64,000 bases of DNA, from the NCBI RefSeq assembly GCF_004403515.1, contig NZ_SOHH01000095.1, positions 381 to 64,380 of the forward strand. Reading direction: 5' to 3'. Both the position numbers and the translations under genes were made by a program. Of this stretch, positions 1 through 64,000 are shown one piece after another (within the stretch, counting starts at the first letter, position 1; every line of letters starts with the position of its first letter). Below the pieces are notes generated by a model. The model was not told the DNA's origin and searched no databases. It saw nothing but the letters and a program-made list of their open reading frames with translations. Origin of the DNA: Cryobacterium fucosi. GTDB taxonomy: Bacteria > Actinomycetota > Actinomycetes > Actinomycetales > Microbacteriaceae.

Positions 1-50
1 ACCAGGCTGACCGGTGGATCGAGGCTAAAGCCCAGCCCTCTTCCTCCCGG

Positions 51-107
51 CGAGAGTGCAAAATCGGCCCCTTCACGCGAACTGAAGGGGCCGATTCTGC
101 ACTCTCG
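51..107. terminator. Long hairpin downstream of glgB
   Basis: Two 24-nt arms (51-74 and 84-107) pair with one mismatch around a 9-nt loop, and G50/C108 can extend the stem. It ends 10 bp from the glgB stop codon, where a terminator would lie. There is no T-tract on either side, so if it terminates it is of the U-less kind reported in actinobacteria. Bases 1-50 show no gene that I can support. Confidence 0.6.
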
Positions 108-117
108 CGGACGTGGG

Positions 118-2454
118 TCAGCGGCGCAGGCGCAACCAGAGGCCGGCGAGCGGCGGCAGGGTGAGGGTTGCGGATGCCGGCCGGCCGGCCCAGGGCTCGG
201 CCAGAGCCTGCACGGCACCGAGGTTTCCCACGCCGGAGCCGCCGAAGGTCTCCGCGTCCGTGTTGACGATCTCGTCCCACACACCGGCGAACGGGAGTCC
301 GACCCGGTAGCCGGTGTGCGGCTGCCCGGAGAAGTTGAACAGGCACGCGACGGGGTTGCCGTCGTTGTCCCAGCGCAGGAACGAGATCACGTTCTGGGCG
401 GCGGCACCGCCGTCGAGCAGCTCGAACCCGCCCGGGTCGTTGTCGCGCGCCCACAGGCTCGGATTGTCCCGGTAGGTGCGGTTGAGCGCGCCGACGAGGT
501 TGAAGAGCCCGCGGTGGGCCGGCTGGTCCAGCATCCACCAGTCGAGGCCTCGTGACTCGCTCCACTCCGACCGCTGGCCGAATTCCTGGCCCATGAAGAG
601 GAGCTGCTTGCCCGGGTGCGCCCACATGAACGACAGGTAGGCGCGCACATTCGCGAGTTGCTGCCACGAGTCGCCCGGCATCTTCGCGACGAGGGAACCC
701 TTGCCGTGCACGACCTCGTCGTGGCTGATCGGCAGCAGGAAGTTCTCGCTGAAGGCGTAGACGAAGGAGAAGGTCATCTCGTTGTGGTGGTACGAGCGGT
801 ACATCGGGTCAACCTGCATGTACTCCAGGGAGTCGTGCATCCAGCCCATGTTCCATTTGAATCCGAAGCCGAGCCCGCCGCCGGAGGTCGGCGCGGTCAC
901 CCCGCCCCAGTTCGTCGACTCTTCGGCGATCATCACCGTGCCGGGGTTGCGCTTGTAGGCCGTGGCGGTGATCTCCTGGAGCAGGCTGATCGCCTCGAGG
1001 TTCTCGTTTCCGCCGTAGATGTTCGGCTCCCACTGGCCGTCCTCGCGGGAGTAGTCGAGGTAGAGCATGGAGGCGACCGCGTCGACCCGCAGGCCGTCGA
1101 TGTGGAATTCCTCCAGCCAGTAGAGCGCGTTCGCGACGAGGAAGTTGCGCACCTGCTTCTGGCCGAAGTCGAAGACGTAGGTGCCCCAGTCCAGCTGCTC
1201 GCCGCGGCGCGGGTCGGGGTGTTCGTAGAGGGCCTGGCCGTCGAACCGGGCCAGGGCGAAGTCGTCCTTCGGGAAATGCCCGGGGACCCAGTCCATGATC
1301 ACTCCGATCCCGGCCTGGTGCAGCCGGTCGATCAGGTAGCGCAGGTCGTCGGGGTGGCCGAACCGGCTGGTCGGCGCGTAATACCCGGTGACCTGGTAGC
1401 CCCAGGAGCCGCCGAACGGATGCTCGGACAACGGCATGAACTCGACGTGCGTGTAGGCGAGCTCCTCGAGGTAGGAAATGAGTTCGTCCGCGAGGTCGCG
1501 GTAGCCGAGCCCGGGCCGCCACGACCCGACGTGCATCTCGTAGATGCTCATCGGGCGGTCGTGCTGGTCGGTCGCCCCGCGCGCGGTCAGCCAGGCGGCA
1601 TCCGCCCACTCGTACCGGGTCTCGCCGATGACCGACGCCGTCTTCGGCGGTATCTCCGTGTACCGGGCCATCGGGTCGGCCTTGCGCACCCAGTCGCCCG
1701 ACTGGGCGAGCAGCTCGAACTTGTAGTTGGAGCCGGCGGTGAGTCCGGGCACGAACAGCTCCCAGACGCCGGTGCTGCCCATGTTGCGCATGGAGTGCAG
1801 CACGCCGCTCCAGCCGTTGAAGTCGCCGATCACCCGCACCGCTCGCGCGTGCGGAGCCCAGACCGAGAAGGACGTCCCGGTCGTTGTGCCCATCGCGCCG
1901 GCTTGCGGCCGGTAGTGCGCGCCGAGCACGTCCCACAGGCGTTCGTGGCGGCCCTCGCCGATCAGGTGCAGGTCGAGTTCACCCAGGGTGGGCAGGAACC
2001 GGTACGGGTCGTCGACCACCCAGGTCGGGGCGTCGCTGTAGCGCGCCTCCAGGGTGTAGTCGTGCAGGCCCAGCGTGCTCACGCCCTGCCAGATCCCGTG
2101 ACCGAGGTGCGCCAATTCGATGTGCGCGCCGGTGGACAGGATGGCGAAGACCTCTGTGGCGAGCGGCCGCAGGGCACGGATGACCGTGAGCGGGTCGCTG
2201 ATCGTTTGAGGACCGTTGCCCGACTGGCTCAGCAGGTGCTGGCCGAGGATCTCGTGCGGGTTGTAGTAGCGTCCTTCCGCGACCGCCTCGAGGATCTGGG
2301 CGGGGATGACGGGCAGCGCCGGCGAGACATCCTTCGCCGTTGCCGCGTTTGCCACGGCTGGGGCCTTCGTCACGGCTGGGGCCTTCGTCACGGCTGGGGC
2401 CTTCGCCCCTGCTGCGTCCTTCGGAACGGATGGATCCTGGTGGCCGTGCTTCAT
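118..2454 (-). CDS. glgB: 1,4-alpha-glucan branching enzyme GlgB
   Basis: A 778-aa GH13 enzyme that cuts alpha-1,4 glucan and rejoins the piece as an alpha-1,6 branch, acting in the cytoplasm. The first ~45 residues are a low-complexity Lys/Ala/Pro stretch. A family N-terminal module and CBM48 follow, then the (beta/alpha)8 barrel. The nucleophile lies in [12 protein letters not shown] (Asp458), the acid/base Glu in IAEESTNW, and the transition-state Asp in SHDEVVHGK. The ATG at 2454 overlaps the glgE stop by 4 nt (ATGA), which fixes the start although the frame stays open further upstream. Together with GlgE and GlgP this is the actinobacterial alpha-glucan set. Confidence 0.96.
2351..2408 (-). 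repeat. 18-bp tandem repeat in the 5' end of glgB
   Basis: Nearly three copies of an 18-bp unit encode repeated KAPAVT in the N-terminal tail of GlgB, outside the catalytic domain. The unit is a multiple of three, so copy-number change would keep the frame. The tail is probably a flexible linker. Confidence 0.75.
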
Positions 2455-4559
2455 GTGACTGGTCCCTTCACGTGCAGGATGTGCACCGGTTCGGTGAATG
2501 CGTCGAGGCGCACGAAGTTGTCGGCGGTCCAGGTCCACCTGGCCCCGGTGATCAGGTCCTCGACCTCGAACGACGCGCCCTCTGCAATGCCGAAGCGGGT
2601 GACGTCGAGGTGCACGACGGTCTGCCGCACCGAGTGCGGGTCGACGTTCGCGACGATGACCAGCGCGTCGGGCTCGCCCGTGCCGGTGAACGGCGCGTCG
2701 AGGAACTTGCTGTAGACCAGCATCGCCTCGTCTTCGCTGGTGTGGACGTCGAGGTTGCGCAGCTGGCCGAGGGCCGGGTGCTCGGCCCGGATCCGGTTGA
2801 GCAGGGTGAGGTACGGCGCCAGTGAGGCGCCGCTCTTCTCCGCCTCCGCGAAGTCGCGGGGGCGGTACTCGTACTTCTCGTTGTCGATGTTCTCTTCCGC
2901 GCCGGGTCGCGCCACGGACTCGTAGAGTTCGAATCCGCTGTACAGGCCCCAGGTCGGCGCGGCGGTGGCGGCCAGGGCGGCGCGGATCTTGAACGCGGCC
3001 GGGCCGCCGAACTGGAGGTACTCGGAGAGGATGTCGGGGGTGTTCACGAACAGGTTGGGGCGCACGAAGTCGGCCGTCTGATGGGCGAGACCGTCGAAGA
3101 ACTCCTCGAGCTCCTCCTTCGTGTTCCGCCAGGTGAAGTAGGTGTACGACTGCTGGAAACCGACCTTCCCCAGTCCCTGCAGCAGCGCCGGGCGGGTGAA
3201 CGCCTCGGCCAGGAAGAACACGTCGGGCGCCTCCTCGGCGACCGCGGCGATCAGCCACTCCCAGAAGTCGAGCGGCTTGGTGTGCGGGTTGTCGACGCGG
3301 AAGATCTTCACCCCGGCGGCGATCCAGTGCCGCACGATCCTCAGCACCTCGGCGCGGATGCCGGCCGGGTCGTTGTCGAAATTGATCGGGTAGATGTCCT
3401 GGTACTTCTTCGGCGGGTTCTCCGCGTAGGCGATAGAACCGTCAGGCAGAGTGGTGAACCACTCCGGATGCTCCGTCACCCACGGGTGGTCGGGGGAGGC
3501 CTGGAGCGCCAGGTCGATCGCGATCTCCACGCCGCTCTCCTTCGCCGCGTCGAGGAAGAAGCCGAAGTCCGCCAGGGTGCCCAGGTCAGGGTGGATGGCG
3601 TCATGTCCGCCCTCGGCGGAGCCGATCGCCCAGGGAGATCCTGGGTCGTCCGGGCCGGCATGGAGGGTGTTGTTCGGCCCCTTGCGGTAGGCGCGGCCGA
3701 TCGGGTGGATGGGCGGCAGGTAGACCACGTCGAACCCCATGGCGGCCACCGCCGGCAGACGCTTCGCGGCCGTGCGGAAGGTGCCGCTCTGCCAGGAACC
3801 GTCTTCGCGGCGCACGGCCCCCTCCGAGCGGGGGAAGAACTCGTACCAGGAGCCGACGCCGGCGCGGGTGCGTTCGACCAGGATCGTGCGCGGCTCCGAG
3901 ACCGACTCGAGGCCGGTGATCGGTCGCACGGCGACGGCCGCGAGCAGCTTGGGGTCAGACAGGACGGTGAAGCGTGAATCGACGGATGCGGTGACGTCGC
4001 CCAGGGTCTTCGCCGCCGTCGTGAACAGGCGCCGCTCGGCCACCGGCCGGCCCGTGTCGGTGCCCGCGGTCGCGAGCATCTCCGCCCCGATCAGGAACAT
4101 GAGCTCGACGTCGATCCCCGCGGGGATCTTCACCGACGCGTTGTGGTGCCAGGTCGCCCACTCGTCGGCATAGGCGCGGACGCGGTACTGCCACCGGCCC
4201 TGGCTGCCGAGGAGGACCTCGGTTTCCCAACGGTCGGTTCCCGGTGCGCCTGGGCTCATCGGGTGCCGGGTCAGCGTGCCGTCCGGGCTGGTCAGCAACA
4301 GCATGGCGCCGATCAGGTCGTGGCCCTCCCGGAACGCCGTCGCGCCGAAAGGCACGACCTCGCCCGCGAACGCCTTGACGGGCCAGAGGTTGTCCGGCAG
4401 TTGCGGGGAGAGGTCCAGGATCGGGATGCGCCCGATCCGCGTCATCGCAGGCGTCGCCCCCACCCCCTGCCGTGCCGCCGTGGTGCTGGTCTTCGGGATG
4501 GTCAGGGTCGCACCGGAGGATTCAGGAGCCGCGCCTGCGCGTTTTACTGTCTTAGCCAC
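2451..4559 (-). CDS. glgE: alpha-1,4-glucan:maltose-1-phosphate maltosyltransferase GlgE
   Basis: A 702-aa GH13_3 enzyme that transfers maltosyl units from maltose-1-phosphate to alpha-glucan, the polymerising step of the GlgE pathway. The nucleophile is Asp423 in [10 protein letters not shown] and the acid/base is Glu452 in FLAEAFTRP. Their 29-residue spacing equals that of the characterised Streptomyces enzyme as I recall it (D394/E423). I chose GTG at 4559 because a TACGGT -10 box lies exactly 6 nt upstream, giving a leaderless message. An ATG at 4445 (38 residues later) is an alternative. TreS and Pep2/Mak, which make maltose-1-phosphate, are not in this window. Confidence 0.95.
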
Positions 4560-4571
4560 GTATTGACCGTA
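4557..4571 (-). promoter_or_regulatory. Leaderless promoter of glgE
   Basis: On the minus strand a TACGGT -10 box (plus-strand 4566-4571) is followed by 6 nt and then the GTG codon at 4559. This spacing puts the transcription start on the G of the start codon. No Shine-Dalgarno sequence precedes it. Confidence 0.6.
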
Positions 4572-4601
4572 GCGCGAAATGTCGGCCCGGTGCGGTCCGC
4601 A

Positions 4602-4640
4602 TTGACGCAATGGGCACATCCCGGCCCTAGGCTTAGGTGC
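4602..4640 (+). promoter_or_regulatory. Leaderless promoter of glgP
   Basis: TTGACG at 4602-4607 is a -35 candidate and TAGGCT at 4628-4633 a -10 box, with the glgP GTG 7 nt downstream at 4641. The 20-nt spacer is long. It lies back to back with the glgE promoter in an 81-bp gap, so opposed transcription units for polymer synthesis and phosphorolysis share this region. Confidence 0.6.
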
Positions 4641-7226
4641 GTGAAGGCGATCCGCAAATTTACCGTCCGTACCGTCCTGCCCGAGTCGCTTGCAGCGCTC
4701 GATGAGCTGGCGGGCAACCTGCGCTGGTCCTGGCATCAGCCGACCCGCCAGCTGTTCGAGCACATAGCCCCCGAGCTGTGGCGTGAGGTCGGCGCCGACC
4801 CGGTGGCGCTGCTCGGGTCCGTCGATCCGGCCAGGCTCGAGACGCTCTCCCGCGACCACGACTACGTGTCCTGGGTGAACTCCATCTGCGGCGACCTCAG
4901 GGACTACCTCGAGCAGCCGCGCTGGTACCAGGGCCTCGAGGGCGAGAAGCCCGAGTCGATCGCGTATTTCTCCCCGGAGTTCGGTATCGCCGCCGCGTTG
5001 CCGCAGTACTCGGGCGGGTTGGGCATCTTGGCCGGAGACCACCTGAAGAGCGCCTCCGACCTCGGCGTGCCGTTGGTCGGCGTCGGCCTGTTCTACCGGG
5101 CGGGCTATTTCAGCCAGGCGATCTCGCCCGACGGCTGGCAGATGGAAAGCTACCCGCTCCTCGACCCCGACGGGTTGCCGCTGTCGGTGCTGCGCCGGGC
5201 CGACGGCTCGGCAGTGCAGGTGTCGCTCGCCCTGCCGGACAACCGCACGCTGCACGCCCGGGTCTGGCAGGCCATGGTCGGCCGGATCCGCCTGCTCATG
5301 CTCGACACCGACATCCCGGAGAACGCGGACGACCTGAGGCTGGTCACCGACCGTCTCTACGGCGGCGGCGGCGAACACCGCCTGCTGCAGGAACTGCTCC
5401 TCGGAATCGGCGGCGCGCGCGCCGTCAAGCTGTGGAGCAACCTCAACGGGCGCCCGGACCCCGAGGTGTTCCACACCAACGAGGGCCACGCCGGATTCCT
5501 CGGCCTGGAGCGCATCTCCAGCCTGATCGGCGAGGGCCTGAGCTTCTCCGAGGCTCTGCAGGTCGCCCGTGCCGGAACGGTCTTCACCACCCACACGCCC
5601 GTCGCGGCCGGCATCGACCGGTTCGATCGGAGCCTGGTGCGGCGCTACTTCGAGACCGACCTGCTGCCCGGCGTGGCGGTCGACGACCTCCTCGCCCTGG
5701 GCGCCGAGAACTACCAGGACGGGTCGCCCGACGTCTTCAACATGGCGCTGATGGGCCTCCGCCTCGGGCAGCGCGCCAACGGCGTGTCCAAGCTGCACGG
5801 CGAGGTCAGCCGGCGGATGTTCAAGGGACTCTGGCCGGGCTTCGACGCGGAAGACGTGCCGATCGCCTCGATCACCAACGGCGTGCACGCGCCGACGTGG
5901 ACCGACCCCGCGCTCCTCGCGCTCGCCCAGCACCGCCTCGGCACCAGCGACACCTCCGAGGCCGACTGGGCGTCAGACGCCGTGTCAGACGACGACCTCT
6001 GGCAGGTGCGCGGCCAGATGCGCCTCCAGTTCGTCGAGGATGCGCGCCGGCGGATTGCGACCGCCTGGCTCGCACAGAACCCGGGAGGGATCGTGCCGTC
6101 CTGGACCCAGAACGTCTTCGACCCGAGCGTGCTCACCATCGGCTTCGCCCGCCGGGTCCCGACCTACAAACGGCTCACCCTGATGCTGCACGACCCCGAA
6201 CGGCTCCGTGCGCTGCTGCTGCACCCCGAGCACCCGATCCAGATCGTGATCGCCGGAAAGTCCCACCCCGCGGACGAAGAAGGCAAGCGCCTGATCCAGA
6301 AGGTCGTACAGTTCGCGGCCGATCCTGAACTGCGCACCAGGATCGCGTTCCTCCCTGACTACAACATCGGCATGGCCCAGTTGATGTACCCGGGCACCGA
6401 CGTCTGGCTCAACAACCCGCTGCGGCCCCTCGAAGCCTGCGGCACGTCCGGGATGAAGGCGGCCCTGAACGGCGCGCTCAACCTCTCGATCCTCGACGGT
6501 TGGTGGCCGGAATACTACGACGGCAAGAACGGCTGGGCGATCCCGTCCGCGGACGCCGCCGGCGATTCCGCCGAACGCGACCGGATAGAGGCAGACGCGC
6601 TCTACGAGCTGATCGAGCACCACGTCGCCCCCCGGTTCTACGACCGCAACGCCGACGGCGTGCCCGAACGGTGGGTGTCGTCGATCCGGCACACCCTCGC
6701 CGGGCTGTCCCCCGAGCTGAACGCGGGCCGGATGGTGCGGGAGTACGTTCAGAAGCTCTACCGCCCGGCCGGCCAGGCCGAGGCCAGGCTCTCCGCCGAC
6801 AACTACCGTGCCGCGCGCGAGCTGGCTGTCTGGAAGGGCCGGATCGTCGCGGCCTGGCCTGGGGTGGCCGTGGCCCACGTCGAATCGGGCGGCGTCGCGA
6901 CCGTGCCGCAGGTCGGCGACGAGCTGCACCTGCGCGCCCACGTGCAACTGAACGGCCTGGAGCCGGGCGACGTGACCGTGGAGGTCGTCTACGGGAAGAG
7001 CCTGGGCAACGACGAGCTGAGCGACGTCAGCACCCTGGCCCTCGATGCCGCGATCGATCCGGACCAGGAGACGACAGGCAGTCCGGCCCCCGGCAGCGCG
7101 ACCCTGTTCACCGGCATGGTCCAGCTCGACCGCGGCGGCGCGTTCGGCTACACCGTGCGGGTCGTGCCCCGCAACGATCTGCTGATCAGCCCGGCGGAGA
7201 TGGGTCTGATCGCCGTCGCCGGCTGA
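4641..7226 (+). CDS. glgP: alpha-glucan phosphorylase GlgP (DUF3417 type)
   Basis: An 861-aa PLP enzyme releasing glucose-1-phosphate from glycogen or maltodextrin. It starts with the DUF3417 region (about residues 1-115) typical of the shorter bacterial/archaeal phosphorylases, and the catalytic Rossmann domains follow. The PLP lysine is Lys606 in EACGTSGMKAALNGALN. The GTG start at 4641 is supported by the leaderless -10 box just upstream. A GCCGGC-TGA-GCCGGC hairpin embraces the stop codon, between this gene and convergent ybaK. Confidence 0.95.
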   Translation: MKAIRKFTVRTVLPESLAALDELAGNLRWSWHQPTRQLFEHIAPELWREVGADPVALLGSVDPARLETLSRDHDYVSWVNSICGDLRDYLEQPRWYQGLEGEKPESIAYFSPEFGIAAALPQYSGGLGILAGDHLKSASDLGVPLVGVGLFYRAGYFSQAISPDGWQMESYPLLDPDGLPLSVLRRADGSAVQVSLALPDNRTLHARVWQAMVGRIRLLMLDTDIPENADDLRLVTDRLYGGGGEHRLLQELLLGIGGARAVKLWSNLNGRPDPEVFHTNEGHAGFLGLERISSLIGEGLSFSEALQVARAGTVFTTHTPVAAGIDRFDRSLVRRYFETDLLPGVAVDDLLALGAENYQDGSPDVFNMALMGLRLGQRANGVSKLHGEVSRRMFKGLWPGFDAEDVPIASITNGVHAPTWTDPALLALAQHRLGTSDTSEADWASDAVSDDDLWQVRGQMRLQFVEDARRRIATAWLAQNPGGIVPSWTQNVFDPSVLTIGFARRVPTYKRLTLMLHDPERLRALLLHPEHPIQIVIAGKSHPADEEGKRLIQKVVQFAADPELRTRIAFLPDYNIGMAQLMYPGTDVWLNNPLRPLEACGTSGMKAALNGALNLSILDGWWPEYYDGKNGWAIPSADAAGDSAERDRIEADALYELIEHHVAPRFYDRNADGVPERWVSSIRHTLAGLSPELNAGRMVREYVQKLYRPAGQAEARLSADNYRAARELAVWKGRIVAAWPGVAVAHVESGGVATVPQVGDELHLRAHVQLNGLEPGDVTVEVVYGKSLGNDELSDVSTLALDAAIDPDQETTGSPAPGSATLFTGMVQLDRGGAFGYTVRVVPRNDLLISPAEMGLIAVAG

Positions 7227-7248
7227 GCCGGCGGGGGGAGACCGGCGT

Positions 7249-7743
7249 TCAACCGCGGGAGATCGCCGCGAACACGGCGTCGGTCACCCGGGCAAGGTCG
7301 GCCGGGGCGAGTTCGATGTCGAAACCGCGGCGACCGCCCGAGACGAAGACGGTGTCGAAGAGCTGGGCGTCCTCGTCGATGACCGTCGGCAACGATGTCT
7401 TCTGTCCGATCGGGCTGATCCCGCCGACGACGTAGCCGGTCTTGCGTTCCGCGGTCCTCGGATCGGCCATGACGGCCCTCTTCGCGCGGACGGATGCGGC
7501 CAGCGCCTTCAGGTCGAGCTGGCCGGTGACCGGCACGATGCCGACGATGAGGGCGCCGTCCGCCTCGGCGAGGAGGGTCTTGAACACCCGGGCCGGGTCG
7601 AGGCCGAGCTTCTCCGCGGCTTCGAGTCCGAAGTTCGTCGCGTGGGCGTCGTGGTCGTACAGGTGCGGGGTGAAGGAGATTCCGGCCTTCTCCAAGGCGA
7701 GCGTGGCGGGGGTTCCCGCACCGTGTTCCGCCCGCTTGCCCAT
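7249..7743 (-). CDS. ybaK: Cys-tRNA(Pro) deacylase, YbaK/EbsC family
   Basis: A 164-aa single-domain protein of the YbaK/ProX editing family, which hydrolyses mischarged Cys-tRNA(Pro). The family signature is seen in FKTLLAEADG, a KALAASVRAKRAVMADP segment and GYVVGGISPIGQK. It lies 23 bp downstream of glgX on the same strand and may be co-transcribed, with no obvious metabolic link. The start is the ATG at 7743. Confidence 0.9.
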   Translation of the reverse strand: MGKRAEHGAGTPATLALEKAGISFTPHLYDHDAHATNFGLEAAEKLGLDPARVFKTLLAEADGALIVGIVPVTGQLDLKALAASVRAKRAVMADPRTAERKTGYVVGGISPIGQKTSLPTVIDEDAQLFDTVFVSGGRRGFDIELAPADLARVTDAVFAAISRG

Positions 7744-7766
7744 GCCCCTGTTTCCCGGAACGGAGG

Positions 7767-9809
7767 TTAGTGGGCCCGGAAGAGCTGCATTGACGCGCCC
7801 GGGACGAGCAGCCGGGTGCCAGGGAGATGTTCGATCACGGCATCGGTGATGTCGTCGTGGCTCGAGTCCCAGAGCAGCGTGTACGAGCCCACTCCCGTGT
7901 GCTTCGGCAGCGTCACCGTGACATCCGCTTCCCGGCCCTGCACGATCAACAGGATCCGGTTGAATTCCTCGTGCTCCGGGGTGCTCGCCGCGAGGTACTG
8001 CAGCGTGCGCTCATTCGACGAATGCCAGTCCTCCTCGGACATCGAATCGCCCAGCGCGTTGTACCAGTCCATTTCGCTGGCGCTCAGGGTTGTTTCCCCC
8101 GGGCGACCGAATCGCACCGGCCGGAGGGCCGGGTTCTCCCGGCGCAGTTCGAGCAGGCGCCGACTGACCCGGTGCAGGTCGACCTGCCAGTCGTCCAGGT
8201 CCCAATTCAGCCAGGTGAGTTCGCTGTCGTGGCAGTAGGCGTTGTTGTTGCCGCGCTGGCTGCGCCCGAATTCATCGCCGGCCGTGATCATCGGCACGCC
8301 GGCCGAGAGGAGGAGCGTGGCCAGCAGGTTGCGCATGGCCTTCCGGCGGGTGGTGAGGATGGTCGTGTTCCGGGTGGGACCCTCGATGCCGTGGTTGAAC
8401 GAGTTGTTGCCGTCGGTGCCGTCCCGGTTCGACTCGCCGTTGCCGACGTTGTGCTTGACGTTGTAGGCGGTGAGGTCTGCCATCGTGAAACCGTCGTGGG
8501 CGGTGATGAAGTTCAACGAGGCGAGCGGCCCGCGCTCCTCCGAGAACGTGTTGGAGGACCCCGCGAGGCGGGCCGCGAATCGTCCGATGCCGCTGCCCGC
8601 GTGACCGTCGCGCGCCGCGGCGAGGTCAGTCAGCCAGAACGAGCGCATCCGGTCCCGGTAGCGGTCGTTCCATTCCGTCCAGCCGTCGACGAAGTTGCCG
8701 GTCTGCCAGCCGCCCTGCCCGATGTCCCACGGTTCGGCGATGAGCTTCACGTCGGCCAGGTCGGGGTCGGTCCGGATCGCCGTGAGGAGTGGGTGGTCCC
8801 GTTGGTACTCGACGTTGCCGTCACGGCCGAGGGTCGCGGCCAGGTCGAAACGGAATCCGTCGATCTGCACGTCGTTCGCCCAGTAGCGCAGCGAGTCGAG
8901 CACGAGACGGTGCGGCACCTCGTGCGACACGTTGAGGGTGTTGCCGCATCCGGTGACATCGATGTACGCGCCGGCGTCGTTCTGCCGGTAGTAGGTTGCA
9001 TTGTCGATGCCGCGCAGGCTGCTGACCGGGCCGTTCGGGCCTTCCTCAGCGGTGTGGTTGTAGACCACGTCGAGAATGACCTCGAGGCCGGCCTCGTGCA
9101 GCAGCTTGACCATGCCCTTGAATTCCCGGAGCACGGCCTCCGGGCCGGCGGATTGGGAGTCCGTGGTGGCGTAGTCGGCGTGCGGCGAGAAGAAATTAAA
9201 GGTGTTGTAACCCCAGTAGTTGGTCAGGCCCTGCTTGATCAGGCGCTGTTCGGAGACGAATGCGTGCACCGGGAGCAGTTCGACCGAAGTGACGCCGAGG
9301 TTCTTCAGGTAGCCGATGGTCGACTCGTGGGCGAGGCCGGCGTAGGTCCCGCGCAGGTTGGCCGGGACCGCCGGATTGAGCCTGCTCAGCCCGCGCACGT
9401 GGGCCTCGTAGACGACCGTGTGGTCGAGCGAGGTCTTCGGTTTGACCGACCCGGCCCAGTCGAAGCCGCCGTCCACGACGGATGACTGCCACTGGTCGGG
9501 GCCGACCCGCACGAGGCCCCGGGAATACGGTTCGATCAGCATTTTCTCCGGGTGGAAGGAGTTCTTCGCCGAGGCAGGACCGGAGACCCGGATGCCGTAC
9601 CGACGGCCGGGGGAGAGGGTGCGGGATCGCCCGAACCACACATCGTTGGCGTCCCTGGTCATGGGGACGGTCTTGATGATCCAGTTGGGATCGGTCTGGT
9701 CGAAAATGCACAGTTCCATGGAATCGGCGTTCTTCGACCACACGCGCAGCTCGCCGCCGTTGCCCCCCAGCCGGACGCCGAGGTTGCGCAGGGGATCACC
9801 GGAAGTCAT
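7767..9809 (-). CDS. glgX: Glycogen debranching enzyme GlgX
   Basis: A 680-aa GH13_11 isoamylase-type debrancher that hydrolyses alpha-1,6 branches left by phosphorylase. After an N-terminal CBM48 the catalytic motifs are visible: DGFRFDLAATLGRD (nucleophile), LIAEPWDIGQGGWQ (acid/base) and TAHDGFT. The ATG at 9809 is chosen over a GTG 42 nt upstream because a TACTCT -10 box sits 7 nt before it. It completes the set for building and dismantling branched alpha-glucan with glgB, glgE and glgP. Confidence 0.95.
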   Translation of the reverse strand: MTSGDPLRNLGVRLGGNGGELRVWSKNADSMELCIFDQTDPNWIIKTVPMTRDANDVWFGRSRTLSPGRRYGIRVSGPASAKNSFHPEKMLIEPYSRGLVRVGPDQWQSSVVDGGFDWAGSVKPKTSLDHTVVYEAHVRGLSRLNPAVPANLRGTYAGLAHESTIGYLKNLGVTSVELLPVHAFVSEQRLIKQGLTNYWGYNTFNFFSPHADYATTDSQSAGPEAVLREFKGMVKLLHEAGLEVILDVVYNHTAEEGPNGPVSSLRGIDNATYYRQNDAGAYIDVTGCGNTLNVSHEVPHRLVLDSLRYWANDVQIDGFRFDLAATLGRDGNVEYQRDHPLLTAIRTDPDLADVKLIAEPWDIGQGGWQTGNFVDGWTEWNDRYRDRMRSFWLTDLAAARDGHAGSGIGRFAARLAGSSNTFSEERGPLASLNFITAHDGFTMADLTAYNVKHNVGNGESNRDGTDGNNSFNHGIEGPTRNTTILTTRRKAMRNLLATLLLSAGVPMITAGDEFGRSQRGNNNAYCHDSELTWLNWDLDDWQVDLHRVSRRLLELRRENPALRPVRFGRPGETTLSASEMDWYNALGDSMSEEDWHSSNERTLQYLAASTPEHEEFNRILLIVQGREADVTVTLPKHTGVGSYTLLWDSSHDDITDAVIEHLPGTRLLVPGASMQLFRAH

Positions 9810-9816
9810 GGGTTCT

Positions 9817-9822
9817 AGAGTA
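9817..9822 (-). promoter_or_regulatory. -10 box of glgX
   Basis: TACTCT on the minus strand, 7 nt before the ATG at 9809, with no Shine-Dalgarno sequence. This is the same leaderless layout as glgE, mnmA and moaE. Confidence 0.5.
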
Positions 9823-9890
9823 ATGAGTACAGACGGTCGGTTTGACCACAATCAGACCTGCCCATGCCCGAAAACCTGCGGAGGATCCCC

Positions 9891-11078
9891 ATGGCGGTCT
9901 ACCTGGACCACGCCGCGACGACACCGATGCTTCCCGGCGCCATCGCGGCGTTCACCGAAGCGATGACGGTCGTGGGCAACCCCGCCTCGATCCACAGCCA
10001 GGGCCAGCTCAAGAAACGGATGCTCGAGGAAGCCCGCGAAACCGTGGCGGCCAGTGTCGGCTGCGACCCGATCGAGGTCGTCTTCACGGCCGGCGGCACC
10101 GAATCGGTCAACCTCGGCATCAAAGGGCTGTTCTGGGCCCGGGCGCCCCGGCGACGCATCCTCGTTCCCGGCGGGGAACACCACGCCACCGTCGACACCG
10201 TCGAATGGCTGGAACGGCACGAGGGCGCGGTGATCGACTGGCTGCCGCTGGACGAGCACGGCCGGGTCAGCCCTGCCGCCGTCGCCCGCGCGATCGCGGC
10301 CCACCCGGACGAGATCGCCCTGGTCACGCTGCTCGCCGCCAACAACGAGGTCGGCACGCTCCAGCCCGTGGCGGAGGTCGCCGCGCTCGCCGCGGCCCAC
10401 GGCATCCCGGTGCATGTCGACGCGGTGGCGGCCTACGGGCACGTCCCGATCGACTTCCGCTCCCTCAGCCGCGGGGGAGTGTCCGCGGTGAGCGTCTCGG
10501 CGCACAAGATCGGCGGCCCGGTCGGTATCGGCGCGCTGGTTCTGTCCCGGCGCGCGACCGTGGAGCCGCTGCTGCACGGCGGCGGGCAGCAGCGGCAGGT
10601 GCGCAGCGGCACCCAGGATGTCGCGGCAGCCGTGGCCTTCGCCGTGGCCGCGGCGGCGGCGGGCGAGGACCTGCCCGGGGAGAACGCGCGCGTCGCCCTG
10701 CTCCGGCGGGCCGTCGTGGACGGGGTGCTGGCAGCGGTGCCGACCGCACGGCTCAACGGCGACCCTGACCCGGCCCGCCACCTGCCCGGAACAGCACACT
10801 TCAGCTTCCCCGGCTGCGAGGGCGATTCGCTCCTGTTCCTGCTCGACGCCGCCGGCGTCGCCGTGTCGACCGGCTCGGCCTGCCAGGCCGGGATCCCGGA
10901 GCCCTCGCACGTGCTGCGGGCGATGGGCCGCAGCGAGGTGGAGGCCCGGGGGGCCCTCCGGATCACCCTCGGCCGCACCTCGACCATGGCCGACGTCGAG
11001 GCCCTGCTCGTCGCACTGCCCGCCGCCCACGCCCAGGCCTCCCGCGCCGGCATGGCCGACCGGGTCCCCGGCCGCTGA
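9891..11078 (+). CDS. Cysteine desulfurase (IscS/NifS family)
   Basis: A 395-aa class V aminotransferase-fold PLP enzyme that takes sulfur from cysteine as a persulfide. YLDHAATTP marks the N-terminus, SVSAHKIGGPVG holds the PLP lysine, and STGSACQAG holds the catalytic loop cysteine. GGAGG 8 nt before the ATG at 9891 decides the start. Position upstream of mnmA suggests that it supplies sulfur for tRNA 2-thiouridine, with Fe-S assembly also possible. Two palindromic repeats and a regulator lie between the two genes, so they are probably separate transcripts. Confidence 0.93.
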   Translation: MAVYLDHAATTPMLPGAIAAFTEAMTVVGNPASIHSQGQLKKRMLEEARETVAASVGCDPIEVVFTAGGTESVNLGIKGLFWARAPRRRILVPGGEHHATVDTVEWLERHEGAVIDWLPLDEHGRVSPAAVARAIAAHPDEIALVTLLAANNEVGTLQPVAEVAALAAAHGIPVHVDAVAAYGHVPIDFRSLSRGGVSAVSVSAHKIGGPVGIGALVLSRRATVEPLLHGGGQQRQVRSGTQDVAAAVAFAVAAAAAGEDLPGENARVALLRRAVVDGVLAAVPTARLNGDPDPARHLPGTAHFSFPGCEGDSLLFLLDAAGVAVSTGSACQAGIPEPSHVLRAMGRSEVEARGALRITLGRTSTMADVEALLVALPAAHAQASRAGMADRVPGR

Positions 11079-11114
11079 CGCTGTAGCGGATGCCGGTGCG
11101 GCCGGCCTGACCTC

Positions 11115-11222
11115 GCGCATCCGTCACGCTCGGCCGCGGCTCGAGCGCGCCAGTTGCGCCGCTGCGCTCCAAGTGTGCCTGGCGCGCAGAGGCGCAGATG
11201 GCGCGTTGGCCGTTCCGGCCGA
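11115..11222. repeat. Palindromic repeat, copy 1
   Basis: A ~108-bp element with a hairpin core: arms starting GCGCGCCA and ending TGGCGCG flank the tip CCAAGTGTGCCTGG. A second copy at 11906-12014 matches it along both flanks but has the tip in reverse complement. It resembles a REP/BIME-type or MITE-type genomic repeat. Confidence 0.75.
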
Positions 11223-11275
11223 GGGGCGCATCCGTGGTGGAGTGTGCCGAAGGGTATACATCTCGGCCTGCATGC

Positions 11276-11291
11276 GTAAGAGAATACTTAC
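11276..11291. promoter_or_regulatory. Candidate operator of the winged-helix regulator
   Basis: A perfect inverted repeat GTAAG-N6-CTTAC lies 30 bp upstream of the regulator start, where the promoter should be. Winged-helix repressors of this size commonly autoregulate through such dyads. The assignment rests on position and symmetry only. Confidence 0.45.
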
Positions 11292-11321
11292 AGGTAGGCG
11301 ATGTGGGAAGGAGAGTGCACC

Positions 11322-11687
11322 GTGACTGTCGAGGACGAGATCGCCCGGATTGCTGCTCTCGCCAACCCGCATCGGTACAGGATCATCGCCATACTGGCGG
11401 AAGAGTCGCTGCATGTGAGCGAACTCGCCCGCCGCTTGGGCATGTCGCGCGCCCTGCTCTATATGCACCTGCAGCGACTCGAGGCGGCCGGCTACGTGAC
11501 CGGCCACCTCGAACTCTCTGACCGCGGCACGGCCCTGAAATTCTTCGAGGTCGTGCCGTTCCACCTCACTATCGACGTCGCCGGCATCGTTGCCGCGGTG
11601 GCGTCCGCCCCGGCCGCGTCCGCCCCGGCCGCGTCCGCCCCGGCCGCGTCCGCCCCGGCCCAATCTGACACAGAAAGCTCACACTGA
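11322..11687 (+). CDS. Winged-helix transcriptional regulator (ArsR-like)
   Basis: A 121-aa protein whose first ~75 residues form a winged helix: ALANPHRYRIIAIL, then the HTH HVSELARRLGMSRALLYMHLQRL and a wing. No metal-binding cysteines are present, so metal sensing is unlikely. The C-terminus is a low-complexity (ASAPA)n tail encoded by a 15-bp tandem repeat. GTG at 11322 is preferred over the upstream ATG (11301) because AAGGAG sits at good spacing. Its TGA overlaps the ATG of the next small gene (TGATG), so the two are translationally coupled. Ligand and targets are unknown. Confidence 0.8.
   Translation: MTVEDEIARIAALANPHRYRIIAILAEESLHVSELARRLGMSRALLYMHLQRLEAAGYVTGHLELSDRGTALKFFEVVPFHLTIDVAGIVAAVASAPAASAPAASAPAASAPAQSDTESSH
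11601..11660 (+). repeat. 15-bp tandem repeat, four exact copies
   Basis: Four perfect copies of a 15-bp unit (GCGTCCGCCCCGGCC) encode the Ala/Ser/Pro tail of the regulator. Perfect identity suggests recent expansion and possible length variation between strains. The frame is kept at any copy number. Confidence 0.9.
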
Positions 11688-11901
11688 TGGAAAGCATTCT
11701 CTGTTCGCCTGGATCGCAATTGCCGGCATCGTCGCGGCATCCGTGCGTTCCCGCGAGAAAAGATCAGAGTCCGCCGGAGTGGACGACCTTCGCGATCTCG
11801 TCGCACGGAACACAGCGAGCAACCAGGCCGTGCTCGACAAGCTCGACCGCCTGGAAACCCGCCTCGCCTCGGTCGAGAACACCCTGACCGATATTCCCTG
11901 A
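11687..11901 (+). pseudogene. Frameshifted membrane-anchored coiled-coil microprotein
   Basis: The ATG at 11687 is coupled to the upstream regulator by TGATG, yet its own frame gives a composition unlike a protein. One frame away the sequence reads as a good small protein: [14 protein letters not shown] (a membrane helix), a charged stretch, then the amphipathic [18 protein letters not shown] ending at TGA 11899-11901. Removing one CT from ATTCTCTGTTC near 11696-11706 joins ATG to this frame as a ~70-aa protein starting MESILFAWI. It is therefore a 2-bp duplication, a -1 frameshifted product, or a sequence error. Function unknown. Confidence 0.6.
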
Positions 11902-11905
11902 CCCG

Positions 11906-12014
11906 GCGCATCCGTCGCGCTCGGCCCCCTCCGCGAGCGCGCCAGTTGCGCCGCTGCGCGCCAGGCACACTTGGTGCGCAGCGGCGAAGGTGGCGCGTTG
12001 GCCATTCGGTCCGA
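11906..12014. repeat. Palindromic repeat, copy 2
   Basis: A ~109-bp partner of the element at 11115-11222, with the same outer arms and orientation but the tip CCAGGCACACTTGG, the exact reverse complement of the tip in copy 1. The two copies bracket the regulator-microprotein pair. Confidence 0.75.
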
Positions 12015-12020
12015 CCCGAT

Positions 12021-12032
12021 TACACTCGTCAG
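12021..12032 (+). promoter_or_regulatory. Leaderless promoter -10 of mnmA
   Basis: TACACT at 12021-12026 is followed by 6 nt and the GTG at 12033. It lies immediately downstream of palindromic repeat copy 2, which leaves little room for a separate -35 element. Confidence 0.6.
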
Positions 12033-15585
<3,553 letters not shown>

Positions 15586-15586
15586 G

Positions 15587-15809
15587 TCAGCCGGCCGCGG
15601 GTACGGTCCCGTCGTCGACCCAGCCGGGCACCATCAGGGTGAACAGCTCCGCGTCCTCGATGCTCCACACGTGGTGCATGCCCGGCGGGATCCAGCGGTC
15701 CGCGGTAGGCATCCAGACCCTCGGGGCTGCCGCCGCGGTTCACGTCCTCGAACACGCGGGCGGCATTGTCGGGCCGGATGCCGACGCCGTGTTCGAGTGG
15801 GTAGCTCAC
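15587..15809 (-). pseudogene. Remnant of a cupin-like gene
   Basis: A GTG at 15809 overlaps the padR remnant stop (GTGA) and opens a frame whose first ~45 residues look ordinary. It then loses protein-like sequence. A different frame continues from about 15712 with RWIPPGMHHVWSIEDAELF, a typical beta-strand and His segment of a cupin, ending at TGA 15587-15589. The gene is frameshifted and too short for a cupin barrel. The cupin assignment rests on the C-terminal fragment alone. Confidence 0.45.
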
Positions 15810-16162
15810 GACAGCGCCTCCACGGTCTCGCCCAGCCAGGCCAGCTCAGCTTCGGCGTGGCGAATCCCGTTCCGGAGGGTGGCACGGCGGAGGGCGTGCG
15901 CGAGGTCGACGGGTTCGCCGACGAAGAAGACCCGCACCAGGAAGGCGTCGTGGGGCGTCTCGGGGGGCAGCGGGGAGGCCGGCCACTCGCGCAGCGCGGT
16001 GAGGCCGGTCGGGGTGATCCGGTGCACGCGTCGGTCCGGGCGCCCGTCCTGGGCGATCACTTCCACTTCCGCGAGGCCCTCGGCGACGAGGAGGGCCAGC
16101 GTGCGATAGATCTGGGACTGGTCGCCGGACCAAGCAAGTATCAATTTTCGGGCAAAAGTCAC
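15806..16162 (-). pseudogene. Truncated PadR-family regulator
   Basis: 118 residues read as the middle of a PadR repressor: the recognition-helix part (GDQSQIYRTLALLVAEGL), the wing (RPDRRVHRITPTGLTALREW) and the start of the C-terminal helical domain. About 30-40 N-terminal residues, including the first helix of the HTH, are missing, and the C-terminal helix is also short. The only start is a GTG at 16162 without a ribosome-binding site. DNA binding is unlikely to survive. Confidence 0.6.
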
Positions 16163-16168
16163 CCCTTT

Positions 16169-17698
16169 ATGGGGGGAACGCGACCGGTCAACCGCGTCGC
16201 CGTTTCAGTACTCTGGTCATGCAGGCCTTGTGTTTCACGTCGAGCTACCCAACTGCTCGGTGTTCGTGAGGGGACGTACCCGAGTTTGCTTTTAGCGGCG
16301 GCACTGATTTCCGCCTCATTGACCTTCCACACGGTCAGTGAGCCCCTTGGAGTGCGCTCGCTCACGACCCCGGCAGTCACCGCCCGGGTCTCGGCAGCCC
16401 CAGCGCCGTCGGGAGTCGTCATCCTGTCCACCCCGCTTCGGCTGGTCCTCGCGGTGTCTGGGGAGCCAGGGGTCGCGGCGCAACCGGCAACCTCCGTGCA
16501 ACCGGCGGCCTCTCTGGTGGCAGGGGCGGACGCCAGCCTCGATTCGGTGCGACGGATGTCCGGGGCCAGCCTTCTCGCGGGCCTGTCGCGGCTGACCGTC
16601 AGCGACATCTCCACCTTCGTCGCCGAGTTTCCCGGCCAGGTCGACTCCCTGCTGGCCGTGCCTCCCTCCGCGACGGAGGTCACGGGGTGGTGGACCGGGC
16701 TCGACGGCACCGAGCGGTCGTCCCTCCTCGCCGGGGCGCCGCGGTTGGTCGGCAACCTCGACGGCATCCCCTTCCGGGAGCGCGGGCGGGCCAACGCCCG
16801 CTACCTGGGACGGAGCCTGGCCGAGGTGGACCGCCGCCTCGCCGGCTCGCTCGACGACGCGTCACGGGACGCCGCGACGCGCGAGCGCGCCATCCTGACC
16901 CAGGTCCAGGCCGCGCTCCGCTCGACCGATGGGGGTCCCCGCCGATCCTTGATCCTCCTGGACACCGTGGCGGGGGGCCGGGCCGCCATCGCCCTCGGGA
17001 ACCCGGACACCGCCGCCTTCGTCAGCTACCTCGTGCCGGGCATGAACTACGGCGTCGAATCTCAGATCGTGAACTGGACCGCGACCGCGGAGGCCCTCTA
17101 CGCCGAACAACGCACCGTGCTCGCCGAGCGGGCCGCGAGCGGTCGGGGTGCGGCCGCCGCGGGAATCGCGGTCGTCTCCTGGATCGGCTACGAAGCACCG
17201 GACCTGTTCAGCGTCGGGGGCCTCGACCACGCCGTCGCAGGCGCCGACTTCCTCGAGAAGTACTCGCAGGGCATCCGCTCCGACCGCGCCCGCAACCAGC
17301 CCTTCGTCTCGGTGTTCGCGCACTCCTACGGCTCGACGGTCGCCCTCACGGCCCTCGCGCGCGGGTCGTTCGAGGTCGACGCGCTGGTGCTGGTCGGTTC
17401 TCCCGGCAGCCAGATCCAGTCTGTGGACAATCTGAGCGTGGCCAATGGCAACGTGTTCGTGGGAAAGGCCGATTGGGACCCGGCGGTCAACAGTGCCTTC
17501 TTCGGCAGCGACCCGGGTGCGGAATCGTACGGCGCCCGGCCGCTGGGGGTCTCCGGCGCGCGCGACCGGCTCACCGGGACGTGGTTCGCCGGGTCGCTCG
17601 GCCACAACGCCTATTTCGACCGGGGCAGCGAGTCGCTGCACAACATGGCCCTGATCGGAACGGACAACGCGGATCTGGTCACCAACGGCTCCGAATAG
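16169..17698 (+). CDS. Probable exported alpha/beta hydrolase, DUF1023 family
   Basis: About 509 aa if the ATG at 16169 is used. A hydrophobic stretch (LLLAAALISASLTF, about residues 38-51) looks like a signal or anchor, so the true start may be the in-frame TTG near 16285. The C-terminal half is a DUF1023 hydrolase fold with the nucleophile elbow FAHSYGS (Ser386), SWIGYEAPD before it and ALVLVGSPGSQ after it. Substrate unknown; family members are esterase-like. The start lies 7 bp from that of the divergent padR remnant, and no Shine-Dalgarno sequence is visible. Confidence 0.75.
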   Translation: MGGTRPVNRVAVSVLWSCRPCVSRRATQLLGVREGTYPSLLLAAALISASLTFHTVSEPLGVRSLTTPAVTARVSAAPAPSGVVILSTPLRLVLAVSGEPGVAAQPATSVQPAASLVAGADASLDSVRRMSGASLLAGLSRLTVSDISTFVAEFPGQVDSLLAVPPSATEVTGWWTGLDGTERSSLLAGAPRLVGNLDGIPFRERGRANARYLGRSLAEVDRRLAGSLDDASRDAATRERAILTQVQAALRSTDGGPRRSLILLDTVAGGRAAIALGNPDTAAFVSYLVPGMNYGVESQIVNWTATAEALYAEQRTVLAERAASGRGAAAAGIAVVSWIGYEAPDLFSVGGLDHAVAGADFLEKYSQGIRSDRARNQPFVSVFAHSYGSTVALTALARGSFEVDALVLVGSPGSQIQSVDNLSVANGNVFVGKADWDPAVNSAFFGSDPGAESYGARPLGVSGARDRLTGTWFAGSLGHNAYFDRGSESLHNMALIGTDNADLVTNGSE

Positions 17699-17719
17699 AA
17701 TTGGGGAATCCACCTCGAC

Positions 17720-17725
17720 GATAAT
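17720..17725 (+). promoter_or_regulatory. -10 box of gatCAB
   Basis: GATAAT at 17720-17725, 9 nt before the gatC ATG, with GGAG between them. I cannot assign a convincing -35 element. Confidence 0.4.
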
Positions 17726-17734
17726 CGGAGCAAC

Positions 17735-18031
17735 ATGTCTGAAATCACGGCCGAGCAGGTAGCGCATTTGGCCAACCTCGCCCGGATCGACCTCAGCCCG
17801 GAGGAGATCAACCGCCTCACCACGGAACTCGGCCAGATCGTCGATTCCGTCGCGAAGGTAGCCGAAGTGGCCACCCCCGACGTTCCGGCGACCAGCCACC
17901 CGATGCCGCTGACCAACGTCTTCCGCCCCGACACTGTCGTTCCCTCGCTCACCGTCGAACAGGCGCTTTCCGGCGCGCCCGACCACGACGGCGACAAGTT
18001 CCGAGTGCCCGCGATCCTGGACGAGGAGTGA
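17735..18031 (+). CDS. gatC: Asp/Glu-tRNA amidotransferase subunit GatC
   Basis: A 98-aa small subunit that wraps around GatA and stabilises the GatCAB complex. The family pattern [18 protein letters not shown] at the N-terminus and [13 protein letters not shown] near the C-terminus are present. It is the first gene of gatCAB, with a GGAG ribosome-binding site 4 nt before the ATG. The complex converts Glu-tRNA(Gln) and/or Asp-tRNA(Asn) to the amidated forms. Confidence 0.95.
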
Positions 18032-18033
18032 GA

Positions 18034-19581
18034 ATGACCAACCTGATCAAGCTGTCCGCCGCCGACCTCTCCGGCCTGCTCGCCGACCGGTCGGTGAGCT
18101 CGGTGGAAGTGACGCGCGCCCACCTCGACCACATCGCGGCCGTCGACACCGATGTGCACGCCTTCCTGCACGTGGCCAGGGATGCCGCACTCGCCACCGC
18201 GGCCCGGATCGACGCCCGCCGCGCCGCCGGCGACGTCCTCGGCCCGCTCGCCGGGGTCCCGATAGCCATCAAGGACGTGCTCGCCACCCAGGACATGCCG
18301 TCCACGGCCGGCTCCAAAATCCTCGAAGGCTGGATTCCGCCGTACGACGCCACCGTCGTCAGGCGGGTGCGCGACGCCGGACTGATTCCGCTCGGCAAGA
18401 CCAACATGGACGAATTCGCGATGGGCTCGTCGACCGAGTTCTCCGCCTACGGCCCGACCCACAACCCGTGGGACCTGGACCGGATCCCCGGCGGGTCGGG
18501 AGGCGGCTCCGCCGCCGCGGTGAGCTCCTTCGAGGCGCCCCTCGCCCTCGGCAGCGACACCGGCGGTTCCATCCGCCAGCCCGCCGCCGTCACCGGCTCG
18601 GTCGGCGTCAAGCCCACCTACGGCGGCGTCTCCCGCTACGGGTCGATCGCGCTGGCGTCCTCGCTGGACCAGGTCGGTCCCGTCACCCGCACGGTCTACG
18701 ACGCTGCCCTGCTGCACGATGTCATCGGCGGGCACGACCCGCTCGACTCGACCTCGCTCACCGATTCCTGGCCGTCGATGGCCGCCGCCGCGCGGGCCGG
18801 CCTGGCCGACGGCGCACTGAAGGGTGTCCGCGTCGGCGTCATCAGGGAGCTCGCCGGTGAGGGATTCCAGCCCGGCGTCAGGCAGCGCTTCGGGGAGACC
18901 CTGGCCCTGCTCGCCGCTGCCGGCGCGGAGATCGTGCAGGTCAGCGCGCCGAACTTCGAGTACGCCATCGCCGCGTACTACCTGATCCTGCCCGCGGAGG
19001 CGTCGAGCAACCTGGCAAGGTTCGACTCGGTGCGCTTCGGCATCCGGGTCAACCCGGCCGAGGGACCCCTCACCAGCGAGCGCGTGATGGCGGCCACCCG
19101 CGACGCCGGCTTCGGCCCCGAGGTCAAGCGCCGCATCATCCTCGGCACCTACGCGCTGAGCGCCGGGTACTACGACGCGTACTACGGCAGCGCCCAGAAG
19201 GTGCGCACGCTCATCCAGCGCGACTTCGACGCGGCCTTCGCCCAGGTCGATGTGCTGGTGTCGCCGAGCGCGCCCACCACGGCCTTCAAGTTCGGTGAGA
19301 AGATGACCGACCCGATGGCGATGTACCTCAACGACGTCACCACCATCCCGGCGAACCTCGCCGGCGTGCCCGGGATGAGCCTTCCGATGGGGCTCGCCCC
19401 CGAGGACGGGCTCCCCGTCGGCCTGCAGATCATGGCGCCGGCGAAACTGGATGCCCGCCTCTACACCTTCGGTGCCGCCGTCGAGCGCCTGCTGGAGGCG
19501 ACCTGGGGGCACACCCTGCTCAGCCAGGCACCCGAGCTCGCGCCCACCGAAATGTTCGCCAGCGAAGAGGGAGTCGTCTGA
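18034..19581 (+). CDS. gatA: Asp/Glu-tRNA amidotransferase subunit GatA
   Basis: A 515-aa amidase-signature subunit that releases ammonia from glutamine. The catalytic Lys is in VPIAIKDV, the Gly/Ser-rich signature is [13 protein letters not shown], and the nucleophile Ser is in [13 protein letters not shown]. The ATG at 18034 has GAGGAG at 5-nt spacing. A GTG at 18028 overlapping the gatC stop (GTGA) is the alternative. It is coupled to gatB by TGATG at its end. Confidence 0.96.
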
Positions 19582-21086
19582 TGAAAAAGGCCGAACTGAT
19601 GGACTACGACAAGGCGCTCGAACTGTTCGAGCCGGTGCTCGGCTTCGAGGTGCACGTCGAACTCAACACCAAGACCAAGATGTTCTGCGGCTGTGCCAAC
19701 GAATTCGGCCAGGGAGCCAACACCAACACCTGCCCGACCTGCCTCGGCCTGCCCGGCGGACTCCCGCAGGTGAACGCGAAGGCGATCGAGTCGAGCATCC
19801 GCCTCGGCCTCGCCCTCGGCTGCGAGATCGCCGAGTATTCCCGCTTCGCCCGCAAGAACTACTTCTACCCGGACACCGCGAAGAACTTCCAGACCTCGCA
19901 GTACGACGAACCGATCGCCTTCAACGGCCAACTCACGATCGAGCTCGAAAGCGGCCGCCTGGTCACGGTCGACATCGAACGCGCCCACATGGAGGACGAC
20001 GCCGGAAAGCTCACCCACGTCGGCGGCCAGGCCGGTCGCATCCAGGGCGCCGACTACTCGCTCGTGGACTACAACCGCGGCGGAGTGCCGCTGGTCGAGA
20101 TCGTCACCCGGATGATCGAGGGCGGCGAGGCCGACTCCCCGGAGATCGGGCGCAGCTACGTCGCCGCGATCCGCGAGATCGTGAAGGGCCTCGGCGTCTC
20201 CAACGCCCGGATGGAAGAGGGCAACGTGCGCTGCGACGCCAACGTGTCCCTCCGCCCCCGCGGATCGAACATCCTGGGCACGCGAACCGAGACCAAGAAC
20301 GTGAACTCGCTGCGTTCGGTCGAACGCGCCGTGCGCTACGAGATCCAGCGCCAGGCGGCGCTGCTGGCCGCGGGCGGAACCATCACCCAGGAGACCAGGC
20401 ACTGGCACGAGGACACCGGCATCACCTCCGCCGGCCGGCCCAAGTCCGACGCCGACGACTACCGCTACTTCCCCGAGCCAGACCTCGTGCCCGTCGCGCC
20501 GTCGCGTGAATGGGTCGAGGAGCTTCGTGCCACCCTGCCGGAGCCCCCGGCGGCCCGGCGCAAGCGACTCCAGGCCGACTGGGGCTTTGCCAACCTCGAG
20601 TTCCAGGACGTCGTCAACTCCGACCTGCTCGACGCCGTCGAGGCCACCATCGCCGCCGGAGCGGCCGCCCAGGCTGCCCGCAAGTGGTGGACCGGGGAGA
20701 TCGCCAGGCTCGCGAACGTCGCCGGCGTGGCCGCACATTCGCTCGTGCACCCCGTGCAGGTGGCCGCCCTGATCGAACTCGTCGTGGCAGGCACTCTCAC
20801 CGACCGCCTGGCCCGCCAGGTCCTCGAAGGCGTCATCGCCGGCGAGGGCACCCCGCTCGAAGTCGTCGAACTGCGCGGACTCGCGGTCGTCTCAGACGAC
20901 GGCCCGCTCATCGCAGCGATCGACGAGGCACTGGCCGCCCAGCCCGACGTGCTCGCGAAGATCCGCGTTGGCAAGGTTCAGGCCGCCGGTGCCGTGATCG
21001 GAGCCGTCATGAAGGCCATGCGCGGCCAGGCGGATGCCGCCCGGGTGCGGGAGCTCGTGCTGGAGAGAGCCGGAACGGCCCAGTAA
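19581..21086 (+). CDS. gatB: Asp/Glu-tRNA amidotransferase subunit GatB
   Basis: A 501-aa subunit that phosphorylates and amidates the tRNA-bound carboxylate and recognises tRNA through its C-terminal helical/YqeY tail. The start [18 protein letters not shown] and the conserved [11 protein letters not shown] follow the family closely. The first residue of its ATG is the last base of the gatA stop. The tail ends in the expected [16 protein letters not shown] motif, so it is complete. Confidence 0.96.
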
Positions 21087-21385
21087 TGGCATTCCGGAAG
21101 CGACAGCAGCCGGCCGAACCCGGGCGAACCGGGTTCGGCGTCGGGGTCCAGGTCGTGGTGCGGCTCGACCGCAGCCGCCACCCTGATTCCGGCACCCCGG
21201 ACCCGAGCGGGGTGATCGTGGCCGGCGGAGACATGGAAGGCGCCGCACTGTATGCCCCGGTGACCCTGCGGGAGGCCGTCTGGGTGGTGCAGTTCGACGA
21301 GCCGTTCTACGGACTCGACGGGTCCGGCCCGCATGAGTCCGCCCGGGTGGCGCAGAGCTACCTCGACGCGGCCCCGGAAGCGTGA
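21086..21385 (+). CDS. Small protein of unknown function
   Basis: 99 aa, coupled to gatB (TAATG) and overlapping the next gene by GTGA, so it is clearly read as part of this transcript. It is soluble, with a basic N-terminus (AFRKRQQP), a segment with VQVVVRLDRS and VIVAGGDMEG, and an aromatic acidic stretch WVVQFDEPFYGLDG. I recognise no family. Position suggests either housekeeping linkage to GatCAB or a partner of the downstream transporter; neither is shown. Confidence 0.7.
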   Translation: MAFRKRQQPAEPGRTGFGVGVQVVVRLDRSRHPDSGTPDPSGVIVAGGDMEGAALYAPVTLREAVWVVQFDEPFYGLDGSGPHESARVAQSYLDAAPEA

Positions 21386-22485
21386 ACGTGACCCACGAAC
21401 GCCCGGCCGGTGCGGCGGACATCCGCCGCTGGCGACAGTACCTGGCCGACGAGCAGGCCGAGGCCGCGGTCTACCGCGACCTGGCCGCACGCCGAACCGG
21501 GGAGGAGAAGGAAATCCTGCTCGCCCTCGCCGAGGCGGAGGGCCGCCACGAAGCGCACTGGCGGGCCCTCCTGGGCGACCAGGCCGGGACGCCCAGGCGC
21601 GGCGCCATGCGCACCCGCTTCCTCGGTTTCCTGGCCCGCCGCTTCGGCTCGGTGTTCGTGCTCGCCCTGGCCCAGCGGGCCGAGTCGCGCTCACCCTACG
21701 ACGACGACGACGACGCCACGAGCACGATGGCGGCGGATGAATGCATCCACGAGGAGGTCGTGCGCGGCCTCGCGGCCCGTGGCCGCCAGCGACTGGCCGG
21801 AACCTTCCGTGCCGCGGTCTTCGGCATCAACGACGGCCTGGTCAGCAACCTGGCCCTGGTCCTCGGAATCGGGGCCACCGGGGTTCCCACGGCCACAATC
21901 CTGTTCACCGGCATCGCCGGGCTGCTCGCCGGCGCCCTCTCGATGGGTGCGGGGGAGTACGTGTCCGTGCGATCCCAGCGGGAACTGCTCGAGGCGTCGA
22001 CGCCGAACCCGGCAACCCGGACCGTGCTGTCCCACCTCGACCTCGCGGCCAACGAGTTGACCCTGGTCTACCGGGCCCAGGGAATGAGTCCGGAACGGGC
22101 CGAGGTGCACGCCCGTGAGGTGCTGCGCACGGTGGCGATCGCCACAGGTCCGGTGAAGGTTGCTCCGCGGGGTGGCCTCTCGCCCGCGGTCGACGAGCAC
22201 GAGGCGATCGGCACCGGCCTGGGCGCGGCGACGTCGAGTTTCTGTTTCTTCGCCTCCGGGGCGATCCTGCCCGTCCTGCCCTACCTGTTCGGGCTCAGCG
22301 GACCGGCCGCGATCATCGTGGCGGCCGTACTGGTCGGACTGGCCCTCCTCGCCACGGGCGCCGTCGTCGGCCTGCTCTCCGGCGGACCGCCGCTGCGACG
22401 CGCACTGCGCCAGCTGCTGATCGGCTTCGGCGCCGCCGGCGTCACCTACCTGCTCGGACTGCTCTTCGGCACCTCGCTGGCGTGA
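21382..22485 (+). CDS. VIT1/CCC1-family transporter with N-terminal ferritin-like domain
   Basis: 367 aa. Residues ~10-130 form a helical ferritin/rubrerythrin-like domain (WRQYLADEQAEAAVYRDLA, EAEGRHEAHW) with Glu/His placed as in metal-binding helices. It is joined by an Asp-run linker to a CCC1/VIT1 membrane domain of about five helices (FGINDGLVSNLALVLGIG, GLLAGALSMGAGEYVSV, SSFCFFASGAILPVLPY). Family members move Fe2+ or Mn2+. The fusion suggests that metal is bound or oxidised before or after transport (inference). It is the last gene of the gatCAB transcript, and the GTG start overlaps the preceding stop. Confidence 0.85.
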   Translation: MNVTHERPAGAADIRRWRQYLADEQAEAAVYRDLAARRTGEEKEILLALAEAEGRHEAHWRALLGDQAGTPRRGAMRTRFLGFLARRFGSVFVLALAQRAESRSPYDDDDDATSTMAADECIHEEVVRGLAARGRQRLAGTFRAAVFGINDGLVSNLALVLGIGATGVPTATILFTGIAGLLAGALSMGAGEYVSVRSQRELLEASTPNPATRTVLSHLDLAANELTLVYRAQGMSPERAEVHAREVLRTVAIATGPVKVAPRGGLSPAVDEHEAIGTGLGAATSSFCFFASGAILPVLPYLFGLSGPAAIIVAAVLVGLALLATGAVVGLLSGGPPLRRALRQLLIGFGAAGVTYLLGLLFGTSLA

Positions 22486-22563
22486 TCGCCCACGGACGAC
22501 ACCGGGCAGCAGCGGTCCAGGTCGCCGTCGCGCGCCGCGTATCCGGGACCGGCCGACCGCACC

Positions 22564-22569
22564 CATAAT
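22564..22569 (+). promoter_or_regulatory. -10 box of the two-component operon
   Basis: CATAAT lies 5 nt before the ATG at 22575, which suggests a leaderless message for the kinase. Confidence 0.4.
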
Positions 22570-22574
22570 GAGGC

Positions 22575-24074
22575 ATGCCCGCCGAACGGTTCCCGCGCCG
22601 CACCCTGTGGTTCCCGGCGCTCTCGGTGCGCGTGCGCATCCTCGCCTCGATCCTGCTGGTCGCCGCGGCGGGCATGACCGCCGCCGGCACGACCGCCTAT
22701 TTCGTGCAGCGCGAGAGCACGCTCGACAGCATCGACACCGCCCTCGTCGGCGCGGTCGACGACGCCCGCTTCATCGCCACGGATTCGAAGGCCACAACCC
22801 TGAACGTCGTGCTCGAGGCTGTCGTTCAGCAGATCCGGCCGGGCACGAATGAAGCCACCCTGGCCATCATCGATGGCGCCGCCGCCCTCGCGCCGGGTGG
22901 GGACGTCGACTTCCGTCTGGAGGAGAACCGGGCGTTCGTCGCCCGCGTCGTCGGCGAGACCGCCACCGGGAAGGTCGTGCTCGGCAACGTCCGCACGGCC
23001 GGTCGCACGGTGCGCTACGTCGCCGCACCCGTCTTCGTCACCGGCGACCCCGTTGCCGGCGTCTTCGTCGCCGCGTTCGACCTCGATGCCGCGATGCGGC
23101 CCGTGACGGATGCTCTCCTCACGTCGCTCAGGGTCACCCTCGCCGCCCTCGTCGTTCTGGGGCTGGTCGGCTGGCTCGTCTCCGGGCGACTGCTGCGACC
23201 CATCCGCGCACTGCGGGAAGCGGCCGCACGGATCACCGCCTCGGATGTGAGCGAGCGCATCCCGGTGGTCGGTCGGGACGATGTCTCCGAGCTCACCCGC
23301 ACCGTCAACGACATGCTCGACCGTCTGGAGGGCGCATTGACCGGCCAACGCCGGCTGCTCGACGACGTCGGCCATGAGCTCAAGACCCCGATCACGATCG
23401 TTCGCGGGCACCTTGAACTTATGGACCAGGATGACCCGGCCGATGTCGTTGCGACCCGAGCCCTCGCCATCGACGAGCTCGACCGGATGAACGGGCTTGT
23501 GCGCGACATCTCGGCCCTCGCGGAGGTTCACCGCCCGCTCGGCGTCACCCGCACGCCGGTCGACGTCGCGGTGCTCACCGAGCTCGTGCGCACGAAGGCG
23601 GCGGCTCTGTCCGGCCACCGCTGGGTGACGACCGAGGCGGCGGAGATCGTGGTGCCGGTCGATGCCGGGAAGCTCACCCAGGCTCTCCTGCAACTCGCCA
23701 CGAACGCCGTCAGCCATGGCGGTGTGGACGGAACCATCGATATCGGAAGCGCCACCGGGCGAGACGCCGCCGGCAACCCACGTCTGCGGCTGTGGGTGAG
23801 CGACGACGGCCCGGGGATCGGCGCCGAAGCGCAGGAGCATGTCTTCGAGCGATTCCGGCGCGGGACGACGGGGCGAGGCCCGGCGGGCTCCGGCCTCGGG
23901 CTCGCGATCGTGCGGGCCATCGCCGAAGCCCACGGCGGAACGGCCACGGTCGCATCGGAGCCGGGGCGCGGGGCCACCTTCACGATCGACCTTCCCATTC
24001 CTCCGGACGCGGTCGCGCCCGATTCACGCCCGGCCGATTCAAGCCGCGCCGAACCAATGGAGTCAACGCTGTGA
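22575..24074 (+). CDS. Sensor histidine kinase
   Basis: 499 aa. The first membrane helix is at about 20-40 (ILASILLVAAAGMTAAGTTAYF), with a ~130-residue extracytoplasmic sensor region. A second helix (TLAALVVLGLVGWLVSG) is followed by a HAMP domain, the HisKA box DVGHELKTPIT with His267, and an HATPase domain (NAVSHGG, DDGPGIG, GSGLGLAIV). The gene precedes its response regulator, which is less usual, and overlaps it by GTGA. The signal is unknown; the downstream convergent exported proteins are possible targets only by proximity. Confidence 0.92.
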   Translation: MPAERFPRRTLWFPALSVRVRILASILLVAAAGMTAAGTTAYFVQRESTLDSIDTALVGAVDDARFIATDSKATTLNVVLEAVVQQIRPGTNEATLAIIDGAAALAPGGDVDFRLEENRAFVARVVGETATGKVVLGNVRTAGRTVRYVAAPVFVTGDPVAGVFVAAFDLDAAMRPVTDALLTSLRVTLAALVVLGLVGWLVSGRLLRPIRALREAAARITASDVSERIPVVGRDDVSELTRTVNDMLDRLEGALTGQRRLLDDVGHELKTPITIVRGHLELMDQDDPADVVATRALAIDELDRMNGLVRDISALAEVHRPLGVTRTPVDVAVLTELVRTKAAALSGHRWVTTEAAEIVVPVDAGKLTQALLQLATNAVSHGGVDGTIDIGSATGRDAAGNPRLRLWVSDDGPGIGAEAQEHVFERFRRGTTGRGPAGSGLGLAIVRAIAEAHGGTATVASEPGRGATFTIDLPIPPDAVAPDSRPADSSRAEPMESTL

Positions 24075-24727
24075 GCCGCATACTGATCGCCGAAGACGAA
24101 CTGCGCATCGCGTCCTTCGTGGAGAAGGGGCTGGCCGCGGCCGGTTTCACCACCGTGACGGTGCGCACGGGCACCGACGCCCTCGACTTCGCGCTGACCA
24201 GCGACTTTGATCTGCTGGTGCTCGACATCGGGCTGCCAGGCATCGATGGCTACGAGGTGCTACGCCGGCTGCGGGCGGAGCAGTCGGCGTTGCCCGTGAT
24301 CGTGCTCACCGCCAGGGACTCGGCCGAGGACACGCTGGCGAGCCTGCAGGGCGGGGCGAACGACTACATGTCAAAGCCGTTCCGGTTCGACGAGCTGCTG
24401 GCGCGCATCCGGCTGCGCATGACGGATGCCGCGCCCGTGACGCAGCCCGAGCTCGCGGTCGGCGGCCTCCGGCTCGACCTGCGCACACGGCGAGCGGTGC
24501 TCGGCGACCGCCAGGTCGATCTCTCGGCCCGGGAGTTCGCGCTCACCGAGGAGTTTTTGCGCAACCCCGATCAGGTGCTCAGCCGCGAGCAACTCCTCAG
24601 CCGTGTCTGGGGCTACGATTTCGACCCCGGCTCGAACATCGTCGACGTCTATGTCGGGTACCTGCGGGCGAAATTCGGCGCCGGACGGATCGAAACGGTC
24701 AGGGGAATGGGCTACCGGCTGCGCTGA
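24071..24727 (+). CDS. OmpR/PhoB-family response regulator
   Basis: 218 aa with a receiver domain (acidic pocket AEDE, phospho-acceptor Asp52 in VLDIGLPG, Thr in VLTARD, Lys in SKPF) and a C-terminal winged helix ending IETVRGMGYRLR. GTG at 24071 overlaps the kinase stop. It is the cognate partner of the kinase. The end of the gene forms one arm of a strong hairpin. Confidence 0.93.
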   Translation: MSRILIAEDELRIASFVEKGLAAAGFTTVTVRTGTDALDFALTSDFDLLVLDIGLPGIDGYEVLRRLRAEQSALPVIVLTARDSAEDTLASLQGGANDYMSKPFRFDELLARIRLRMTDAAPVTQPELAVGGLRLDLRTRRAVLGDRQVDLSAREFALTEEFLRNPDQVLSREQLLSRVWGYDFDPGSNIVDVYVGYLRAKFGAGRIETVRGMGYRLR

Positions 24728-24744
24728 GCCGGTAGCCCATTCCC
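24703..24744. terminator. 17-bp perfect hairpin across the response regulator stop
   Basis: 24703-24719 pairs perfectly with 24728-24744 around an 8-nt loop that contains the TGA stop. It lies between convergent genes and can act on both strands. The coding region for the conserved C-terminal GMGYRL is itself the left arm. No T-tract follows. Confidence 0.65.
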
Positions 24745-24793
24745 TGGCGCCAGGGTGGTTCGAGCCAGCGTGGTTCGACCTGGCGGAGACTCG

Positions 24794-25282
24794 TTAGTCG
24801 TCGCTGCTGCCGGACTCGTCGCTGCCGGAGTCGCCGCTACCGTGTCCCGAGTTGCCGTGGTCGTCGGGGGTCGCAGGGACCGCCGGGGTGGCGGTGTGCT
24901 CGGAGTTCTCGTGCTCGGCATCCTGGTCGGACTCGTGGCTGGCCGGGTCATCGTCGGTCACGCCGACCTCGGGATTCGCGGTGCTGTCGTCGCTCGGGTC
25001 GTCGAGGTCGTTGTCGTCGAGGTCATTGTCGTCGGTGTCATTGACGTCGGTGTCATTGACGTCGGTGTCATTGACGTCGGCGTCGTCGAGGTCGGCGTCA
25101 TCGTGGGTGGCCGGATCGTCGACCGAGTTGTCGTCGACCGACACGCTCGATGGGGGCGTCGGGGTGAGGTCGACGCTGCCGGGTCCGGGGTCGGCCTGGG
25201 CGGCGACGATGCCGATCGACATCAGGCCGGCGAGACCGAGGGAGGCAAGGACGATGGAGCGGTTCTTCGTCATCTTCAACAT
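24794..25282 (-). CDS. Exported Asp-rich low-complexity protein
   Basis: 162 aa. The signal peptide is about residues 1-30 (KNRSIVLASLGLAGLMSIGIVAAQA then DPGPG). The mature part is dominated by Asp with Asn, Ser, Thr and Glu, including three copies of the pentad VNDTD, and ends in a Gly/Ser/Asp tail. Such acidic repeats can bind Ca2+ or act as a hydrated coat; no family is recognised. An AAAGG ribosome-binding site supports ATG 25282. It converges on the two-component operon and precedes nothing obvious. Confidence 0.7.
   Translation of the reverse strand: MLKMTKNRSIVLASLGLAGLMSIGIVAAQADPGPGSVDLTPTPPSSVSVDDNSVDDPATHDDADLDDADVNDTDVNDTDVNDTDDNDLDDNDLDDPSDDSTANPEVGVTDDDPASHESDQDAEHENSEHTATPAVPATPDDHGNSGHGSGDSGSDESGSSDD
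25036..25080 (-). repeat. 15-bp tandem repeat, three exact copies
   Basis: Three identical copies of TGTCATTGACGTCGG (plus strand) encode VNDTD repeats in the Asp-rich exported protein. Flanking degenerate copies extend the array. Perfect copies suggest recent expansion or contraction. Confidence 0.85.
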
Positions 25283-25415
25283 GAACAGGCCTTTCATTGG
25301 TGCCGGATGAGCCGGCGGCTGGACGCTGGGGAATCCTGTGACGCCCTTACTCTTGGGTGCCGGGATAAGGTGTGCACGAGAGATCGATGAGAGGTCTCTT
25401 AGGTTTGCGAGGAGG

Positions 25416-25901
25416 CTAGTCCTTTCCGCCGGACGTGCCGCTGCCTGAATCGCTGAGATCCGAACCGCCGCCAGCGGAACCGCTTGGACCGTCGTCGTGG
25501 CCGCTGTCATCCTTCGACGCGTCGTCACCCCGGTCGTCAACGACGACCGGGGCAGGAGCCGGAACGAGCTCCGGCTCCGCCACGGGTGAGGTTGAGCCCG
25601 AACCGGACGACGAGCCCGAGTCTTCGCCCGGCGTCGCGGGCAGATCGGCCGGACCGGGCGTGCCCCCGGGCAGCTGTTCCCCGTCCCGCGCTTCGGCGGC
25701 CGGTCCCGTGCCGACGTCCACGGTCACGGCCGGCACTTCGAGGACCCGGCCCGGCTGATCGGCCAGGGCGAGGGCGCTGACCATCGAGGCCGCCGCGGCC
25801 GCCGCGACCAGGATTCCCAGCCCGCCGCCGACCGCGAACAGGGACCGGCGGCGGAGGCGTCGGGGGGCACGGATGCCGGGTGCCGGTGTGTTCTCGCTCA
25901 T
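25416..25901 (-). CDS. Membrane-anchored low-complexity protein
   Basis: 161 aa. A basic N-terminus (APRRLRRRSL) precedes one membrane helix (FAVGGGLGILVAAAAAASMVSALALA), then a Pro/Gly/Ser/Asp-rich extracytoplasmic tail with KDDSGHDD and a Gly/Ser end. GGAGG 5 nt before the ATG at 25901 decides the start. Composition and the acidic Ser/Gly tail resemble the neighbouring Asp-rich protein, so the two may be distant relatives or share a surface role. No domain recognised. Confidence 0.65.
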   Translation of the reverse strand: MSENTPAPGIRAPRRLRRRSLFAVGGGLGILVAAAAAASMVSALALADQPGRVLEVPAVTVDVGTGPAAEARDGEQLPGGTPGPADLPATPGEDSGSSSGSGSTSPVAEPELVPAPAPVVVDDRGDDASKDDSGHDDGPSGSAGGGSDLSDSGSGTSGGKD

Positions 25902-26034
25902 CTTGTCCTCCACGGTTCGGCACGCACGTCGCGGTTCGGCACGCACGTCGGCAGCGTCGTCGCCGGGGTGGGTGTCCGAGCGCAAGTCTGGATTGATCCT
26001 ATGAGACGCAGGCAGGGCGCGCATGAGAATGCTC

Positions 26035-27126
26035 TTATCCGGTCATCGGCGCATTTGCCTTCCCCTTCAGTGAAAACCCCGCGCGCGGCAGTCTCGACGC
26101 CCTGGCCGGACTGCGTCCGGTCCGGTTGGCAGGCAGGGCGACTCCGCTCCGCAACGAGGTTGCGTGGGCGCGCACCAGGAAGAGGACCGAGCGCACCGCG
26201 ATGCTGCCGATCAGCGCCGTGACGACGGCAAGGACGAGGTAACCCCAGACCTGCCGGCCCGGCGCCCCGGCGAGGTCCAGCCAGTGCAGGGCATAGGTTC
26301 CACTGGACGCGGCCGTGAATGTGAACGCCCAGAAGCCCAGCGTGAATGACAGCCGCCAGTAGGTGACGACCATGGCCAGCTGCACGCCGATCAGCAGGAC
26401 GAAGGTGCCCAGGAGCAGGTGCTGCGCAGTGTCAAGCCCGCCGCCGTTGACGGCGAACCAGGCGTTTCCGGCCACGGCGGGCGGGGCGGAGAAGATCGCG
26501 AAGGTGGGGAGGAGCACGGCGGGCAGCGGCGGGCGGAACGCCATCCGGGCCAGGACGATCGTGCCGAGGAGGAGCCAGAACAGCAGCCCGACGCCGATGC
26601 CGGCGATGGCGGCCACCGGCCAGCCCAGGCCACCGGCCGATTGGCCGGCGATCAGGAAGGCGGCGACGGTGGGCAGGAGATAGCCCGCGTGCACCAGGTC
26701 GACGGAGTTCTCGCGCACGGCCAGCTGAGCCACGAAACGCGCGCCGAGCACGAGCGCCAGGCCGATGCAGGCGACGGAAAGCGACCGGCCGACGAGCGGG
26801 AGGGAGACGGCGAGGTGGCTGCCGATGAGCATCCCGGTCGTCGGCGCCAGCGAGGCGAACGGACCCTGCACCGGGTCGTCGACGTCGCGGAGCACCCGAC
26901 CGCCGTGGTTGCGGCTGCGGACCAGGTAGTTGCCGATGGCTGCAATCCAGACGACGGTCGCGAGGAGCCAGAGGGCGTCCCCGATGCCGGCCGGAGTGCC
27001 CAGGGTCGCGCCGGCCATCGTCCACGTCCCGGCGAGGCCGGCGAGCCCGAACGGGATGCCCAGGCTGGCCAGGGGAGCGCGGCCGGTGGTGCTCACCCGT
27101 CGGAACGACCAGGATCGTGCGGTCAC
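26035..27126 (-). CDS. TehA/SLAC1-family transporter
   Basis: 363 aa with about ten membrane helices. The family hallmarks are a first-helix GIPFGLAGLAGTW and repeated Gly/Ala/Pro-rich helix pairs typical of the tellurite-resistance/dicarboxylate (TDT) and SLAC1 anion-channel fold. SLAC1 relatives conduct anions including nitrate, which would fit the nitrogen island that begins next door, but the substrate cannot be read from sequence. The GTG start at 27126 has GAGGAG upstream and faces away from moaE. Confidence 0.8.
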   Translation of the reverse strand: MTARSWSFRRVSTTGRAPLASLGIPFGLAGLAGTWTMAGATLGTPAGIGDALWLLATVVWIAAIGNYLVRSRNHGGRVLRDVDDPVQGPFASLAPTTGMLIGSHLAVSLPLVGRSLSVACIGLALVLGARFVAQLAVRENSVDLVHAGYLLPTVAAFLIAGQSAGGLGWPVAAIAGIGVGLLFWLLLGTIVLARMAFRPPLPAVLLPTFAIFSAPPAVAGNAWFAVNGGGLDTAQHLLLGTFVLLIGVQLAMVVTYWRLSFTLGFWAFTFTAASSGTYALHWLDLAGAPGRQVWGYLVLAVVTALIGSIAVRSVLFLVRAHATSLRSGVALPANRTGRSPARASRLPRAGFSLKGKANAPMTG

Positions 27127-27236
27127 AACGGGCGCTCCTCGGTTTGTTCGCCAGCGTACCCGGCTGGTCCGCGGCCACAGACGATGCTACGGGAACGCCG
27201 GCCGCGGCGGGCCGCGGTCCTGCGCCCGCCCGGGCG

Positions 27237-27242
27237 TACTCT
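27237..27242 (+). promoter_or_regulatory. -10 box of moaE
   Basis: TACTCT at 27237-27242 followed by 6 nt and the GTG at 27249, the leaderless arrangement. It decides the start, since the frame remains open for 130 nt upstream. Confidence 0.6.
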
Positions 27243-27248
27243 GGTCCT

Positions 27249-27740
27249 GTGGATTCAGGACAATCGAACGAACAGGCCCTGGCGGCCGCGCCTTCCGATC
27301 CGGCCGGGCCCGCCGACCAGGCCCGGATCAACGACGTCACCGAGGTGCCCCTCGACATCCCGGCGCACGTGGCCGCCGTGTCGACAGGCTCGTGCGGGGC
27401 CGTGGTCACGTTCATCGGGCAGGTGCGCGACCACGACCCCGACGCGGCCGGTCAGGTCACCGGGCTCGACTACAGCGCGCACCCGGATGCCGGGCGCATC
27501 CTGGCCGGGATCGCCGACCGGTTCCGCACCGAATTCCCCCAGGTCAACCTCGCGGTCAGCCATCGGATCGGCCATCTCGATGTCGGCGACCTCGCCCTTG
27601 TCGCCGCCGCCGCGAGCGCCCACCGCGGCGTGGCCTTCGATGCCTGCGAACGCCTGGTCGAAGCCGTCAAGGCCGAGGTCCCGATCTGGAAGAAGCAGTA
27701 CGAGGTCGACGGCTCCCACGCCTGGGTCGGACTGGCCTGA
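27249..27740 (+). CDS. moaE: Molybdopterin synthase catalytic subunit MoaE
   Basis: A 163-aa large subunit of molybdopterin synthase, which with MoaD converts cyclic pyranopterin monophosphate into molybdopterin. The family core GAVVTFIGQVRDHD, the LDYSAHPDAG segment, the SHRIGHLDVGD loop and the active-site PIWKKQY are all present. A 40-residue Ala-rich N-terminal extension precedes it. It stands alone, 20 kb from moaD and the other cofactor genes. Confidence 0.95.
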   Translation: MDSGQSNEQALAAAPSDPAGPADQARINDVTEVPLDIPAHVAAVSTGSCGAVVTFIGQVRDHDPDAAGQVTGLDYSAHPDAGRILAGIADRFRTEFPQVNLAVSHRIGHLDVGDLALVAAAASAHRGVAFDACERLVEAVKAEVPIWKKQYEVDGSHAWVGLA

Positions 27741-27757
27741 ACGGCTCCCGACGCATC

Positions 27758-27793
27758 CGTTTATTAAACGTACGTGTATCCTCTAAAATAGAG
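27758..27793. promoter_or_regulatory. Twin palindromes over the DUF2249-nnrS-nirK promoter
   Basis: CGTTTATTAAACG (27758-27770) and CTCTAAAATAGAG (27781-27793) are both perfect 13-bp palindromes about a central base, 23 bp centre to centre. TAAAAT in the second is a natural -10 box, and the first lies where the -35 would be. A repressor or activator of the nitrite-reductase operon could bind here. I see no TTGAT-N4-ATCAA FNR-type box. Confidence 0.55.
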
Positions 27794-27827
27794 TCGTGGC
27801 AACGCCACGCCAACGAGGAGGACCATC

Positions 27828-28160
27828 ATGACCGCCGAGCCCATCACCCTGAGCGACCTGCGCCCCGGACACCCTGAAGCGGCGGACGCCGCCACGCCGG
27901 AGCACAACTGCCAGTGCGGCCACGATGACGCCGAGACGATCGTCCTCGACGGCCGCACGATTCCTCACGCGGTTCGCCACGCGGCCATCTTCGGTGCGCT
28001 CGAGGCGATCCAGCTCGGCTTCGCGCTCGACCTGATCGCCCCGCACGACCCGTTGCCGCTGATCGCGCAACTGGAGAAGGCCCGTCCGGGCGCTTTCGCG
28101 GTGTCGTATGTCGAACGCGGGCCGGAGGCCTGGCAGGTGCGCTTCACCCGCGTCTCCTAG
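27828..28160 (+). CDS. DUF2249 domain protein
   Basis: 110 aa. The DUF2249 domain (about residues 40-110) is clear in LDGRTIPHAVRHAAIFGAL, LIAPHDPLPLIAQLEK and FAVSYVERGPEAWQVRFTR. An N-terminal extension carries HNCQCGHDD, a possible metal-binding Cys/His cluster. These proteins recur next to denitrification and NO-handling genes; their biochemistry is not settled. A strong GAGGAGG ribosome-binding site and the twin-palindrome promoter make it the first gene of a nirK operon. Confidence 0.85.
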   Translation: MTAEPITLSDLRPGHPEAADAATPEHNCQCGHDDAETIVLDGRTIPHAVRHAAIFGALEAIQLGFALDLIAPHDPLPLIAQLEKARPGAFAVSYVERGPEAWQVRFTRVS

Positions 28161-28219
28161 CCACCCACTTTCGCGCCGCGACGGCGGCCGGCGACCACAG
28201 GAAGCGACCGGACACCACA

Positions 28220-29407
28220 GTGACACGCTCCACCCCCGCACCGACGAATGCCGTACGCCCCGCGCGCCGGGCCGGCGCGGTCACGCCGCGGCGCGCCGCC
28301 GGCCGGCTGGTCCTGTTGCTGGCCGGCGGGATCGCCCTGCTGGCCGGTCTCGACGGGGCCCTGTTGTTGCTGGGGCTGTCCGCCCCGATCGTGAGCGCGC
28401 GCTTGGCCGACGTGCACGGCCCGCTGATGGTCTTCGGCTTCGTCGGAACCGTCGTCGTACTCGAGCGGGCCGTCGCCGTGCGGAAGAAGTGGGCCTTCCT
28501 AGCCCCGGCATTCCTCGGCGCCGGGGGACTGGCCGTCCTCTCGCCGCTGCCGCTTCTGGTCGGCCGACTCGGCTTCGTCGCCGGCTCGGTCATGCTGCTG
28601 CCGATCTACCTGGTGATCTGGCGCCGGGCGCCGTCCACCTCCACCGCGGTGCAGGCCCTCGGCGCGATGCTCGGCCTGATGGCCACCGTGCTCTGGCTGG
28701 GCGGGGTGCCTGTCCCGCAGCTGGTGCCGGCGATGACCTTCTACCTCGTGCTCACGATCGCGGGGGAGCGGCTCGAGCTCGCCCGGATCTCGCCCACGGT
28801 CGACGAGCGCGCAGAGACCCGCCTGCTGGGGGTGGCCCTCTCGCTGGCCGCCGGGGTCGTGGCCGCGCTGTTCTGGCCGCTGATCGGCTACCCGCTGCTC
28901 GGGATCGGGACCCTCGCACTCGTCGCCTGGCTGTTCAGACACGATGTGGCGACCCGGCTCATCCGGCACCACGGCCTGCCGCGGTTTATGGCCGCCTGCC
29001 TGCTGGCCGGGTACGCCTGGCTGATCGTGGCCGGCGGCAGTTGGCTCATTCTCGGAGCGAGCTACTCCGGACCGGCCTACGATGCCGTGTTGCACTCGGT
29101 GTTCCTGGGGTTCGTGATGTCGATGATCATGGCGCACGCCCCGACGATTCTCCCGGCGGTGCTGCGTAGGCCGTTGCCCTATCGTCCGGCGATGTACGGT
29201 CCGGCGGTGCTCCTGCACGCCTCGCTCCTCGTGCGGGTCCTGATCGGCGATGCGCGCGGCGTGGCCGAGGCGGTTCAGTGGGGCGGGGTGGTGAACATCG
29301 TCGCCGTGCTCGCCTTCGTCGTGGTGGCCGTGGCCTCGGTGCTCCGCGGAGCTCCGGTGCCGCGCGTCTCCCCACCCACCCGCAAGACATTGGACCTCAC
29401 CTCATGA
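28220..29407 (+). CDS. NnrS-like polytopic membrane protein
   Basis: 395 aa with about eleven to twelve membrane helices. DVHGPLMVFGFVGTVVVLERAVA near the start and the late HSVFLGFVMSMIMAHAPTILPAVL resemble NnrS-type heme/copper membrane proteins linked to NO metabolism. The resemblance is moderate and the name is tentative. It overlaps nirK by ATGA, so both are made together. It may insert or protect metal cofactors, or relieve nitrosative stress (inference). Confidence 0.55.
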   Translation: MTRSTPAPTNAVRPARRAGAVTPRRAAGRLVLLLAGGIALLAGLDGALLLLGLSAPIVSARLADVHGPLMVFGFVGTVVVLERAVAVRKKWAFLAPAFLGAGGLAVLSPLPLLVGRLGFVAGSVMLLPIYLVIWRRAPSTSTAVQALGAMLGLMATVLWLGGVPVPQLVPAMTFYLVLTIAGERLELARISPTVDERAETRLLGVALSLAAGVVAALFWPLIGYPLLGIGTLALVAWLFRHDVATRLIRHHGLPRFMAACLLAGYAWLIVAGGSWLILGASYSGPAYDAVLHSVFLGFVMSMIMAHAPTILPAVLRRPLPYRPAMYGPAVLLHASLLVRVLIGDARGVAEAVQWGGVVNIVAVLAFVVVAVASVLRGAPVPRVSPPTRKTLDLTS

Positions 29408-32052
29408 GTCGCAGACTCTGGCACATTCTCACCGGCATCCTCGTGCCCGTCTGGCTGATCCTCACGCTCGTCGTGGTGCTCTTCCACCGGTTCCTGCCCG
29501 TGGCGCCCTGGCTCATGGTGCACCTGTTGCTGCTCGGCGCGGTCAGCAGCGCGATCCTGATCTGGAGCCAGCATTTCGCCGACACCCTGCTGCGGCGCCA
29601 GGCCTTCGGCGGGCGCGTCTCCCTCGGCGCGCGGCTCGGGGCGCACACCGTGGGTGCGATCCTCGTTGTCACGGGCATCGTCGGCGAGTGGTGGCCGGTC
29701 GTGGTGGCCGGCGGCATCCTGGTCGGCGCAAACGCACTCGCCCATTCGGCGAGCCTCTTCGTGCAGTCCCGCGGGGCACTCCCGGGGCGGTTCGCACCGC
29801 TCGTGCGCTACTACATCGCGGCCGGCATCATGCTGGCCGTCGGGGTCACGCTCGGGGTGCTGATGGCCCGCTCCGGCGTCGACGGCGAGCCCTTCGAGCG
29901 GCTCTTCGTCGCGCACATCGGGTTCAACCTGCTCGGCTGGGTCGGACTGACCGTGATCGGCACGGTCGCCCTGCTCTGGCCGACCGTGCTTCACGCCCGG
30001 GTGCAGACCACCCGCGCCTCCGCCAGAGGCACACTGCCCCTGTTCATCGCCGGGCTGGCACTCCTCGGCCTCGGCAGCCTGGTCGACCTTCGCCTGCTCG
30101 TCGCGGTGGGCGTGGGCGTGTACCTCGTCGGTCTCGGCCTCGTGCTGGCAGATGTCCTCCGTCTCGGGCGAGCCTCCCCGGCGGTGACGTTCGCGGGCTG
30201 GAGCCTGGGTGCGGCCCTCGCCTGGTTCTTCGTCTGCGTGCTCGGCTTCGGCCTGCTCGTGACCTTCGCCCCCGATTGGAGTGCCGCGGCAGACCGGTTG
30301 GAGCAACTGGTGCCCGTCTTCTCGGTCGGCTTCGCGGCGCAGATCCTGCTCGGCGCTCTCAGCTACCTGTTGCCGGTCGTGCTCGGCGGCGGCCCGCGGG
30401 TGTCGAAGGCGACGGCAACGGAGCTCGATCGCGGTGCGCTGTTCCGGGTGATCGTGGTCAACGTCGGCCTGATCCTCTACCAGCTGCCGATCGCCAGCCT
30501 GGTCAAGGTGGCGCTCTCCCTGCTCGTGGTGGGCACACTCTCCGCCTTCCTCGTTCTCATGGTCCGCGGGATGCGGGTCAACCGGCGGCTGCGCCGGGCT
30601 GCGGATGGCGTCCCGCCGGCGTCCGGGACGGCTCCCGCCGCAGCGGTGGCGCCGCCTCACCGCACCGGGGCCATCCTCACCGCGGCCGGTGCCCTCCTCC
30701 TGGCGGTGACGGTCGGGATAGCGCTCGATCCGGCGGCACTCGGCCTGGCGGGCGGCGCCGCGGCATCCGTCCCGCCGACCGGGCACACAACCACGGTGGA
30801 CATCGTGATGAAGGACTCCCGGTTCGTTCCCGACACGGTCAGGGTGCCGGTCGGAGACGAGCTCGTGATCAATCTGACCAACGCCGACGACATGGCGCAC
30901 AACCTCGTGCTTGCAACCGGCGTCGTCTCCGGCACGGTCGCACCGGGGGCCAGCACGGCCGTGTCCGGTGGCGTCGTCGGCGCGAACATCGACGGCTGGT
31001 GCGCGATCGCCGGGCACAAACTCCTCGGCATGGTGCTGGACGTCGTGGCGGTCGGCGCGGCTCCCGACGCCGATGCCGGGCAGGTCTCGACAGGCGGGGC
31101 CACCGAGGAGCCCGACGGGTCGACCGGGCACGGGTCGACCGGACAATCGACCGGCTCGCCGTCCGCGGCCGACGATCTCGACCTCATGAAGGAGCCGCCC
31201 GCCTCCTTCGCGGCCCGGGACGCCGTGCTGCCGCCGGCGTCCCCGGAGGCCGTGCACACCCTCACTATGAGGGTGATCAACAAGGAGATCGAGGTGTCCC
31301 CGGGGGTCACCCAGACCCTGTGGACCTACAACGGCACCGCGCCCGGGCCGACCCTGCGCGGCAGGGTGGGCGACGTCTTCGACCTGACCTTCGTCAACGA
31401 CGGCACGATAGCGCACTCGATAGACTTCCACGCCGGAGCACTGGCGCCCGACAAACCGATGCGCAGCATCGAACCGGGGGAGAGCCTGAGCTACCGGTTC
31501 ACGGCCACCCGATCGGGAGCCTGGCTGTACCACTGCGGCACGATGCCGATGTCGATGCACATCGCCAACGGGATGTTCGGTGCCGTGATCATCGATCCGG
31601 CCGGCCTCGACCCGGTCGACCGGGAGTACGTGCTGGTCCAGTCCGAGTTCTACCTGGGGCCGAACGGCGGTGAGGCCGACGGCGACAGAATCAAGACTCA
31701 GACACCGGACCTGATGGTCTTCAACGGCTACGCCAACCAGTACGCGGCCCGGCCGCTCCGCGCCCGGGCGGGCGAGAAGGTACGCGTCTGGGTGGTGGAT
31801 GCCGGGCCCAACGTCGGGAGTGCGTTCCACGTCGTCGGCGCGCAATTCGACTCCGTCTTCAAGGAGGGCGAATACCAGTTGCGGGACGGCGGCAGCACCG
31901 GCACCGGCGGCGCCCAGGTTCTCGACCTGGCGCCGGCGCAGGGCGGATTCGTCGAGCTCACCTTCCCGGAGGTCGGTCACTATCCCTTCGTCAGCCACGT
32001 CATGTCCGACGCCGAGAAGGGCGCGCGCGGCATCTTCTCCGTTGGGCCGTGA
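29404..32052 (+). CDS. nirK: Copper nitrite reductase NirK fused to a membrane domain and an extra cupredoxin
   Basis: 882 aa. Residues 1 to about 450 are a polytopic membrane domain of roughly a dozen helices. A cupredoxin follows with a full blue-copper set: His499, Cys533, His538, Met543. After a Ser/Thr/Gly linker (~560-600) comes the two-domain nitrite reductase. Type 1 copper ligands are His671, Cys711, His719 and Met724; type 2 ligands are His676, His710 and His865; Asp674 and His809 fit the catalytic pair. The enzyme reduces nitrite to NO outside the membrane, and the tethered cupredoxin probably delivers electrons. ATG 29404 overlaps the upstream stop. Confidence 0.9.
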   Translation: MSRRLWHILTGILVPVWLILTLVVVLFHRFLPVAPWLMVHLLLLGAVSSAILIWSQHFADTLLRRQAFGGRVSLGARLGAHTVGAILVVTGIVGEWWPVVVAGGILVGANALAHSASLFVQSRGALPGRFAPLVRYYIAAGIMLAVGVTLGVLMARSGVDGEPFERLFVAHIGFNLLGWVGLTVIGTVALLWPTVLHARVQTTRASARGTLPLFIAGLALLGLGSLVDLRLLVAVGVGVYLVGLGLVLADVLRLGRASPAVTFAGWSLGAALAWFFVCVLGFGLLVTFAPDWSAAADRLEQLVPVFSVGFAAQILLGALSYLLPVVLGGGPRVSKATATELDRGALFRVIVVNVGLILYQLPIASLVKVALSLLVVGTLSAFLVLMVRGMRVNRRLRRAADGVPPASGTAPAAAVAPPHRTGAILTAAGALLLAVTVGIALDPAALGLAGGAAASVPPTGHTTTVDIVMKDSRFVPDTVRVPVGDELVINLTNADDMAHNLVLATGVVSGTVAPGASTAVSGGVVGANIDGWCAIAGHKLLGMVLDVVAVGAAPDADAGQVSTGGATEEPDGSTGHGSTGQSTGSPSAADDLDLMKEPPASFAARDAVLPPASPEAVHTLTMRVINKEIEVSPGVTQTLWTYNGTAPGPTLRGRVGDVFDLTFVNDGTIAHSIDFHAGALAPDKPMRSIEPGESLSYRFTATRSGAWLYHCGTMPMSMHIANGMFGAVIIDPAGLDPVDREYVLVQSEFYLGPNGGEADGDRIKTQTPDLMVFNGYANQYAARPLRARAGEKVRVWVVDAGPNVGSAFHVVGAQFDSVFKEGEYQLRDGGSTGTGGAQVLDLAPAQGGFVELTFPEVGHYPFVSHVMSDAEKGARGIFSVGP

Positions 32053-32349
32053 CCTTGCCCTCAATGTCCTGATAGAAAGCCCGGCGCGGCGTGTCGCACC
32101 CGCCGGCAATCTCGTAGACCGGGAGCCGGCTCGCCGCTCGTTGCACGCCGAATGACCATTCGACCGGCGCTTTCTGTCCAGGAAGGCGCGACGCGGAATC
32201 TCAAAGTCGTCATTTATGAGGACATCTGTAGTTTTAAGTCTGTGGTAGCTTTCAACTGCCCCGCGTGACCCATTCGGGGGAGGAAGTGCGACCGGCGACC
32301 ATCATCGGCCACGACGACCTCGAACCAGGCAACAAGGAAAGGGGCCCCC
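32053..32349. other. Intergenic region between nirK and norZ
   Basis: 297 bp with no gene. A weak hairpin pairing AGAAAGC (32074-32080) with GCTTTCT (32169-32175) may end the nirK message. An AT-rich tract at about 32210-32255 before norZ is the likely promoter. I find no palindrome there matching those ahead of DUF2249. AAGGAAAGGGG just before the GTG is the ribosome-binding site. Confidence 0.4.
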
Positions 32350-34755
32350 GTGGTCCGATTGAAAACCGGGGCCGAGAAGCTGCGCTCTGAGCTGCTGGTC
32401 TCCAAGGGGTGGTTGCAGGGCGTCGCCCTCGTGATGATCTTCGGCTTCGCCGTGATGGGATTCATTGCCCTGCGCACCTACTCGGACTCGATGCCACAGC
32501 CGAAACAGGTGGTCAGCGCATCGGGCGAGGTGGTCTTCACGAGCGCCGAGATCACCGCCGGCCAGCAAACCTTCCTGAGGCGCGGCCTGCAGCAATACGG
32601 CTCGATCATGGGGCACGGCGGCTATCTCGGACCCGACTACACCGCCGACTACCTGCGACGCTCGGCCACCTTCGTGCTCGACGCGCTCACGGCCTCCGGC
32701 ATCCAGGACCCGCAGGGCGCACTCGTGGAGATGATGCGCACCAACCGCTACGACGCGGCAACCGGCGACCTGGAGTTCACCACCCTGCAGATCGAGGCCT
32801 TCGACTCCCTCAAGGCCTACTACGGCGACTACTTCGGTGAACCGAGCACCAAGTACGGCCTGATTCCGAACGCGATCTCCGATCCGGAAGACATCCACGA
32901 ACTGACCGCGTTCTTCGCCTGGACATCCTGGGCCGCCTCGGCGGAGAGGCCGGGACACAATTACTCCTACACGAACAACTGGCCGGCCGAGCCGCTGGTG
33001 GACAATTCCCCGACGGCGGACATCATCGTCTGGAGCGGCCTGTCCCTGGTGGCCCTGATGGTCGCCCTCGGCGCACTCTTCGCCCTCTATGGGAGGTGGA
33101 GCAAGCAGATGGGCTGGCAGCACGGCGAGGAGGCCAAGGCGCTGTCCTTCCGCCAACCGGGCGAGGTCGCGGTGACCCCGGCGCAATCCGCCACCGCCTG
33201 GTTCTTCCTGGTGGTCGCCCTGATGTTCCTCGCCCAGGCCTTCCTGGGTGCGGCCATCGAACACTATCGGGTCGACCTGACGAGTTTCTTCGGCTTCGAC
33301 CTGGCCCGACTACTGCCCTTCAATCTGGCCAGGACGTGGCATGTGCAGCTGTCCTTGCTCTGGACGGCAACCTCGTTCCTCGCCGCAGGAATCTTCCTGG
33401 CGCCGTATATCTCGGGGCGTGAGCCCAGGCGCCAGCACTGGCTCGCCTATGGTCTGCTCGGCGCCCTCGCCGTGGTCATCCTCGGCTCCTTCGTCGGTGA
33501 GGCACTCAGCATCTTCGGCGTCACGGCCGTGGAGGGATCGCCGTTCTGGGACATGCAGTGGGAGTACCTCGATCTGCCCAGGGTCTGGCAGGGCATGCTC
33601 GTCGTGGGCCTGTTCCTCTGGATCGCGATCATCTACCGCGGCATCCGTGCCCGACTGAAGACCGAGCACCGGTTCAATCTGCCGTGGCTGTTCTTCTACG
33701 CCGGCCTCGCCATTCCGGCGTTCTACGCCGTCGGCATGCTCGCCGGCGCCGAGGTTCGACTGAGCGTCGCCGAGTTCTGGCGCTTCTGGGTGGTGCACCT
33801 GTGGGTCGAGGACTTCCTCGAACTGTTCACGACTGTCATGGTGGCGTACATCTTCGTGATGCTCGGCGTCGTGCGCCGCAAGATCGCCATGCAGATCATC
33901 CTGCTCGATGTGATCCTGTACTCCGCCGGCGGCATCCTGGGCACCATGCACCACCTCTACTTCTCCGGCGGGCCCGTCGAGACCATGGCGGTCGGCGCGT
34001 TCTTCTCCGTGCTCGAGGTGATTCCGCTGACCTTCCTCACCATCGAGGCGTGGAGCTTCCTGCAACTCGGAGCGCGCCAGGAGTCTCGAAGTTCCGCACC
34101 CTTCCCGCATCGCTGGGCGGTGATGTTCCTGGTTGCGGTTGGATTCTGGAACTTCCTCGGGGCGGGTGTCTTCGGCTTCCTGATCAACCTGCCGATCGTC
34201 TCCTACTACGAGATCGGCACGGCCCTCACAGCCAACCACGCCCACGCGGCCATGATGGGCGTGTACGGGATGATGGGCGTCGGACTCTCGCTGTTCGCCC
34301 TGCGCTATCTCATCCCAGCCGATCGATGGCCGGATCGGCTCGCCAAGATCTCCTTCTGGTCGCTCAACATCGGCCTCGCCTGGATGACGTTCGCGACGCT
34401 GCTGCCGCTGGGCGTGATCCAGCTCTGGTACTCGATCAACGACGGCTACTTCGAGGCGCGCAGCCTCAACTTCATCAACGAACCCGGCAATGCCGTGCTC
34501 GAGTGGCTGCGGATGCCCGGCGACCTGGTCTTCATCCTCGGTGGTGTCGTTCCGTTCGTCTGGATCGCCTGGCTGGGCGTGCGGTACCGGATTCGGGGCA
34601 CGACCCAGGACGTGCCGATGGAGACGCTCTTCGTGGAGGCGCAGCCGGTGCCGGCCTTCGGCGCAGACGAGGTTCCCGAATCCGGCTACGGCACGGGGTA
34701 CCGGACCCGGGGCACGGAAGAGGATGGCGGGAATCGCCCGATCGGGGGCGCGTGA
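32350..34755 (+). CDS. norZ: Quinol-dependent nitric oxide reductase (qNOR/NorZ)
   Basis: A 801-aa single-subunit NO reductase that reduces two NO to N2O with electrons from quinol. After the first helix an extracytoplasmic NorC-like part follows (GQQTFLRRGLQQYGSIMGHGGYLGPDY), then the twelve-helix NorB core. Conserved pieces include FNLARTWHVQLSLLW, WVVHLWVEDFLELFTTVMVAY, GTMHHLYFSG and TANHAHAAMMGVYGMM, carrying the heme and FeB histidines. The GTG start has AAGGAAAGG upstream. It leads a four-gene coupled operon. Confidence 0.95.
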   Translation: MVRLKTGAEKLRSELLVSKGWLQGVALVMIFGFAVMGFIALRTYSDSMPQPKQVVSASGEVVFTSAEITAGQQTFLRRGLQQYGSIMGHGGYLGPDYTADYLRRSATFVLDALTASGIQDPQGALVEMMRTNRYDAATGDLEFTTLQIEAFDSLKAYYGDYFGEPSTKYGLIPNAISDPEDIHELTAFFAWTSWAASAERPGHNYSYTNNWPAEPLVDNSPTADIIVWSGLSLVALMVALGALFALYGRWSKQMGWQHGEEAKALSFRQPGEVAVTPAQSATAWFFLVVALMFLAQAFLGAAIEHYRVDLTSFFGFDLARLLPFNLARTWHVQLSLLWTATSFLAAGIFLAPYISGREPRRQHWLAYGLLGALAVVILGSFVGEALSIFGVTAVEGSPFWDMQWEYLDLPRVWQGMLVVGLFLWIAIIYRGIRARLKTEHRFNLPWLFFYAGLAIPAFYAVGMLAGAEVRLSVAEFWRFWVVHLWVEDFLELFTTVMVAYIFVMLGVVRRKIAMQIILLDVILYSAGGILGTMHHLYFSGGPVETMAVGAFFSVLEVIPLTFLTIEAWSFLQLGARQESRSSAPFPHRWAVMFLVAVGFWNFLGAGVFGFLINLPIVSYYEIGTALTANHAHAAMMGVYGMMGVGLSLFALRYLIPADRWPDRLAKISFWSLNIGLAWMTFATLLPLGVIQLWYSINDGYFEARSLNFINEPGNAVLEWLRMPGDLVFILGGVVPFVWIAWLGVRYRIRGTTQDVPMETLFVEAQPVPAFGADEVPESGYGTGYRTRGTEEDGGNRPIGGA

Positions 34756-35570
34756 TGGGTGCGGTCGACCCGGAGGTCTGGTTCGCACTGGCCTACGGGG
34801 GCTTTCTGCTCCTCGTCGCACTCGTTCTGGATCTGGCCGCCCGCCGCACGGCGACGAACTCGAGCAACGCCCGTCAGGGCGGGTTCAGCTACCAGCAGGA
34901 CCACGATGCGTGGAAGTGCTCGGAGGACCAATGGCTCTGGCCGATCTCCTTCGACCCGGAAAACCGGGTGACCCGCTACCGGGCGTCGCCGACAGTCTGC
35001 AATCCCTGTCCGGTGAAACATACGTGCACCACCGGCCATTCCGGCCGGGAGGTCGTTCGGAATATCGACTCCTGGCCCAGCTCCGAGGCCGAGCGGTTCC
35101 ACCGCGGGATCGCCTGCGCCGTCGTCGTGCTCGGCTTCGTCTGGCCGGTCGCCGTCATGTTCCAGGGCCGTAGCACCGTGGAACTGGCTCTGCTCGGGGC
35201 CGCATCGGCAAGTATTGCCGCCGGCAGCTGGCCGTTGTGGTCCCACCTTCGGCGCGTTCCCGCCCGCTTCCCGGACCACCTCAAGTCCGAAGGACTCGAT
35301 GAAAACGTCGCGGCCAGGGCCACCGCCGCGGCCGGAGAACTCGCACGGCACACCGGCTACGGCAGCGTGCGACGGACCGGGCGGCGCCCGATCCAGATCG
35401 AACCGCACTCCAGCCCGGGGGGCTCGGCCACGGCGGAGACCACCTCGGCTGCGACGAAAGGAAACACCGTGACATCCGCATTCTCCACCCGATGGGCCGA
35501 ACTGGAGCGGGAGGCCGACCCAGGCGGCTCAGGCGGGGGCGCGGGTTGGACCGGAGGGGACGCACGGTGA
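34755..35570 (+). CDS. Membrane protein with a transposase-like Cys4 module
   Basis: 271 aa, coupled to norZ by TGATG and to the slipin by GTGA. One helix is near the N-terminus (WFALAYGGFLLLVALVLDLAA), a second pair lies at about 120-165, and the tail is charged. Between them sits a four-cysteine motif, C55-X26-C82-X2-C85-X5-C91, in a context (RYRASPTVCNPCPVKHTC, then GREVVRN) like the Cys module near the C-terminus of IS1182-type transposases. It has no transposase catalytic domain. A metal or Fe-S site serving NO reductase is possible but unproven. Confidence 0.65.
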   Translation: MGAVDPEVWFALAYGGFLLLVALVLDLAARRTATNSSNARQGGFSYQQDHDAWKCSEDQWLWPISFDPENRVTRYRASPTVCNPCPVKHTCTTGHSGREVVRNIDSWPSSEAERFHRGIACAVVVLGFVWPVAVMFQGRSTVELALLGAASASIAAGSWPLWSHLRRVPARFPDHLKSEGLDENVAARATAAAGELARHTGYGSVRRTGRRPIQIEPHSSPGGSATAETTSAATKGNTVTSAFSTRWAELEREADPGGSGGGAGWTGGDAR

Positions 35571-36400
35571 CAGGCATTCTCGTGACCGTCGCGGTCGGCC
35601 TGGCGCTGATCGCCGTCTGGCTGCTCGCTGCGTTCAAGGTTCTGCAGGAGTACGAGCGGGGTGTTACCTTCCGCTTCGGTCGCCTCCGGGCGCTCCGTCA
35701 ACCCGGCGTGCAGATGATCTTCCCCGGGTTGGACCGGATGGTGCGGGTCGACCTGCGGATCGTGACGCTGACCATTCCGCCGCAGGATGTCATCACCAAG
35801 GACAACGTTCCCGCCCGCGTCAACGCCGTCGTGCTCTTCCAGGTCACCGACCCGGTGCGCTCGGTGATGGCGGTCGAGAACCACGCCGTCGCCACCTCGC
35901 AAATGGCGCAGACGACGCTACGGTCGGTCGTCGGCCGCGCCGACCTGGATACCCTGCTCGCCCATCGAGCCGACCTGAACGAGGACCTCGCGCGCAGCAT
36001 CAACGCCCAGACCGAACCGTGGGGCGTGCAGGTGAAGGTGGTCGAGATCAAGGATGTCGAGATCCCGCAGGCCATGCAACGCGCCATGGCCCGTGAAGCG
36101 GAAGCCGAACGCGAGCGGAGGGCGAAGATCATCAACGCCCACGGCGAGCTGCAGGCCTCCGAGGAGCTTGGCCAGGCGGCGGAGATACTCAGCCGCAACC
36201 CGGCCTCCCTGCAGCTGCGCTATCTGCAGACCCTGCTCGAACTCGGCGCCGACCACAACTCGACCGTGGTCTTCCCGCTGCCGATGGATATCATCGGGCC
36301 CTTTCTGAACAAGGTGCCCCAATGGCTGGACAAGCAGGGTGCAGCCGGCCCCGCGTCCGGCCACGGGGACACCGATCAGACCACGGAGGAGAACCACTGA
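35567..36400 (+). CDS. Slipin (stomatin/prohibitin family)
   Basis: 277 aa. One N-terminal membrane helix (GILVTVAVGLALIAVWLLAAF) is followed by a band-7/SPFH domain (VLQEYERGVTFRFGRLR, VDLRIVTLTIPPQDVITKDNVPARV) and a coiled coil rich in Glu/Arg/Ala (MAREAEAERERRAKIINAHGE). Slipins form membrane microdomain scaffolds, often with an NfeD partner; no NfeD is here. Coupling to norZ suggests a scaffold for NO reductase (inference). GTG overlaps the preceding stop. Confidence 0.92.
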   Translation: MTGILVTVAVGLALIAVWLLAAFKVLQEYERGVTFRFGRLRALRQPGVQMIFPGLDRMVRVDLRIVTLTIPPQDVITKDNVPARVNAVVLFQVTDPVRSVMAVENHAVATSQMAQTTLRSVVGRADLDTLLAHRADLNEDLARSINAQTEPWGVQVKVVEIKDVEIPQAMQRAMAREAEAERERRAKIINAHGELQASEELGQAAEILSRNPASLQLRYLQTLLELGADHNSTVVFPLPMDIIGPFLNKVPQWLDKQGAAGPASGHGDTDQTTEENH

Positions 36401-36705
36401 TGCCTGAATCACTGATGCCTGACGCCTCACCACGCTCGGACCGGCCGACCGACAAGAACACGCCGGCGTCTGCGCAGGACCGTGCCCGCTGCATCCGATT
36501 GATGCTGATCGGCGCCTTTGTCGGAATCTTCGCTCCGATCGCCGGTTTCCTCGGCGGCACGATGGTGGGGATCGACGACACCGTCGGCCGTTTCGGGCCG
36601 ATCTTCGTCTGGCTGTTCGCCGGCATGGTCGTCGGTGGCATCGGTGTTGCGATCGGGGTTCTCGGCGCCCTGCGCTGGGTGAAGGGGAAGCACCACCTCC
36701 AGTGA
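36400..36705 (+). CDS. Small two-helix membrane protein
   Basis: 101 aa, coupled to the slipin by TGATG. A polar N-terminus of ~30 residues, then two membrane helices (LMLIGAFVGIFAPIAGFLGG and FVWLFAGMVVGGIGVAIGVLG) and a short basic tail. No family recognised. As the last gene of the norZ operon it may be a small accessory subunit or assembly factor. A second ATG, 15 nt downstream, is also possible. Confidence 0.7.
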   Translation: MPESLMPDASPRSDRPTDKNTPASAQDRARCIRLMLIGAFVGIFAPIAGFLGGTMVGIDDTVGRFGPIFVWLFAGMVVGGIGVAIGVLGALRWVKGKHHLQ

Positions 36706-36725
36706 GCCCGGCCACCTCGTCGCCC

Positions 36726-36810
36726 GTCGAATTCGACGGAGATTTTCGCGATCTGCCGCAGCAGGGCCCGGTTTATGGCCGGAAACGGGAAAATGTCCGT
36801 CGAATTTGAC
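36726..36810. terminator. Inverted repeat between convergent norZ operon and radical SAM gene
   Basis: Arms at 36726-36747 and 36789-36810 are 22 nt long with two mismatches, around a 41-nt spacer. The outer part of the left arm, GTCGAATTCGAC, is itself a perfect palindrome. The right arm touches the stop codon of the radical SAM gene. It is placed to end transcription from both sides, without a T-tract. Confidence 0.55.
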
Positions 36811-38009
36811 TAGGCGGCGGGGGTGGCGGCCGCGTTCTGGGACGGCGCGGGAATGGCGCCGGTGGCGGGCTGGTAGGCGCAGCTGGGGTCCTCGGCGAGG
36901 GGATCCCCGGAGACCGCGTAGGCGTGCGACCGGGAGCCGCCGCAGACGGTGCGGAATTCGCACCGGCCGCACCGGCCGCCGAAGGAATCCGGGGTGCGCA
37001 GCTCCTGGAGTAGCCGCGCCTCCCGGTAGATTTCGGGGAACGGGGTGTCCCGGACCGAGCCGACCGCAACGGGTAGGAAACCGCTCGGGTAGACCTTGCC
37101 CACGTGGTCGACGAAGGCGAACCCGCGGCCGGAGTTCACGTCGATCGGGGGCCGGGGCATCCGTCGCCGGGGCTCATTCCCGGTGAGCAGCCCCTCCGTG
37201 GCCTCCCGCAGGGCCGCGCGGAGCGGACCGACCGGGAACACCGAGTCGAGGTCGGCCACGCCGGCCCGCTGCAGGGCGATGCGCCGGTAGTGCGGCGCCT
37301 CGGTCGCCTTGATCGCGACCAGGTCGGAGACGTCGTGCAACCAGTGCAGCACCTCTTCCTCCTCGGCCGCGGTCAGGGCGTCCAGGAGCTTCCCCCGGCC
37401 GGTGGGCACCAGGAAGAAGACGCTCCACAGGGTGGTCCCGAGGTCCAGCACAGTCCTCAGGATCCCCGGCAGCTCGTGCACGGTGTCCCGGGTGACGGTG
37501 GTGTTGATCTGCAGGCGATAGCCGACGTCCCGCACCATCCGGGCCGCGACCATGGTGTCGTCGAAGACGCCGTCCACGCCCCGGAACGCATCGTGGGTGG
37601 CGGCGGACGCGCCGTCGAGCGACAGCGAGACCGCCTTCGCGCCGGCCTCGTGCAGCCGGGCCAGCACCTTTCGGGTGAGGCGCGGGGTGACCGAGGGGGA
37701 GAGGGCCATGCTCAGGCCGAGGCTGGTGCCGTGGGCGACCAGTTCGGGCAGGTCCGGTCTTTCGAACGGGTCACCCCCGGTCAGCACGACCAGGGGGCGG
37801 GGGGTGCCGAAGGAGGCCAGGTCGTCCAGGAGCTTCCGGCCCTGTTCGGTGCTCAGCTCGAACGGGTTGCGGGTGCGGATCGCGTCCGCCCGGCAATGGG
37901 TGCAGACGAGCTGGCAGGCGCGGGTGACCTCCCAGATGACGATGAAGGGGCGTTCGCCGGCGTCGTGGTGCATGAGACGGATCGGTCGTTTGGCTGGTGA
38001 CGTGGTCAC
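36810..38009 (-). CDS. Radical SAM/SPASM protein (TIGR04053-like)
   Basis: 399 aa. The radical SAM cluster motif is TRACQLVCTHC (CX3CX2C), with TGGDPF as the SAM-binding GGE-like motif and SLDGASAATHDAFR downstream. The C-terminal SPASM region begins CGRCEFRTVCGG and ends with SCAYQP, giving ligands for an extra Fe-S cluster. It resembles the family that includes heme-modifying enzymes of the AhbD/NirJ kind, but its substrate is not assigned. GTG at 38009 is divergent from the HTH regulator pair, which may control it. Confidence 0.8.
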   Translation of the reverse strand: MTTSPAKRPIRLMHHDAGERPFIVIWEVTRACQLVCTHCRADAIRTRNPFELSTEQGRKLLDDLASFGTPRPLVVLTGGDPFERPDLPELVAHGTSLGLSMALSPSVTPRLTRKVLARLHEAGAKAVSLSLDGASAATHDAFRGVDGVFDDTMVAARMVRDVGYRLQINTTVTRDTVHELPGILRTVLDLGTTLWSVFFLVPTGRGKLLDALTAAEEEEVLHWLHDVSDLVAIKATEAPHYRRIALQRAGVADLDSVFPVGPLRAALREATEGLLTGNEPRRRMPRPPIDVNSGRGFAFVDHVGKVYPSGFLPVAVGSVRDTPFPEIYREARLLQELRTPDSFGGRCGRCEFRTVCGGSRSHAYAVSGDPLAEDPSCAYQPATGAIPAPSQNAAATPAA

Positions 38010-38138
38010 GGGTGTCCTCTGCTCTGGGCCGGTCCGGATCGGCCGGCGGTGCTGCGTGCGGAGGAGAAATGGGTGGTTTCGGGCGACGTCGGGGTCTCCT
38101 GACAGGTCTGTGCCCGGGGCCGATTTTGGCCCTCATTT

Positions 38139-38164
38139 GTTTTTACCATACTTATAGGGAAAAC
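38139..38164. promoter_or_regulatory. AT-rich divergent promoter with dyad
   Basis: An AT-rich island in GC-rich DNA lies just before the first HTH regulator, bounded by GTTTT (38139-38143) and AAAAC (38160-38164) with CTTATA inside. It probably holds promoter elements for the regulators and perhaps for the divergent radical SAM gene. The dyad is imperfect beyond these ends. Confidence 0.4.
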
Positions 38165-38171
38165 TAATTTC

Positions 38172-39002
38172 ATGCCGACCGAAGCGATCGATCCCCGCGG
38201 CCACGCCGTGCTGTCGGGAATCAGCAGGGTCGCCGTGCTCGAGGTTCTGCGGGCCAGCACCGAGCCGCTCAGCGCGGATGCCATCGCCGCCCGGGTGGGG
38301 CTGCATGCGAACACGGTGCGCTCCCACCTCGACCGCCTGACCGAGGCCGGGCTGGTCACGGAGGCAGCGGAGGCGCTGGGCAGGCCAGGTCGGCCCCGGC
38401 TGCTTTTCCGCTCCGCGCCGTCACCCGAGGACGCACCCGTGGACTCCTACCGTGTGCTGGCCGGCATCCTCGCCGAGGGCATGGCCGCCGGCGCGACCGG
38501 CGCGCAGGCGACGGGTGCACCGGCCGGTGCAACGCCTGGTGCGCGGACCGGTGCCGACGCGGCCGCCCTGGCCGGCAGTCGTTGGGGACGGCGACTCGCC
38601 ACCGCCCGCAACGAAGCCGACTCGGCGGCCTCCGCCGATGCGGCCGCCCCGTCCGCCGGCCGGGCCCACGCGCTCGAACGCGTCGTCGCGATCCTGGACC
38701 AGGTCGGCTTCTCGCCCGTGCTCGGCGGGCCGGACCACGGCGCGCCCACCGGGACGGCATCACTCGCAGACGACGCCCCCGTCGTCATCGAATTGCACCG
38801 CTGTCCTTTCATCGACGTGGCGCGCAGCCAGGCCGACATCGTCTGTTCCCTGCATCGCGGCCTGATCCAGGGTGCCCTCGAGCGCCTCGACGCGCCGTTC
38901 GGACGGGTCGCCCTCGAACCGTTCGCCCGCCCCGGCGTATGCCTGGCCCGCCTCGAGCCCGAACCGCTGCAGGCTTCCCTTTCGGCCGCCCACGCTGAAT
39001 GA
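38172..39002 (+). CDS. HTH regulator with C-terminal cysteines, paralogue A
   Basis: 276 aa. The N-terminal winged helix (SADAIAARVGLHANTVRSHLDRLTEAGLV) is followed by an Ala/Gly-rich linker of ~70 residues and a C-terminal domain with C211-X13-C225-X31-C257 in HRCPF and CSLHRGLIQGAL contexts. The layout matches ArsR/SufR-like regulators that hold an Fe-S cluster, and functionally recalls ArnR of corynebacteria, which represses nar genes (family knowledge; direct orthology not shown). Position between nirK/norZ and narGHJI makes it a likely redox or NO sensor. Confidence 0.75.
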   Translation: MPTEAIDPRGHAVLSGISRVAVLEVLRASTEPLSADAIAARVGLHANTVRSHLDRLTEAGLVTEAAEALGRPGRPRLLFRSAPSPEDAPVDSYRVLAGILAEGMAAGATGAQATGAPAGATPGARTGADAAALAGSRWGRRLATARNEADSAASADAAAPSAGRAHALERVVAILDQVGFSPVLGGPDHGAPTGTASLADDAPVVIELHRCPFIDVARSQADIVCSLHRGLIQGALERLDAPFGRVALEPFARPGVCLARLEPEPLQASLSAAHAE

Positions 39003-39009
39003 TTGACAA

Positions 39010-39708
39010 ATGACGTCTCGCCAGCCGTCGAGCTACCGCACGCTCGCCTCGTTCAGCAGGATCCAGCTCCTGCACTTCCTTCAGCAGCGCGGCACGATGA
39101 CCGTCGGTGACCTCGCCGAGGCCACCGGCCTCCACCACAACACCACTCGGGAACACCTGCAACGCCTGATCGGCGACGGCTTCGTCACCTGCGAGCCCGA
39201 GATCACCGAGACGAAGGGCCGCCCCCGAATGCTCTACAGCGCGGCCGGCGGAGCCGACCGACAGGCCGGCTGTGTCCGGGAGGCGAAGGCCGACGCCGCC
39301 GAGCGCCGCGGCGACCTGGTGCGGCGGATGCTGCCCCTCCAGGCCATCCTGCACTCACCGCTGCAGCGACAGCTCGACGCCCTCGACGACCACCTCGACC
39401 AGACCGGGTTCGACGCGACCCTCGACTCCGACGGCGAGCATGTGCACCTGCACGACTGCCCGTACAGCGAGATGGTCAAGGCGCACCCGGAGGTGTGCCG
39501 GGTGCACTTCGGCCTGATCAAGGGTCTGCTCGAACAGGCGGAGGGTCCACTCGCCGCCGAGGCGCTGCATCCGCTGGTCGGATCGAACCTGTGCACGCTT
39601 GACCTGCACCGCGCCGAACCGGTACCGGCCGACGAACCCGAACGCGAACCCGAACGCGAACCCGCAGGCGCACCCGCAATCATTTATCACGGTGTTTTCG
39701 GCTTGTAG
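39010..39708 (+). CDS. HTH regulator with C-terminal cysteines, paralogue B
   Basis: 232 aa, 7 bp after paralogue A. The winged helix is TVGDLAEATGLHHNTTREHLQRLIGDGFV. The C-terminal domain has C150-X12-C163-X31-C195 in HDCPY and CRVHFGLIKGLL contexts, the same plan as paralogue A. The tail carries a short PEREPERE repeat. Two paralogues in one operon could form a heterodimer or respond to different signals (nitrate-linked redox state, NO). Confidence 0.75.
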   Translation: MTSRQPSSYRTLASFSRIQLLHFLQQRGTMTVGDLAEATGLHHNTTREHLQRLIGDGFVTCEPEITETKGRPRMLYSAAGGADRQAGCVREAKADAAERRGDLVRRMLPLQAILHSPLQRQLDALDDHLDQTGFDATLDSDGEHVHLHDCPYSEMVKAHPEVCRVHFGLIKGLLEQAEGPLAAEALHPLVGSNLCTLDLHRAEPVPADEPEREPEREPAGAPAIIYHGVFGL

Positions 39709-39787
39709 CCCTCTGCCCGGACCGTGAGACTCGGATGCGAGGGTGGTCGCTGACTGCGGCGACGCCCGGCACCGCAAGGGGTACCTC

Positions 39788-42700
39788 GTGAAACCAGCCA
39801 AGACCTCCGCCTTCTCGAAGCCCGCCCGCGGCAAGCCGGCCGGTAGACCCGGCACCGACGGGCCCCTCACCGACACGATCCTGAACCTCGGCCGGTTCCT
39901 CCGCCGGGGCGAGACGTCACCCGACCTGCGCTCGCTCTTCCTCGAGGGCGGCCGGGACGCGGACAGCTTCTATCGTGACCGCTGGACCCACGACAAGGAG
40001 GTGCGGTCCACCCACGGGGTGAACTGCACCGGCTCGTGCTCGTGGAAGGTGTACGTCAAGGACGGCATCATCACCTGGGAGACCCAGCAGACCGACTACC
40101 CCTCGGTCGGGCCGGATTCGCCGGAGTACGAACCCCGCGGCTGCCCGCGCGGCGCCGCCTTCAGCTGGTACACCTACTCGCCGACGCGGGTGAAGTACCC
40201 CTATGTGCGCGGGGTGCTGCTCGACCTGTACCGCGAGGCGAAGGCCCGCACCGGCGACCCGGTGCTCGCCTGGGCCGACGTCACCGGCAACCCCGAGTCC
40301 GCTCGCGCGTACAAGAGCGCCCGCGGCAAGGGCGGCCTCGTGCGGGCCAGCTGGGACGAGGCCGCGGAGATCGTCGCCGCCGCCCACGTGCACACGATCA
40401 AGAAGTTCGGACCGGACCGGATCGCCGGGTTCTCGCCGATCCCCGCGATGTCGATCGTCTCGCAGGGGGTCGGCAACCGGTTCATCACCATGCTCGGCGG
40501 CACGATGCTCTCCTTCTACGACTGGTACGCCGACCTGCCGGTCGCATCGCCCCAGGTGTTCGGCGACCAGACCGACGTGCCGGAATCCGCCGATTGGTGG
40601 AACTCGTCCTACCTGATCATGTGGGGCTCGAACGTTCCCGTCACCCGCACCCCGGACGCCCACTTCATGGTCGAGGCCCGCTACAAGGGTCAGAAGGTCA
40701 TCACCGTCTCACCCGACTACGCCGACAACTCCAAGTTCGCCGACGAGTGGCTGGCCGTGCACCCGGGCACCGACGGCGCCCTCGCCATCGCCATGGGCCA
40801 CGTCGTGCTGAAGGAGTTCCTGGTCGACCGGCGCACGCCCCGCTTCGTCGACTACATGAAGCGCTACAGCGACTCCGCCTACCTGATCGCCCTCACCCCG
40901 CGCGGCGACGCCTACGTGCCGGGTAAATTCCTGACCGCGGATGCACTGCCCGACACGTCCTCGACCGTCGCCAGCGCCGCGTTCAAGCCCGTGCTACTCG
41001 ACCAGGACGGCCGGGCGATCGTGCCGAACGGGTCGATCGGCCACCGCTTCTCCGAGACCGACGTCGGCAAGTGGAACCTCGACCTGGAAGGCGTCGATCC
41101 TCTGCTCTCGATCATGGACGCTCCGGACTACGACCGGGCATCCGTCGAAATCGACCTGCCACGGTTCGATATCGCGCCGGAGACCGAAGACGCCGGTGAG
41201 CGGCAGGCGGGCGGTGCCGGCATCATCCGTCGCGGCGTGCCCGTGCGGATGGTCGGCGGCCAGTTGGTCACGACCGTCTTCGACCTGCTCCTGGCCCAGT
41301 ACGGCGTCGGCCGGGACGGGCTTCCCGGGGTGTGGCCGACCGGCTACGACGACGCATCCTCGCCCGGCACCCCCGCCTGGCAGGAGGGCCTCACCTCGGT
41401 GCCGATGCAGGCCGCCGAGCGGATCGGCCGCGAGTTCGCCCAGAACGCGGAGGACTCCGGTGGGCGCTCGATGATCCTGATGGGCGCCGGCACCAACCAC
41501 TGGTTCCACTCCGACACCATCTACCGCGCCTTCCTCGCGCTGACCACGATGACCGGCTGCCAGGGCGTGAACGGCGGCGGCTGGGCCCACTACGTCGGCC
41601 AGGAGAAGTGTCGCCCGGTCACCGGCTGGGCGCAGTACGCCTTCGGCCTGGACTGGGTGCGCCCGCCCCGCCAGATGATCGGCACCGGCTACTTCTACCT
41701 GGCGACAGACCAGTGGCGCTACGATGGCCTGTCCGCCGACACCCTGGCGAGCCCGCTCGGCGTGGGAACGTTCAAGGACCGCACGACGGCCGACTGCCTG
41801 GTCGAGTCGACCCAGCGCGGTTGGATGCCCAGCTACCCCACCTACAACCGCAACTCGCTCGACCTCGTCGACGACGCCGAGCGCGCCGGCGTCGACCCGG
41901 CCCAGTACGTCGTCGAGTCCCTCGGCGACGGCAGCCTCGCCTACTCGGTCGAGGACCCGGATGCGCCGGAGAACTTCCCCCGGGTGCTCGTGGTCTGGCG
42001 GGCGAACGTGCTCGGCTCCTCCGGAAAGGGCAACGAGTACTTCCTCAAGCATCTGCTCGGCACCACCTCGGCCATCCGCGCGCCTGAGTCCCCGCCGGAG
42101 AAGCGCCCGAAGACGATGAAGTGGCACGAGTCCGCGCCGGAGGGCAAGCTCGACCTGCTGGTGACGAGCGACTTCAGGATGACGTCGACGACCGTGTTCA
42201 GCGACGTGGTGTTGCCCCCCGCCACCTGGTATGAGAAGAACGACCTGTCGACGACGGACATGCATCCGTTCATCCACTCGTTCAACCCGGCGATCGCCCC
42301 GCCTTGGCAGGCGAAGACCGACTTCGACATCTTTCACGTCCTCGCCGAGAAGATCTCGGAGTACTCGGTGGAGCATCTCGGAGTGCGGAAGGACCTTGTC
42401 GCCGTTCCGCTCTCGCACGACACCCCGGATGCGATGGCCACCCCGCACGGGATCGTGCTGAACGACCAGCCGCTCATCCCCGGGATCACGATGCCGAAAC
42501 TCGTCGTGGTCGAACGCGACTATCCGGCCTTCGCCGCCCGGCTCGGCGCCCTCGGGCCGCTCACCGCGAAGCTCGGCATGGTCACCAAGGGGGTCAAGTT
42601 CAACCCCGACGTCGAAGTCGAATACCTCGGCAAGAAGAACGGTCTCGTGGCGAGCGGCCCGGCCGCCGGCCGGCCGAGGCTGACCACGGCCATCCACGCC

Positions 42701-43576
42701 TGCGAAATGGTACTCGCCCTCTCCGGCACGACCAACGGCCGGCTCGGCACCCAGGGCTTCCGGCAGCTGGAGGAACGCACCGGCATGAAGCTCGCCCACC
42801 TGGCCAGCGACAACGAGGGCCGCCGCTTCTCCTATCCGGATGTGCAGGGCGCGCCGGTCCCGGTGCTCACCTCCCCTGAGTGGTCGGGCAGCGAGCACGG
42901 CGGGCGCCGGTACAGCGCGTTCACGATCAACGTCGAGCACCTCAAGCCGTGGCACACCCTGACCGGGCGGCAACACTTCTACCTCGACCACGACTGGATG
43001 ATCGAACTGGGGGAGCAGCTGCCGATCTTCCGGCCGCCGCTGGACATGCACCGCCTGTTCGACGACTCGATCGTCGGCTCCACGGCCGCCACCGGCGCCA
43101 CGGGGTCGAAGGGTCGCGCCGAGGTGGCCGTGCGCTACCTGACCCCGCACTCGAAGTGGTCGATCCACTCCGAATACCAGGACAACCTGATGATGCTCTC
43201 GCTCTCCCGCGGCGGGCCGACCATCTGGATGTCGCCGCTCGACGCCGACAAGATCGGCGTGCGCGACAACGAGTGGATCGAGTCCTACAACCGAAACGGC
43301 GTCGTCGTCGCCCGCGCGGTCGTCTCGCACCGGATGCCGGAGGGCACCGTGTACATGTACCACGCGAAGGACCGCACGATCAACGTGCCGATCGCCGAGA
43401 CCAGCGGGATGCGCGGCGGCACGAACAACTCGCTCACCCGCATCCTGCTCAAGCCCAGCCACCTGATCGGCGGCTACGCCCAGCTGTCCTTCGCCTTCAA
43501 CTACCTCGGCCCGACCGGGAACCAACGCGACGAGGTCACCGTGATCCGTCGACGCAGCCAGGAGGTTGAGTACTAG
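39788..43576 (+). CDS. narG: Respiratory nitrate reductase alpha subunit NarG
   Basis: 1262 aa, the Mo-bisMGD catalytic subunit of membrane-bound nitrate reductase, facing the cytoplasm. The FS0 cluster motif HGVNCTGSCSWKVYVKDG lies near residue 80, and YEPRGCPRGAAFSWY and the molybdopterin-binding segments follow to the C-terminus. GTG at 39788 is chosen because AAGGGG lies 8 nt upstream; an in-frame ATG at 39743 would add 15 unlikely residues. The cofactor comes from the moa/moe/mob genes in this window. narH follows without a gap. Confidence 0.96.
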   Translation: MKPAKTSAFSKPARGKPAGRPGTDGPLTDTILNLGRFLRRGETSPDLRSLFLEGGRDADSFYRDRWTHDKEVRSTHGVNCTGSCSWKVYVKDGIITWETQQTDYPSVGPDSPEYEPRGCPRGAAFSWYTYSPTRVKYPYVRGVLLDLYREAKARTGDPVLAWADVTGNPESARAYKSARGKGGLVRASWDEAAEIVAAAHVHTIKKFGPDRIAGFSPIPAMSIVSQGVGNRFITMLGGTMLSFYDWYADLPVASPQVFGDQTDVPESADWWNSSYLIMWGSNVPVTRTPDAHFMVEARYKGQKVITVSPDYADNSKFADEWLAVHPGTDGALAIAMGHVVLKEFLVDRRTPRFVDYMKRYSDSAYLIALTPRGDAYVPGKFLTADALPDTSSTVASAAFKPVLLDQDGRAIVPNGSIGHRFSETDVGKWNLDLEGVDPLLSIMDAPDYDRASVEIDLPRFDIAPETEDAGERQAGGAGIIRRGVPVRMVGGQLVTTVFDLLLAQYGVGRDGLPGVWPTGYDDASSPGTPAWQEGLTSVPMQAAERIGREFAQNAEDSGGRSMILMGAGTNHWFHSDTIYRAFLALTTMTGCQGVNGGGWAHYVGQEKCRPVTGWAQYAFGLDWVRPPRQMIGTGYFYLATDQWRYDGLSADTLASPLGVGTFKDRTTADCLVESTQRGWMPSYPTYNRNSLDLVDDAERAGVDPAQYVVESLGDGSLAYSVEDPDAPENFPRVLVVWRANVLGSSGKGNEYFLKHLLGTTSAIRAPESPPEKRPKTMKWHESAPEGKLDLLVTSDFRMTSTTVFSDVVLPPATWYEKNDLSTTDMHPFIHSFNPAIAPPWQAKTDFDIFHVLAEKISEYSVEHLGVRKDLVAVPLSHDTPDAMATPHGIVLNDQPLIPGITMPKLVVVERDYPAFAARLGALGPLTAKLGMVTKGVKFNPDVEVEYLGKKNGLVASGPAAGRPRLTTAIHACEMVLALSGTTNGRLGTQGFRQLEERTGMKLAHLASDNEGRRFSYPDVQGAPVPVLTSPEWSGSEHGGRRYSAFTINVEHLKPWHTLTGRQHFYLDHDWMIELGEQLPIFRPPLDMHRLFDDSIVGSTAATGATGSKGRAEVAVRYLTPHSKWSIHSEYQDNLMMLSLSRGGPTIWMSPLDADKIGVRDNEWIESYNRNGVVVARAVVSHRMPEGTVYMYHAKDRTINVPIAETSGMRGGTNNSLTRILLKPSHLIGGYAQLSFAFNYLGPTGNQRDEVTVIRRRSQEVEY

Positions 43577-45238
43577 ATGCGCGTCATGGCTCAAATGTCG
43601 ATGATCATGAATCTCGACAAGTGCATCGGCTGCCACACCTGCTCTGTGACCTGCAAGCAGGTCTGGACCAACCGCACCGGCGTCGAATACGTCTGGTTCA
43701 ACAACGTGGAGACCAAGCCGGGCGTCGGCTACCCGCGCCGCTACGAGGACCAGGAGAAGTGGAAGGGCGGCTGGATCCGCAACAAGCGCGGCCGGCTGAA
43801 GCTGCGCTCCGGCGGCCGGCTGAAGCGCCTGGCCACGATCTTCAATAACCCGGACCTGCCGGTCATCGATGACTACTACGAGCCGTGGACCTACGACTAC
43901 GACATGCTCACCACGGCCCCGCTGAGCACCGAGAGCCCGGTCGCCCGGCCGAAGTCGCTGCTCACCGGCAAGAACATGGATATCAAGTGGTCGGGCAACT
44001 GGGACGACGACCTCGGCGGTTCGCAGGAGACCGCGGCCGACGACCCCATCCTCGCCACCATGAGCGAGCACGTGAAGATGGAGTTCGAGAACACCTTCAT
44101 GTTCTACCTGCCGCGCATCTGCGAGCACTGCCTGAACCCGGCCTGTGTCGCGGCCTGCCCGTCGGGCGCCATGTACAAGCGCGAGGAAGACGGCATCGTG
44201 CTCGTCGACGAAGACGGATGCCGCGGCTGGCGGATGTGCGTCTCGGCCTGCCCCTACAAGAAGGTCTACTTCAACCACAAGACCGGCAAGGCGGAGAAGT
44301 GCACGCTCTGCTACCCGCTGATCGAGCAGGGTAAGCCGACCATCTGTTCCGAGACCTGTGTCGGCCGGCTGCGCTACCTCGGCCTCATGCTCTACGACGC
44401 CGACGCCGTGCTCGCGGCTGCCAGCATCGAGAACGACCAGGACCTCCTCGAGGCGCAGCGCGGGGTCTTCCTCGACCCGTTCGACCCCGCCGTGATCGCC
44501 GCGGCGAAGGCAGGCGGCATCGAGGACGACTGGATCCTCGCGGCCCAGAACAGTCCGATCTACAAACTCATCTCCGAGTACAAGGTGGCGCTGCCGCTGC
44601 ATCCGGAATACCGCACCATGCCGATGGTCTGGTACATCCCGCCCCTGTCGCCGGTGGTCGACGTGATCTCCACCACGAACAACGACGGGGAGGATGCCCG
44701 CACTCTCTTCGCCGCGATCGACAAGTTGCGCATCCCGGTCGAATACCTGGCCGGGCTGTTCTCGGCCGGCGACGTGGTGCCGGTGGAGTCGTCGCTCCGG
44801 AAGCTCGCCGCGATGCGCTCGTACATGCGCGACATCAACCTCGGACTAGACCGTGACGAGTCGATCCCGGCAGCCGTCGGCATGACCGGCGTCGAGATCG
44901 AGGCGATGTACCGGCTGCTCGCGATCGCCAAGTATGAGGACCGGTATGTGATCCCCAAGGCCCACGTCGAGACGGCGCGCGAGCTGGAGAACCTCGCCTG
45001 CTCGCTCGACACCGACGGCGGGCCCGGCATGGGCGGCCCCGCCACCGCGGCCGGACCCTACGGGAAGACGCCGGGGATGCCGCTGAACGCGACGGTCGAC
45101 AACTACAACGAGATGGTCGGCAAGGGCGGCGAGCGCACCAAACCGACCACGCCCGGCCGGGTCAACCTGCTCAACTGGACCGGGGGAGGCGTGCCGGAGG
45201 GCATGTTCCCGCCGAAGGCCACGGGGAGCCCGGCATGA
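43577..45238 (+). CDS. narH: Respiratory nitrate reductase beta subunit NarH
   Basis: 553 aa, the Fe-S electron-transfer subunit. Four cysteine groups are visible: CIGCHTCSVTC near the N-terminus, CEHCLNPACVAACP, CRGWRMCVSACP (a Trp replaces one Cys, as in the [3Fe-4S] site of NarH) and CTLCYPLIEQGKPTIC. Start at 43577 abuts the narG stop; a second ATG at 43589 is possible. It overlaps narJ by ATGA. Confidence 0.96.
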   Translation: MRVMAQMSMIMNLDKCIGCHTCSVTCKQVWTNRTGVEYVWFNNVETKPGVGYPRRYEDQEKWKGGWIRNKRGRLKLRSGGRLKRLATIFNNPDLPVIDDYYEPWTYDYDMLTTAPLSTESPVARPKSLLTGKNMDIKWSGNWDDDLGGSQETAADDPILATMSEHVKMEFENTFMFYLPRICEHCLNPACVAACPSGAMYKREEDGIVLVDEDGCRGWRMCVSACPYKKVYFNHKTGKAEKCTLCYPLIEQGKPTICSETCVGRLRYLGLMLYDADAVLAAASIENDQDLLEAQRGVFLDPFDPAVIAAAKAGGIEDDWILAAQNSPIYKLISEYKVALPLHPEYRTMPMVWYIPPLSPVVDVISTTNNDGEDARTLFAAIDKLRIPVEYLAGLFSAGDVVPVESSLRKLAAMRSYMRDINLGLDRDESIPAAVGMTGVEIEAMYRLLAIAKYEDRYVIPKAHVETARELENLACSLDTDGGPGMGGPATAAGPYGKTPGMPLNATVDNYNEMVGKGGERTKPTTPGRVNLLNWTGGGVPEGMFPPKATGSPA

Positions 45239-45942
45239 GGCTCCCGGGGCTCCCACCGCTCAAGCTCCCGCTCCGCGGGGTGACCGCGATCCCGTTGTCC
45301 GAGGAGGACGGCAGGATGGCGCACATGGCGGCATCCATTCTGCTGGACTACCCCACGGAGGAGCGGCGCGCGCGCTTCGCTGCCGTGGCCGAGTCGGTGA
45401 CCCTGCTGCCTGGCCCCCTGCGGCTCGCCTTCGAGGCGTTTTTGGCCGCGGCGGGCACGATGAACCAGCAGGAGCTCGAGGTACACTTCACCGCGACCTT
45501 CGACCTCAAGCGGAAGTGCTGCCCGTATCTCAGCTACTACGCGGCCGGGGACACCCGCCGGCGTGGGATGGCCCTCGTGCGTTTCGTCGAGGCGTATCGC
45601 GCCGCCGGCTGGGAGGTCGCCGCCGACGAACTGCCCGATTACCTGCCGATGGTGCTCGAGTTCTCCGCGCTGAGCGATTCGCCGATCGCCCAGGAGCTGC
45701 TCTCCGCACACCGGGACGGCATCGAGGTGCTGCGGAGCGCTCTGGAGGCCGTGGAGAGCCCCTACTCGCACGTGGTGGAGGCGGTGTCCCTGTCGCTGCC
45801 CGGCATCGACGAGGCGACCCGGCAGCGCTACCTCGACCTCGTCAACGAGGGACCACCGACCGAGACGGTCGGCATGACCTTTCTGGGCAATCTCAAACCG
45901 TTTTCGCCGTCCGGCGCCACCAGTGAGGAACTCAGGGTATGA
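45235..45942 (+). CDS. narJ: Nitrate reductase assembly chaperone NarJ
   Basis: 235 aa, a TorD/DmsD-like helical chaperone needed to insert the Mo cofactor into NarG and to mature NarI heme; it is not part of the final enzyme. Family features are ASILLDYPTEERRARFAA and FDLKRKCCPYLSYYAAGDTRRRG. It overlaps both neighbours by ATGA, so the four nar subunits are translated as one coupled unit. Confidence 0.93.
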   Translation: MRLPGLPPLKLPLRGVTAIPLSEEDGRMAHMAASILLDYPTEERRARFAAVAESVTLLPGPLRLAFEAFLAAAGTMNQQELEVHFTATFDLKRKCCPYLSYYAAGDTRRRGMALVRFVEAYRAAGWEVAADELPDYLPMVLEFSALSDSPIAQELLSAHRDGIEVLRSALEAVESPYSHVVEAVSLSLPGIDEATRQRYLDLVNEGPPTETVGMTFLGNLKPFSPSGATSEELRV

Positions 45943-46712
45943 ACCCGCTCGACTTTCTACTCTGGGTGGCGTTCCCCTACGCCGCCATGGCCGTGTTCGT
46001 CGTCGGCCACCTCCTCCGCTACCGGCACGACCAGTTCGGCTGGACCTCCCGGTCGAGCCAGACCTATGAGAACCGGCTGCTTCGCTGGGGGTCGCCGATG
46101 TTCCACTACGGCATCCTGATGGTACTCGGCGGTCACATCGTCGGACTGCTCGTGCCCAAGGAATGGCTTGAGTTCTTCGGAGTTACCGAGGAGATCTACC
46201 ACGTCGGCGCCACCTCGCTCGGCAGCGTGGCTGCCGCGCTCACCCTGGCCGGCCTGGCGATCCTGATCTACCGGCGCCGGCTCAACACGCGCGTGCTCCT
46301 CGCCACCACGGTGATGGACAAAATCATGTACCTGCTGCTCGGGGCCACCCTGCTCTTCGGGACCGTGGCCACAGTGCTCTTCCAGGTCTTCGGCGCAGGC
46401 TACGACTACCGGGGCAGCATCTCGCCCTGGGTGCGCGGTCTGCTCTCAGCCCAGCCTGACCCGGCCCTGATGAGCGACGTGCCGCTGTTCTTCCAGCTGC
46501 ACGTGCTCTCGGCGACCCTGCTGTTCCTGCTCTGGCCCTTCACTCGCCTGGTACACGTGTTCTCGGCGCCGCTCGCCTATTTCGTGCGCCCGTACATCGT
46601 CTACCGGTCCCGGGACGGGCACCGGGGCTCAGGCTCCCGCAAGGCCCGCCGCGGCTGGGAGAAGAGCGAGCTGCCCGCATCCGCCCGCGACCGCGAGGCC
46701 ACCCGCCGCTGA
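45939..46712 (+). CDS. narI: Respiratory nitrate reductase gamma subunit NarI
   Basis: 257 aa, the diheme cytochrome b that takes electrons from quinol. Five membrane helices and the heme-binding His residues (MFHYGILMVLGGHIVGLL and, near the C-terminus, FFQLHVLSATLLFLLWPFTRLVHVFS) are visible. It is the last gene of narGHJI. A 312-bp region with nested palindromes follows, then the convergent narK. Confidence 0.95.
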   Translation: MNPLDFLLWVAFPYAAMAVFVVGHLLRYRHDQFGWTSRSSQTYENRLLRWGSPMFHYGILMVLGGHIVGLLVPKEWLEFFGVTEEIYHVGATSLGSVAAALTLAGLAILIYRRRLNTRVLLATTVMDKIMYLLLGATLLFGTVATVLFQVFGAGYDYRGSISPWVRGLLSAQPDPALMSDVPLFFQLHVLSATLLFLLWPFTRLVHVFSAPLAYFVRPYIVYRSRDGHRGSGSRKARRGWEKSELPASARDREATRR

Positions 46713-47024
46713 GTCGCCCGCGCGCCGGCCGCCCCACGGGCCCCGCCTGTTCTCCATGACTCCTCCCCTTGCTGCCGCCGACGAAAACGCGCCGCGGATA
46801 TCCGCGGTGAATCGCGGCATCCGCCCTGTCAGCGACCCGCTTTGTGCATAACTCCTGCAATTCGGGAACGGGAACGAACGTCGGCCCCGGAATTCCGGGG
46901 ATGCTGGCCCACGAGCTGACAAATTGCAGGAGTTATGCGCGGGGCAGCACGGAGCCCCGCTCCGGAGAGCGGGGGCCGGGTGGATGGGGCGGTGGCGGGC
47001 GGCGGGGGAAACAGGGGCGCGCGG
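46713..47024. other. narI-narK convergent intergenic region
   Basis: 312 bp with no gene I can support. It contains a 16-bp perfect palindrome CCGCGGATATCCGCGG at 46792-46807 and a larger nested palindrome at 46846-46938. It presumably ends transcription of both nar units. Confidence 0.6.
46846..46938. terminator. Nested palindrome: 17-bp arms around CCCCGGAATTCCGGGG
   Basis: 46846-46862 and 46922-46938 are perfect 17-bp inverted repeats (ends GCATAACTCC/GGAGTTATGC). Exactly in the middle of the 59-bp spacer lies the 16-bp palindrome CCCCGGAATTCCGGGG (46885-46900). The two share a centre to within one base. It may be a bidirectional terminator or a small mobile or regulatory repeat. Confidence 0.6.
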
Positions 47025-48350
47025 TCAGCCGGGGAAGGGCGCCCCGGGGCGAGCGTAGTAGTGCCAGGCGAGCCAGGTGCAGAACACGCTGAACACGGTC
47101 ACGGCGATGAAGAAGGCGGTGGGGCTGATCATGGTGAGCGAGATGCCCACGATGAAGGGGCCGAAGGCCGCGATCGCGGAGGTCCAGGCGATGGCGCCGC
47201 CGGCCTGACGCTTGGGGAAGATCATCGGCATCTGCTTGAAGGTGCCGGCGTTCGCCAGGCCCGCGAAGAAGAAGATGGTGATCATTCCGGCGAGGAAGCC
47301 CCAGAATTGGTCGACGCTCGTCGGGTTCAGGAAGAAGGCCGTGACCGCCGTTCCGACGACCATGCCGGCCCCGCCGACGAAGGTGAAGATGGCGCCGCCC
47401 CATTTGTCGCAGAGCGGGCCGCTGGAGGCACGGACGAGGGCGCCGACGATCGGGCCGATGAACGCGAACGCGAGGGGGTTCGGGGCGTTCGGGAAGTCAC
47501 CGTAGACGTTCAGGATGATCAGGCCCATCTGGGCGGCGAGCCCACTGTAGGCGCCGAAGCTCATCAGATAGATGGCCGTCATGATCCAGGTGTGCTTGAT
47601 CTTGAAGATGTCCATCTGTTCACGGAAGTTGGCCGTGACGGGAACCCGACGCAGGAAGACCGCCGCCAGGACGACCGCGAGCAGTGCCCACGGGATGAGC
47701 ACCAGGCCGCCGTTGTGCAGCCAGACCAGGTCGCCCTTCGCACTGCTCTGCGGGGTGAGTGCGGCGGTGCCGAGCAGTCCGAAGCCGACCACCCAGGGCA
47801 GGATCAGCTGCATGAGCCCGATCCCGAAGTTTCCGAGACCGGCCTGCAGGCCGAGCGCGGTGCCGGCGAGGCGTTTGGGGAAGAAGTAGCTCGTGGACGC
47901 CATGAATCCGGAGAAGGTGCCACCGCCGATCCCGGCGGCGAACGCCAGGGCGAGCAGCACCCAGTAGGGCGTCGAGGTGTCGCGGGCGGCGAGGGTCCAT
48001 CCGAGCATGGGCAGCACGAGCAGCGCCGAGGACACCGACACCAGGGTGCGCGTGCCCAGGATCGGCGGGAGGAACATGAAGACCAGGCGCAGGAGCCCGC
48101 CGGCCAGTCCGGGGATGGCGACAAGCCAGTACAGCTGCCCCGGGGCGAGCGTGTAGCCGATGTCATTGAGGCGAGGCGCGATCGCGCTGACCAGGTACCA
48201 GGTGGCGAAGCTCAGCGTGAGGCTGAAGGTGGTGATCCAGAGGGTGCGCCAGGCGAGCCGGGAATCCCAGGTTTCTTCATGCTCCGGATCCCAGTTGGAC
48301 AGGTCCGGATTGAGCTTCGAGGCGACGAGTGCGGAAGAGGCGGCTGACAT
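47025..48350 (-). CDS. narK: Nitrate/nitrite transporter NarK
   Basis: 441 aa, major-facilitator family with twelve membrane helices. The nitrate signature segments are seen in FAAGIGGGTFSGFMASTSYFFP and in FAGLANAGTFKQMPMIFP of the second half. The Trp/Glu-rich N-terminus (WDPEHEETWDSRLAWRTLW) fits the NarK1/NarK2 type of nitrate/proton or nitrate/nitrite carriers. ATG at 48350 has AAGGA upstream. The frame is open far beyond, but that extension is low-complexity arginine-rich sequence. It is convergent with narI, with its own promoter in the 151-bp gap before moaD. Confidence 0.94.
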   Translation of the reverse strand: MSAASSALVASKLNPDLSNWDPEHEETWDSRLAWRTLWITTFSLTLSFATWYLVSAIAPRLNDIGYTLAPGQLYWLVAIPGLAGGLLRLVFMFLPPILGTRTLVSVSSALLVLPMLGWTLAARDTSTPYWVLLALAFAAGIGGGTFSGFMASTSYFFPKRLAGTALGLQAGLGNFGIGLMQLILPWVVGFGLLGTAALTPQSSAKGDLVWLHNGGLVLIPWALLAVVLAAVFLRRVPVTANFREQMDIFKIKHTWIMTAIYLMSFGAYSGLAAQMGLIILNVYGDFPNAPNPLAFAFIGPIVGALVRASSGPLCDKWGGAIFTFVGGAGMVVGTAVTAFFLNPTSVDQFWGFLAGMITIFFFAGLANAGTFKQMPMIFPKRQAGGAIAWTSAIAAFGPFIVGISLTMISPTAFFIAVTVFSVFCTWLAWHYYARPGAPFPG

Positions 48351-48501
48351 GAGCTTCCTTGGCCTGGGTGTGCGGTCGGGCGCCGACGGCCCGCGTACCT
48401 TCCACCCTGACCGTGCGCGCGCGCCGCGACAACGCGTGAACACCGTGAAAAATCGGCATTTCCGGTTCCGGGCCGACCGGCTCGCCCGTCGGCCGGGAGC
48501 G

Positions 48502-48741
48502 TCAACCGCCGGCGAAGGGCGGGAGCACGTCGACGGTGTCGGTCGCGGCAAGGGCGACCGCGTCATCCGTCGCCCGTGTCCCGTTGACGAGGAGAGAGCA
48601 GAGCCCGAGGATGCGGTCGAACTCGGGCCCGAATTGCGCGCCGAGCACGGAGCGCAATTCGCCGATCGTGCCCGCGTCGATTGTGGCGCCGTCGCCGGCG
48701 GCGGCTTCGGCGGCCCCGGCGAAGAATCGCACGGTGGCCAT
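48502..48741 (-). CDS. moaD: Molybdopterin synthase sulfur carrier MoaD
   Basis: 79 aa, a ubiquitin-like carrier whose C-terminal Gly-Gly (LPPFAGG) is adenylated and thiocarboxylated by MoeB, then donates sulfur in MoaE. ATVRFFAGAAEAAAG at the start and LLVNGTRATDDAVAL in the middle fit the family. The ATG shares a base with the upstream stop (TGATG). It is the last gene of the cofactor operon. Confidence 0.93.
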   Translation of the reverse strand: MATVRFFAGAAEAAAGDGATIDAGTIGELRSVLGAQFGPEFDRILGLCSLLVNGTRATDDAVALAATDTVDVLPPFAGG

Positions 48742-49028
48742 CAGCGACCGGCCTGCGGCTGGTCGCCGGCCCAGGTCAGGGCCAGCTCGGTCGCCAGGGC
48801 GGCGGCGCGTTCGATGTCCGCGGCGGTGCCGCCGTTCCGGGCGGCGGCGAGCCCGACCAGAAAGGTGCTCAGCGGTGCGGCCGGCCTGGCCACACCGTGG
48901 GCCACATCGCGGGCCACGTCGAGCAGCAGGGCGACGGGGATGTCGGCCGGGTCGAGGCCGAGGGCGGTGGCGAGGGCGGACAGCCAGTCGTCGAGGGCTT
49001 CCGGCGGAAGCGGTGCCTGGGTGCTCAT
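48741..49028 (-). CDS. DUF6457-type protein
   Basis: 95 aa, mostly helical, acidic, with DDWLSALATALGLDPADIP and LSTFLVGLAAARNGGTAADIERAAALA. Proteins like this recur in actinobacterial cofactor operons next to mobA and fdhD. Function unknown. It overlaps mobA (ATGA) and moaD (TGATG), so it is part of the coupled cofactor operon. Confidence 0.75.
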   Translation of the reverse strand: MSTQAPLPPEALDDWLSALATALGLDPADIPVALLLDVARDVAHGVARPAAPLSTFLVGLAAARNGGTAADIERAAALATELALTWAGDQPQAGR

Positions 49029-49741
49029 GTGATGTCACTCCTCGGTGGGTTGCTCCGCGACGGGTTCAGGAGCGCGGTGCTCTGCAGAACATCCTGCCAC
49101 GTGTCCACGTCGCGCCCGGCCCGTTCGGTGTCGCGGATGCCGCGCAGCGAGAGCCCGGAGAGCAGCTGCCGCACGCTTGCGCCCCGCGCTTCGCTCCCGA
49201 GCCGCCGCACGCCCTCACGGAGCGCCTCTCCGCGGTAGATCCCGGCCAGCCACTGCTCCCGGCCGCCGGCGTCGACCAGGTGGAACCCGTCGAGGTGCGG
49301 CGACCCTGGGCCCAGGTCGGCGGCCGCCCCGACCAACAGCCGCGCGGCATCCGCTGCCCAGGGCAGGTCGCAGGCGAGCACGAGCAGCCAGGGCGTCCCC
49401 TCCGCGTCGGAATCCGCCGCAGCCGCCTGGCCCGGCGCGGCCTGGTCCAGCGCAGCCAGCCCGGCGACGATGCCGGCTACCGGCCCGCCGAACGGCGGAT
49501 CCTCCAGCGCCCAGATGAGTGGCGCGGAGTGCGGGCCGGCCGCGTCGCGCGCGGTGTCCGGCCCGACGACGACGACGCGCCGTGCGAGCCCCCTGGCGTC
49601 CAGCACCCGGGAGAGCAGGGTGCGGCCGGCCACCTCGATGGCCGGTTTGAGGGCGCCGCCGAGGCGGCTGCCGCGGCCTCCTGCGAGCACGATCAGGTCG
49701 ACGGCGGGCGGGGCGGCGGGCTGCGAGGCGGGGAGCGGCAC
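49025..49741 (-). CDS. mobA: Molybdenum cofactor guanylyltransferase MobA
   Basis: 238 aa, a nucleotidyltransferase adding GMP to molybdopterin, needed for the bis-MGD of NarG and the FdhF-like enzyme. The nucleotide loop LAGGRGSRLGGALKP and the metal region LVLACDLPWA are present. GTG at 49741 starts 2 nt after the moaC stop. The C-terminal ~90 residues are divergent from E. coli MobA, as is usual in actinobacteria. Confidence 0.88.
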   Translation of the reverse strand: MPLPASQPAAPPAVDLIVLAGGRGSRLGGALKPAIEVAGRTLLSRVLDARGLARRVVVVGPDTARDAAGPHSAPLIWALEDPPFGGPVAGIVAGLAALDQAAPGQAAAADSDAEGTPWLLVLACDLPWAADAARLLVGAAADLGPGSPHLDGFHLVDAGGREQWLAGIYRGEALREGVRRLGSEARGASVRQLLSGLSLRGIRDTERAGRDVDTWQDVLQSTALLNPSRSNPPRSDIT

Positions 49742-49743
49742 GG

Positions 49744-50226
49744 TCAGCCGTCGCTGCGGTGCCAGTCGCCGGACTTGCCACCGGTCTTGGTGATCAGGCG
49801 CACGTTCTCGATCAGCACCGACTTGTCCAGGCCCTTGACCATGTCGACGACGGCCAGCGCGGCGATGGAGACCGCGGTCAGCGCCTCCATCTCCACTCCC
49901 GTGCGGTCGGCGGTGCGCACGGTGGCGGTCACCCGCACACCCTCGTCCTCGATCACGAGATCGACGGCGGCGCCGTGCACGCCGATGACGTGGGCGAGGG
50001 GGAGCAGGTCGGCGCACTTCTTGGCGCCCTGGATGCCGGCGATCCGCGCCACCGCGAGCACGTCACCCTTCGGGGTGCTGCCGTCGCGGAGCGCGGCCAC
50101 GACCTTCGGGCCGCAGCTCACGAACCCGGCCGCGGTGGCGCTGCGCACGGTGGGCTGCTTGTCGGTGACGTCCACCATCCGGGCCTGGCCGGCCGAATCG
50201 AGGTGGGTGAACGGCTGCGGGGTCAT
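49744..50226 (-). CDS. moaC: Cyclic pyranopterin monophosphate synthase MoaC
   Basis: 160 aa. MoaC closes the cPMP ring from the MoaA product. Typical segments are MVDVTDKQPTVRSATA, KKCADLLPLAHVIG and GVEMEALTAVSIAALAVVDMVKG, with the catalytic Lys and Asp near the C-terminus. ATG at 50226 overlaps the moeA stop (ATGA). Its partner moaA lies about 4 kb away on the other strand. Confidence 0.95.
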   Translation of the reverse strand: MTPQPFTHLDSAGQARMVDVTDKQPTVRSATAAGFVSCGPKVVAALRDGSTPKGDVLAVARIAGIQGAKKCADLLPLAHVIGVHGAAVDLVIEDEGVRVTATVRTADRTGVEMEALTAVSIAALAVVDMVKGLDKSVLIENVRLITKTGGKSGDWHRSDG

Positions 50227-51557
50227 GGGAGTTGTGGGCACAGCAACAGCATGACAGTCAGGAGGTCACCCTCGTCAATCCGGGTGACGTCCTCCGGAAC
50301 GAGGGCGAGTCCGGTGGCGTGGCCGAGACCGGCCACGAGGTGCGAGCCAGAGCCGCCCGCTGCCGCGGGTCGCACCCGGGAGTCCGCCCCCGTGCGCTCG
50401 ATGGTCACCGGCATGTACTGCGCGCGCCGCGGGGGTGAGTTCCAGCCCTGTGCGGCGGACGCGGTGATCGTGGGCCGGTGCAGTTCGGCGTGGCCGGCCA
50501 GCCGACGGAGGGCCGGCCGCACGAACACCTCGAACGACACGTAGGCGCTGACCGGGTTGCCGGGGAGCGCGAAGATCACCGGTCCGGGGGGCCCGTCGTC
50601 TCCGGCCGGCCAGCGGCCGAATCCCTGCGGCTTGCCCGGCTGCATCCTGACCGGGCCGAAGGTCATGGTGGGCAGCGGCGCGAGCACGGCCTTGACCACG
50701 TCGTAGGCTCCCACGCTGACCCCGCCGGAGAGCACGATGGCGTCGACGGTGTCGGCGAGGGTGGCCAGAAGGTCCCGGAGGGTGTTCTCGTCGTCGGGCA
50801 CCGCCCCGATCCGGATCGGCACGGCCCCGGCCTCGGCCACGGCGGCGGCGAGGAGGTAGGAGTTCGAGTCGGGAATCTGGCCGCGCCGGGGGACGTCGCC
50901 CGGGGTGACCAGTTCGCTTCCGGTCGAGATCACGGCGACCCGCGGGGCCGGATGGGCCAGCAGCGACGATCGGCCGGCGCTCGCGGCGGCGGCGATCCGG
51001 GTCGGCCAGAGCACCGAGCCGGCCGTGAGCACGGTGTCGCCGGCCTGGGCGTCCTCCCCGGTGCGACGGATGTGCGCGGCCGGCTCCGGCGCGCGCAGCA
51101 CCGTGGCGAGGTAGAGGCCGCCGCGGTCGGTGTCCTCGATCGGCACCACGGCATCCGCGCCGTCGGGGAGAGGCGCCCCGGTCATGATCCGGGCGGCCTG
51201 CCCGGGGGCCAGGCTCGGATTCTCGCTCGTCCCGGCGGCGAGGTCGGCGACCACCTGCAGGGTGACCGGGTTCTCGGCCGAGGCGTGCAGCAGGTCGTCC
51301 CGGCGCACGGCGTACCCGTCCATGGCCGAGTTGTCGAACGGGGGCGTCGCGGTGGCGCTCCGGATGTCCTCGGCCAGCACCAGCCCGCGTGCCGCGTCGA
51401 GCGAGGTCAACTCGGGTGTCAACGGGGTGGCGATCTCGAGCACGGCGGCCAGGTGCTCCGCCACGGTCTCGGCATCGGACGGGGCGGCGCAGGCATCCGC
51501 CGGGCGGGCGTCGCCGTGCCGGTCGCCCGCTCCGGCAGCGTGCGTGCGCGGGATCAC
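50223..51557 (-). CDS. moeA: Molybdopterin molybdenumtransferase MoeA
   Basis: 444 aa, inserting Mo into adenylated molybdopterin. Domain marks are PPFDNSAMDGYAVR, the TGAPLPDGADAVVP loop, the nucleotide-binding GGVSVGAYDVVK and the late ALPGNPVSAYVSFEVFV, followed by a C-terminal beta domain. The N-terminus has ~35 extra residues rich in Ala/Asp. GTG at 51557 follows the moeB stop by 3 nt. Confidence 0.95.
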   Translation of the reverse strand: MIPRTHAAGAGDRHGDARPADACAAPSDAETVAEHLAAVLEIATPLTPELTSLDAARGLVLAEDIRSATATPPFDNSAMDGYAVRRDDLLHASAENPVTLQVVADLAAGTSENPSLAPGQAARIMTGAPLPDGADAVVPIEDTDRGGLYLATVLRAPEPAAHIRRTGEDAQAGDTVLTAGSVLWPTRIAAAASAGRSSLLAHPAPRVAVISTGSELVTPGDVPRRGQIPDSNSYLLAAAVAEAGAVPIRIGAVPDDENTLRDLLATLADTVDAIVLSGGVSVGAYDVVKAVLAPLPTMTFGPVRMQPGKPQGFGRWPAGDDGPPGPVIFALPGNPVSAYVSFEVFVRPALRRLAGHAELHRPTITASAAQGWNSPPRRAQYMPVTIERTGADSRVRPAAAGGSGSHLVAGLGHATGLALVPEDVTRIDEGDLLTVMLLLCPQLP

Positions 51558-51560
51558 CGG

Positions 51561-52772
51561 TCAGCTCCTCGCCGGGTGGGGTTCGGCTGCGGCCCACTTG
51601 CTGCCTTCGCCGGGCGCGGTGCCAGCGGCCACCGCGGCGTCCCAGGCGACGATACCGCCCGTGAGCAGGGACAGGCCAGCGAAACCGGCCCGGTGCAGGG
51701 CGGTCGCGGCGGTCTGCGCACGCGATCCCTGGTGGCAGTGCAGCACGAGCGGCACGTCCGTCGGCAGGGTCGCTCGGCCCTCCTCGGTGAGGAGGCGCGC
51801 CAGGGGAAGCAGCACGGCGCCGGGCACCGCGCTCTCGGCGTGCTCGCCGGGTTCCCGCACGTCGACGACGAGGAACGGGTCGCCGCCCGACTCCCGCGCG
51901 GCCAGGCGGCCGGCGAGCTCCGTCGCGGTGAGCTGCGGCCAGTCCGGGACCGGTTCCGGATCGGCCGGGGCCGGCCGGGGGTCGGCGGCGGCGACTCCGG
52001 TGCCGATCAGCGGAACCTCGCTGAAGCGACCCGAGAGGGCGTCGATCACGAGGATGCGCCCGATCAGCGGGGTGCCGATTCCGGCGATGAGCTTGATCGC
52101 CTCGGTGGCCATCAGCGAGCCGACCTGGCCGCACAGCGCGCCGAGCACACCGGCCTCGGCGCAGTTGGGCACCTCGCCGTCGGCGGGCGGGTTCGGGAAG
52201 AGGTCGCGCAGGTGCACCCCGGCGAGCCCGCTGCCCTTCGGGGGCGTGGCCCAGAACACCGACAGCTGGGCGTCGAAGCGCAGCACGGATGCCCAGACCA
52301 GCGGCAGTCCGAGCGCGGCGCAGACGTCGTTGACCACGAACCGGGTCGGGAAGTTGTCGGTGCCGTCGATGACCACGTCGTAGCCGCCGATGATCGCCGC
52401 CGCGTTGTCCGCGGTGAGCCGTTCGGCGTGCTGCACCACGGTCGCCTCCGGCGCGATCGCCGCGATCGACTCCGCCGCGCTGACCACCTTGGGCCGGCCG
52501 ACATCCTGCGTCCCGTGCACGATCTGCCGCTGCAGATTGCTGGGCTCGACGTCGTCGCTGTCGACGATGCCGATGGTGCCGACCCCGGCGGCGGCCAGGT
52601 AGATCAGGGCGGGGGAGCCGAGACCCCCGGCGCCGAGCACAAGCACCCTGGCGTTGGCGAGGCGGCGCTGGCCGAGCTCGTTCAGCTGGGGGAGGCGGCG
52701 TTGGCGAACGGTGCGTGCGGACTCGGCGGCGCTGAGCTGCGCGACCGGCTCGACGAGAGGTGAAAGGGCCAT
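51561..52772 (-). CDS. moeB: MoeB/MoeZ-type adenylyltransferase with rhodanese domain
   Basis: 403 aa. The N-terminal E1-like part binds ATP (VLGAGGLGSPALIYLAAAGVG, VDSDDVEPSNLQRQ) and adenylates the MoaD C-terminus. A C-terminal rhodanese domain (LVVDVREPGEHAESAVPGA) with catalytic Cys in LHCHQGSRA can hand over sulfur. Such fusions (MoeZ) in mycobacteria also charge other sulfur carriers. ATG at 52772 follows a leaderless -10 box, so this is the promoter-proximal gene of the operon. Confidence 0.92.
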   Translation of the reverse strand: MALSPLVEPVAQLSAAESARTVRQRRLPQLNELGQRRLANARVLVLGAGGLGSPALIYLAAAGVGTIGIVDSDDVEPSNLQRQIVHGTQDVGRPKVVSAAESIAAIAPEATVVQHAERLTADNAAAIIGGYDVVIDGTDNFPTRFVVNDVCAALGLPLVWASVLRFDAQLSVFWATPPKGSGLAGVHLRDLFPNPPADGEVPNCAEAGVLGALCGQVGSLMATEAIKLIAGIGTPLIGRILVIDALSGRFSEVPLIGTGVAAADPRPAPADPEPVPDWPQLTATELAGRLAARESGGDPFLVVDVREPGEHAESAVPGAVLLPLARLLTEEGRATLPTDVPLVLHCHQGSRAQTAATALHRAGFAGLSLLTGGIVAWDAAVAAGTAPGEGSKWAAAEPHPARS

Positions 52773-52778
52773 GCCCCA

Positions 52779-52784
52779 ACGCTA
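52779..52784 (-). promoter_or_regulatory. -10 box of the moeB-moaD operon
   Basis: TAGCGT on the minus strand, exactly 6 nt before the moeB ATG, with no ribosome-binding site: a leaderless start for the six-gene cofactor operon. In the same intergenic gap GAGAAT (52816-52821) and ATTCTC (52830-52835) form a dyad, and GAGAATCC recurs near 52871. Confidence 0.55.
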
Positions 52785-52947
52785 GGCGCAGATCCGGGTG
52801 ACGAGATCCCGATTCGAGAATCCCCTTGAATTCTCAGGGTCTTTGTAGTCGAGTGGTCGGGCACCAACTAGAGAATCCATGCAGTCTCGCGCGGCCGTTG
52901 CGGTCGCGTTTCGAGGTAATTCGACAAGGAACTAGGAAGGTACTTTC

Positions 52948-54162
52948 ATGACGGGGAACAGGGCAGTCGCCTACAAGAGCCCGGGTCACGTCGAGGTCAT
53001 CGACATCGACTATCCGAGCTTCGAACTGAAGGACGGGCCGGGGGTGAACCCGGCGAACGTCGGCAGGAAGGTGCCTCACGGCGTCATCCTCCGCACGGTC
53101 ACCACCAACATCTGCGGCTCGGACCAGCACATGGTGCGCGGACGCACGACCGCACCGATGGACCTCGTCCTCGGGCACGAGATCACCGGCGAGGTGGTCG
53201 AGGCCGGGCCCGACGTCGAGTTCATCAAGGTCGGGGACATCGTCTCGGTGCCGTTCAACATCTCCTGCGGGCGATGTCGGAACTGCAAGGAGCGCAAGAC
53301 GGGAATCTGCCTCAACGTCAACCCCGACCGACCCGGCAGCGCCTACGGCTACGTCGACATGGGTGGCTGGGTCGGAGGGCAGGCCGAGTACGTGCTCGTG
53401 CCGTACGCGGATTGGAACCTGCTGAAGTTCCCAGACCGCGACCAGGCGCTGGAGAAGATCATGGACCTGACCATGCTCTCCGACATCTTCCCCACCGGCT
53501 ACCACGGAGCGGTGAGCGCGGGCGTCGGGACGGGGTCGACGGTCTACGTGGCCGGGGCAGGCCCGGTCGGCCTCGCGGCCGCGGCATCCGCGCACCTGCT
53601 GGATGCCGCCGTGGTCATCGTCGGCGACCTCAACGAGGAGCGGCTGGCACAGGCGCGCAGTTTCGGATGCGAGACCATCGACCTCCGCAACGGCGACCCG
53701 CAGGACCAGATCGAGCAGATCCTCGGGGTTCCCGAGGTCGACGCCGGGGTGGACGCGGTCGGCTTCGAGGCGCGCGGCCACGGCCAGAGCGCGGGCGAGG
53801 AACGGCCGGCAACGGTGCTGAACTCGTTGATGACGATCACGGCCGCCGGTGGCGCCATGGGCATCCCCGGGCTGTACGTCACCGGTGACCCGGGCGGGGT
53901 CGATGAGGCGGCGAAGGTCGGCTCGCTGTCGATCCGGCTGGGACTCGGTTGGGCCAAGTCGCTGTCGTTCACCACGGGGCAGTGCCCGGTGATGAAGTAC
54001 AACCGGCAGCTGATGATGGCGATCCTGCACGACAAGGTGCAGATCGCGAAGGCGGTCAACGCCAGGGCGATCACCCTCGAGGATGCCCCGCGCGGGTACG
54101 CCGAATTCGACGCCGGCGCGGCCACGAAGTATGTCCTCAACCCGAACGGCTACGTGAAGTAG
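52948..54162 (+). CDS. fdhA: Glutathione-independent formaldehyde dehydrogenase
   Basis: A 404-aa zinc alcohol-dehydrogenase family enzyme oxidising formaldehyde to formate with tightly bound NAD, no thiol needed. The catalytic zinc region is TNICGSDQHMVRG and GHEITGEVVE, the structural zinc loop has CGRCRNCKERKTGIC, and the Rossmann motif is VAGAGPVGLAAAA. The long insert and the C-terminal KYVLNPNGYVK match the Pseudomonas enzyme. AGGAAGG precedes the ATG. It is flanked on both sides by Mo-cofactor genes and, further on, by formate dehydrogenase-type genes. Confidence 0.93.
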   Translation: MTGNRAVAYKSPGHVEVIDIDYPSFELKDGPGVNPANVGRKVPHGVILRTVTTNICGSDQHMVRGRTTAPMDLVLGHEITGEVVEAGPDVEFIKVGDIVSVPFNISCGRCRNCKERKTGICLNVNPDRPGSAYGYVDMGGWVGGQAEYVLVPYADWNLLKFPDRDQALEKIMDLTMLSDIFPTGYHGAVSAGVGTGSTVYVAGAGPVGLAAAASAHLLDAAVVIVGDLNEERLAQARSFGCETIDLRNGDPQDQIEQILGVPEVDAGVDAVGFEARGHGQSAGEERPATVLNSLMTITAAGGAMGIPGLYVTGDPGGVDEAAKVGSLSIRLGLGWAKSLSFTTGQCPVMKYNRQLMMAILHDKVQIAKAVNARAITLEDAPRGYAEFDAGAATKYVLNPNGYVK

Positions 54163-54177
54163 GCGGCGCCGCCCCCC

Positions 54178-54305
54178 CGGTGGTCGAGCTTGTCGAGACC
54201 TGGATCTCGACAGGCTCGATCACCGTGCGCCGGGCTCGATCACCGTGCGCCGGGCTCGATCACCGTGCGCCGGGTCGAGCCCCCGGTGGTCGAGCTCGTC
54301 GAGAC
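54178..54305. repeat. Dispersed GTCGAG repeat with 20-bp tandem array
   Basis: A hairpin unit (GGTCGAGCTTGTCGAGACC facing TCTCGACAGGCTCGAT) is followed by three exact copies of a 20-bp unit (54214-54233, 54234-54253, 54254-54273) and a second GTCGAGCTCGTCGAGACC. It belongs to the family seen inside mnmA and at 63183-63350. It lies between fdhA and moaA. Confidence 0.85.
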
Positions 54306-54342
54306 CCGCCCATCAGGGCCTTTCCTTCCCAGCCGTCGCGAT

Positions 54343-54348
54343 TAGTGT
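54343..54348 (+). promoter_or_regulatory. -10 box of moaA
   Basis: TAGTGT followed by exactly 6 nt (GGAGAC) and the ATG at 54355. It can be read as a leaderless start, although GGAG could also act as a short ribosome-binding site. Confidence 0.5.
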
Positions 54349-54354
54349 GGAGAC

Positions 54355-55473
54355 ATGACCGGCGCCGAAGTCCAGGAACCCGTCCCCAGGTTCTACCGTT
54401 CCCTGGCGGACCTCCCCGCGGTGACCGACGAGCCCACCGGCCGGGTCACCGACACGATGAACCGGCCGCTGCACGACCTGCGCATCTCCGTCACCGACCG
54501 CTGCAACTTCCGCTGCGTCTACTGCATGCCGAAGGAGGTCTTCGGCAAAGACTTCGCCTTCATGGAACGCGACGAGCTCCTCTCCTTCGAAGAGATGACC
54601 CGGTTGGCCAGGATCAGCGTCGCCCACGGGGTCGAGAAAATCCGCCTCACCGGCGGGGAACCGCTGCTGCGCAAGGGCCTGGAGGAATTCGTCGCCATGC
54701 TCGCCGCCCTCCGCACCCCGGACGGCCGGCCCATCGACATTGCGCTGACCACGAACGGGTCGGCGCTCGCCGTGAAGGCGCAGGCGCTGAAGGATGCCGG
54801 GCTCACCCGCGTCACCGTCTCACTCGACTCGCTCGACGACACCACCTTCCGAATGATGAACGACGTCAACTTCCCCGTCGCGAAGATCCTGCACGGGATC
54901 GACGTCGCCCACGAGGCAGGACTCGGCCCGATCAAGATCAACATGGTGGTCAAGCGCGGCCAGAACGAGCACGACATCGTGGCCATGGCCCGGCACTTCC
55001 AGGGCACGCCTTACATCCTGCGGTTCATCGAGTTCATGGACGTCGGTTCGAGCAACGGCTGGGAGATGGGCGCGGTGGTGCCCTCCCGCGAAGTGATCGG
55101 GCTGATCAACGTGGAACTGCCACTGGACGAGGTGGCACCGAACTACGACGGCGAGACCTCGAGGCGCTGGCGGTACCGCGACGGGAGCGGCGAGATCGGC
55201 GTGATTTCGAGCGTCACCCAGTCGTTCTGCCGGTCCTGTTCGCGGGCGAGGGTCTCCACCGACGGCAAACTGTTCACCTGCCTGTTCGCGACCGAGGGCC
55301 ACGACCTGCGCGCCCTGATGCGCGGCGGCTGCACCGACGAACAGCTCGCCACCGTGATGGCGCAAATCTGGCGGGAGCGCACCGACCGGTACTCCCAGCT
55401 GCGCAGCGCGAAGACGATCCAGTTGCGGGCGAGCGGAATGAAGAAGATCGAGATGTCGTACATCGGCGGTTGA
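54355..55473 (+). CDS. moaA: GTP 3',8-cyclase MoaA
   Basis: 372 aa, a radical SAM enzyme starting molybdopterin synthesis from GTP. The N-terminal cluster is CNFRCVYC with [12 protein letters not shown], and the C-terminal substrate cluster begins [11 protein letters not shown] and includes the later Cys in LFTCLF. It ends in Gly-Gly (MSYIGG), needed for activity in MoaA. About 40 residues precede the core, usual for actinobacteria. Confidence 0.96.
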
Positions 55474-55551
55474 GACCGTCGCGTCCGGCAACGCACTGAT
55501 CACACGACCGGCGGCGCCACGACCAGTGGCACGACGAAGGGACATTGACTG

Positions 55552-56430
55552 ATGAGCAGGATCACCGTGCGGCGCAAGGTCGTTCGCCTGACGGTCGGGC
55601 ACACCCCCATCACCCGGGAAGACCTGCTCGCCGTCGAGGAGCCGCTGGAGATCCGGGTGAACGGCCGATCCCTGGCCATCACCATGCGCACCCCGGGCAA
55701 CGACTTCGATCTGGCCGCCGGATTCCTCGTCTCGGAGGGCGTGATCACGAAGGGCGAACACTTCTTCGCCGCCCGATACTGCGCCGGCGCCACCGACGAG
55801 GGACTCAACACCTACAACGTGCTCGACGTGTCACTCGCGCCCGGGGTCTCCCCGCCTGACCCGAGCCTGGAGCGGTCCTTCCTCACCACCAGCTCCTGCG
55901 GCCTCTGCGGCAAGGCGAGCATCGACGCCGTGCGCACCAGGTCCTCCTTCCCGGTGGCGGATGACCCGGTGCGGGTCGACGCGGAACTGCTCACCTCCTT
56001 CCCCGACCAGTTGCGAACCATGCAAACCGTGTTCGAGAAGACCGGCGGACTGCACGCCGCCGCGCTGTTCGATGGCGCCACCGGTCGGATGCTCGTGCTG
56101 CGCGAAGACGTCGGCCGTCACAACGCGGTGGACAAGGTGATCGGCTGGGCGCTGAAGGAGAACCTGCTGCCACTGACCGGAATGGTGCTGATGGTGTCGA
56201 GCCGGGCCAGCTTCGAACTTGCCCAGAAGGCGATGATGGCCGGCATCCCGGTGCTCGCCGCCGTGTCGGCGCCGTCGTCGCTTGCGGCCGAGTTCGCGGC
56301 CGAGGTGGGCCTGACGCTCGTCGGCTTCCTCCGCGGGAACTCGATGGTGATCTACGCCGGGGCAGAGCGGATCGTCGAGGATGCCCCGGCCGAGGCTCAG
56401 CGCCGCGAGGGTCAGCGCACCACGGCGTAG
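55552..56430 (+). CDS. fdhD: Formate dehydrogenase accessory sulfurtransferase FdhD
   Basis: 292 aa. FdhD passes sulfur from a cysteine desulfurase to the Mo-bisMGD of formate dehydrogenases. The catalytic CxxC is in SSCGLCGKAS, and TPGNDFDLAAGFLVSEG and REDVGRHNAVDKVIG match the family. It serves the FdhF-like enzyme 0.6 kb away. The last 19 bp overlap the 3' end of the convergent DHFR-like gene. Confidence 0.95.
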   Translation: MSRITVRRKVVRLTVGHTPITREDLLAVEEPLEIRVNGRSLAITMRTPGNDFDLAAGFLVSEGVITKGEHFFAARYCAGATDEGLNTYNVLDVSLAPGVSPPDPSLERSFLTTSSCGLCGKASIDAVRTRSSFPVADDPVRVDAELLTSFPDQLRTMQTVFEKTGGLHAAALFDGATGRMLVLREDVGRHNAVDKVIGWALKENLLPLTGMVLMVSSRASFELAQKAMMAGIPVLAAVSAPSSLAAEFAAEVGLTLVGFLRGNSMVIYAGAERIVEDAPAEAQRREGQRTTA

Positions 56431-56945
56431 CGTTCCTGGACCATGCCGCCGCCGATCGGCGCGACGCCCAGGGACTCGAGCTGGACATCCGCCGGGAGCG
56501 CCCCGAACAACGAAATGCCCTCGCCCAGCAGCACGGGCACCCGGCTGATCACGAGGTCGTCGATGAGGCCCACGGCGAGGCAGGACTGGATGACCCGGCC
56601 GCCGTCGATGTACACGCGCTCGGCGCCCGCGGCGGTGAGGGCGGCGATTGCCTCGGGAAGGCTGCGCACCACCGTGACGCGGTCGTCGACCGCGGTGAGG
56701 GTGCTGCTGAGCACGATCACCTTCATCCGCGTGTACGGCCAGGGGTCGAACGCCGCCACCGCCTCGTAGGTTCCGCGGCCCATCAGCATGTGGTCGATCG
56801 TGGCCGCGAACTCCGAGTACCCGCCGTCGCCGGTGGGCCCCGGCCGGTCGATGAGCCAGTCGAGCGCACCGTTGGGTCGGGCGATGTAGCCGTCGACGCT
56901 CGTCGCGATGAAGACGTGGCCGGTCCAGGTGCGCTGCTCGGTCAT
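56412..56945 (-). CDS. Dihydrofolate reductase/RibD C-terminal family protein
   Basis: 177 aa with the DHFR-like NADPH fold: HVFIATSVDGYIARPNGALDWL at the start, DHMLMGRGTYEAV, VIVLSSTL, and the YIDGGRVIQSCLAVGLIDDLVISRVPVLLGEG segment characteristic of the RibD C-terminal branch. The substrate is unknown; these are common stand-alone reductases. GGAGG precedes the ATG. It is convergent with fdhD. Confidence 0.88.
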   Translation of the reverse strand: MTEQRTWTGHVFIATSVDGYIARPNGALDWLIDRPGPTGDGGYSEFAATIDHMLMGRGTYEAVAAFDPWPYTRMKVIVLSSTLTAVDDRVTVVRSLPEAIAALTAAGAERVYIDGGRVIQSCLAVGLIDDLVISRVPVLLGEGISLFGALPADVQLESLGVAPIGGGMVQERYAVVR

Positions 56946-57005
56946 GGGGGATCCTCCGTGGGTTGTCGGGCCATTGTCGCAGGGGCTACCTCGGCGCGCC
57001 CGAGA

Positions 57006-57043
57006 CCGCAGCCCGCGACCGCCGCCGCGGTCGCGGGCTGCGG
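57006..57043 (-). terminator. Perfect 17-bp GC hairpin downstream of the FdhF-like gene
   Basis: CCGCAGCCCGCGACCGC (57006-57022) pairs perfectly with 57027-57043 around a 4-nt loop, 31 bp past the stop codon of the upstream minus-strand gene. No T-tract. Confidence 0.65.
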
Positions 57044-57073
57044 AAGCGGGCGCGGCGCGCGGGTCGGCTCAGC

Positions 57074-59389
57074 TCAGCTCAGCTGCAGCACCTCGGCCGG
57101 CTCGTGCGCGATGAACCGCACGGCCATGGCCTTGTAGCCGGGGGTGTTCGACTCGCGGGCGACCAGCTCCCGGTGCATCAGGGCGTTCGCCTCGGGGAAG
57201 TATGCCGCCGCGCAGCCGCGCGGGGTCGGGTAGACCACCAGGCGGAATTCGTTCGCCCGGCGTTCCTCGCCCCGGAAGGTGCTGATCACGTCGACGAGAT
57301 CGCGGTCGGCGAAGCCGAGCTCCGTGGCGTCGTCCTGGTGGATCAGGATGACCCGGCGGCCGCCCGAGATACCGCGGTAGCGGTCATCCAGCCCGTAGAA
57401 GGTGGTGTTGTACTGGTCGTGGCTGCGGATGGTCTGCAGAATCAGGTGCCCCGCCGGCGGGGTCAGATACTCGAGCGGGCTGACCGTGAACCGGGCCCGG
57501 CCGATGTCTGTGGCGAAGCTGCGGGTGTCGCGCGGGGGATTGGGCAGCACGAAACCGTTCTTCGTCTTGAGCCGCTTGTTGAAGTCGGCGAAGCCGGGCA
57601 ACACCCGGGAGATGTGGTCTCGGATGAGGTCGTAGTCCTCCGCCATCGCCTTCCAGTCGACCACGTGGTCGTGGCCCAGGGTGGCGGTGGCCATCCGCGC
57701 GACGATGACCGGCTCGGCGAGCAGATGTTCGGAGACCGGCTCCAGCCGGCCCTGCGTCGTGCGCACGACCGACATCGAGTCCTCGACCGAGAGCACCTGG
57801 CGGCCGCCGGGATGCTTGTCGTCGGTGTCCGTGCGGCCGAGCGTCGGCAGGACCAGCGACGTCGTCCCGTGCATGATGTGGGAGCGGTTCGGCTTGGTCG
57901 ACACGTGCACCGTCAGCCCCACCCGCTGCATTGCGGCCTCGAGGGCCTCGGTGTCGGAGCAGGCGAGCGCGAAGTTGCCGCCCATCGAGACGAACACGTC
58001 GACGTCGTCGTTCTCGAACGCCTCGACCGTGTCGACGGAGTCGAGCCCGTGCTCGCGCGGGGTCTCGATGCCGAATTCCTTGTCGAGCGCGGCGAGCATC
58101 CACTCGTGCGGCTTCTCCCAGATGCCCATCGTGCGGTCGCCCTGCACATTGGAGTGGCCGCGCACCGGGCAGGCACCCGCGCCGGGCTTGCCGAAGTTGC
58201 CCTGCAGCAGGAGCAGGTTGATGATCTCCTTGAGCGTGTTCACGGAGTGGGGCTGCTGGGTGAGGCCGAGCGCCCAGCATATGATCGTGGCCTTCGAGGC
58301 GACCAGGAGCCGCGCGACCGTGGCGATCTGCAGCCTGGACAGGCCGGTCGCCTTCTCGGTCTCGTCCCAGTCGATCACCTGGCGGGCGGCCCGGTACTCG
58401 TCCAGACCGGCGGTGTTGGCTTCGACGAAGGCGTGGTCGACGACGGAGCCGGGCACCCGCTCCTCCTCCTCGAGCAGCAGGTGGCCGAGCGCCTGGAACA
58501 GGGCCAGGTCGCCGCCGACCTTGATCTGCAGGTATTCGCCGGCGAGGGCGGTGCCGTCGCCGACGAGGCCGGACACCGATTGCGGGTCCTTGAAGTTGAA
58601 CAGCCCGGCCTCCGGCAGCGGGTTGACGGCCACGATCTTGCCGCCGTTGTCCTTGCACTCCTTGAGCGCCGACAGCATCCGCGGGTGATTGGTGCCCGGG
58701 TTCTGGCCGACGACCAGGATCAGCTCGGCCTCGTGGATGTCTTCGAGGGAGACCGTGCCCTTGCCGATGCCGATCGTGGGGTTCAATGCCGATCCCGACG
58801 ACTCGTGGCACATATTGGAGCAGTCCGGCAGGTTGTTCGTGCCGATCGAGCGGGCGAACAGCTGGTAGAGGAATGCCGATTCGTTGGCGGTGCGACCGGA
58901 GGTGTAGAACACGGTGCGGTCCGGTGTCGTCGCCCGGATCCTCTCGCCGATCAGCTCAAAGGCGTCGTTCCAGGTGATCTGCGAGTAGTGAGTGTCGCCG
59001 GGCCGGATGACCACCGGATGCGTGATCCGGCCCTGGTTGCCGAGCCAGTACTCGGTCTTCGTTGCCAGTTCCTCGATCGAATGCTCGGCCCAGAACGCCG
59101 GCGTCACGGTGCGCACCGTGCTTTCCTCGGCGACGGCCTTGGCGCCGTTCTCGCAGAACTCGGCCGTCTTGCGGTGGCCCTGCGACTCCGGCCAGGCACA
59201 GCCGGGGCAGTCCGTGCCGTCGCGTTGGTTCAACCGCAGCAGCGCGCGGGCGGTGCGGCTGACCCCGGCCTGGGCAACCCCGCGTTCGAGCGCGACCGCC
59301 ACGGCCTCCAGCCCGGCCGCGGACTTCTTGGGCTTCTTGACGCGCAGGTTGTCCTCGTTGATGTCTTCGATCGGTGCGCGACGTGTCAT
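57074..59389 (-). CDS. FdhF/YdeP-family molybdopterin oxidoreductase (formate dehydrogenase-like)
   Basis: 771 aa, Mo-bisMGD enzyme of the TIGR01701-type group. DCPGCAWPES near residue 60 replaces the usual four-Cys cluster at the N-terminus, so a canonical [4Fe-4S] ligand set is not visible. CSNMCHESSG sits where formate dehydrogenases carry the Cys/SeCys-His pair, and the C-terminal cofactor domain has RSHDQYNTTFYGLDDRYRG. Presence of fdhD supports formate oxidation, but YdeP relatives have also been tied to acid resistance. No separate electron-transfer subunit follows. Confidence 0.85.
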   Translation of the reverse strand: MTRRAPIEDINEDNLRVKKPKKSAAGLEAVAVALERGVAQAGVSRTARALLRLNQRDGTDCPGCAWPESQGHRKTAEFCENGAKAVAEESTVRTVTPAFWAEHSIEELATKTEYWLGNQGRITHPVVIRPGDTHYSQITWNDAFELIGERIRATTPDRTVFYTSGRTANESAFLYQLFARSIGTNNLPDCSNMCHESSGSALNPTIGIGKGTVSLEDIHEAELILVVGQNPGTNHPRMLSALKECKDNGGKIVAVNPLPEAGLFNFKDPQSVSGLVGDGTALAGEYLQIKVGGDLALFQALGHLLLEEEERVPGSVVDHAFVEANTAGLDEYRAARQVIDWDETEKATGLSRLQIATVARLLVASKATIICWALGLTQQPHSVNTLKEIINLLLLQGNFGKPGAGACPVRGHSNVQGDRTMGIWEKPHEWMLAALDKEFGIETPREHGLDSVDTVEAFENDDVDVFVSMGGNFALACSDTEALEAAMQRVGLTVHVSTKPNRSHIMHGTTSLVLPTLGRTDTDDKHPGGRQVLSVEDSMSVVRTTQGRLEPVSEHLLAEPVIVARMATATLGHDHVVDWKAMAEDYDLIRDHISRVLPGFADFNKRLKTKNGFVLPNPPRDTRSFATDIGRARFTVSPLEYLTPPAGHLILQTIRSHDQYNTTFYGLDDRYRGISGGRRVILIHQDDATELGFADRDLVDVISTFRGEERRANEFRLVVYPTPRGCAAAYFPEANALMHRELVARESNTPGYKAMAVRFIAHEPAEVLQLS

Positions 59390-59620
59390 GCATCCATCCT
59401 GCCCCCAATGATCGGCAAATGGGCGCGGCGGGGGAGTCTCGGCTGATTCCCAGCCGGTTTCTGCACGCTGGTCAGGTCAATGGCGTTGACTCGATCGGGT
59501 GCGAATTCGCCGACCGGCAATCCGAGCGGTTTCTCGTTCCGAAGTATCATCGGCAGCACCGCAGCACCGCAGCACCGCCAACGACCGACCGCTCGCACCC
59601 GACGACAGGGAGAACGCTCC
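59390..59620. other. Divergent promoter region
   Basis: 231 bp between the FdhF-like gene (minus) and the glycosyltransferase pair (plus). A short CAGCACCG tandem duplication is seen near 59560-59576. I see no gene. AGGGAG at about 59608 is the ribosome-binding site for the plus-strand gene. Confidence 0.4.
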
Positions 59621-61858
59621 GTGGGAACCCACACGACCCTGGATACCATGCGTCAGGCCCGATCGATCCTGGCCGGGATTCGGGCCGCCGACGACCTGAC
59701 CGTCGCCGCGAGCAGGGACGGCGGCGTGCGCGCCGTACGCCTGCTCGCCCAGGCTGCGGTCGACCCGGGCGACCAGCTCACCGCGATCGCGGCGATCCAC
59801 TCGCTCGCCCAGGTCTTCGACGAATCCGCGGACGACGTGCTGGTCTCCCTGCTCGGCCACGACACCCTGTTCATCCGCGAGCACGCGGCGTGGGCCTTCG
59901 GGGCCCGCCTTCCCCGCCTCGACGCCATCTCAGGGCTGGTGACCATGGTCGTCGCCGGCGGCTTCCCCGGGATGATCGCCCAGCGCACCCTCGAACAGTG
60001 GGCGTCGTCGGTGCCGGAGCACGTGGGACTCGCCGTCGAGGGAGCCCTGGTGGGTGTCGGCGAGGCCGGGGCCCGGTCCCGCCTGGTCGAGACGATCGGC
60101 CTCGTCACCGGCCGCATCCCGGAACGCTTGCTGCGCCGCATCGCCGTCGACCCGGCCGAGGCGACCGAGGTGCGCGTTGCCGCGATCGCCGCCCTCGGCG
60201 ACCTCGGCCCGAACGACGCCAACATCGCGATCGTCACCGACCTTGCCCTGGGCGAGAATGTGCTCGCCGAGGTGGCCAGGCTGGCCCTGGACGACCTGAC
60301 CGTGCCGAGCTATCCGCGCGCGCCGTGGAGCCAGGGGGCCACCATCGCCCAGCTTTTCCTGCACGCCGACATCGACCGTGACCTCAGCCAGGTCGGCGCC
60401 GGCGACAACGGCGGCATCGCCACCCTGCTCGTGCGCCTCGGCGACGCGCTCGTCGCCGGCCCCACGCCGGGAGAGGACGCCTTCCTGCCCGACGGTGAGG
60501 ATGCCCGCAGGGAGCAGCGGGTCGAACGCGTGCTCACGGTCTCCAGGGGCGGCTTCGCCGACGCCCTGGACTGCCTCCCCGAGGTCGGCTCCACCCTGGC
60601 CGGTCACGCCTTCGCGACCGTCCCGTTCCTCGGCGAGCCGGTCGCCTCGGTCGACGCCTGGCCGCGCCGGATCGCCGCCCAGCGCGGCATCAGGCGCATC
60701 CTCCGCGCCGCGGGCACGGTCGACGCGATCCACCTGCGGATGGCGGATGTCGGCACCCTTGCCGCCTCCACCGTGGCCCGGGAGCTGGACATCCCCATCG
60801 TGTTCACGGTGGCGCCCGACCCGCACAGCGTCATCCACTCGCTGGATGCCGCTGGCGCCCTGACCCGCGCGAACTTCGGCACGGTCGACGAGACCGAGCA
60901 CTTCTGGTTCCGGGTGCGGCTGGTGCAGCGGTTGGCAGCGGATGCCGCACACACCGTGTTCTTCCCCCGGCCCGACCTGCGGCGCGACATGCGCGACCTC
61001 GTCGGAATCGACATCCGGCAGCATCCGGAACGCCACTCGGTGATCGCGGAGGGCATCGACCTGGCCGTGATCGAGCGTTCCCTCACGGATGCTGCGGCGT
61101 CCATTGACGACTCCGCCACCGGCGGCCCCGATCGGCTGAGCGCGACCGGCGCCGTCGCATTCGCCGCACTCGACGACTTGCTCGCGACCCTCCCAGCCGA
61201 GCGACGGGGACTGCCGCTGGCCATCACTGCGGGTCGGCTGCACCGGGTGAAGGGCATGGCCGCCCTCGTGGAGGCCTGGTCGGCGGACCCGGTGCTGTCC
61301 GCTGCCTGCAACCTGCTCATCGTCGGCGGAGACCTGCGCACCCCGTCGGCCGACGAGCGCGCCCAACTGGACCGGATGGCCGCGGCCGTTCCACCCGCCG
61401 AGGCCGCCGGGAGGGGGCTGCTGCTCGCCGGGCACCGCAGCAACGACACCGTGGCCCGGTGGTTCGCTGCCGCGCGCCTCGGCCGACCAGGCCTGGCCGC
61501 CCCGAACGGCGTGTACGTCTGCGCCAGCGTGAAGGAGGAGTTCGGGATCGCCCTGCTCGAGGCCATGGCGACCGGCCTCTCGGTGGTCGCGCCGCACTCC
61601 GGCGGACCGGCCACCTACGTGCAGGAGGGAGTGACGGGCTTCCTCGTGGACACCGGCAAACCGGCTGCGCTGGCAGGCGGGATCACCGATGCCCTCACGA
61701 TCGCCTCCGGACCGTTCGGGGCGGAATACGCCGAGCGCGCCCGCGAGATGGTGGCCCGCTCGTTCACGATCCAGGCCATGGCGACCACGCTGGCGGCGGT
61801 GTACCGGGAGGTCTCCATCACCGACGGACCGAATGCCTGGGCGATGAGCCTGATATGA
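59621..61858 (+). CDS. HEAT-repeat protein fused to a GT4-type glycosyltransferase
   Basis: 745 aa. The first ~240 residues are helical repeats of HEAT type (LLGHDTLFIREHAAWAFGARL, VRVAAIAALGDLGPNDANIA). A two-domain GT-B glycosyltransferase follows, with AITAGRLHRVKGM and the nucleotide-sugar motif EEFGIALLEAMATGLSVVAP. GTG at 59621 is chosen for AGGGAG upstream; the frame is open back to 59480 but without protein-like sequence. It overlaps the next glycosyltransferase gene. Product unknown; the HEAT part may bind a partner or acceptor. Confidence 0.82.
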   Translation: MGTHTTLDTMRQARSILAGIRAADDLTVAASRDGGVRAVRLLAQAAVDPGDQLTAIAAIHSLAQVFDESADDVLVSLLGHDTLFIREHAAWAFGARLPRLDAISGLVTMVVAGGFPGMIAQRTLEQWASSVPEHVGLAVEGALVGVGEAGARSRLVETIGLVTGRIPERLLRRIAVDPAEATEVRVAAIAALGDLGPNDANIAIVTDLALGENVLAEVARLALDDLTVPSYPRAPWSQGATIAQLFLHADIDRDLSQVGAGDNGGIATLLVRLGDALVAGPTPGEDAFLPDGEDARREQRVERVLTVSRGGFADALDCLPEVGSTLAGHAFATVPFLGEPVASVDAWPRRIAAQRGIRRILRAAGTVDAIHLRMADVGTLAASTVARELDIPIVFTVAPDPHSVIHSLDAAGALTRANFGTVDETEHFWFRVRLVQRLAADAAHTVFFPRPDLRRDMRDLVGIDIRQHPERHSVIAEGIDLAVIERSLTDAAASIDDSATGGPDRLSATGAVAFAALDDLLATLPAERRGLPLAITAGRLHRVKGMAALVEAWSADPVLSAACNLLIVGGDLRTPSADERAQLDRMAAAVPPAEAAGRGLLLAGHRSNDTVARWFAAARLGRPGLAAPNGVYVCASVKEEFGIALLEAMATGLSVVAPHSGGPATYVQEGVTGFLVDTGKPAALAGGITDALTIASGPFGAEYAERAREMVARSFTIQAMATTLAAVYREVSITDGPNAWAMSLI

Positions 61859-63168
61859 CACTGTTGATCATCAGCCCCGACTACGCCTCCCATCTCTTTC
61901 CCCTGGCCACCCTCGGCACCGCCTGGCAGCAGGCCGGTGAGCGCGTCGTCGTGGCCAGCGGCCCCGCCACGGCCGACATCGTGCGAGCGTTCGGTTTCGA
62001 ACGGATCAACCTGCAACTGGGCCGGGGCTCGAACCCGGGCACGATCCGGGCCGAGCAGCAGCCGAGCGGCGAAGACGATGCCCTCCGCGGGTTCTTCGCC
62101 GCGACCCGCCGCGGCATGGTGGAGACGCTCTTGTTCCAGGCCGAGGCGCGAAGCAACGACCTGCTCTGGAACCCGGCCCCGGTCGCCCGCGAGGTGCAGC
62201 GGATCGTGAACGAGGTGCAGCCCGACCACGTGATCGTCGACCACCTCGCGTTCAGTGCCCGGCTCGCGCTGCGGAGTGCGGGCATCCGTCACGCCGACGT
62301 CGTGCTCGGGCACCCGTCCGCGTTGCCGGTGGGCGACGAGGTCTACGGTTACCCGCCGGACTGGCCGGTGGCGTTCCGGCCCGGCCCGGCAGCGCTGGAG
62401 GCCCTTCGATCGGCGTGCGACGACGTGCGCGACGCGTTCACGGCCCAATGGAACGACGCCCTGCGGAGCCTCGACCCCGCGGCGATCCCCAGCCGGGACG
62501 CCTTCACGGAGTCGGGCGACGTGCTCCTGCTCAACTACCCGGCCGAACTGCACGACCCGGCGCGCACCGCCCTGCTGCCGCCGCACGCCTTCCTCGGCTC
62601 CGCGGTGCGTGAGGAGGCCGTCGACGACCAGGTCGAGCGGTGGCTGACCGCCGGCGACCTGCCGGTCGTTTATCTGAGCTTCGGCAGTTTCCTCTCCGTG
62701 CGCGGCGACGTGCTCGCCCGGGTCGCGGAGGCGCTGCGCGGGCTCGACGTGCGGGTTGCCATCGCCACCGGTGCGACCGACCCGGCCGAGCTCGGGCCGA
62801 TCCCCGGTTCCTGGCTCGTGCGCGGGTTCCTGCCCCAGGTCACCCTGCTCCGTCACGCGGCCCTCGCCGTCACCCACGGCGGAAACAACAGCGTCACCGA
62901 GGCGATGACCGCCGGGGTTCCGCTGGTGGTGCTCCCGTTCTCGACCGACCAGTTCGCCGGCGCCGCCGCCCTGGAGACGGCAGGATTCGGGCTCTCCTTC
63001 GACCCGAACGTCGTGACGGCCGACGAGCTGCGTGCGGCGGCCGAGGCCCTGCTCGCCCTCGACGGAGCGGCCAGGCTGCGCCTGGACCGGCTGCGCGCAT
63101 CCCTCGCCGACGGTGAAGGGCCGCGCCGCGCCCGTGAGGCGCTCCTGGCCGTTCCCGTGGTGGGCTAG
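61855..63168 (+). CDS. MGT-type (GT1) glycosyltransferase
   Basis: 437 aa, GT-B fold of the macrolide/UDP-glycosyltransferase kind. The sugar-nucleotide site is VTHGGNNSVTEAMTAGVPLVVLPFSTDQF, preceded by VVYLSFGSFLS. Acceptors of GT1 enzymes are usually small hydrophobic molecules or lipids. ATG at 61855 overlaps the upstream stop (ATGA), so the two transferases are made together and may build one glycoside. Confidence 0.9.
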   Translation: MTLLIISPDYASHLFPLATLGTAWQQAGERVVVASGPATADIVRAFGFERINLQLGRGSNPGTIRAEQQPSGEDDALRGFFAATRRGMVETLLFQAEARSNDLLWNPAPVAREVQRIVNEVQPDHVIVDHLAFSARLALRSAGIRHADVVLGHPSALPVGDEVYGYPPDWPVAFRPGPAALEALRSACDDVRDAFTAQWNDALRSLDPAAIPSRDAFTESGDVLLLNYPAELHDPARTALLPPHAFLGSAVREEAVDDQVERWLTAGDLPVVYLSFGSFLSVRGDVLARVAEALRGLDVRVAIATGATDPAELGPIPGSWLVRGFLPQVTLLRHAALAVTHGGNNSVTEAMTAGVPLVVLPFSTDQFAGAAALETAGFGLSFDPNVVTADELRAAAEALLALDGAARLRLDRLRASLADGEGPRRAREALLAVPVVG

Positions 63169-63182
63169 CACGCTGGACGAGC

Positions 63183-63350
63183 GTGCCCCGGTGGTCGAGC
63201 TTGCCCCGGTGGTCGAGCGTGTCGAGACCGGGATTTCGACAGGCTCAATCACCGTCGGTGGTCGAGCGTGCCCCGGTGGTCGAGCGTGTCGAGACCGGGA
63301 TTTCGACAGGCTCAATCGCCGTCGGTGGTCGAGCTTGTCGAGACCCGGCC
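63183..63350. repeat. Dispersed GTCGAG repeat, two 67-bp tandem copies
   Basis: Units starting at 63190 and 63257 (67-bp period, few mismatches) plus a partial third at 63324 contain GGTGGTCGAGC..GTCGAGACC and TTTCGACAGGCTCAATC. It lies between convergent genes and could serve as a transcription end. Same family as the mnmA insert and 54178-54305. Confidence 0.85.
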
Positions 63351-63353
63351 CGA

Positions 63354-63902
63354 TCACACGTCGATGGCGTAGACCAGGGATTCCTGCACCATCCCGAACC
63401 ATTCGTAGACGTCCCGCAGGAACGGGGCCTCATCGTCGTCTCGCCGCGGCCGGCCGTCCGGACCGATGTCGAGGCGCTCGGCCAACGTCAGGCGCAGGTC
63501 GGTGAGGGTGCGCAGCCATGACTGCACGTCGGGCGGGTCAAGCACGATCGCCAGCGGGGCGTCGTCCGGCGAGTCGTGGAGCAGGGCCTCGTCCGGTTCG
63601 TCGGAGATCGGATCCAGCGGTTCCTCACCCAGGGTCGCCAGGACCACCTTCGCGTTGAGCACCTTGCGGTCGAGGAGATCGCCGGCGGTGAAGCGACGGA
63701 ACTCCGCCGCGGCCTCCGGGTCGCCCCGGTAGGCATCCGGGAGCAGCCGTTTCAGGGCCGGGTCGGCGGTCGGTCCGGGAGCGTGGGCATCGGCGGCCTC
63801 CAGCAGCTCCACCAGCTGGCTGGTGGCGAGGCGGAGCAGCCCCACCTCGACCAGTTCGAAGTGCGCGGACACGCGACCCTCCGCGGACGGCTCGAATTGC
63901 AT
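63354..63902 (-). CDS. DUF2017 family protein
   Basis: 182 aa. The DUF2017 pattern is seen in FELVEVGLLRLATSQLVELLE, LLPDAYRGDPEAAAEFRRFT and the acidic C-terminus with FLRDVYEWFGMVQESLV. It follows clpS with a shared base (TGATG), the usual actinobacterial order, so a role around ClpS/ClpCP adaptor function is suspected but unknown. Confidence 0.88.
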   Translation of the reverse strand: MQFEPSAEGRVSAHFELVEVGLLRLATSQLVELLEAADAHAPGPTADPALKRLLPDAYRGDPEAAAEFRRFTAGDLLDRKVLNAKVVLATLGEEPLDPISDEPDEALLHDSPDDAPLAIVLDPPDVQSWLRTLTDLRLTLAERLDIGPDGRPRRDDDEAPFLRDVYEWFGMVQESLVYAIDV

Positions 63903-64000
63903 CACGAGTCGGCCCTGGCCAGCGTCGCCCACAGGCCGTAGCCGTGCATGGCCTCGACGTGTCGTTCCATGGCCTCCCGGTTGCCCGTGGCGACCACGGC
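63902..64000 (-). CDS. clpS: ClpS, C-terminal fragment (runs off the window)
   Basis: The last 32 residues and stop of the Clp protease adaptor ClpS: TGNREAMERHVEAMHGYGLW followed by ATLARADS. The 5' part is beyond base 64000. ClpS brings N-degron substrates to the Clp ATPase. Its TGA overlaps the DUF2017 start. Confidence 0.85.
   Translation of the reverse strand, partial: AVVATGNREAMERHVEAMHGYGLWATLARADS

Follow-up and report, generated by a model that had tools for sequence, protein, structure and literature searches.

The window analysed here is a stretch of 64,000 nt from Cryobacterium fucosi (assembly GCF_004403515.1, contig NZ_SOHH01000095.1, positions 381-64,380, forward strand). At window positions 32350-36705 its plus strand carries four genes, norZ, cys4, a slipin gene and a gene for a small membrane protein (Table 1). 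All four open reading frames lie where the first-pass annotation had placed them, the junctions TGATG, GTGA and TGATG that it described are overlaps seen in the sequence, and the second product holds exactly the spacing that it reported between membrane helices, C55-X26-C82-X2-C85-X5-C91. Its observation on the gene set is thereby confirmed, and its interpretation, an accessory complex for NO reductase, is partly supported.

Table 1. Genes and features of the norZ locus, in window coordinates
Feature	Position	Strand	Evidence
norZ, single-polypeptide quinol-type nitric oxide reductase (qNOR)	32350..34755	+	GTG start; Pfam NorB_cytochrome_c-like 8.9e-55, COX1 5e-51; PDB qNOR 4.5e-149
cys4, three-helix membrane protein with IS1182-type Cys4 module, predicted cytosolic	34755..35570	+	ORF; 80 homologous loci; positive-inside topology; AF2 model pLDDT 78
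Cys4 TM helix 1 (~residues 8-28)	34776..34838	+	Hydropathy over 80 homologues; model helix 6-41
Cys module, residues 44-107 (C55, C82, C85, C91)	34884..35075	+	NCBIfam IS1182 7.3e-9 (sub-cut-off); hhalign 99.1%/77 columns; strands at offset 329
Cys4 TM helices 2 and 3, after WP-S-S-E-RFHRG motif	35106..35234	+	Charge/hydropathy; model helices 111-135, 141-157
Cys4 tail tag YGSVRR (strict motif Y[AG]S[DEIVQ]R[RK])	35358..35375	+	Motif scan
Cys4 second tail motif FSTRWA	35481..35498	+	Motif scan
Slipin / stomatin-type SPFH protein, norZ-operon clade	35567..36400	+	GTG start; Band_7 2e-39; family profile vs stomatin structures 2.2e-84; tree
Small two-helix membrane protein, optional member	36400..36705	+	No Pfam/NCBIfam family; homologue in 57/80 loci

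Judged by sequence, the norZ product is an ordinary qNOR, for which quinol-dependent reduction of NO to N2O is predicted. A single chain unites a fused cytochrome-c-like domain with a haem-copper oxidase core, aligns to solved qNOR chains over residues 21-739, nearly its whole length, and keeps the HLWVE, HHLY and HAHA segments, which we take to hold the metal ligands. qNORs are known as single-chain enzymes, and we know of no Cys4-like partner or factor with which those outside the actinobacteria function. Soil is rich in Actinobacteria, whose NO reductases produce the greenhouse gas N2O or remove NO.

Distribution of the gene set

Relatives of Cys4 were collected from 84,980 species genomes with the peptide patterns EDQWLWP and WP[SY]S[ED][AS][EG]RF, and the best 80 of 110 were retained; conservation of these two stretches is therefore biased, and the cysteines lie outside both. 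At each of these 80 loci, which span many actinobacterial families, norZ (whole or in part) stands upstream and a slipin gene downstream of cys4, a distribution that rules out a local Cryobacterium oddity. The upstream norZ is counted with two contig-edge stubs (L043, L067) and a weaker, displaced piece 1.1 kb off (L040). With the start codon nearest the preceding stop chosen, norZ overlaps cys4 at 65 of the 80 loci and cys4 overlaps the slipin gene at 68; in L096 and L098, gaps of 284 and 525 bases separate cys4 from the slipin gene.

norZ itself was surveyed in three partly overlapping samples of 198, 396 and 325 genomes. Full-length norZ is found in 25 genomes, partial matches in G070 and G362 being left out of the counts, and cys4 is adjacent in 22; norZ occurs without cys4 in G274, G477 and G714. 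A slipin gene adjoins 18 of the 25, each of them with cys4 as well. The seven genomes of the order sample that have full-length norZ are also its seven cys4 genomes. Matches to the Cys4 alignment occur in 18 of the 396 genomes of the phylum sample, the weak ones being transposase-like ORFs, and cys4 pieces with no norZ found are present in G585, where the piece begins at a contig end, and in G533, where it is broken by a stop. The association with norZ, which the first-pass annotation allowed might be confined to close relatives, extends well beyond them.

On plasmids, Cys4 has no match at 1e-3. Five of 73 plasmid records, hand-picked and with incomplete gene tables, were inspected: the four non-actinobacterial norZ loci have no Cys4-like partner, and apart from one Streptomyces protein, the Cys4 profile finds nothing better than E 0.34 among the ORFs of the five. 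This protein (P0005), which accompanies a Streptomyces norZ, is related to Cys4 through the RFHRG-TM2-TM3 part (E 8.6e-10) and lacks the cysteines.

From these gene neighbourhoods, norZ and cys4 are the core of the set. An accessory set around norZ is well supported genetically, because of the co-occurrence with norZ, the conservation of the cysteines and the family-wide IS1182 profile match described below. It is not always one of four genes, since four of the 22 norZ-cys4 pairs sampled have no slipin gene and a homologue of the small protein (phmmer E <= 1e-3) is not found at 23 of the 80 loci. These genes point to an unstudied accessory set for NO respiration in many actinobacteria. Among the matches listed from the open PMC literature we find no paper on the norZ-cys4-slipin set, and in no open PMC paper do "nitric oxide reductase" and "SPFH" occur together. 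In a Rhodococcus equi paper that names a qNOR, the words stomatin and SPFH do not occur (PMC13332983).

The Cys module and IS1182 transposases

None of the 80 homologues (best 80 of 110) has lost any of the four cysteines, so that the first-pass reservation about their conservation among orthologues falls away. Their spacing is more than chance, because it is identical in 79 of the 80; in L082 the last interval is two residues shorter. We reject a transposase remnant or pseudogene, given the open frames and the cysteines kept throughout.

The first-pass annotation had described the context of the cysteines as like that of IS1182-type transposases; we find more than that, a measurable homology over about 70 residues. 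Residues 40-114 of the window Cys4 match the NCBIfam IS1182 model (NF033551) with 35 bits against a cut-off of 270, covering profile positions 354-427, only 74 of 488, and the DDE catalytic core is missing, in agreement with the earlier remark that the product lacks a nuclease domain. The match of the window Cys4 to Pfam DDE_Tnp_1_6 is likewise under the curated cut-off. The profile check that had been proposed, run family-wide at E <= 1, yields 60 of 64 members for DDE_Tnp_1_6 (best 5.5e-5) and 64 of 64 for NCBIfam IS1182 (best 2.6e-12). Within the C. fucosi genome, cys4 itself is the only match to the IS1182 model at E <= 0.001.

Could the likeness be convergence on a four-Cys site, cys4 having no transposase history? 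The module tree, in which all 22 cys4 modules used form one clade beside one IS1182 subset, has only 76 columns, long branches and unsettled bootstrap values, and WhiB, unrelated over its length, also matches the family weakly (43 of 64 members at E <= 1, best 0.0022). Yet in hhalign the Cys modules of cys4 and IS1182 align at 99.1% over 77 columns, which include the non-Cys positions F, D, R-Y-A, G-R and R, whereas WhiB aligns over 31 columns at 68% (10 IS1182 and 30 WhiB modules, chosen by pattern, with L082 left out). The five predicted strands of the Cys4 and IS1182 models coincide one by one at a constant offset of 329, and the cys4 profile prefers one IS1182 subset (1e-16 to 1e-8) to the others (1.6e-4 or worse). 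Convergence thus appears extremely unlikely. In accordance, F373, C384, C411, C414, C420 and R427, invariant in 16 IS1182 transposases, correspond to Cys4 F44, C55, C82, C85, C91 and R98, of which F44 and the four cysteines are invariant in 64 members and R98 is kept in at least 90%. As these profile and strand comparisons show, the Cys modules of Cys4 and of IS1182 DDE transposases are homologous, and we infer that Cys4 took its module from an IS1182-type transposase.

A WhiB origin of the module is rejected on the same alignments. In the Wbl test the window Cys4 scores 13.4 bits against the Pfam cut-off of 23.6; WhiB proteins of the same order read C-X22 or X27-C-X2-C-X5-C. Pfam RseC_MucC finds 3 of 64 family members at E <= 1 (best 0.046), short of membership.

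Topology and structure

Averaged over 80 homologues, the net charge of Cys4 is -0.7 before TM1, +2.0 after TM1, +0.5 before TM2, -0.5 in the TM2-TM3 loop and +1.5 after TM3. By the distribution of charge, this shows an outside N-terminus, TM1, a cytosolic Cys4 module, TM2 and TM3, and a cytosolic tail. In the AF2 model, confidence is low around the Cys loop (blocks 61 and 71). A Foldseek comparison of this model with the PDB gives no match at E <= 0.001; in profile searches of the PDB, Cys4 matches two LIM kinase chains (E 0.6), and IS1182 has no match at 0.1.

Slipin and tail tag

The slipin contains the Band_7/SPFH domain (135.9 bits against a cut-off of 23.6). In a tree with 22 non-operon rows, taken from 30 loci fetched among more matches listed, 24 of 25 operon rows form one clade (support 97/99). 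The exception, L259, sits next to two very long rows, perhaps through an artefact of ORF boundaries; L257 had no match and was dropped.

A tag that reads mostly YASDRR occurs in the tails of both NorZ and Cys4; it is new here and is absent from 970 other ORFs of the same loci. It was first spotted by eye in part of these loci and then counted, regardless of kinship between rows, over the sequences that could be cut out, which were 77 of 80 NorZ, 80 of 80 Cys4 and 67 of 80 slipin tails and 57 small proteins. The strict tag is missing from 49 of the 77 NorZ tails and 48 of the 80 Cys4 tails, and the window NorZ has only a degenerate GYGTGYRTRG. No slipin-less NorZ tail carries it (0 of 8; L133, L141-L145, L217, L224), compared with 3 of 11 slipin-bearing loci in the class and phylum samples (L138-L140, L215, L216, L218-L223), both being small numbers; most slipin-bearing loci are without a strict NorZ tag. 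An LF-E motif in the NorZ tail was also considered as a mark of cys4-linked norZ, a proposal weakened by its presence in norZ without cys4.

Discussion

What might Cys4 do for NorZ? The reading that we favour, tentatively and at a little short of an even chance, is that Cys4 is a dedicated accessory subunit of NorZ, that its cytosolic metal site is probably a [4Fe-4S] cluster and that a slipin ring surrounds it. The four cysteines would be the ligands of a metal centre, for which [4Fe-4S] is likelier than zinc; Cys4 has the four-Cys C-Xn-C-X2-C-X5-C pattern of [4Fe-4S] proteins, a likeness of pattern only, and CX2CX5C with a distal Cys occurs in further [4Fe-4S] proteins. The helices and the WP-S-E-RFHRG motif would hold Cys4 to NorZ in the membrane, and the slipin ring would enclose both as a membrane compartment, with the tag common to their tails as a candidate docking signal. 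Because the slipin gene is missing from some norZ-cys4 pairs, the ring would not be essential. The cluster may serve as a redox- or NO-responsive site that stabilises or regulates NorZ rather than as a catalytic electron path, because the Streptomyces norZ has a Cys-less cys4 relative.

The same Cys-less relative suits a structural adaptor, in which a zinc-stabilised domain, as maybe in the transposase, does no redox chemistry and links NorZ to the slipin or to some other partner in the cytosol. The strands predicted in Cys4 are also predicted in the DDE transposase, where they may plausibly be structural, and an AddB/Cas4-like nuclease structure with a related Cys4 arrangement carries zinc where an Fe-S cluster would otherwise sit (PMC3466216). 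Against this, CX2CX5C with a distal Cys is found in the [4Fe-4S] proteins RseC and WhiB, WhiB1 being NO-responsive (PMC5741622) and Wbl proteins having a [4Fe-4S] cluster, and strict Cys conservation in an NO context hints, short of proof, at more than packing. We consider the adaptor rather unlikely.

A Cys4 that delivers electrons, by passing them from a soluble donor through an Fe-S cluster into NorZ and by-passing quinol, seems very unlikely. The CX2CX5C domain of RseC, cytosolic and membrane-anchored, with a reconstituted [4Fe-4S] cluster, is indeed described as part of a putative electron-transfer system (PMC11729352). NorZ, however, aligns to quinol-type enzymes along nearly its whole length, the norZ loci examined have no further gene in common beyond slipin and small, and a Cys-less form exists.

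The position of cys4 directly behind norZ, mostly overlapping it, and its cytosolic Cys module would also fit a maturation factor that inserts FeB (the non-haem iron) or haem into NorZ, in the way that cNOR depends on NorQ and NorD to receive its FeB (PMC9976466). Among the families listed for 64 members, however, there is no AAA+ ATPase or VWA match. We know of no factor of this kind that qNORs from other phyla require, and the four non-actinobacterial plasmid loci lack one; we regard maturation as distinctly improbable.

If the preferred reading of Cys4 as a NorZ subunit with a metal site is right, NorZ has a conserved metal-bearing partner and a scaffold, so that expressing NorZ heterologously or solving its structure by itself would leave out part of the enzyme. 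The tag common to both tails offers a direct, cheap handle on cargo choice by a bacterial slipin. The inferred origin of the module is unusual as well: what passed from a transposase into a membrane protein would be a metal module and no part that cuts or binds DNA. Going further, an IS1182 Cys module may have been captured once and become an NO-reactive [4Fe-4S] subunit of NorZ, collected through tail tags of the YASDRR type in a stomatin-like ring to form an NO-reducing compartment; we think it quite unlikely that all of this holds. Were it true, IS1182 transposases themselves would carry an Fe-S cluster.

Several known systems come close to parts of the set and differ from them. Cys4 shares with IS1182 transposases (NF033551; DDE_Tnp_1_6) F..Y, C-X26-C-X2-C-X5-C (in one subset), G-R and the strands, but it is without the DDE core and its module sits between membrane helices, fixed in an operon. 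WhiB-like proteins have four cysteines with CX2CX5C as well; their match is confined to a short stretch, and Cys4 lacks the G[VI]WGG region and is a membrane protein. RseC and RnfF, of the SoxR-reducing and Rnf systems, offer a works-like comparison, a membrane protein with a cytosolic CX2CX5C domain, yet they have two helices and the likeness is known from the Cys pattern, not from the fold. NorQ and NorD are likewise accessory genes of an NO reductase, of another enzyme type, and we see no domain that they have in common with Cys4. Stomatin domes fence in membrane proteins, as HflKC does with FtsH (PMC12407830); the slipin of the operon belongs to the same stomatin type of SPFH proteins, but it forms its own norZ-linked clade, and its ring and cargo are putative. 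NorZ resembles the solved qNORs (28pn, 3ayf, 6fwf) at near full length, in both domains and in the metal-site segments, and differs from them in having the gene of a conserved partner protein directly after its own.

The norZ operon and its surroundings

The NorZ protein of the window is a regular quinol-type NO reductase by family and structure matches, and its gene heads a set of four that sits inside a nitrate/nitrite respiration island. Every part comes from a known family: qNOR, SPFH (the slipin) and the IS1182 transposase module. What we rate as new is that an NO reductase operon includes an accessory protein not recognised before, Cys4, whose putative metal module is common to transposases. 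For the window Cys4 protein, neither Pfam nor NCBIfam has a family that scores above its cut-off, and no description of the norZ-cys4 gene set was found in the open PMC literature searched.

Coordinates of the norZ set, its neighbours and the Cys-less cys4 relative
Feature	Position	Strand	Basis or remark
norZ, cys4, slipin, small, in that order, each overlapping the next	32350-36705	+	ORFs
nirK-like fusion, 924-residue ORF just upstream of norZ	29278-32052	+	Pfam / NCBIfam matches
Radical SAM gene and two helix-turn-helix regulators	36810-38009 (-), 38172-39708 (+)		between norZ set and NarG-type gene
NarG-type molybdoenzyme gene, downstream of norZ set	39743-43576		
Three ORFs in narHJI order, after NarG-type gene			names from order and sequence starts read by eye
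Cys-less cys4 relative overlapping norZ	L133 8346-8735		Streptomyces sp. NBC_00271 plasmid

The N-terminal half of the nirK-like fusion appears membrane-embedded by eye; after it come a domain of cupredoxin type (Cupredoxin_1, 5.8e-9) and one resembling copper nitrite reductase (TIGR02376, 3.6e-49, below cut-off).

Distribution of norZ and cys4

A scan of 84,980 species genomes detected 110 cys4 relatives; the families in our trees include Microbacteriaceae, Micrococcaceae, Dermabacteraceae, Ornithinimicrobiaceae, Propionibacteriaceae, Nocardioidaceae, Mycobacteriaceae, Corynebacteriaceae, Gordoniaceae, Nocardiaceae, Promicromonosporaceae and Streptosporangiaceae. Among the best 80 of these relatives, norZ, whole or partial, lies upstream of cys4 in 80/80 loci and the slipin downstream in 80/80, and the small gene is present in 57. 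An Acidobacteria-titled MAG (L026) bears an actinobacterial norZ-cys4-slipin-small set; our guess is that it is probably mis-binned. As counter-cases, cys4 pieces without norZ were found in two phylum-sample genomes, at a contig end (G585) and in broken form (G533). The latter fragment (L227), which we read as a decayed or mis-assembled copy, has in its vicinity an ORF that looks, by eye, like the beginning of an SPFH protein.

Searching from norZ, in partly overlapping samples at the level of order (198 genomes), phylum (396) and class (325), we find the full-length gene in 25 different genomes, with cys4 adjoining it in 22 and the slipin beside it in 18. Both are missing in G274 and G477; the norZ-cys4 pair occurs without slipin in G434, G569 and G412, as does norZ-cys4-small in G786, and in G714 a short Cys-less protein of weak homology to cys4 (E 0.18) stands in its place. 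No cys4-like partner was seen at four plasmid-borne norZ loci outside Actinobacteria (Sphingobium, Methylosinus, Shewanella, Desulfosarcina). At a Streptomyces plasmid norZ, the overlapping downstream gene encodes a 129-residue protein without the Cys module that matches cys4 in its RFHRG-TM2-TM3 part (8.6e-10). Three transposase genes lie within the 14 kb read around it. Given these counts, the exceptions and the Cys-less Streptomyces form, norZ-cys4 is the core, the slipin a frequent addition and the small gene an optional one, and the Cys module is a separable unit. This same Streptomyces form speaks against the putative cluster as the electron path; that Cys4 is the point of electron entry ranks third among the alternatives.

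The Cys module and IS1182 transposases

All 64 aligned Cys4 members hit the NCBIfam IS1182 profile at E <= 1 (best 2.6e-12), and in profile against profile comparison the module reaches IS1182 at 99.1% probability over 77 columns, and WhiB at only 68% over 31. Invariant in 16 IS1182 transposases (numbering of L113, one of them) are D335, Y338, F373, C384, C411, C414, C420, R427 and E462, of which the F, the four C and R427, less 329 in every case, give F44, C55, C82, C85, C91 and R98 of Cys4. AlphaFold was run on two separate alignments and predicts strands at 45-47, 52-54, 60-67, 72-76 and 99-103 in Cys4 and at 374-376, 381-383, 389-396, 401-405 and 428-432 in the transposase (block confidences 85 to 94), differing by 329 throughout. 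By homology, then, we take the Cys module of Cys4 to be that of IS1182 transposases, where, if our own residue assignment holds, it lies between the second D (D335) and the E (E462) of the DDE triad; IS1182 transposases may themselves be metalloproteins. One IS1182 subset of deep-branching actinobacterial genomes (L111-L124, from family f34, with L119 from f41) has a module closely resembling the Cys4 one, and its spacing is often identical; other subsets differ.

The 22 cys4 modules used in a 45-module tree all fall into one clade (100/99), nested in a group to which 14 IS1182 modules also belong; 9 other IS1182 modules are split from this group (100/96). One transfer only, from a transposase into a membrane protein, is thereby favoured, as support rather than proof, since the tree has 76 columns, long branches and unsettled bootstrap.

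Tail motif, slipin and proposed function

By the positive-inside rule, the charges flanking the helices in 80 Cys4 homologues place the N-terminus outside and leave both the Cys module and the tail in the cytosol. A short motif that was not sought beforehand, Y[AG]S[DEIVQ]R[RK] and in most cases YASDRR, recurs in two cytosolic tails, that of NorZ and that of Cys4. Across loci L022-L101 the strict form occurs in 28 of 77 NorZ and 32 of 80 Cys4 tails, in both in 20 loci, and in none of 67 slipin tails, 57 small proteins or 970 further ORFs from those loci, 306,056 residues in all; in shuffled tails it is near 0. The two tails tend to carry it together (neither in 37 loci, Cys4 alone in 12, NorZ alone in 8, both in 20; Fisher p 9e-5 without correction for relatedness). 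The window's Cys4 has YGSVRR, its NorZ a degenerate form only. A second motif (FSTRWA- or YSTRWGG-like) occurs in 34/77 Cys4 tails, 2/77 NorZ tails and twice in the 970 other ORFs.

Because two unrelated proteins of one operon carry the same rare tail peptide, a common binding partner is suggested, for which the slipin is the obvious candidate; in most slipin-bearing loci the strict motif is missing from NorZ. Operon slipins form their own clade (24/25 rows together, 97/99), apart from 22 other SPFH rows of the fetched genomes, and three more SPFH genes are present in the window's own genome. According to PMC12407830, a stomatin dome corrals membrane proteins and HflKC corrals FtsH. We propose Cys4 as a partner of NorZ in the membrane; the cytosolic cluster of Cys4 would sense redox state or NO and adjust or protect NorZ, with a slipin ring keeping the two together. 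Second among the alternatives, Cys4 would be a maturation factor, as NorQD is for cNOR.

Comparison with known metal centres

The C-26-C-2-C-5-C spacing is intact in 79/80 Cys4 homologues; that of Pengzhenrongella frigida (L082) is two residues shorter from cysteine three to cysteine four (CNACPNSC), either a real variant or a sequencing error. The WhiB sequences compared have, like Cys4, CX2CX5C and a distal cysteine, with X22 or X27 ahead of CX2CX5C. Cas4 and AddB have CX2CX5C and a distal cysteine as well, and endonuclease III has the same pattern. Because this pattern is common to all four, and RseC has a cluster, [4Fe-4S] is the better guess for the putative metal centre of Cys4, ahead of zinc; that Cys4 is a zinc adaptor ranks first among the alternatives. 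The cysteine arrangement in common with Cas4 and AddB appears in PMC3466216. RseC is a membrane protein whose CX2CX5C domain faces the cytosol, as predicted for Cys4, and according to PMC11729352 it forms an oxygen-sensitive [4Fe-4S] cluster.
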